This document shows positions 1 to 23,800 of a DNA stretch of 23,800 bases, piece after piece. The notes below the pieces were generated by a model. That model was not told the origin of the DNA and did not search any database. It saw only the letters and a list, made by a program, of their open reading frames with translations. The stretch is from positions 1 to 23,800 of the IMG/VR virus record IMGVR_UViG_3300034110_000126. One strand, 5' to 3'. The stretch comes from a virus. Position 1 is the first letter of the stretch, and each line of letters opens with the position of its first letter. The position numbers and the translations under genes are program-made.

Positions 1-1931
1 ATCTGCCTAAGATCCGGCAGAACTTGAAAAACATTGTGAGTATGGTAGCCCAACCAGGCGATACTTTCTCTGTTATTTGGTTCAGTGGTCGTGGTGAGTG
101 CGGTGTAGTATTTGAAAACGTTGCTGTGTCTGACGCAAGCACTGTATCAACTATGCACACTGCAATTGATCGTTACATCGTATGCCGTGGCTTAACTGGG
201 TTCGTTGATCCAATTAAACTCGCTATGTCACTGACTCTTAGCGAAGGCAAGTTGAACAACTTCATCATGATGACTGATGGTTGTGATAACCAGTTCAACA
301 AGCAAGACATCTTGGCTGCTGCTTCTCAACTGAAAACCAAATACGAAAGCGTATCTTTCATTGAATACGGCTATTATGCTGACCGTGACATGCTGGCTCA
401 AATGGCCCAAGTTAACAACGGTGTGGTTCTGTTCGCTGAAGGTACTGAAAAATACGAAGACGCCATTAACATTGCAGTGACTGGTGTATCTCGTGTGCCG
501 CAGGTTGAAGTTAAAGTCAACAAGAAAGCAACTCACGTGCTGTATATCCAAGGCTCACAGATTCGTATCGTTGCTGTAGAAAACGGCGTCGTTAGTGTTC
601 CTGAAGATACCCCTCGTGTGTTCTCTGTTACGCCTGGTGAATCTTTCACACGTTTAGCAGATGACCATCTATACTTGGTATTGTATTACGCCATTAAGAT
701 GGGCAATGCAGCAGTTGCATGGAAAGCATTGGAAGCGTTAGGTGATGTGGCTTTGGTTAAAGCATACGAAAACGCATTCACCAAACAAGAACTGTCTGTT
801 GTTGAAGAAAAAGTTCAGGCAGCAGTGTTCGATGTGACCTTACGTTGGGTAGAAGGCCGTTCAGACTCATGCGTCCCTAACAAGAATGCTAAGACAGTCT
901 TAGACGTGTTAGTCACTCTTGCTAACAGTGATGCTAAACTGGTATTGGACAGCCCTTACTGGTCGTACAATAAGATCTCTAAAGGCTCTGTGGCCAAAGA
1001 AGACTCTGTCTTACCTCGATTCGTAAAATCACCAATGAGCAATGTGTCTCTCCGTGGTTTAGTCTTTAACTCTACTCGCCCTAACGTTTCCATCGGGACA
1101 ACCGTTAACGGTGTGGTTGAATTACCGGACAACGAATTCGGATTGAAGTCAGTCCAGTCACACATTCACCGTAACTATGCCATTATCAAAGATGGTACTA
1201 AGAACGTGACACATATTCCGGTTATCGTTGAAAACAGTGTATTACCTAACCTGGATGGTGTCAAGGCCCTTTTTATCGACGGTGATGGCGAAAAGAGCTA
1301 CATTGCAATTGAGTTACAAGATGTCCCTGTTATTAACCGGGCTCGGATTGAAAGTGTTAGCATGCAAGAGTATGTTAATACCATCGTTAACTTGGAACAT
1401 TACAAAGCAGCACTGAAAGTGGTGAACGGCCTTATCAAAGAACAAGGCGGCTCTGACGCCAAGATCCAAGGTATGATCGAGAAGTACGGTGAAGCACAAG
1501 CTGCATGGTTATCTTCTATTGGTGTGCGTGACTATGGCTTCAGCCCAGTTGGTCAAGTAGCTAAAGAAGCGACTGACGAATACATGGCTCTAGAACTGGA
1601 TTACAAAATCAAGGGCATGTCTTCTTTACCTTCACTTGACGCAGTACGCAAGAAAGTGAGCGAGAAGAAGAAACTGAACGTGGCGGATGGCTTAATTGCT
1701 AAAAACCTGGAACAGTACAGCCCAATGTCAAAAGAAATGCTTGAGTCTACTAAGGTGCTGCTAACTGAACAGAAACGCCGCACTGAAGTTATCCTGGCTG
1801 ACATGAACTATACATTGATCATCGGTCGTGTGTGGTTTGGTGACGAAGATGTGATCGACGCCGTGGTTACTTTCGCAGATGTTGAAACAACATTGAGCAT
1901 CGAGAAGACACGAAAAGTCGTTAAGATTTAA
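1..1931 (+). CDS. von Willebrand factor A domain protein (5' end outside window)
   Basis: The frame is open from the first bases of the window, so the true start lies upstream; a TTG at 24 is only an internal codon. The visible N-terminal ~150 residues look like the distal half of a vWA domain: an LTGFVDP segment that could supply the metal-ion-dependent adhesion site (MIDAS) threonine, then IMMTDGCDN, matching the third MIDAS element (hydrophobic strand followed by TDG). The usual first element, DxSxS, would be upstream. The remaining ~480 residues match no family I recognise; the C-terminal third is lysine- and glutamate-rich and probably helical. vWA domains mediate metal-dependent protein contacts. 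The gene ends in a terminator and is followed by a new promoter, so it belongs to an upstream transcription unit. The vWA call is fairly firm; the biological role is unknown. Confidence 0.75.
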   Translation, partial: LPKIRQNLKNIVSMVAQPGDTFSVIWFSGRGECGVVFENVAVSDASTVSTMHTAIDRYIVCRGLTGFVDPIKLAMSLTLSEGKLNNFIMMTDGCDNQFNKQDILAAASQLKTKYESVSFIEYGYYADRDMLAQMAQVNNGVVLFAEGTEKYEDAINIAVTGVSRVPQVEVKVNKKATHVLYIQGSQIRIVAVENGVVSVPEDTPRVFSVTPGESFTRLADDHLYLVLYYAIKMGNAAVAWKALEALGDVALVKAYENAFTKQELSVVEEKVQAAVFDVTLRWVEGRSDSCVPNKNAKTVLDVLVTLANSDAKLVLDSPYWSYNKISKGSVAKEDSVLPRFVKSPMSNVSLRGLVFNSTRPNVSIGTTVNGVVELPDNEFGLKSVQSHIHRNYAIIKDGTKNVTHIPVIVENSVLPNLDGVKALFIDGDGEKSYIAIELQDVPVINRARIESVSMQEYVNTIVNLEHYKAALKVVNGLIKEQGGSDAKIQGMIEKYGEAQAAWLSSIGVRDYGFSPVGQVAKEATDEYMALELDYKIKGMSSLPSLDAVRKKVSEKKKLNVADGLIAKNLEQYSPMSKEMLESTKVLLTEQKRRTEVILADMNYTLIIGRVWFGDEDVIDAVVTFADVETTLSIEKTRKVVKI

Positions 1932-1946
1932 CGACATCCAAAAATA

Positions 1947-1978
1947 AAGAAGGGAATTTAGGTTCCCTTCTTGTTTTT
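1947..1978 (+). terminator. Rho-independent terminator after the vWA gene
   Basis: A perfect 10-bp stem, AAGAAGGGAA (1947-1956) paired with TTCCCTTCTT (1963-1972), has a six-base loop and is followed by GTTTTTCT. It lies 15 bases after the stop codon, as expected for an intrinsic terminator. Confidence 0.85.
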
Positions 1979-1998
1979 CTGCTAGAGCTATGTATAAT
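1971..1998 (+). promoter_or_regulatory. Candidate sigma70-type promoter for the HNH/topoisomerase operon
   Basis: TTGTTT (1971-1976) and a perfect TATAAT (1993-1998) are separated by 16 bases, about 40 bases before the ATG at 2038. The position directly behind a terminator and ahead of a three-gene overlapping operon supports it. The -35 hexamer overlaps the terminator's 3' arm and T-run and is only a partial match. No T4 MotA-type box was seen. Confidence 0.55.
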
Positions 1999-2037
1999 AA
2001 ACACATGACGTGAACACTTTATTATGAAGGCACTAGA

Positions 2038-2688
2038 ATGAAAAGCATCACTTTCCAGCACATGACTTACACCGCAGCGGACAAGCTGTCTTACTCAGCT
2101 GATCTTGGCAACATTGTGCTTAAGGCACCACATGGAAGTCCTAAAGTCCAACAGTTCATCAACGACATCTACGCTATGTTCAAGTGGGCACCGTCTGAAC
2201 GTTTCATGCCTAAGCTGATTGCTCATGGATACGAATCACCTAAAGCCAAGAAAGTAGAAGTAGCAGTGACAGACGCTAATGATACGTCTGTTGTAGATGA
2301 AACTCCAGTATCAACCTTTTCTAGAAAACGCCAGTTTGACGCATACGTCGCTAAGAAGTATGCAGAGAAGTATGCTAACGCGGAAAAACGTGGTATTGAA
2401 TTTGATTTATCTTTTACTGACTTCAAAAAGCTGTTAAGCTCTAACACTTGTGCTTATACCGGAGTCACGTTAACACCAATCAAAGGTGCTAACATAGAAG
2501 ACAATTCGTTAACAATTGAACGGGTAGACTCTTCTAAAGGTTACGTTAAAGGCAATGTCGTATTAGCATCATACAAAGCAAACCAGTGGAAGAGCATAGT
2601 AATGGAATGCCCTAATGGAAAAATTCCAACACTAAGTATAGATGAAATGATTAACATGCTAACAAAAATTAAAGGACTCACTAAATGA
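2038..2688 (+). CDS. HNH-like endonuclease-family protein
   Basis: A 216-residue protein. The C-terminal half carries a pattern seen in phage HNH-like proteins: CAYTGVTL (138-145), then TIERVD (159-164), SSKGYVKGNVVLAS (165-178), and Asn182 followed by Lys185. The canonical DH pair of HNH nucleases is replaced by ER, so catalytic activity is uncertain. The first ~95 residues are a separate unrecognised N-terminal region, joined by a low-complexity acidic/threonine linker around residues 75-95. The ATG has GAAGG about 8 bases upstream. The stop overlaps the topoisomerase large-subunit start (ATGA), so the two are translationally coupled. It could be a free-standing homing-type nuclease or a domesticated DNA-binding accessory protein. 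Confidence 0.6.
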   Translation: MKSITFQHMTYTAADKLSYSADLGNIVLKAPHGSPKVQQFINDIYAMFKWAPSERFMPKLIAHGYESPKAKKVEVAVTDANDTSVVDETPVSTFSRKRQFDAYVAKKYAEKYANAEKRGIEFDLSFTDFKKLLSSNTCAYTGVTLTPIKGANIEDNSLTIERVDSSKGYVKGNVVLASYKANQWKSIVMECPNGKIPTLSIDEMINMLTKIKGLTK

Positions 2689-4523
2689 GCGAGCTCACCA
2701 AATATAAAAAACTTTCTCAATTAGAGCATATCAGAAAGCGGCCGGGCATTTATATCGGAAACATCAACAAGACTGAATCTGTTCAGTGGATTGTTGATAA
2801 CAACAAAATGCAACAGAAAGAAGTTGAGTGGAACCCTGGTGTGTTGAAACTGTTTGATGAGATTATCTCAAACAGTGTGGATGAACACATCCGTTCAGGC
2901 AAAGTAAATTCTATCTGGGTTACGTTACATCCAATGACAGGTGAGATTGTCATTTCAGACGACGGCGGTATTCCTGTAGAGAAGCATCCTGAATATGGTA
3001 CATACATTCCAGAGATGATCTTCGGTGAGTTAATGTCAGGCTCTAACTTCGATGACGATGATCGTACCACTGCTGGCGTTAACGGCTTAGGCTCCAAGTT
3101 AACCACAATCATGTCAACTCACTTCAGAGTTGAAACGTGCGATGGTAAAAATAAGTTCACACAGATTTTTTACAACGGCATGACTGAGCGTTCTGCCCCT
3201 GCAATCCAACCTAATACACAAAAGGGCACGACTATCACATTCATTCCAGACTATGACTACTTTAAGTCTAGTATGGATGAGAACATGGATAAGATCGTTA
3301 AACGTGTCTACGATGTTGCCGGGTGTAATCCAAATATCACTGTCCACTTAAACGGTGCTAAACTGAAGATCTCTAAGTTCAGTGACTATGTTACGTTATA
3401 CAAAGAGAAGTTCGTTCTTGAAGAAAATGCAGACTTTAGCATAGCATTATGTGCTTCATCAAACGACACATTCACTCAGATCAGCTTTGTTAACGGTGTA
3501 GACACATACAACGGGGGCACTCATGTAGACTATGTGACTAACCAGATTGTCAACAAGTTACGTGAGTTGATTAAAAAGAAACATAAGATCGACTGCAAGC
3601 CCAACATCATTAAGCAGCAACTGTTCTTGATTATGAAGTGTCGTATTAACGCACCCCACTTCAACTCACAAACAAAAGAGTTCATGTGTTCAGAAATACG
3701 TGACTTCGGTACTAGCTACACACCTTCAGACAAGTTCATTAAGCAACTGTTTGAGTCTGAGATTGTTCAGAAAGTGTTGAACTGGGTGGAAGCAGAAAAG
3801 CGTAGAGAAGAGCTGGCGGAACTGAAGAAGCTGAACAAACAAACTCAGACCAATAACTTTTTGAAGCGTATTGCTAAGTTTGACGACGCCACAGGCACCG
3901 ACAGAAGTAAATGCGTGTTGGCATTGTGTGAGGGTGACTCCGCTGCTAAGACGTTACTGTCAGCACGTGACCCTAAGGTCTTAGGTGTGTTTCCTTTACG
4001 TGGTAAGTTTATTAATGTCCGCGATATTGAGATTAAGAAACTTGCATCCAATGAAGAGTTTCAAAACTTCATGGCAATCATGGGCCTTAAGATTGGGCAG
4101 AAAGTGAATAGCCTGGACGAGTTACGCTTTACAAAGATTCTGATGTGTACGGATGCGGACCCTGATGGTCAACATATCTCAGGCCTAATTTTTAACATGA
4201 TTAACGAGTTCTGGCCAGAGCTATTCACTTTAGGTGTTGTTCATAAACTGAATGCTCCATTAGTGATTGCTAAGACAAGTAAGAAGACTTACGAGTTCTT
4301 CACATCAGATGAGTATCATCAGTGGGCAGAGACTGCCAACAAGCACTCTAAAGACTATTACAAAGGCCTTGGTACATATCAGACAGCTGACTTCAAACGA
4401 TTCTTGACTGATGTGAAATACACTGTTAAAATCACAGTTGTAGACAAAACAGACATTGATGCTTTAGACATTGCATTCTCTAAGTCTAAAGCAGACGAAC
4501 GCAAGGAGTGGTTATTACAATGA
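2685..4523 (+). CDS. 39: DNA topoisomerase II large subunit (T4 gp39/gp60-like, unsplit)
   Basis: ATPase plus TOPRIM subunit of a type IIA topoisomerase, expected to drive ATP-dependent strand passage during phage replication. Visible motifs in order: GHKL ATPase motif EIISNSVDE (59-67, Glu59 and Asn63), DDGGIPV (92-98), GVNGLGSKL (131-139), transducer VNGVDTYNGGTHVDYV (268-283), QTK loop (328-330), TOPRIM EGDSA (415-419), PLRGKFINV (436-444) and TDADPDGQHI (488-497). Its 612 residues include both the ATPase and TOPRIM regions in one chain; in T4 these are split between gp39 and gp60. The start overlaps the HNH-like gene by four bases, and the stop overlaps the medium subunit start. Confidence 0.95.
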   Translation: MSELTKYKKLSQLEHIRKRPGIYIGNINKTESVQWIVDNNKMQQKEVEWNPGVLKLFDEIISNSVDEHIRSGKVNSIWVTLHPMTGEIVISDDGGIPVEKHPEYGTYIPEMIFGELMSGSNFDDDDRTTAGVNGLGSKLTTIMSTHFRVETCDGKNKFTQIFYNGMTERSAPAIQPNTQKGTTITFIPDYDYFKSSMDENMDKIVKRVYDVAGCNPNITVHLNGAKLKISKFSDYVTLYKEKFVLEENADFSIALCASSNDTFTQISFVNGVDTYNGGTHVDYVTNQIVNKLRELIKKKHKIDCKPNIIKQQLFLIMKCRINAPHFNSQTKEFMCSEIRDFGTSYTPSDKFIKQLFESEIVQKVLNWVEAEKRREELAELKKLNKQTQTNNFLKRIAKFDDATGTDRSKCVLALCEGDSAAKTLLSARDPKVLGVFPLRGKFINVRDIEIKKLASNEEFQNFMAIMGLKIGQKVNSLDELRFTKILMCTDADPDGQHISGLIFNMINEFWPELFTLGVVHKLNAPLVIAKTSKKTYEFFTSDEYHQWAETANKHSKDYYKGLGTYQTADFKRFLTDVKYTVKITVVDKTDIDALDIAFSKSKADERKEWLLQ

Positions 4524-5851
4524 ATGAACAACGTTTAAAGAAATTTATCGACGACGATCTGAGAGTGTTTTCTAACCTGGACAACGTTCGATCCATTCCA
4601 TCAGTGGTTGACGGCTTCAAAGACTCACATCGGAAGTCTGTGTATGGGCTTATTAAGCATGGTAAAGATAAGATCAAGGTAGCACAATTAGCCAGTGCTA
4701 CTGCGTTACTTACTGCATACAACCATGGTGAGGGTGCGTTAGCATCCACTATTATAGGCCTTGCTCAGAAGTTTCCAGGTTCAAACAACGTGAATTTGTT
4801 TGAACCTATTGGCCAGTTTGGCTCTATTTTATCTGATGAGGCTGCTAACCCTCGTTACATTTACACCAAGCCAAGTGAACATCTGCGTCAATATATTCGT
4901 GCAGAGGACGATGCGATTCTCAAGTACAGAGAAGAAGAGGGGCAACAGTTAGATCCTGAATACTTCTTACCTGTAGTTCCGATGTGGATTGTTAACGGTG
5001 TTATGGGCATAGGTACTGGGCATAGCAGTAAGATTCTATCGAGATCCCCTGCTAATGTCATTGCAGCAGTTAAGGTGATCATCGACTGTATTAGCAACAA
5101 CACACCAGTGATTCCAGACCTTAGCAAATACATGACACCACACTTCAATGGATGGAAAGGTAAGATCACTAAAGGCGACTCTAACACTCAATGGATTATG
5201 ACAGGCTGCATTGAAAAGGTTAGTACCACGGTGCTTAAAATCACTGAACTCCCTGTACAATACAGCGTAGACAAGTATAAAGAGATCCTAATCACTCTGA
5301 TGGATGAAGGTGTTGTTAAAGACTTTGACAACAACTCAAACGAAGACTCATTTGAGTTTGTTGTTACAGTACCACGAGAAGTTGGGCGTCTAACTGAAGC
5401 ACAGTTGATCAGTAAATTTAAGCTGTCTCTTAAGTTTGGTGAGAACGTTACCTTGTGGGATGCAAACAACAAACTGAAGCGATATAATGACGTCACTGAA
5501 GCACTGATTGAGTTTGTTAACTTCCGCCTTGACCAGTACCAGCCAAGAAAGGATTATCAGGTTGCTGCTTTAGAAACAGACCTTACTAAAATTTCAGATA
5601 AGCTGACATTCATCAACTGGTGGAACTCAACAAAGAACCCTCACTTGATGACAGCAGATGAGATTAAGGCAGCAGTGGTGTTGGTCGATAACAACAACTT
5701 CGACTCTTTACTTAGCATGCAAATTAGATCACTCACAGTTGAAAAGGTTAAGTTGCTAGAAGCTGAGCATAAAGAACTTTCATCTAAACTGATCAAAACT
5801 AAAAACCAGACATTGCGTGGTATGTTCTTGGAAGATATCAGTCAACTATAA
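4520..5851 (+). CDS. 52: DNA topoisomerase II medium subunit (T4 gp52-like)
   Basis: DNA cleavage-rejoining subunit, the GyrA/ParC counterpart, partner of the gene directly upstream. From the ATG at 4520 it has 443 residues, essentially the length of T4 gp52. Early motifs are VRSIPSVVDGFKDSHRK (23-39) and YNHGEGAL (67-74); the catalytic tyrosine is most likely Tyr113 in AANPRYIYTK, next to Arg112. The C-terminal part (about 330-443) is charged and helical and lacks the beta-pinwheel of bacterial GyrA, as in T4. I chose ATG 4520 over the in-frame GTG at 4508 because AAGGAG (4503-4508) then serves as ribosome-binding site and an ATGA overlap with the large subunit results. The 3' end overlaps a convergent gene by six bases. 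Confidence 0.93.
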   Translation: MNEQRLKKFIDDDLRVFSNLDNVRSIPSVVDGFKDSHRKSVYGLIKHGKDKIKVAQLASATALLTAYNHGEGALASTIIGLAQKFPGSNNVNLFEPIGQFGSILSDEAANPRYIYTKPSEHLRQYIRAEDDAILKYREEEGQQLDPEYFLPVVPMWIVNGVMGIGTGHSSKILSRSPANVIAAVKVIIDCISNNTPVIPDLSKYMTPHFNGWKGKITKGDSNTQWIMTGCIEKVSTTVLKITELPVQYSVDKYKEILITLMDEGVVKDFDNNSNEDSFEFVVTVPREVGRLTEAQLISKFKLSLKFGENVTLWDANNKLKRYNDVTEALIEFVNFRLDQYQPRKDYQVAALETDLTKISDKLTFINWWNSTKNPHLMTADEIKAAVVLVDNNNFDSLLSMQIRSLTVEKVKLLEAEHKELSSKLIKTKNQTLRGMFLEDISQL

Positions 5852-6247
5852 TCTGTTCATAACTCGGGACACTAACCTTTGCAGTGTCCCGAGTTCAATA
5901 GCAGGTGTGACAGACGATACAACATATTCCGGTGGTTCATTAGCACACGTTACATCCAAAGCACCAGCAAGAAACATGAGCTCTCGTTGTTTCTTATCCG
6001 TTACGTCACTGACTGCTACAATAGGTATCGACTCTGTATAGAAGTTGTCCTTCAACTTTGCCATCAACTTTAATCCACTATCGTTTGGAGTAAGGTATAA
6101 CAAGATAGATTCAGGAAGAACTTCAACAGCTTTAGATATCCCTGAATCTATGTTATTGTGTACGACTACACTATGGCCCTTTTCTTTTAGTAATCGAATA
6201 ACCGTCTCGTCTACAGTGTTATGACTTATTATTAGAACCGTTGCCAT
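5846..6247 (-). CDS. Degenerate CheY-like receiver (pseudo-receiver) domain protein
   Basis: A single-domain 133-residue protein with the alternating beta/alpha layout of response-regulator receivers: beta1 ATVLIISHN, beta3 SILLYLTPNDSGLKLM, beta4 IPIVAVSD, and an AGALDV segment resembling the receiver aGAddyl element. The phosphorylation residues are missing: the acidic pair after beta1 is Ser-His-Asn (8-10), the phospho-acceptor position is Tyr51, and the conserved KP lysine position reads ANEP. Ser80, the switch-like Ser/Thr position, is kept. If the fold call is right it cannot be phosphorylated conventionally and may be a protein-interaction module. AAGGG lies 8 bases before the ATG. It overlaps the upstream membrane-protein gene by 29 bases and converges on gp52. 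This is a fold inference from pattern, not a firm homology. Confidence 0.55.
   Translation of the reverse strand: MATVLIISHNTVDETVIRLLKEKGHSVVVHNNIDSGISKAVEVLPESILLYLTPNDSGLKLMAKLKDNFYTESIPIVAVSDVTDKKQRELMFLAGALDVTCANEPPEYVVSSVTPAIELGTLQRLVSRVMNRL
5861..5895. repeat. Perfect 12-bp inverted repeat at a convergent gene end
   Basis: AACTCGGGACAC (5861-5872) and GTGTCCCGAGTT (5884-5895) form a perfect 12-bp stem with an 11-base loop. It lies inside the last codons of the reverse receiver-like gene and just past the end of gp52. Neither strand has a U-run next to it, so it is not a standard intrinsic terminator; it could be a processing or 3'-end-stabilising hairpin for both transcripts. Confidence 0.7.
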
Positions 6248-6575
6248 TGTTATTACCCTTCAGAGCGTTGATTACAGCTAATTCCTGTGACATCCGTCCA
6301 ATAAGAGTAATAATCTCTTTGAGATCTGACTTTATTTCTTTTTGGTCTTGTCTCAGTGGCTCTATATACTCTCTGATCATTTCTTTAACTTCAGCTTGAG
6401 TGGTATAGTGTGCTAGCCGATTCTCTATAAGGGATGTTTGCGTTTTTAAAAGGTCTATCTGTTCTCGTGTCTCTTTAAGTTCAGCCTTCGCTTCTTTCTT
6501 ATCGTGCCAGAACCAAGCACTAATCGCTGCAACAAGACCACCAATAATAGACAACATTACTTCTTGTAATTCCAT
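6219..6575 (-). CDS. Small membrane-anchored coiled-coil protein
   Basis: About 118 residues from the ATG at 6575; a GTG directly upstream (6578) is an alternative start. A single hydrophobic segment, roughly residues 7-23 (LSIIGGLVAAISAWFW), is followed by about 75 charged residues with heptad-like spacing (KKEAKAELKETREQIDLLK onward), predicted as a long coiled coil, and a short Asn/Gly-rich tail. The layout suggests an inner-membrane protein with one anchor and a long helical domain. The G-rich stretch GGGGGAG sits directly before the start on the reverse strand. It overlaps the receiver-like gene downstream, so the pair probably forms a two-gene reverse operon. A holin or spanin-like role is possible but no lysis gene is visible nearby; function unknown. 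Confidence 0.65.
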   Translation of the reverse strand: MELQEVMLSIIGGLVAAISAWFWHDKKEAKAELKETREQIDLLKTQTSLIENRLAHYTTQAEVKEMIREYIEPLRQDQKEIKSDLKEIITLIGRMSQELAVINALKGNNNGNGSNNKS

Positions 6576-6676
6576 CACTCCCCCTGTACAATATATAAAG
6601 ACGTATCGTGTGTATATTTATTCAACATATTGACGTTCCTGTAAGCTAAAATTGTTTAAAAAGTAGTAACTAGGAT

Positions 6677-6684
6677 TATTTATA
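6677..6684 (-). promoter_or_regulatory. T4 late-type promoter octamer (TATAAATA) on the reverse strand
   Basis: The forward bases TATTTATA read TATAAATA on the reverse strand, an exact match to the T4 late promoter -10 octamer. It points at the reverse operon whose first start is about 100 bases downstream, with a second one-mismatch copy (AATAAATA, 6615-6622) between. The region is AT-rich, so chance matches are possible. It lies 3 bases before the primase ATG. Confidence 0.45.
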
Positions 6685-6687
6685 ACA

Positions 6688-7734
6688 ATGAGAACGACTG
6701 GCGTCATACATCCAAAGCTTCATGTAGATTTAGCATGGCTCAATAGAATTAGTTATAACCTTGAGCGATTCTCCAAGGTGAAGAATGACGTGTTCTGTTC
6801 TAGATGCCCTGTCTGTGGAGACTCAAAGAAAAACCCCAAAGCCACAAGGTTCTACATTTACAGTAAGAAAGGCAAGCTCAACGTCTACTGTCACAATTGT
6901 GGTTACAGCAAATCTTTCTACAATTTTATGAAAGAGCATAACCCGTTGGACTTTGACGTATACAAGAAAGAAACGCTGTTTGACACATTTAAACAGGCTG
7001 AACAGACGCATAGTGTAGTTACACAACTCATCCAAGAAAACGTCGTAGAATGCGAAATAGGCGTGTTATATCGCGAGTTTATAAAGCATTGCGTTCCAGT
7101 GGTTTCTTTGGATTCTAAACATCCTGCATTGCTGTATTTGAAGGGCAGAGGGTTAACTGTTTTAGAGTACGGCAAGTTATTATACACAGACAATTTTGCA
7201 GAAGTTGCTTGCTTAATTGATCCAGTGGCAGGAAAGGACTTGAAGAAAGAGCCTAGGATTGTCATACCGTTTGTCACACCTGAAGGCAGAGTAGAGATGA
7301 TACAGGGAAGGAGTTTAGACGCTGACTCTAAACTTAGGTACATATCAATTAAAGCATCAGACGATGTTGTTAAGGTGTTTGGTAGATATGGACTAGACGA
7401 CACTGAAGTGGTTAGATGTGTAGAAGGGCCGTTAGACAGCCTGTTCGTGGACAACTGCATTGCTACATGTGACGCTAACCTTAACAGGTCGGACGCGGAT
7501 GTTCTAATATGGGACATACAGCCCAGAAACAATGCGATCCTTAAATACATGGAAGAGGCTATTGATACTAAAAGAAGTCTTGTGATATGGCCGATGGTAC
7601 CCGATAAGAAGTTAGACATAAATGATCTAGTGAAGAAAGGGGTAACAAGAAAACAGTTGATGAATATGATAGACAAACATACATTCACCGGCATAACTGC
7701 TAAACTTAAATTTACTCAGTGGAAACAAATGTAA
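6688..7734 (+). CDS. 61: DNA primase (T4 gp61-like)
   Basis: Synthesises RNA primers for lagging-strand replication, normally with a hexameric helicase. It has 348 residues, close to T4 gp61. The N-terminal zinc-binding domain is clear: Cys37, Cys40 and Cys43 in CSRCPVCGDS, and Cys68 and Cys71 in CHNCGYS. The TOPRIM-type catalytic region has VEGPLDSLF with Glu246, then WDIQPRNN (275-282) and DKKLDINDLV (306-315), the acidic elements typical of gp61-type primases. The ribosome-binding site is weak (TAGGA about 12 bases before the ATG), perhaps because the leader overlaps an antisense promoter-like octamer. It is followed one base after its stop by the metallophosphoesterase gene. No helicase gene is in this window. 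Confidence 0.9.
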   Translation: MRTTGVIHPKLHVDLAWLNRISYNLERFSKVKNDVFCSRCPVCGDSKKNPKATRFYIYSKKGKLNVYCHNCGYSKSFYNFMKEHNPLDFDVYKKETLFDTFKQAEQTHSVVTQLIQENVVECEIGVLYREFIKHCVPVVSLDSKHPALLYLKGRGLTVLEYGKLLYTDNFAEVACLIDPVAGKDLKKEPRIVIPFVTPEGRVEMIQGRSLDADSKLRYISIKASDDVVKVFGRYGLDDTEVVRCVEGPLDSLFVDNCIATCDANLNRSDADVLIWDIQPRNNAILKYMEEAIDTKRSLVIWPMVPDKKLDINDLVKKGVTRKQLMNMIDKHTFTGITAKLKFTQWKQM

Positions 7735-7735
7735 T

Positions 7736-9334
7736 ATGTCGCAAAGCAATCTATTAGATTGTGATAGCACTAAATTAGAAGTGCTCCGTTTACATAATGA
7801 AAAAACTAACCTAGCCACAATTAGCAACATGACTGGTATCAGCCAGTCTAGCATCAGCAGGTTTCTAAATAAAGTAACCTATGGACAATGGTGGGCTAAA
7901 AACGAGAAGCCTATCGCATCAGGTACATACCACGACCATCACAAAGAGATAAAGAAGTTACCTGGTAACTGCTTCATTATAACATCGGCACAGAATAATA
8001 GTTTTGTGCATAAGCCGTTTCTTAAGTCACTTGAGGTGATGGCAAAACGTTACAATGCCACAATCCTGGTAGGTACGTTCAGTTATAACAAGTCTGGTTT
8101 TCAAAACTTAGAGAAAGACGAAGGTGAGTGGTTTGACCCGTTAATTAAACCTTACATCTGCTCTGAGCCTGTCCAGTTAGCAGCAGACTTGATTTACTGT
8201 GGTGAACTTAACATATTGCCAACAGCAGCCAGTCCATTGAGTGGTATGCACTCTTATACCAAGAACAACTCAGGCATCTTCCCTCATGCTAAAGTGCAGT
8301 TAGAGAGCTTACCTTCTCATAAAGGTGAAACACCAAGGATTCTGTATACCACTGGTGCGGTAACTCAGCGAAACTACATTGAGAAGAAGGCAGGACAAAA
8401 GGCATCCTTCCACCATGTCTTTGGTGCTTTGTTTGTTGAGATTGATGCTACAGGTGAATGGTTTGTTAGACAGTTGATTGCTGAGACTGATTCAGGTATG
8501 TTCTATGATTTAGACTCATATTACACACCTACCCAGTTCTACACCAACATCGAAGTTGAAGCAATTAACTATGGAGACATTCACGCTGAACAGTTAGACC
8601 CTCATGCTGCTTACGGTGCATTTGGCCACAAAGGTTCAATGTTAGATGTGTTGAAGCCTACTTATCAGTTAGTGCATGATGTGTGTGACTTTAGCTCAAG
8701 AAACCACCACAACATTAATGATCCTTACTTTAGATTCAAGGCGTTCGTTAACAAGCAAGACACTGTAGAAGATGACATTAAAGATGTGTGTCAAACTTTG
8801 AAAGCTATGTGTCGCCCGTTCAGCTCTGTTGTGGTGGTTGAGTCTAACCATGACCTGGCACTCACTAGATGGTTAAAGACTGCTGATTATCGGCTTGACC
8901 CTCCTAATGCAATATTCTTTTTAGAACTGCAATTAGCACAATACAAAGCAATGGAAGCGAACAGGGAATTCTCGGTATTTGAGTATGCTGTGAAGTCAAG
9001 AGATCCGTCGTTAAATAGTATTAGATTCTTAAGGACAGATGAGTCTTTTATGATATGCGGATCTGATGGTGTTGAATGTGGTTCTCACGGTGACTTAGGG
9101 CCTAATGGCTCTAGAGGCTCAGCACAAACCTACACGAGGTTTGGCAAGCGTTATAACATTGGCCATTCACACTCTGCCCGTATTATAGATGGAGTTTACC
9201 AAGCAGGGACAATGTCTAAATTAGATTTGGGTTACAACCGCGGCGCCAGCAACTGGACGCACAGCGCAATCGTGACCTACAAGAACGGTAAGAGAACTAT
9301 CGTAACGCTGAGGGGCAACAAATGGCGAGTATAA
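7736..9334 (+). CDS. HTH plus calcineurin-like metallophosphoesterase, resembling phage T5 A1
   Basis: A 532-residue protein. Near the N-terminus (about 24-46) is a helix-turn-helix-like segment, ATISNMTGISQSSISRFL. The C-terminal half carries the metallophosphoesterase metal motifs in order: GDIH (280-283), an Asp at 318 in CDFSSRNHHN, ESNHD (369-373), HGD (451-453) and GHSH (476-479). That set predicts a dinuclear-metal phosphoesterase or nuclease. Length and domain order resemble the T5 first-step-transfer protein A1, linked to host DNA degradation; that link is from memory and unverified. It starts one base after the primase stop and overlaps the ClpP-like gene by 13 bases, so it is in the same operon. 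A phosphatase acting on nucleotides is the main alternative. Confidence 0.72.
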   Translation: MSQSNLLDCDSTKLEVLRLHNEKTNLATISNMTGISQSSISRFLNKVTYGQWWAKNEKPIASGTYHDHHKEIKKLPGNCFIITSAQNNSFVHKPFLKSLEVMAKRYNATILVGTFSYNKSGFQNLEKDEGEWFDPLIKPYICSEPVQLAADLIYCGELNILPTAASPLSGMHSYTKNNSGIFPHAKVQLESLPSHKGETPRILYTTGAVTQRNYIEKKAGQKASFHHVFGALFVEIDATGEWFVRQLIAETDSGMFYDLDSYYTPTQFYTNIEVEAINYGDIHAEQLDPHAAYGAFGHKGSMLDVLKPTYQLVHDVCDFSSRNHHNINDPYFRFKAFVNKQDTVEDDIKDVCQTLKAMCRPFSSVVVVESNHDLALTRWLKTADYRLDPPNAIFFLELQLAQYKAMEANREFSVFEYAVKSRDPSLNSIRFLRTDESFMICGSDGVECGSHGDLGPNGSRGSAQTYTRFGKRYNIGHSHSARIIDGVYQAGTMSKLDLGYNRGASNWTHSAIVTYKNGKRTIVTLRGNKWRV

Positions 9335-9924
9335 AGAATCAACAAGGGGTATCACAATTTGCTATCCCCATGGCAGTCACACCATACATCAAACAGACTC
9401 AGGCTGTTATTAACGAGCCTATTTTTCGCCTATACGGTGAAGTAGAAGGCCCTGAGTTTTACAGTGAATGGATTGACATTATGGACAGCTGCACCGAACA
9501 TGATGTGGTTCATATGTACATCAACACACCGGGTGGTGACTTGGATGGTGCAATTAGTTTAATCCATGCTATGCGAAGATGTGAAGCAACTGTTATCACT
9601 TACGCAGATGGCAACATAGCATCAGCAGGTACCATTATTTTGTTTGCAGGCGACTCTATAGTGGTTCAGCCTTACGCACATTTTATGGCACACGACGCAT
9701 CCTCTGGCGGGTATGGTAAAATCTCAGAAAACAAGAAAAGTAATGACGCAGTTTCTTCTCTTGTTGAACAGTTATATCGGGACCTGTACGAACCGTACAT
9801 CACACCAAAAGAAATTGACTCTATCCTGGCAGGCATTGATTTATATCTAACTGCCGATGAACTGAAAGAAAGAGTTGAAAAGGCTCAACAAATTGAGTCT
9901 TTAGTTCCAGAATCTGAAGAGTAG
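9322..9924 (+). CDS. ClpP-like serine protease
   Basis: A 200-residue protein with the crotonase-fold motifs of ClpP: YINTPGGDLDGAISLI (66-81, oxyanion strand and loop), NIASAG (98-103) with nucleophile Ser101, and AHFMAHDASSG (119-129) with catalytic His124. Asp173 in GIDLYLTADEL is the candidate third triad residue, at the place of the ClpP acid before the 'eeA' helix. Length matches bacterial ClpP; there is no obvious signal peptide. No Clp ATPase gene is nearby, so it may act alone, use host ClpX or ClpA, or process phage proteins. GAGGGG lies 6-7 bases before the ATG. It sits between a nuclease-like gene and recombination genes, not in a head module, so a prohead-protease role is not indicated by context. 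Confidence 0.82.
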   Translation: MASIKNQQGVSQFAIPMAVTPYIKQTQAVINEPIFRLYGEVEGPEFYSEWIDIMDSCTEHDVVHMYINTPGGDLDGAISLIHAMRRCEATVITYADGNIASAGTIILFAGDSIVVQPYAHFMAHDASSGGYGKISENKKSNDAVSSLVEQLYRDLYEPYITPKEIDSILAGIDLYLTADELKERVEKAQQIESLVPESEE

Positions 9925-9932
9925 CTCAAATT

Positions 9933-9970
9933 CCCTCTATAAGTATAGGAGATAACTAACTTATAGAGGG
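9933..9970 (+). promoter_or_regulatory. Perfect 12-bp hairpin containing the ribosome-binding site of the zinc-ribbon gene
   Basis: CCCTCTATAAGT (9933-9944) pairs perfectly with ACTTATAGAGGG (9959-9970) around a 14-base loop. The only suitable Shine-Dalgarno for the ATG at 9979 is GAGGG (9966-9970), 8 bases upstream, and it is fully inside the 3' arm. The hairpin would therefore hide the site in mRNA. No U-run follows, so termination is unlikely. TATAAGTA in the 5' arm is one mismatch from the late promoter octamer; an operator is another option. Confidence 0.65.
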
Positions 9971-9978
9971 TATTAAAA

Positions 9979-10134
9979 ATGGCTTTACTTAGAATAGAAC
10001 ACAAGTGCGGTGAGTGCAATCACCCATTCATCTTAGCAATTAAACCACAAGACTTACAAGAACTATCTTGTTGCCCATTCTGTGCTAGTCCAATTGACTT
10101 CAATGAAGATGCATCTGAGGATGAAGCTGAATGA
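9979..10134 (+). CDS. Small zinc-ribbon protein, 51 residues
   Basis: Reading from the ATG at 9979 gives 51 codons and a TGA. Two Cys pairs are visible, CGEC (Cys10, Cys13) and CPFC (Cys32, Cys35), with an extra Cys31, spaced as in a compact zinc ribbon; the tail is strongly acidic (NEDASEDEAE). Its stop overlaps the start of the RuvC-like gene in an ATGA, indicating coupled translation and supporting it as a real gene despite its size. It may bind nucleic acid or act as an adaptor for the resolvase; that is inference. Translation is probably controlled by the hairpin directly upstream. Confidence 0.75.
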   Translation: MALLRIEHKCGECNHPFILAIKPQDLQELSCCPFCASPIDFNEDASEDEAE

Positions 10135-10682
10135 TAGTAGCTGGATTAGACTGGTCAATGTCATGCCCCGCAATCTGCATTTACGATACTGAAAAGGAGT
10201 TCACTTTTGCTAATTGTCAATTCTTTTTCTACATTGGTAAAAATAAATTTGACGTGGACATTGGCAACCTACATGGGTTTATGATGTCACCTTGGGATAA
10301 TGAGCAGCAACGTTTTGATGATATATCAGAATGGGGCATTAAGATCTTAACCAAATACAATGTCAAGTCCGCTTGTCTTGAAGGTTATTCGATGGGCTCA
10401 TCTGCAGGTAGAGTGTTTAATATTGCAGAGAACATCGGGTTGCTGAAATACAAAATGTGGAAAGCAGGTATTGACTTTATCACGCCAGCCCCAACCCAGG
10501 TTAAGAAACACTTCACTGGTAAAGGTAACGCAAAGAAAGAGTTGATGTTTGAGTCGTTGACGACAAGAGAGCCTAATGTTAAAATAGATGACTTACTTAA
10601 ATGTAAGCCAGGCGATAGCCCTGTCTCAGACATTGTGGACAGTTACGCTATGGTATCATTCTTTTTAGCAAACAGAGGCTAA
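10131..10682 (+). CDS. RuvC-like Holliday junction resolvase
   Basis: A 183-residue protein with the RNase H-fold layout of RuvC nucleases: GLDWSMSCPA with Asp7 at the end of the first strand, CLEGYSMGSSAG with Glu84, a basic GKGNAKKELM segment (130-139), and SDIVDSYAM with Asp167 and Asp170 near the C-terminus. The four acidic residues would form the two-metal active site that cuts branched DNA, useful for resolving recombination and replication intermediates before packaging. GAGG lies about 10 bases upstream of the ATG, within the zinc-ribbon coding end. ThyX starts one base past its stop. T4 uses endonuclease VII for this job, so this is a different solution within a T4-like set. Confidence 0.82.
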   Translation: MIVAGLDWSMSCPAICIYDTEKEFTFANCQFFFYIGKNKFDVDIGNLHGFMMSPWDNEQQRFDDISEWGIKILTKYNVKSACLEGYSMGSSAGRVFNIAENIGLLKYKMWKAGIDFITPAPTQVKKHFTGKGNAKKELMFESLTTREPNVKIDDLLKCKPGDSPVSDIVDSYAMVSFFLANRG

Positions 10683-10683
10683 C

Positions 10684-11628
10684 ATGAAATATCCAACCAT
10701 CACGGCAGAAGTTATTGCCGATTCGATTTCTTTGAGTGGCGTGCGTATCGTCACATTAGAAATTGTTGTTCCACGAATTATATGGTCCGAGTTTATGACT
10801 CACCGCGTCTTTTCTAGAAATGCCGCATCTTCACGTGCAGTGCCAGTTAAGTCAATGTTAGCAATGATTCGTGAGAATCCAGCACGTCCTGCACATTGGG
10901 GCCTTAACCAGCCTGGTATGCAAGCGTTTGAAACAAACAGCAACCTTATTGCTGCAGGTTATACAGCCGACGAATGGTGGGATCTTGCTGCGGCATCTGC
11001 TGTATCGTTTGCTGAACAAATGGATGCCGCTGGTTACCATAAGCAAGTTGTTAACCGTCTGACTGAACCGTTCTCTTATATGAAAGCCGTTGTTACTGCT
11101 ACGTCTTATGACAACTTCTTCCATCTTCGTGTACATGAAATGGCAGACCCTACCATCCATGCTTTAGCAAACACCATGTTACAAGCAGTGACGGAAAGCA
11201 AGCCTAGATCATTAATACCAGGTGAGTGGCATGTCCCTTACTACAAAGACGGCTATTGGTCAGAAACAGAGTCGAATATAGACTCATATGGCTACACATT
11301 ACACGAAGCGTTGATGATCAGTTCGTCTTGCTGTGCTCAAGTGTCTTACCGTAAACTGAACGACACTTTAGAGAAGGCCGAAGATGTATTTGCTAAACTA
11401 AACATCGAGCAAGATAACGATGATCCATGCCATGCTTCACCTTGTGAACATCAGGCAAGTCCAATGACTACCCCTGTATGGCATCAAGATCTGTTCGAAG
11501 TCGAAGAGTGGCAAGAAGGTGTAACTCATATGGACAGACAGTTCAATTTGTACTCAGGCAACTTCAAACACTGGATCCAATATCGCCAGTTGATTGCAGG
11601 ACATGACTGCAAAGTCTACACTCGCTAA
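10684..11628 (+). CDS. thyX: FAD-dependent thymidylate synthase (ThyX)
   Basis: Converts dUMP to dTMP using methylene-tetrahydrofolate and reduced FAD, securing thymidine for phage DNA. The ThyX signature is present in a divergent form, HRVFSRNAASSRA (residues 40-52), against the common RHRxxSxNExSxRY. Supporting elements are GEWHVPYY, resembling the family's EWHxP segment, and SSSCCAQVSYRKLN in the C-terminal half. It is 314 residues, longer than the ~220-260 of many bacterial ThyX, with an insertion around 70-110 and a C-terminal extension. AGAGG lies ahead of the ATG. It is the last gene of the block and is followed by a terminator. T4 uses ThyA-type synthase, so this gene marks a different lineage. 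Confidence 0.87.
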   Translation: MKYPTITAEVIADSISLSGVRIVTLEIVVPRIIWSEFMTHRVFSRNAASSRAVPVKSMLAMIRENPARPAHWGLNQPGMQAFETNSNLIAAGYTADEWWDLAAASAVSFAEQMDAAGYHKQVVNRLTEPFSYMKAVVTATSYDNFFHLRVHEMADPTIHALANTMLQAVTESKPRSLIPGEWHVPYYKDGYWSETESNIDSYGYTLHEALMISSSCCAQVSYRKLNDTLEKAEDVFAKLNIEQDNDDPCHASPCEHQASPMTTPVWHQDLFEVEEWQEGVTHMDRQFNLYSGNFKHWIQYRQLIAGHDCKVYTR

Positions 11629-11637
11629 AAAGTTTAA

Positions 11638-11671
11638 AAAAGGGCCTTGACACATAGGCCCTTTTCTTTTA
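11638..11671 (+). terminator. Rho-independent terminator after thyX
   Basis: AAAAGGGCCT (11638-11647) pairs perfectly with AGGCCCTTTT (11656-11665) around an eight-base loop, followed by CTTTTA. It starts ten bases after the thyX stop and closes the replication/recombination block. Confidence 0.88.
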
Positions 11672-11715
11672 CTATGTGTTTATCAACTTTACACAATGAA
11701 ATAAGGCGAATTGAA

Positions 11716-11916
11716 ATGGCAGCAGCAAAAGAATTTAAAGTAGGCGACGTGTGGAAAATGGTTTCACATGATCACAAGTCATTGAAAGCAGGTGCAGAGT
11801 TCACAGTTCTCGCGGTAGATTCTTGTGGTGATGCAGAATTAGCAGGCGACATTTACGTTGCATGGGAACGCATCGGATTAGGCCATCTTGTTCTGGTAAG
11901 TCGGGAAGGTGCATAA
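11716..11916 (+). CDS. Single-module VGD-W repeat protein
   Basis: A 66-residue protein of unknown function. From residue 7 it consists of one ~57-residue module, FKVGDVWKM...AWERIGLGHLVLVSR, which recurs twice in the next gene. The module looks all-beta (alternating hydrophobics, conserved VGD-W, G-F, R-I and V-L-V-S), compatible with a small SH3-like barrel, but I cannot assign a family. I chose ATG 11716 because AAGGCG lies 7 bases upstream; an earlier in-frame ATG (11647) falls inside the terminator. It is the first gene of a cassette bounded by hairpins, and its stop overlaps the next start (TAATG). Confidence 0.65.
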   Translation: MAAAKEFKVGDVWKMVSHDHKSLKAGAEFTVLAVDSCGDAELAGDIYVAWERIGLGHLVLVSREGA

Positions 11917-12317
11917 TGGAAGGCAAAAAATTCCAGGTCGGTGATGCATGGCGCATGGAGGCTTCAGATCATGCCTATATCAAACGCGGCGAAGAATTTG
12001 TGATAGCACAAGTAGATATCGCAGAAGGTTTTGCAGTAACCACTAAAGGCCACTGCGTTACACACGAACGAATTATTCCAGGCCAGGTTGTGCATTTAGC
12101 TTCTTTAATATCAACGGTCTTTAAGATAGGCGATATCTGGCAGTTTCAAGTGAACGGTCACAGTGTCTACGCTAAAGGCCATACATTCAGAGTGGACAAA
12201 GTAAACTCTCATGGTGACGCATTTGATGCAAAAGGCAATGCAATTTTACGATCTAGAATTGTAGAGCGCGAAATTGTTCTAGTTTCACGTGGGAGTGTAC
12301 GTTATGTGGGCAATTAA
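11916..12317 (+). CDS. Two-module VGD-W repeat protein
   Basis: A 133-residue protein made of two tandem copies of the module seen in the preceding gene: FQVGDAWRM... (about residues 6-64) and FKIGDIWQF... (about 69-126). Conserved positions across all three copies include G-D-x-W, a KxG/AxG turn followed by F, an R-I near the end, and a terminal hydrophobic strand V-L/H-V/L-(A)S. The start ATG overlaps the previous stop, with AAGGT about 7 bases upstream; an in-frame ATG at 11862 inside the previous gene is less likely. The pattern suggests duplication followed by divergence. No catalytic motif is apparent and the function is unknown. Confidence 0.65.
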   Translation: MEGKKFQVGDAWRMEASDHAYIKRGEEFVIAQVDIAEGFAVTTKGHCVTHERIIPGQVVHLASLISTVFKIGDIWQFQVNGHSVYAKGHTFRVDKVNSHGDAFDAKGNAILRSRIVEREIVLVSRGSVRYVGN

Positions 12318-12795
12318 GCGTCTTATCATTCAACGCATGTCTTTACGTGCTGTAGCAATTGCTAACCGTTATATTTTGAACTCGTATGAGTACGAGTTCC
12401 TTCTCAACATAAGCTCTGAATTCACGCTGAAGAATTTAACAGAACTCAACGATAAGCTATACATGGCTGCAAGAAGCCAGTATGTTGCTGGATTGATTAT
12501 CGACCACACTGAAAAACAGTTACACATTAATGCACTGCTTTCTCACTTCGCATTAAAGCCGGCAATTAGACTGGCATCTAATTGTTCTGCGTATACAAAT
12601 GATCCTAAATTCCCAGTGGTAGTCGGACATCCTTATGCCGGCCTAACACCAGCAGAAGCATTTGCTAAAGCAGAGTCCGATAACAACCATTGGGCCAGTG
12701 TTTATGGCGACAACCACTATCAGTTAAGCATTGCAATTACTAACAAAATTTCTGCAATGATCCGTAAATTAGAATCCAGAGGTAACTTGATATGA
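12304..12795 (+). CDS. Hypothetical protein, divergent member of a three-gene tandem family
   Basis: A 163-residue protein starting at ATG 12304 with GGGAG about 8 bases upstream; it overlaps the preceding gene by 14 bases. I recognise no characterised family. The second half has YTNDPKFPVV (about 106-115) and ASVYGDNHYQLSIAITNKI, in the same order as the YSG/YTG...FPVP and EYGEMRKDLAKF elements of the next two genes, so it is probably a divergent paralogue. The N-terminal ~30 residues are basic and hydrophobic. It is an accessory cassette gene. Confidence 0.6.
   Translation: MWAIKRLIIQRMSLRAVAIANRYILNSYEYEFLLNISSEFTLKNLTELNDKLYMAARSQYVAGLIIDHTEKQLHINALLSHFALKPAIRLASNCSAYTNDPKFPVVVGHPYAGLTPAEAFAKAESDNNHWASVYGDNHYQLSIAITNKISAMIRKLESRGNLI
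12379..12398. repeat. Short perfect inverted repeat inside a coding region
   Basis: AACTCGTA (12379-12386) and TACGAGTT (12391-12398) pair perfectly around TGAG, with one more G-C pair outside. It lies within the codons for NSYEYEF. It could be an internal mRNA hairpin or an accident of the repeated Tyr/Glu codons. Confidence 0.4.
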
Positions 12796-13247
12796 AACAT
12801 TTACACCATATGAAATTTTGGACGCACCCATGCGTGTCTTTCTTCTTTCCTAAGACTCAAAACTTATGGGATAGTTTTGATCCGAGTGTGAAAGCAACGT
12901 TAAACAGTATGCTGGACACAGACAAATCTATTGATCGCTGGCTAGAGTATCTTGATAGATGGTTAGACCGATGCATGAACAACCAGCTCCGTGGTGGACT
13001 CTGTATTTCCTTATTATCAACTGGCATAGCAACACACCACATATTTGCCGAGTGGGAACATTATACTGGTCGATCCAACTTTCCAGTCCCTTACCCATCA
13101 GGTAAGATGGATCCTGGTAACGCTTACACTCACCATAACTTGAATGGCACCTTGTTTGAGGGTGAATATGGGGAGATGAGAAAGGATTTGGCAAAGTTCT
13201 TCCACAAAGAACTAACAACGGCCTTAAAGCAAATCAGAGCTTTATAA
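12792..13247 (+). CDS. Hypothetical protein, tandem paralogue of the next gene
   Basis: A 151-residue protein whose ATG overlaps the previous stop (ATGA), with GAGGT about 9 bases upstream. It is clearly related to the following gene of equal length: GLC near residue 70, then W-HYTGRSNFPVPYPS, an L-N-G-L/Y-G patch, and GEYGEMRKDLAKFFHKEL close to the C-terminus. The block of Tyr/Trp, FPVP and YGE-RKDLAKF is the family signature. The protein is rich in Trp and His and has no signal peptide or membrane segment. No function is assignable. Confidence 0.65.
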   Translation: MKHLHHMKFWTHPCVSFFFPKTQNLWDSFDPSVKATLNSMLDTDKSIDRWLEYLDRWLDRCMNNQLRGGLCISLLSTGIATHHIFAEWEHYTGRSNFPVPYPSGKMDPGNAYTHHNLNGTLFEGEYGEMRKDLAKFFHKELTTALKQIRAL

Positions 13248-13262
13248 AAGGATAACATTGCC

Positions 13263-13718
13263 ATGAGCAGCATAGCACATTTTCTACGTTGCAAAAAATC
13301 TTACTTCACTGGGTGGGGCGCTAAACGTATAGCACTTGAAATTTCATCAGAGGTTCTAAGGGTTATCGAGAAACTCGCAAGTGATACACGAACAACAAGA
13401 GAGTGGATAAACATACTGAAAGCCGTTCCTGCTGATTTAGAACAGCGTGAATATCACAACGGGCTATGTGCATACTTCCGAAAGATAGGTGTATATGGTA
13501 TTCGGGACATGTTCCCTCTATGGTATCATTACTCAGGTGATAAATGTTTCCCTGTACCTGATCCAAGCAACATTTTATTAGCTGACCAAATATGGTATCT
13601 CAACGATGGTTATTATACAGGCCCGTATGGCGAACTCAGAAAAGATCTAGCCAAGTTTATTGTGCATGAGCTTGTGGGTGCTCTAGAGATGATAGATAAG
13701 TTTAAAGAGAGGGGTTAA
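13263..13718 (+). CDS. Hypothetical protein, tandem paralogue of the preceding gene
   Basis: A 151-residue protein sharing with its upstream neighbour GLCAYFRKIG, LWYHYSGDKCFPVPDPS and GPYGELRKDLAKFIVHEL in the same order and spacing; the N-terminal third differs. AAAAGG lies about 9 bases before the ATG. Its stop codon lies in the loop of the hairpin that ends the cassette. It is cytosolic by sequence, with no known family. Confidence 0.65.
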   Translation: MSSIAHFLRCKKSYFTGWGAKRIALEISSEVLRVIEKLASDTRTTREWINILKAVPADLEQREYHNGLCAYFRKIGVYGIRDMFPLWYHYSGDKCFPVPDPSNILLADQIWYLNDGYYTGPYGELRKDLAKFIVHELVGALEMIDKFKERG

Positions 13719-13732
13719 TCCCCTCTCGTTAT
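13707..13732. terminator. Bidirectional terminator hairpin between convergent units
   Basis: GAGAGGGG (13707-13714) pairs with CCCCTCTC (13720-13727) around TTAAT. It ends the forward accessory cassette and sits just past the stop of the reverse tape-measure gene. On the reverse strand it is followed by TTTAAAC; on the forward strand by GTTAT, a weaker U-tract. Confidence 0.6.
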
Positions 13733-15657
13733 ATCCCGCCAAGTTTCAATCTAGGGTTGTTATTCCCTGTATTCCTATCTTGTACGATGGTGTTATTGAC
13801 AGATGTTGAATTTGATGTTGGAGCGTTAACTGCTATAGAGTTGGCTTTCGCTTTAGCCGCCTGTTCAGCAATTATCTTTGTCGCTAACGCATCTATCTCA
13901 GCAGTTTTGTATTGGTTGCTAATTGGATCTGTAATCTCACCAAACGCCCTACCATATTGCTCACGTTGAGTTTTAGCAGTCTCTTGATACTCAGGGCTGC
14001 TATAATCAAAATTAGGATCTGTAGGTACATAAGTGTCGCCTTGTACTGTAGATGCCATCCAATCAATTAAACTAAACTCGTTAAAGTTCTTTATCCATTG
14101 GTCTACCTTACCAGTTATTGCGTGGTACAAGTCTCTAAACTTGTTTACAATCTCATCATACACCGTTACCACACTTCCAACAGCTTCATCGTATGCGGAC
14201 TCAATTGTAGTAGCAATAGCATCAATAAAGTTCATGATATGAGTTGGTATTGCCATAAAGACGTCATACACTTTCTTCGTCATATTTTCCATGTCAAACA
14301 AGTCATACCCAAACAACTCTGCAATGGAATCAAATATACCCATAATACCACTAATGATATTAGAGATACCTACCATGATCCTGTCGCCTAAGGACACATC
14401 ACCTTCATTTTTACCTAAGAACTCTGCTGCATCGAAGAACCCTTCAAAAAAGTCATATATCATTGTCAATACTGCTAATGGTAATAACAGCTTGCTACCC
14501 ACTCTCACTAACATTTTACCAAAGGTGCCAATGAACCCAAAGAATGCTTTAATAGGTGATACTAATGCAGTCAACAAGCCAGCACCTGTACCAAGAATAG
14601 ATAACATACCTAAGGCACGAATTGCTGTCAGTATACCTAAAAACGGGTTGCCTTTTTGCTCACTTACTGCATTAGACTGAACATGACCTGGAGCAGAATA
14701 AGGGGTTAGCCTTCCAGTGGTTCTAGTTAACTTCTCACGTCTCAGTCTGGCATTTTCGGCACGTCTCTCTTGCTCTGCCAAACCAGTAATTGAGTCCACT
14801 ATCCTATCAGCAGATTCTTCTTGTACTCTTACCAAGTCTTCTTGTTGTTCGATAGGATCATTAGCAGCGCTCAACTGAGTAAGGTCACTAACAATCATTT
14901 CACGGTTAGACTCTAACCTTTCCAAAATAGAATTAGATACAGTGATTGTGCCTTGGTCTTGAAGTTGAGATGCAGGGTTAGCAACGTCGTTATTGATTAG
15001 GTCTTTAAGCCCATTAATCTCTTTTTTAATTTCTTCTAATAAAGGCGTATACAACCCATGAGTTCTGGATTTACGCTCTTTCTTAGGTATTGCTGCCTCT
15101 TCTTTTTTAACCACTTCTTCTTGTTGGTCAACCAGCTCTAATTGAGAATTGATGAACTGCTCTTGCTGTTCTAAAATTGCAAGTCGACGTTTCCGTTCAT
15201 CGAGCTCTCTAGCCTTAGCAGCCTTTCTAGATGAATTAATGTCACGGACAATTTTAACACCATAACCCAATATAGGGTTGGCTGTCATTAATGCACCAAT
15301 CAAAGTGTCAGTGGATGGGAAAGAACTCTTGATTGTATCAATAGCCTTATCCATGTTGCCTTGAGTCTTGTTAGACTTATCCATCATGGCTTCTAACTGA
15401 TCAATTACATGGCTATAGGTACCTGCAATTTGCCCTGTTCTAGAACCAGCATTAATACCACCTGCAACCATGTCCTGTCTAATTTGTTTTAATTCTTTAA
15501 CAGCACGGTTGGCAAAGAAGTCTGAACCAGATGACTGCACATGCAATGCTTCTCTTAAGATACTCTGCAACTGTGCTATGGTCTGGTTAGGGTCTGTATT
15601 GCCTCTAAGACTGGCACTTCTTTGTGCTAGCCTTAGATTGTTTAATGTATTAATCAT
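13729..15657 (-). CDS. Tape-measure-like tail protein
   Basis: A 642-residue protein with the architecture of a tail tape measure. The N-terminal half is helical and polar, including a charged coiled-coil stretch around residues 145-200 (DERKRRLAILEQQEQFINSQ and onward). A hydrophobic Gly/Ala/Leu-rich centre follows, about 335-410 (FLGILTAIRALGMLSILG...LLLPLAVL), with further helical segments at 425-520, and a polar Asn/Ser-rich C-terminus. Such proteins set tail length and are held by tail chaperones until the tube polymerises. The size is near T4 gp29 (about 590), though I cannot show homology to gp29. AGAGGT precedes the ATG. It is the second gene of a reverse operon, 16 bases after its partner, while its likely chaperones lie on the forward strand. 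Confidence 0.65.
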   Translation of the reverse strand: MINTLNNLRLAQRSASLRGNTDPNQTIAQLQSILREALHVQSSGSDFFANRAVKELKQIRQDMVAGGINAGSRTGQIAGTYSHVIDQLEAMMDKSNKTQGNMDKAIDTIKSSFPSTDTLIGALMTANPILGYGVKIVRDINSSRKAAKARELDERKRRLAILEQQEQFINSQLELVDQQEEVVKKEEAAIPKKERKSRTHGLYTPLLEEIKKEINGLKDLINNDVANPASQLQDQGTITVSNSILERLESNREMIVSDLTQLSAANDPIEQQEDLVRVQEESADRIVDSITGLAEQERRAENARLRREKLTRTTGRLTPYSAPGHVQSNAVSEQKGNPFLGILTAIRALGMLSILGTGAGLLTALVSPIKAFFGFIGTFGKMLVRVGSKLLLPLAVLTMIYDFFEGFFDAAEFLGKNEGDVSLGDRIMVGISNIISGIMGIFDSIAELFGYDLFDMENMTKKVYDVFMAIPTHIMNFIDAIATTIESAYDEAVGSVVTVYDEIVNKFRDLYHAITGKVDQWIKNFNEFSLIDWMASTVQGDTYVPTDPNFDYSSPEYQETAKTQREQYGRAFGEITDPISNQYKTAEIDALATKIIAEQAAKAKANSIAVNAPTSNSTSVNNTIVQDRNTGNNNPRLKLGGI

Positions 15658-15673
15658 TGTATACCTCTATTGA

Positions 15674-16300
15674 TTAAATTTTCCATGCCAGTGATTTGCC
15701 ACCTTTCATGAAACGTGCTGTAGGTAGAAACAAAGCAAGTTCCCAACCAGGAGCAGGTATCTCTACAAAGACTGATTTAACATGATCCATTCGATAAGCA
15801 TGAACAGCGTGTGCAAAGTATTTGGACTCTGCCATTGTTTTTAACGCACTCCACTCTAACTCTAACTTGGTATTTTTTCTATACCTCTTTTCAGTTCTGA
15901 GTTTTAACAGTGCTTTGAATGCTACCATTCTTAACGCAGGTGGAAGGTAGTGCATGTTCAGACCTAATACAATTTGCATACCGTCTTTAGCAACATAGCT
16001 GCTAAAAGGAAATACAAGTGGATATCTATCGTACACAGGCAGTTCTTCTTTCCATTTAGGGTCGTATTCAAAAAAGAACATTTTACCTGGAACGAGTTTG
16101 GTTGACCATAAAGATCTATCACGGAACATTGTGCCTGTACCAATCTTGTTGAAAGAACGGCCAACATACTTTCTAAACCAGTCTAATGACTTGGTTGTAT
16201 TTCTTTTCTGGTCAGCTTCGTTGTTAGATTTCCATGCTTGCTCTATCTTCTGCAGGATTTCTAAGTCCGTCCCAGTTTTATTCACATATTCGTCTGCCAT
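15674..16300 (-). CDS. Conserved virion/baseplate-type protein
   Basis: A 208-residue protein. The middle carries KMFFFEYDPKWKEELPVYDR (about 73-92), then PLVFPF and LGLNMHYLPPALR. The C-terminus has a KSVFVEIPAPGWELALFLP segment and a basic tail. This YDPK...LPxYDRxPL...GLNxHYLP...R pattern is one I associate with a conserved gene near the tail/baseplate region of T4-like phages, often left unnamed; a baseplate hub or tail-completion role is an inference from context. It is first in the reverse operon with the tape measure and has a late-type octamer (GATAAATA) 28 bases upstream of its ATG. No signal peptide or transmembrane segment is seen. Confidence 0.55.
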   Translation of the reverse strand: MADEYVNKTGTDLEILQKIEQAWKSNNEADQKRNTTKSLDWFRKYVGRSFNKIGTGTMFRDRSLWSTKLVPGKMFFFEYDPKWKEELPVYDRYPLVFPFSSYVAKDGMQIVLGLNMHYLPPALRMVAFKALLKLRTEKRYRKNTKLELEWSALKTMAESKYFAHAVHAYRMDHVKSVFVEIPAPGWELALFLPTARFMKGGKSLAWKI

Positions 16301-16301
16301 G

Positions 16302-16309
16302 TATAAATA
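16302..16309 (+). promoter_or_regulatory. T4 late-type promoter octamer for the forward tail operon
   Basis: An exact TATAAATA lies 40 bases before the ATG of the gp54-like gene, in the 49-base divergent gap. In T4 this octamer is the -10 element read by gp55-sigma and gp33 polymerase, with transcription starting shortly downstream. Confidence 0.6.
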
Positions 16310-16328
16310 CTCTTATTAGATATTTGAC

Positions 16329-16336
16329 TATTTATC
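16329..16336 (-). promoter_or_regulatory. T4 late-type promoter octamer for the reverse tape-measure operon
   Basis: The forward bases TATTTATC read GATAAATA on the reverse strand, one mismatch from TATAAATA. It lies 28 bases upstream of the reverse start at 16300, facing the forward octamer in the same short gap. Confidence 0.5.
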
Positions 16337-16349
16337 ATGGAAACCAATA

Positions 16350-17297
16350 ATGTCTACATATAAACAATTTGCTGCTCATATCCAAAAGCATGGGCTCGCA
16401 AGGACTAATAGATTCAAAATCATTATTCCGCTTCCAGAGAAGTTGAACGAGAAGTTCAACTCAGTGTCAGCATCACCTAACAAATCTAAACTAGCAGAAG
16501 CAATTGGTAGCATAGTGAAAGTGGTTCGTATATTCACAGGTCCAGGTAATACTGAATTTACCAGAGGACTTGAGATTATGTGTATGCAAACAGAGCTGCC
16601 GGGTAAGACTATCAACACGTCTGAAGGTAAGTATAACGGTGACGTCTTCAAGGTAGGTAGTTCAATTACATACGGCAACCAACAGTTCACTTTCAAAGTG
16701 TCACAAGACATGTATGAAAAGAACATACTGGACGCATGGATGAATTTGATAGTGGATCCTATCACACATGAAGTTGGCTACTTCAAAGACTATGCTGTGT
16801 CTATTACTGTATTCCAGTTAGACGCGGAAGATAACATTACTCACGGTGTAATATTACATGACGCATTTCCTGTTATGACTAACCCAATGGTGTTGTCTAA
16901 TGCTGAGATGAATAACGTGCATGAATTAATGACTCAGTTCGCCTATAAGAGATGGGAGAACTATGACGTTTCACAAGAGAAAGACAACTTCTTCGGCAGC
17001 CTATCTAGAACTCCATTAGGCCCTTACCTAACACCAATATTATCCAATCCAGTTGTGCAACGTGGTTTAGAGTACCTTAAGCAAAATACTGGGCTGGACC
17101 TAGAAGGTGAAGGTGTCAACGTATACAACCAGGTTAATAAAATTATAGAGAACTCTGTGGGCTTATCTGCAGGCAGAACGGTGTCATTAATCAATAAGAC
17201 TAAGGTTAGCATGGAAAGTAATAACAAAGTCACCCCTAATGATAAATCCAAACTGTCTACATATATAAACGGAGCTCTTAACATTTTTGGAGGATAA
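16350..17297 (+). CDS. 54: Baseplate tail-tube initiator (T4 gp54-like)
   Basis: A 315-residue protein; T4 gp54 has about 320. The N-terminus reads HGLARTNRFKIIIPLP, a typical opening of T4-type tube-fold proteins. Then come EIMCMQTELPGKTIN, a VFKVGSSITYGNQQFTFKVSQD strand pair and KNILDAWMNLIVDP, all characteristic of the tail-tube family shared by gp19, gp48 and gp54. The C-terminal ~90 residues form a less conserved extension. Length favours gp54 over the shorter gp19; gp48 (about 364) is the alternative. In T4 this protein caps the baseplate hub and starts tube polymerisation. It is the first gene behind the forward late-type promoter and is followed after three bases by the gp26-like gene. 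Confidence 0.75.
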   Translation: MSTYKQFAAHIQKHGLARTNRFKIIIPLPEKLNEKFNSVSASPNKSKLAEAIGSIVKVVRIFTGPGNTEFTRGLEIMCMQTELPGKTINTSEGKYNGDVFKVGSSITYGNQQFTFKVSQDMYEKNILDAWMNLIVDPITHEVGYFKDYAVSITVFQLDAEDNITHGVILHDAFPVMTNPMVLSNAEMNNVHELMTQFAYKRWENYDVSQEKDNFFGSLSRTPLGPYLTPILSNPVVQRGLEYLKQNTGLDLEGEGVNVYNQVNKIIENSVGLSAGRTVSLINKTKVSMESNNKVTPNDKSKLSTYINGALNIFGG

Positions 17298-17300
17298 CGC

Positions 17301-17993
17301 ATGTTACCTAAATTAACCCACACATTACACACTCACCGCCTAGTAGGCTTAGGCAAAGAAATTAAGTTTCGTGCATTCACCAACAACGAACAAAAGACAC
17401 TGCTATTAGCAAAACAAGAGAAAGAGAACAATCGCGTTGTAATCGACGCAGTTAAACAAATTGTGAGTGCATGTACCCTAGGCAAATTAAACGTAGATCT
17501 CTTGTCTACGTTTGATTTAGAGGACTTATTTTTAAGAATACGTTCGAAGTCTGTGTCTGAGGTTTCTAACATTAGATATCGCTTCGACCATGAAGAAGAT
17601 GGTAAGCCAGTTTCTAAGTTTATTGACATCAGTATCAACTTGGATGAAGTTAAGGTTAAGACGGACCCTAACCACACTAACAAATTCATGCTGACTGATG
17701 ACATTGGTATTCAAATGAAATATCCATCGTTCGAAGCATCTGAATATCCGGACGATGAACTGCCAATGAGATGTATTGAATCTGTATTCACAAAAGATGG
17801 TGACGTGACGTATATCAAGGATGTCTCGGAAGCTGACCTGTTAGAGTTTTATGGCGACATTGATATGAAAGGGCTGTTAAAGATTAAAGACTTCTTTGAC
17901 ACTATGCCTAAATTATCTCATGTCATTAAAGTGCCATTACCTACGGGCGAAACTCGCGAAGTGGTATTAGAAGGTTTGCAAAGTTTTTTCTAA
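17301..17993 (+). CDS. Baseplate hub / tail assembly protein (T4 gp26-like), likely frameshift donor
   Basis: A 230-residue protein with a pattern I recognise from T4-type baseplate hub proteins (gp26-like): FRAFTNNEQKTLLLAKQ (24-40), VDLLSTFDLEDLFLRIRSKSV (64-84), an ISINLDEVKV strand, DDIGIQMKYPSFE and a helical C-terminus. Length fits that family (about 208-235). Such proteins are needed for hub assembly and may act as tape-measure chaperones; the latter is inference. GGAGGA precedes the ATG by six bases. The final codons AGT TTT TTC run into TAA, creating the heptamer TTTTTTC at 17984-17990; a -1 slip would join this protein to the next small frame and give a 293-residue fusion. Confidence is good for the tail role, moderate for the gp26 identity. 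Confidence 0.7.
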   Translation: MLPKLTHTLHTHRLVGLGKEIKFRAFTNNEQKTLLLAKQEKENNRVVIDAVKQIVSACTLGKLNVDLLSTFDLEDLFLRIRSKSVSEVSNIRYRFDHEEDGKPVSKFIDISINLDEVKVKTDPNHTNKFMLTDDIGIQMKYPSFEASEYPDDELPMRCIESVFTKDGDVTYIKDVSEADLLEFYGDIDMKGLLKIKDFFDTMPKLSHVIKVPLPTGETREVVLEGLQSFF

Positions 17994-18016
17994 TAGCGAT
18001 GTCCCATGAGTCGCTA
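17984..18016 (+). promoter_or_regulatory. Putative programmed -1 frameshift site (TTTTTTC plus hairpin)
   Basis: The zero frame reads T TTT TTC TAA, an exact X-XXY-YYZ slippery heptamer (17984-17990) directly before the stop. After a -1 slip the codons are CTA, ATA, GCG, ATG, in frame with 17999-18181 and without a stop. Three bases downstream, TAGCGA (17994-17999) pairs with TCGCTA (18011-18016), a possible stimulatory hairpin that also covers the ATG at 17999. The spacer is shorter than usual. Confidence 0.7.
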
Positions 18017-18181
18017 ATATCTTATTACAAAGACAACCTTAATACCGTGTTTTATAAAGATGCAGGGTTCGTGAATAACTTTACAGTGTCCGAACTCGAC
18101 TCTTTGTTACCGTGGGAACGCGATGTATACATCATGCTAATGCGAGACAAATTAGAACAACAAGCAAAACAATCGTCTTAA
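17999..18181 (+). CDS. Small tail-assembly partner, probably expressed by -1 frameshift from the gp26-like gene
   Basis: If translated alone it has 60 residues: an N-terminal SYYKDNLNTVFYKDAG segment, then FTVSELDSLLPWERDVYIMLMRDKLEQQ, a helix with the LPWERxxY motif seen in small proteins near T4-type hub genes and reminiscent of the C-terminal extension of tail assembly chaperones. No Shine-Dalgarno sequence lies before the ATG (the preceding bases are TTTTTTCTAATAGCG) and the ATG falls in a predicted hairpin, so independent initiation looks poor. It is in the -1 frame relative to the upstream gene and reached by the slippery heptamer. Termination-reinitiation coupling is the alternative. 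Confidence 0.68.
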   Translation: MSHESLISYYKDNLNTVFYKDAGFVNNFTVSELDSLLPWERDVYIMLMRDKLEQQAKQSS

Positions 18182-18194
18182 AGAGAAGGCAACT

Positions 18195-19958
18195 ATGTCA
18201 AAGATTAAAGTCAATTTGATATCGGATACTGCTAGCACAGTTACAGTTCCTACCACGGAACTTGTCTATGTTAAAGAAGTGCCCGATTTAAAACAAAAGT
18301 TTGTTGACTTAGCTTCCAACACGTCTACCGTTAAGGTAGGTGGTATTGAGGCTAAGGCATTCAGAATTCTAGATGGTATTAAGCAACTTCCATCTACACC
18401 TAACGCCACACTCACAGTGAAAGGCTTCTATGTAGGGACATCTACTGGCGGTGGTGATTTCTATTACGATCCTAATATGAATAAGGCGAGCCATAACGGC
18501 GGTACAATTATTGCACCTGAGGCAATTGCTTTATGGGATGGCAGTGATTTGAATATCGAAACCTTATTGGATTGGGCTGGTACTGGATATGGTTGTTTCG
18601 TTAGAGCCAACTACACAGCAATCAATATCACCATGTTCGGTGGCACTCAATCAGTAAACGTTGACTGCGGCTACATTGCCAACAAGATATTCTCTAAGTT
18701 GGGCGCAATAGACTTGTCCTTCCCTAGAGGTGCTTGGAATATAGCAACAGGTATTAAATTACTTAGAGGTTGCAGTATATCAGGTGCATCTGTATTTGAC
18801 GACGCCACTGCTACCAAGTTAGTTAAAGCACCTAACCTTAATCAGCCAGTTATAGCAACTGAAAAATACTATGGTGGAGTGATGACACATTATTACTCAA
18901 TCACTGGTATTTGTATTGAAGGTAACCGCCTGACTAAAACCAATACTTCAGAAATGAAAGAAGCAATTGCATGGTGGGGCGTATTTGTTGGTTCATATAT
19001 TGACAACGTCTTTATCTGGAACAATTACGGCACAGGCATCAGTTTTGAATATTCGTATGACACCAAGATTGGGCTATTATGGGTTAACGCATGTGAAGTG
19101 GGTAATGGTGCTGCTGTAGAGATAGACCAACAATTACACAATCCTGGCGGGCCTACTGGTCTATTAGAGTTTGATTGTTTATACACAGAGAACGTCTATC
19201 GAGTTAGTGCCGATGGTGACCCAAGAACCACACCTAGCAACCGTGGGCATGGTATTAAAGCAGGCATGATATATCGTGTGTCTATAAACAACCTTCACCA
19301 AGAAGCAGTCGATGTGGGCTTCCTGTTAACTCATGGTGTTTGTTATAGCATCAACATCCTAAATCACTCAATCAGCTGGTGTGGTAGACCAACAGGATAT
19401 AAAGCAGTTCATTATTGGAACGATGTTGTTCCTCATATCTACAATGTAGGCCCAGTTATTATAGGTGACAATATTGCAGGATATGCATTTTTTGATTGCT
19501 CTACTGATGTATTCAACGGTGGGCAGGTTTCAAAAATACCAGTGAACACTGAGAGATGGGGTGGAATGTCGTTTGTGTCCTTAGCTGGGCAGAAGGCAGA
19601 TTTACATGGCGTTCAATTGGTGGGTAGCGTTACTAGACGTTCAATAGGTAACCAGGCATCCAACTATGGTAAGATGCAAATTACTTCAGACAATGTTAAT
19701 AGATACCATTATGAAAGAGCCAATGGCGACTACTGGCAATTTGGTAGTACATCTAACCAAGCAGCAAATGCTGAAGTAGACTTCTTCAGAATTGAAAGTT
19801 ACGGCAATGCTGGTGATAGAGTTACATTCCTAAAACCTTTTGTGATACCAACATTAAGTGTTACTGACTTCACGGATGCGTTATATATCACTCCAGGTGG
19901 TGAGCTTAGAATTCGTATCGGTGCTGGTACATTCAAAATAAACTTGACTGCGGTCTAA
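18195..19958 (+). CDS. Tailspike / tail fibre protein 1 (beta-helix)
   Basis: A 587-residue receptor-binding protein. Residues about 57-137 carry the shared anchor: DGIKQLPSTPNATLTVKGFYV, GGGDFYYDP, HNGGTIIAPEAIALWDGS and a WAGTGYGCFVR end. The rest is rich in short beta segments with Asn/Gly turns (SITGICIEGNRL, YIDNVFIWNNYGTGI, YSINILNHSISW), as in right-handed beta-helix, pectin-lyase-like spikes; the final ~50 residues form a compact C-terminal element. A host-polysaccharide depolymerase or binder is likely but no active site can be named. AGAGAAGG precedes the ATG. It is the first of three tandem spikes, 14 bases after the small tail-assembly partner, so probably in the same late operon. 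Confidence 0.8.
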   Translation: MSKIKVNLISDTASTVTVPTTELVYVKEVPDLKQKFVDLASNTSTVKVGGIEAKAFRILDGIKQLPSTPNATLTVKGFYVGTSTGGGDFYYDPNMNKASHNGGTIIAPEAIALWDGSDLNIETLLDWAGTGYGCFVRANYTAINITMFGGTQSVNVDCGYIANKIFSKLGAIDLSFPRGAWNIATGIKLLRGCSISGASVFDDATATKLVKAPNLNQPVIATEKYYGGVMTHYYSITGICIEGNRLTKTNTSEMKEAIAWWGVFVGSYIDNVFIWNNYGTGISFEYSYDTKIGLLWVNACEVGNGAAVEIDQQLHNPGGPTGLLEFDCLYTENVYRVSADGDPRTTPSNRGHGIKAGMIYRVSINNLHQEAVDVGFLLTHGVCYSINILNHSISWCGRPTGYKAVHYWNDVVPHIYNVGPVIIGDNIAGYAFFDCSTDVFNGGQVSKIPVNTERWGGMSFVSLAGQKADLHGVQLVGSVTRRSIGNQASNYGKMQITSDNVNRYHYERANGDYWQFGSTSNQAANAEVDFFRIESYGNAGDRVTFLKPFVIPTLSVTDFTDALYITPGGELRIRIGAGTFKINLTAV

Positions 19959-19967
19959 GGATTAAAA

Positions 19968-22163
19968 ATGTCATTGATTAACGTCAATAGAATAGAAACT
20001 GTTAATGGCGCATTTGGTGTGAATACAGTGGACTTATTAAAAGTCCAAGAAATACCAGGTGTCGTCCAAAAGACCACAGTTTTAGAATCAGCATCTCTTG
20101 TAGATGGCATTAAAAATTTAACAGCAACACCTAACGTATCAATTAGAGTTAAAGGCTTTTATGTCAACTCTGATATAGGTGGGGGATTGTTTGTATACGA
20201 ACCTGCTAGAAATAAATTGGAGCACAATGGTGGAACAATTATAGCACCGGAAGCAATTGCTGCATGGGATGGCAGTGCAGGTGGTCTTAGCACATTGTTA
20301 AGATGGTCTGGTACTGGTAACGGATGCTTTGTTCGTATATTAGATAACTCAGCTCATCTATCATGTTCTTTATTTGGTGCCCACACATCTAGCCCTGATA
20401 ATAGATTAGCAATCCAACATTGTTTGAATGTTGCTACTTCTATGTCTAAAGTAGCATTCTTAGATCCATCGCCTAATTTTTATATGATCAACTTGACTAT
20501 CTATATTCCATCAGGTGGTCATTTAGCAGGCGCAGGTGGATTACAGAAGCTGACTAAGGTTAAACGTGTTAACGGGCATTATACTGACCTATTCATGGCC
20601 GGCGTACACACTGAAGGCGTTAACGGTTCTTATGGTGAGATGGTAATACCTGGAAGAAACGGTATGCCATACAACTCAGCCAACATCGGTAAAGATGTGA
20701 AGCTCACTGGCATCTACATTGATGGTAATGGCATTAATGCTGGGTATGCACCTGAGCTAGGCGCAGGCACTGGATATAAAGGCAGTAACGTCTACATTCG
20801 TTATGTAGATGGTGTTACTGTAGATGACTTGTTTTCTGAATATGCCTCGAACGATTGTTGTTATGTTCAGTATTGCAGACGCATTTCAATCACCAACTGC
20901 AACCTGTCTAGAAATAAATTGACAGGGAATGTGATAGGTGCTACAAGAAATGGTTTATCAGTTGCTGGTACCTTATCCGGCTTTGGTTATCCAACATCAG
21001 ATTTCCTATACGTCAACAACATTGTGGCGGAAGAGACTGAAGACTTAGGCGTAGCAGTGATATTTAAAACAATTGCATCTAATCCTTCAAGTCTATGTGG
21101 TACTGCTCAGATTAGTAATATCACCACAAGAAGAAATGCTACTTATGGCTTTGCTGTTGAAATTTCAGGTGCAGACACCCCAGAGCAGCCTATACGTGAT
21201 ATGATCAATATCTCAAACATCCTGTCTATTGAAGATAGCCAACGAACAGGTGAGTCTTATGGTTCAGTGCTGATATCTTATAAGACTAAGAATATTAATG
21301 TCCATAACATTTCTATTCGTGGAGCAAGGTCACATGGCCTGATATTGGCAGGTAACCAGAATATCAACGTGTCTAATATTTTTGTAGACGGGTACGGTTT
21401 AGGTAACTGGTCAAGCAACATGATAGGCGTATTTGCTTATGGTGTAGGTAGCTCACCTTCTAAAGCATTGAACATTAGCAATGTGCAAGTCTCAGGTGGT
21501 ACTGGTAGAACTTACGATACATACGGTGTATCACTAACTGGATTTGATAGAATTAACGCATCTAACTTTGATGTGGATGGTAATACTGCAACGTCATCTA
21601 CTGTTATTGCTGCAATCAACTTTGACTGTAAGCATTTAAAGGCAACTAATATCCATGTTCAAAATGCTGCCACGTTTGGTATTATTACTAGAGCATCGGT
21701 TGATCTTAGAATGTCAAACATCAGTGTGATAAACAGTGGGCAGGCAGCAATCGCAGGCCAACGTGCGGGCATTTATGTTAGAAGCGGCACCAACAGAACT
21801 GGCTCCATCACAAACGGCAATTTCAGTGATTACCAATCATCGCCTACACAAAACATTGGTATCCTATTAGAAGCAAGCACAACGGATGCAATATCTATAT
21901 CTGAATGTACAGCAGTAGGTAACAGTGCTCAGCCTTTAGCCAACTTAGGTATGCCTAAAGCAAGAATATTCAACAACAGTTTCCCTCATAACGTACCATC
22001 TTCATCTACTACCCCATTCAGTGTGGGTGCTACTTGGCAGAATGGTTTACGTTTAGGTAACTCGACATTATTCGTAGATGAGACTAACTGGAAAGTTCGA
22101 ATTAAATTAAATGGTACACCTACTTCAGAAACTGATGGTGTAATCGTCGGCACTCAAACCTAA
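19968..22163 (+). CDS. Tailspike / tail fibre protein 2 (beta-helix)
   Basis: A 731-residue paralogue of the preceding gene through the N-terminal anchor: DGIKNLTATPNVSIRVKGFYV, GGGLFVYEP, HNGGTIIAPEAIAAWDGS and WSGTGNGCFVR (about 45-123). From about 130 on it is a long beta-helix: a LAIQHCLNVA segment at its entry, then many repeated strand-turn units such as NISNILSIEDS, NINVHNISIRGARSHGL, NINVSNIFVDGYG and LRMSNISVINSG. The C-terminus (VGATWQNGLRLGNSTLFVDE...) is a small beta domain of the kind that caps or trimerises spikes. The body is unlike that of spike 1, as expected for different receptor specificities. AAGGA lies 6 bases before the ATG. Confidence 0.82.
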   Translation: MSLINVNRIETVNGAFGVNTVDLLKVQEIPGVVQKTTVLESASLVDGIKNLTATPNVSIRVKGFYVNSDIGGGLFVYEPARNKLEHNGGTIIAPEAIAAWDGSAGGLSTLLRWSGTGNGCFVRILDNSAHLSCSLFGAHTSSPDNRLAIQHCLNVATSMSKVAFLDPSPNFYMINLTIYIPSGGHLAGAGGLQKLTKVKRVNGHYTDLFMAGVHTEGVNGSYGEMVIPGRNGMPYNSANIGKDVKLTGIYIDGNGINAGYAPELGAGTGYKGSNVYIRYVDGVTVDDLFSEYASNDCCYVQYCRRISITNCNLSRNKLTGNVIGATRNGLSVAGTLSGFGYPTSDFLYVNNIVAEETEDLGVAVIFKTIASNPSSLCGTAQISNITTRRNATYGFAVEISGADTPEQPIRDMINISNILSIEDSQRTGESYGSVLISYKTKNINVHNISIRGARSHGLILAGNQNINVSNIFVDGYGLGNWSSNMIGVFAYGVGSSPSKALNISNVQVSGGTGRTYDTYGVSLTGFDRINASNFDVDGNTATSSTVIAAINFDCKHLKATNIHVQNAATFGIITRASVDLRMSNISVINSGQAAIAGQRAGIYVRSGTNRTGSITNGNFSDYQSSPTQNIGILLEASTTDAISISECTAVGNSAQPLANLGMPKARIFNNSFPHNVPSSSTTPFSVGATWQNGLRLGNSTLFVDETNWKVRIKLNGTPTSETDGVIVGTQT

Positions 22164-22195
22164 GTAAATATAAAGAAATAATATAGGAATTTGAT

Positions 22196-23800
22196 ATGTC
22201 TCTTTTAAAGGTAGATAACATAGAAAACCTAAGTTCAACGGTTAACGTGAGTACCGATGACTTAGGTTTGGTACCGGCTTTGAAACTCATCAATGGGATT
22301 AAGAATTTAATCCCTATTGTTGGGACTAGCATGTTAGTGAAAGGCTTTTATGCTAATACCGACACGCAAGGGTTTGGTCATTTTTATTACGACCCTACCT
22401 TAAGTAAAACAAAGCATAACGGTGGAACTGTAATAGCGCCGGAAGCAATTGCTGCATGGGATGGTACTCCTACTAATGTAGCAACCCTTTTAAATTGGAC
22501 AGGTACAGGTAACGGTTGTTATGTCAGAGTATTTGATGTGTCAAATGGCGTGCATGCTAGTTATTTTGGTATGCTAGTATCCGATGATGGTAATAACTTA
22601 TTAGCCCTTCCTGATGCAACCGCTTCCATTAATGCTGCCATGAAATATTGCAACTCTAGGTATTCTGAAATCACCAATGAAGGCTATTACGGCACCACCA
22701 ATTTTAAATTAATTCTACCAAACGGTAATGCAAAAACATCGGCAGTGATTCAAATCCTTCGTGGGGTGGATGTTAAGAGTGTGGGTACTACCCTATTTCA
22801 ATGCAGTACATACAAAGCACATAATTTCATGGATTGTTTGACTGAACGTCTATTTGATTTCGAAATAGAAGGTGTTAAGTTAGATGGATATCAAACATGC
22901 TTCCGCGTTAAGAACGACGATGTAACCGACCATTCTCAATGGAGATTTAAACGGTGTGGATTTAAAGATGTTGATGTCGGCATAGACACTGTTAATTACA
23001 CAGTTTCTAGATCTGTAATATTGACGATTGAAGACTGCAAAACCACCATCGGCGTTAAGCAAATGGTTAAATCATTTTGTGATATGACACATATTGTAGG
23101 TGGTTGGTTTACACATGACCAGAACAGCCCTTGTATCACTTTTGCTGGACGCCTGTGTGTTGAGGGTGGCATTTATGTTCCTATCTACAACGACCCTAGC
23201 CCAAGCAAGACAAATAAAATGTGCTGGTATCAAGCCGAATTAGCAGACGAGCCTGCAGGTGGTTCATTCCGTGGTTGCCGTTTTGGTGCTGAATTTGGTG
23301 GAGCGACTGTTCTTTATGTTAAGTCTAACGCAGCGCTGAATGAAGGTAACGGGTTGGCTTCAGGCAGCACACAACAGTTTAATTTCAGCGGGTGTCAACT
23401 GTCCTCTAGTAACGTATTCGACCCTGACAATCTAAATAAGAAGTATCGTGGTGTTGTTGTTTTTGGTGTTTTCAATAACGGCGGTGTGTCGTTTGAAAGC
23501 TGCACAATATCAACAGACTTAGGGCCAGCGGCTTTAGGTTATGATCAGTCGCGTGTCGTTGTTGATTATGGTAATGTGGCAGATACTGAAGCGCCACACA
23601 ATTTCGTCATACAGTTTGATGAATCCACGTGGAGATCTGCTAACAATGGAGCAAACCGTTCAGCTAGTAATAAAATGATGCAATATATTGGCAATGCCAA
23701 GACACGTTCTATTTTCAAAAATATATCTGCACATGGCCATTTATTAGTGGGGTTAACCACCGACACAACGAAGAATAAATCGACATTCAAAGTGAAATTA
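22196..23800 (+). CDS. Tailspike / tail fibre protein 3 (3' end outside window)
   Basis: The frame is open from ATG 22196 to the end of the window (535 codons, no stop), so the gene is truncated by the window edge. AGGAA lies about 7 bases upstream. Residues about 33-112 repeat the anchor of spikes 1 and 2 in slightly divergent form: NGIKNLIPIVGTSMLVKGFYA, GHFYYDP, HNGGTVIAPEAIAAWDGT and WTGTGNGCYVR. The stretch before it is the shortest of the three. The body shows beta-helix-type repeats (IEGVKLDGYQTCFRVKN, FKRCGFKDVDVGI, VSFESCTISTD). It is probably co-transcribed with spikes 1 and 2; a weak octamer TATAAAGA (22169-22176, one mismatch to the T4 late element) precedes it. Enzymatic activity cannot be judged. 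Confidence 0.8.
   Translation, partial: MSLLKVDNIENLSSTVNVSTDDLGLVPALKLINGIKNLIPIVGTSMLVKGFYANTDTQGFGHFYYDPTLSKTKHNGGTVIAPEAIAAWDGTPTNVATLLNWTGTGNGCYVRVFDVSNGVHASYFGMLVSDDGNNLLALPDATASINAAMKYCNSRYSEITNEGYYGTTNFKLILPNGNAKTSAVIQILRGVDVKSVGTTLFQCSTYKAHNFMDCLTERLFDFEIEGVKLDGYQTCFRVKNDDVTDHSQWRFKRCGFKDVDVGIDTVNYTVSRSVILTIEDCKTTIGVKQMVKSFCDMTHIVGGWFTHDQNSPCITFAGRLCVEGGIYVPIYNDPSPSKTNKMCWYQAELADEPAGGSFRGCRFGAEFGGATVLYVKSNAALNEGNGLASGSTQQFNFSGCQLSSSNVFDPDNLNKKYRGVVVFGVFNNGGVSFESCTISTDLGPAALGYDQSRVVVDYGNVADTEAPHNFVIQFDESTWRSANNGANRSASNKMMQYIGNAKTRSIFKNISAHGHLLVGLTTDTTKNKSTFKVKL

Follow-up and report, generated by a model that had tools for sequence, protein, structure and literature searches.

The question raised by this locus is whether a gene resembling gene 26 of T4 is translated into a single protein or into two, the second being reached by a -1 ribosomal frameshift at the very end of the reading frame. 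We have analyzed a stretch of 23,800 nucleotides (IMG/VR record IMGVR_UViG_3300034110_000126, positions 1 to 23,800; hereafter the window), for which a search for near matches at the DNA level among phage records found none. The gp26-like gene (17301..17993, plus strand, 230 aa) ends in the zero frame with AGT TTT TTC TAA, the stop codon lying at 17991-17993. The slippery heptamer T TTT TTC (17984..17990, plus strand) covers the last two sense codons and fits the X XXY YYZ phase of a -1 slip. A ribosome shifted back by one base would enter the new frame at the codon CTA (17990-17992) and find it open to 18181, giving a predicted fusion of 230 + 63 = 293 residues with no interruption. This is also the sole in-phase T TTT TTN in the 20 window genes tested, which together comprise 7,382 codons. 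An earlier note on this DNA had described exactly such a heptamer joining the gene to a small downstream frame, with a 293-residue fusion beside the 230-residue protein; position, phase and arithmetic were all right. Our analysis indicates that, through this site, a tail assembly chaperone (TAC) is very probably translated in two forms, one short and one long.

The strongest evidence comes from the comparison with relatives. We collected 95 loci, namely the window, 86 IMG/VR relatives found by protein patterns that omit the terminal Phe pair, pf16, S-CAM8 and six named phages, most of them more distant; T4 and eight Ackermannviridae-type phages are counted apart. By requiring less than 50% shared 4-mers the set was reduced to 79 non-redundant loci. 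An in-phase T TTT TTN within the last codons was present in all of them (95/95 and 79/79), and the reading-frame offset and the extension were kept as well, as the note had proposed to check. The last base of the heptamer was C in 72 loci, T in 18, A in three and G in two. Where the heptamer ends in A or G, the second codon (TTA or TTG) specifies Leu instead of Phe: the nucleotide run is kept though the amino acid changes. Elsewhere in the same homologous genes the motif appeared only 18 times in 18,770 codons. Codon usage would predict T TTT at this position in about 0.41 of the genes, which puts the log10 P of the observed conservation near -35, a figure uncorrected for relatedness. The phages with the heptamer include Kyanoviridae (S-PM2, S-CAM8), pf16, Stenotrophomonas phage YB07 (54% GC), Pootjesviridae (phiM9, P10VF) and VH7D, a member of the Straboviridae.

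The sequence reached by the slip is itself a recognizable protein domain. The -1 extension (17990..18181, plus strand, 63 codons and a stop) corresponds to the C-terminal part of gp51, and we designate it TAC-C. The small frame matched phrog_634 (baseplate hub assembly catalyst, gp51) with an E value of 1.3e-12 over profile positions 60-112 of 121. In T4 gp51 the same family is matched by residues 147-246, and the frameshifted extensions align with its residues 198-249. The Pfam family PF12322 spans residues 1-201 of T4 gp51 and 1-206 of T4 gp26. T4 gp51 thus consists of a PF12322 domain plus the extension and is therefore equivalent to the -1 fusion encoded in one gene, T4 gp26 being the unshifted form. 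Gene 26 of T4 ends with GAG TTC TTT GAG, where the heptamer is absent and the -1 frame closed, as expected since gp51 is there a separate gene. Among the 78 complete cases the extension measured between 56 and 69 codons. In S-CAM8 the deposited genome has no annotated gene exactly at the frameshift extension (3706-3885), a gap that is likely to be common in cyanophages.

The same stretch could be read as a gene of its own. A gene finder would call a 60-codon ORF from the ATG at 17999 to 18181 (plus strand), and gp26 could end at the TAA at 17991 with ribosomes re-initiating at that ATG, only 6 nt past the stop, to make a 60-aa gp51-like protein. Databases do carry a separate gp51 for S-PM2, phiM9 and P10VF. 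However, no Shine-Dalgarno (SD) precedes the ATG, as had been pointed out before, whereas the neighbouring genes at 17301 (GGAGG) and 18195 (GAGAAGG) have one. Across the relatives, 38 of the 78 complete extensions lack ATG, GTG or TTG in their first 12 codons, and a start together with an SD-like 4-mer was found in only two. The homology of the open -1 frame starts right at the heptamer and not at the ATG, T4 gp51 is a full fusion and not a small stand-alone protein, and re-initiation would leave the conservation of the heptamer unexplained. We therefore consider it very improbable that two separate proteins are made here.

The eight Ackermannviridae or Ackermannviridae-like loci are the exceptions. 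They keep a homologous -1 frame without the canonical heptamer and read [ACG]TT TT[CT] at its position; several have a TAATG stop-start overlap, an arrangement that suits translational coupling, and others, such as Kuttervirus SE14, have no ATG. These phages may depend on re-initiation or on a slip that is weaker, and the frameshift device is therefore not universal among the relatives.

As to what might stimulate the slip, two elements were considered. The earlier note had placed the ATG of the small frame in a hairpin just after the heptamer. A hairpin of 7 bp is indeed predicted in the window (17994..18016, plus strand) with part of the ATG inside, at -7.8 kcal/mol and a z score of -2.4 over 40 nt, falling to only -1.25 over 70 nt. 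It is not conserved, as pf16 lacks that form and no structure was predicted in S-CAM8, although the sequence after the heptamer folded on the whole a little more stably than control windows did (mean z -1.0 vs -0.38). A conserved hairpin as the main stimulator was rejected, given that it is absent or different in several relatives. The better candidate, judging from sequence comparison, appears to be an SD-like element, GAAGG in the window (17970..17974, plus strand), located 9 nt upstream of the heptamer. GAGGG or GAAGG is found at the same distance in most loci, where it encodes a conserved Glu-Gly. The choice of synonymous codons is biased there: GAG is used for Glu in 33 of 52 cases against 459 of 1827 gene-wide (p 1e-8), GGA or GGG for Gly in 46 of 77 against 172 of 508 (p 2e-5), and for 65 of 79 genes the predicted anti-SD pairing was stronger than under the synonymous null, all three figures being uncorrected for shared ancestry.

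These observations bear on another way of obtaining the fusion, in which RNA polymerase slips on the six or seven T and the mRNAs with an extra or a missing U encode the long protein. A T6-T7 homopolymer is present in every case. Nevertheless, a run of six T is short for polymerase slippage, and it stops at six (TTTTTTC/A/G) in 62 of the 79 non-redundant cases, with the exact ribosomal slip phase preserved. The SD-like element, 9 nt away and favoured by synonymous codon choice, makes sense for ribosomes only and so counts against the polymerase. Transcriptional slippage does take the place of the ribosomal slip in certain IS elements and secretion genes (PMC5009743), but for this locus we regard it as very improbable. 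Finally, the heptamer might simply follow from conserved Phe-Phe codons in AT-rich phages, with a decayed gene behind it. This idea has in its favour the AT-rich genomes and a C-terminus that is mostly Phe-Phe, but it is already contradicted by the counts and has practically no chance of being correct, because an internal conserved Phe-Phe pair of the same genes is written TTTTTT in only 2 of 62, the run persists with Leu codons and in pf16 and YB07 (52-54% GC), and the extension is conserved as a protein across families.

Returning to the ribosomal slip, the remaining question is what the two proteins would do. The gp26-like protein matched PF12322 (T4_baseplate, gp26/gp51) with an E value of 1.4e-49 and 169.2 bits against a cut-off of 24.5, and in the profile search it also matched phrog_150. 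We folded it with AF2 (pLDDT 92) and, separately, a natural gp51. The top hit of the gp26 model among 996 solved chains was the TAC of HK97 (2ob9), with 84 of 107 residues aligned, an rmsd of 3.7 and a Z of 7.5, below the threshold of 8; the next unrelated row had a Z of 5.2. Such a Z would be weak alone, but the TAC family had been predicted beforehand. Phage TACs also appeared weakly in BFVD for the same model (prob 0.93-0.99 but E > 0.05). Foldseek alone found no significant match of the model in the PDB, the gp26 profile gave nothing significant against PDB sequences, and VIA-align of the gp51 model returned no TAC row and did not recover 2ob9. The proposal that gp26-like proteins are tape-measure chaperones with a conserved recoding device is thus well supported by the conserved site, the gp51-family extension and the apparently HK97-like fold of the model. 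We consider it very likely that the gp26-like gene encodes a T4-type TAC-N, the short chaperone, and that a -1 slip yields a minor 293-residue TAC-NC (gp26-gp51), which would act in tail assembly.

We infer that at T TTT TTC some ribosomes would shift back one base, with the Phe tRNAs of the P and A sites re-pairing on TTT TTT, and would read the 63-codon tail to give the long form at a low rate. The SD-like element 9 nt upstream and the stop codon immediately behind would probably help. If the lambda pair gpG/gpGT is a guide, the short form may coat the tape-measure protein and the additional domain of the long form may recruit tail tube subunits. T4 would make the same pair of products from two distinct genes, 26 and 51. 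We lean slightly towards a wider reading. In it, the recoding signal of T4-type TAC genes is built like that of dnaX, with T TTT TTN preceded at 9-10 nt by an SD-like element and followed by no structure that is strongly conserved, and the T4 genes 26 and 51 descend from one frameshifting ancestor that was split when it was duplicated.

The genomic context agrees only in part with what is usual for TACs. Directly upstream of the gp26-like gene lies a tail tube-family gene (16350..17297, plus strand; phrog_3629, E 1.7e-87). The usual order, common but not defining, has the TAC on the same strand as the tape-measure gene and directly upstream of it, and the expectation that the slip would sit just before that gene did not hold in the window. 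The genes that follow are tail-fibre-like, and the candidate tape-measure gene (13729..15657, minus strand, 642 aa) is upstream and on the opposite strand. It matched pf16_158 by phmmer with an E value of 7e-85, its tape-measure profile match being weak (phrog_4200, E 0.0018). In pf16 and in another of the loci (L011) the TAC is followed immediately by a gene for a 650-aa protein homologous to that of this minus-strand gene, which suggests that the candidate in the window was moved by inversion or transposition relative to them. The three consecutive tail-fibre-like proteins (18195-19958, 19968-22163 and 22196-23800) match each other with E values of about 1e-31 to 1e-34 and share N-terminal family matches, so that this trio directly after the TAC gene is likely a duplicated set. 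Another pair of adjacent and mutually related proteins, of 151 aa each, is found at 12792-13247 and 13263-13718 (E about 1e-15).

For many phage genomes these results would correct the annotation, which lists gp26 as a baseplate hub protein and either overlooks the extension or presents it as a gp51 catalyst in its own right. They provide a clear and testable slip signal with a proposed upstream stimulator. Frameshifting is reportedly conserved in several T4-like groups, T4 itself using two genes. The work of Vladimirov, Gautam and Davidson (Virology 2022, 566:9-15), as cited for T4-like TAC genes in the articles on PRFect (PMC10885494) and on phage Adele (PMC12846349), described a short and a long TAC gene in some T4-like phages and, according to the latter, poly-T -1 signals in their TAC-N genes. 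As T4-like TAC frameshifting was published in 2022, the device found here was already known in kind, and the link that we draw between the classical genetics of T4 genes 26 and 51 and the lambda-type tail chaperone system was proposed in that work; the broad count of homologues and the SD-like element may add to it.

Compared with known systems, the locus is closest to the TACs of that 2022 set, by all indications the same gene family with the same proposal of a short and a long chaperone, the present one belonging to an uncultured pf16-like phage. T4 gp26 and gp51 are alike in that both carry PF12322, gp51 being the gp26 domain plus the frameshifted tail, but in T4 they are two separate, divergently placed genes and the heptamer is absent. 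E. coli dnaX additionally uses a downstream stem-loop, whereas T4-type TAC loci have no strongly conserved downstream structure. What they share is a slippery heptamer with an upstream SD-like stimulator (PMC5009743). In lambda the tape-measure gene comes immediately after the chaperone gene, which is not so in the window. The lambda slip sequence differs as well from T TTT TTC. The likeness to gpG/gpGT is in the -1 slip close to where the short chaperone gene ends, which produces a minor long form, the short form of lambda coating the tape measure and the long one recruiting the tube protein (PMC5009743). The TACs of Vandenendeviridae and Andersonviridae belong to other phage families and have the motif GTTTTT instead of the T6 heptamer, but there too a poly-T motif at the end of TAC-N is the site of a conserved -1 frameshift (PMC12846349).
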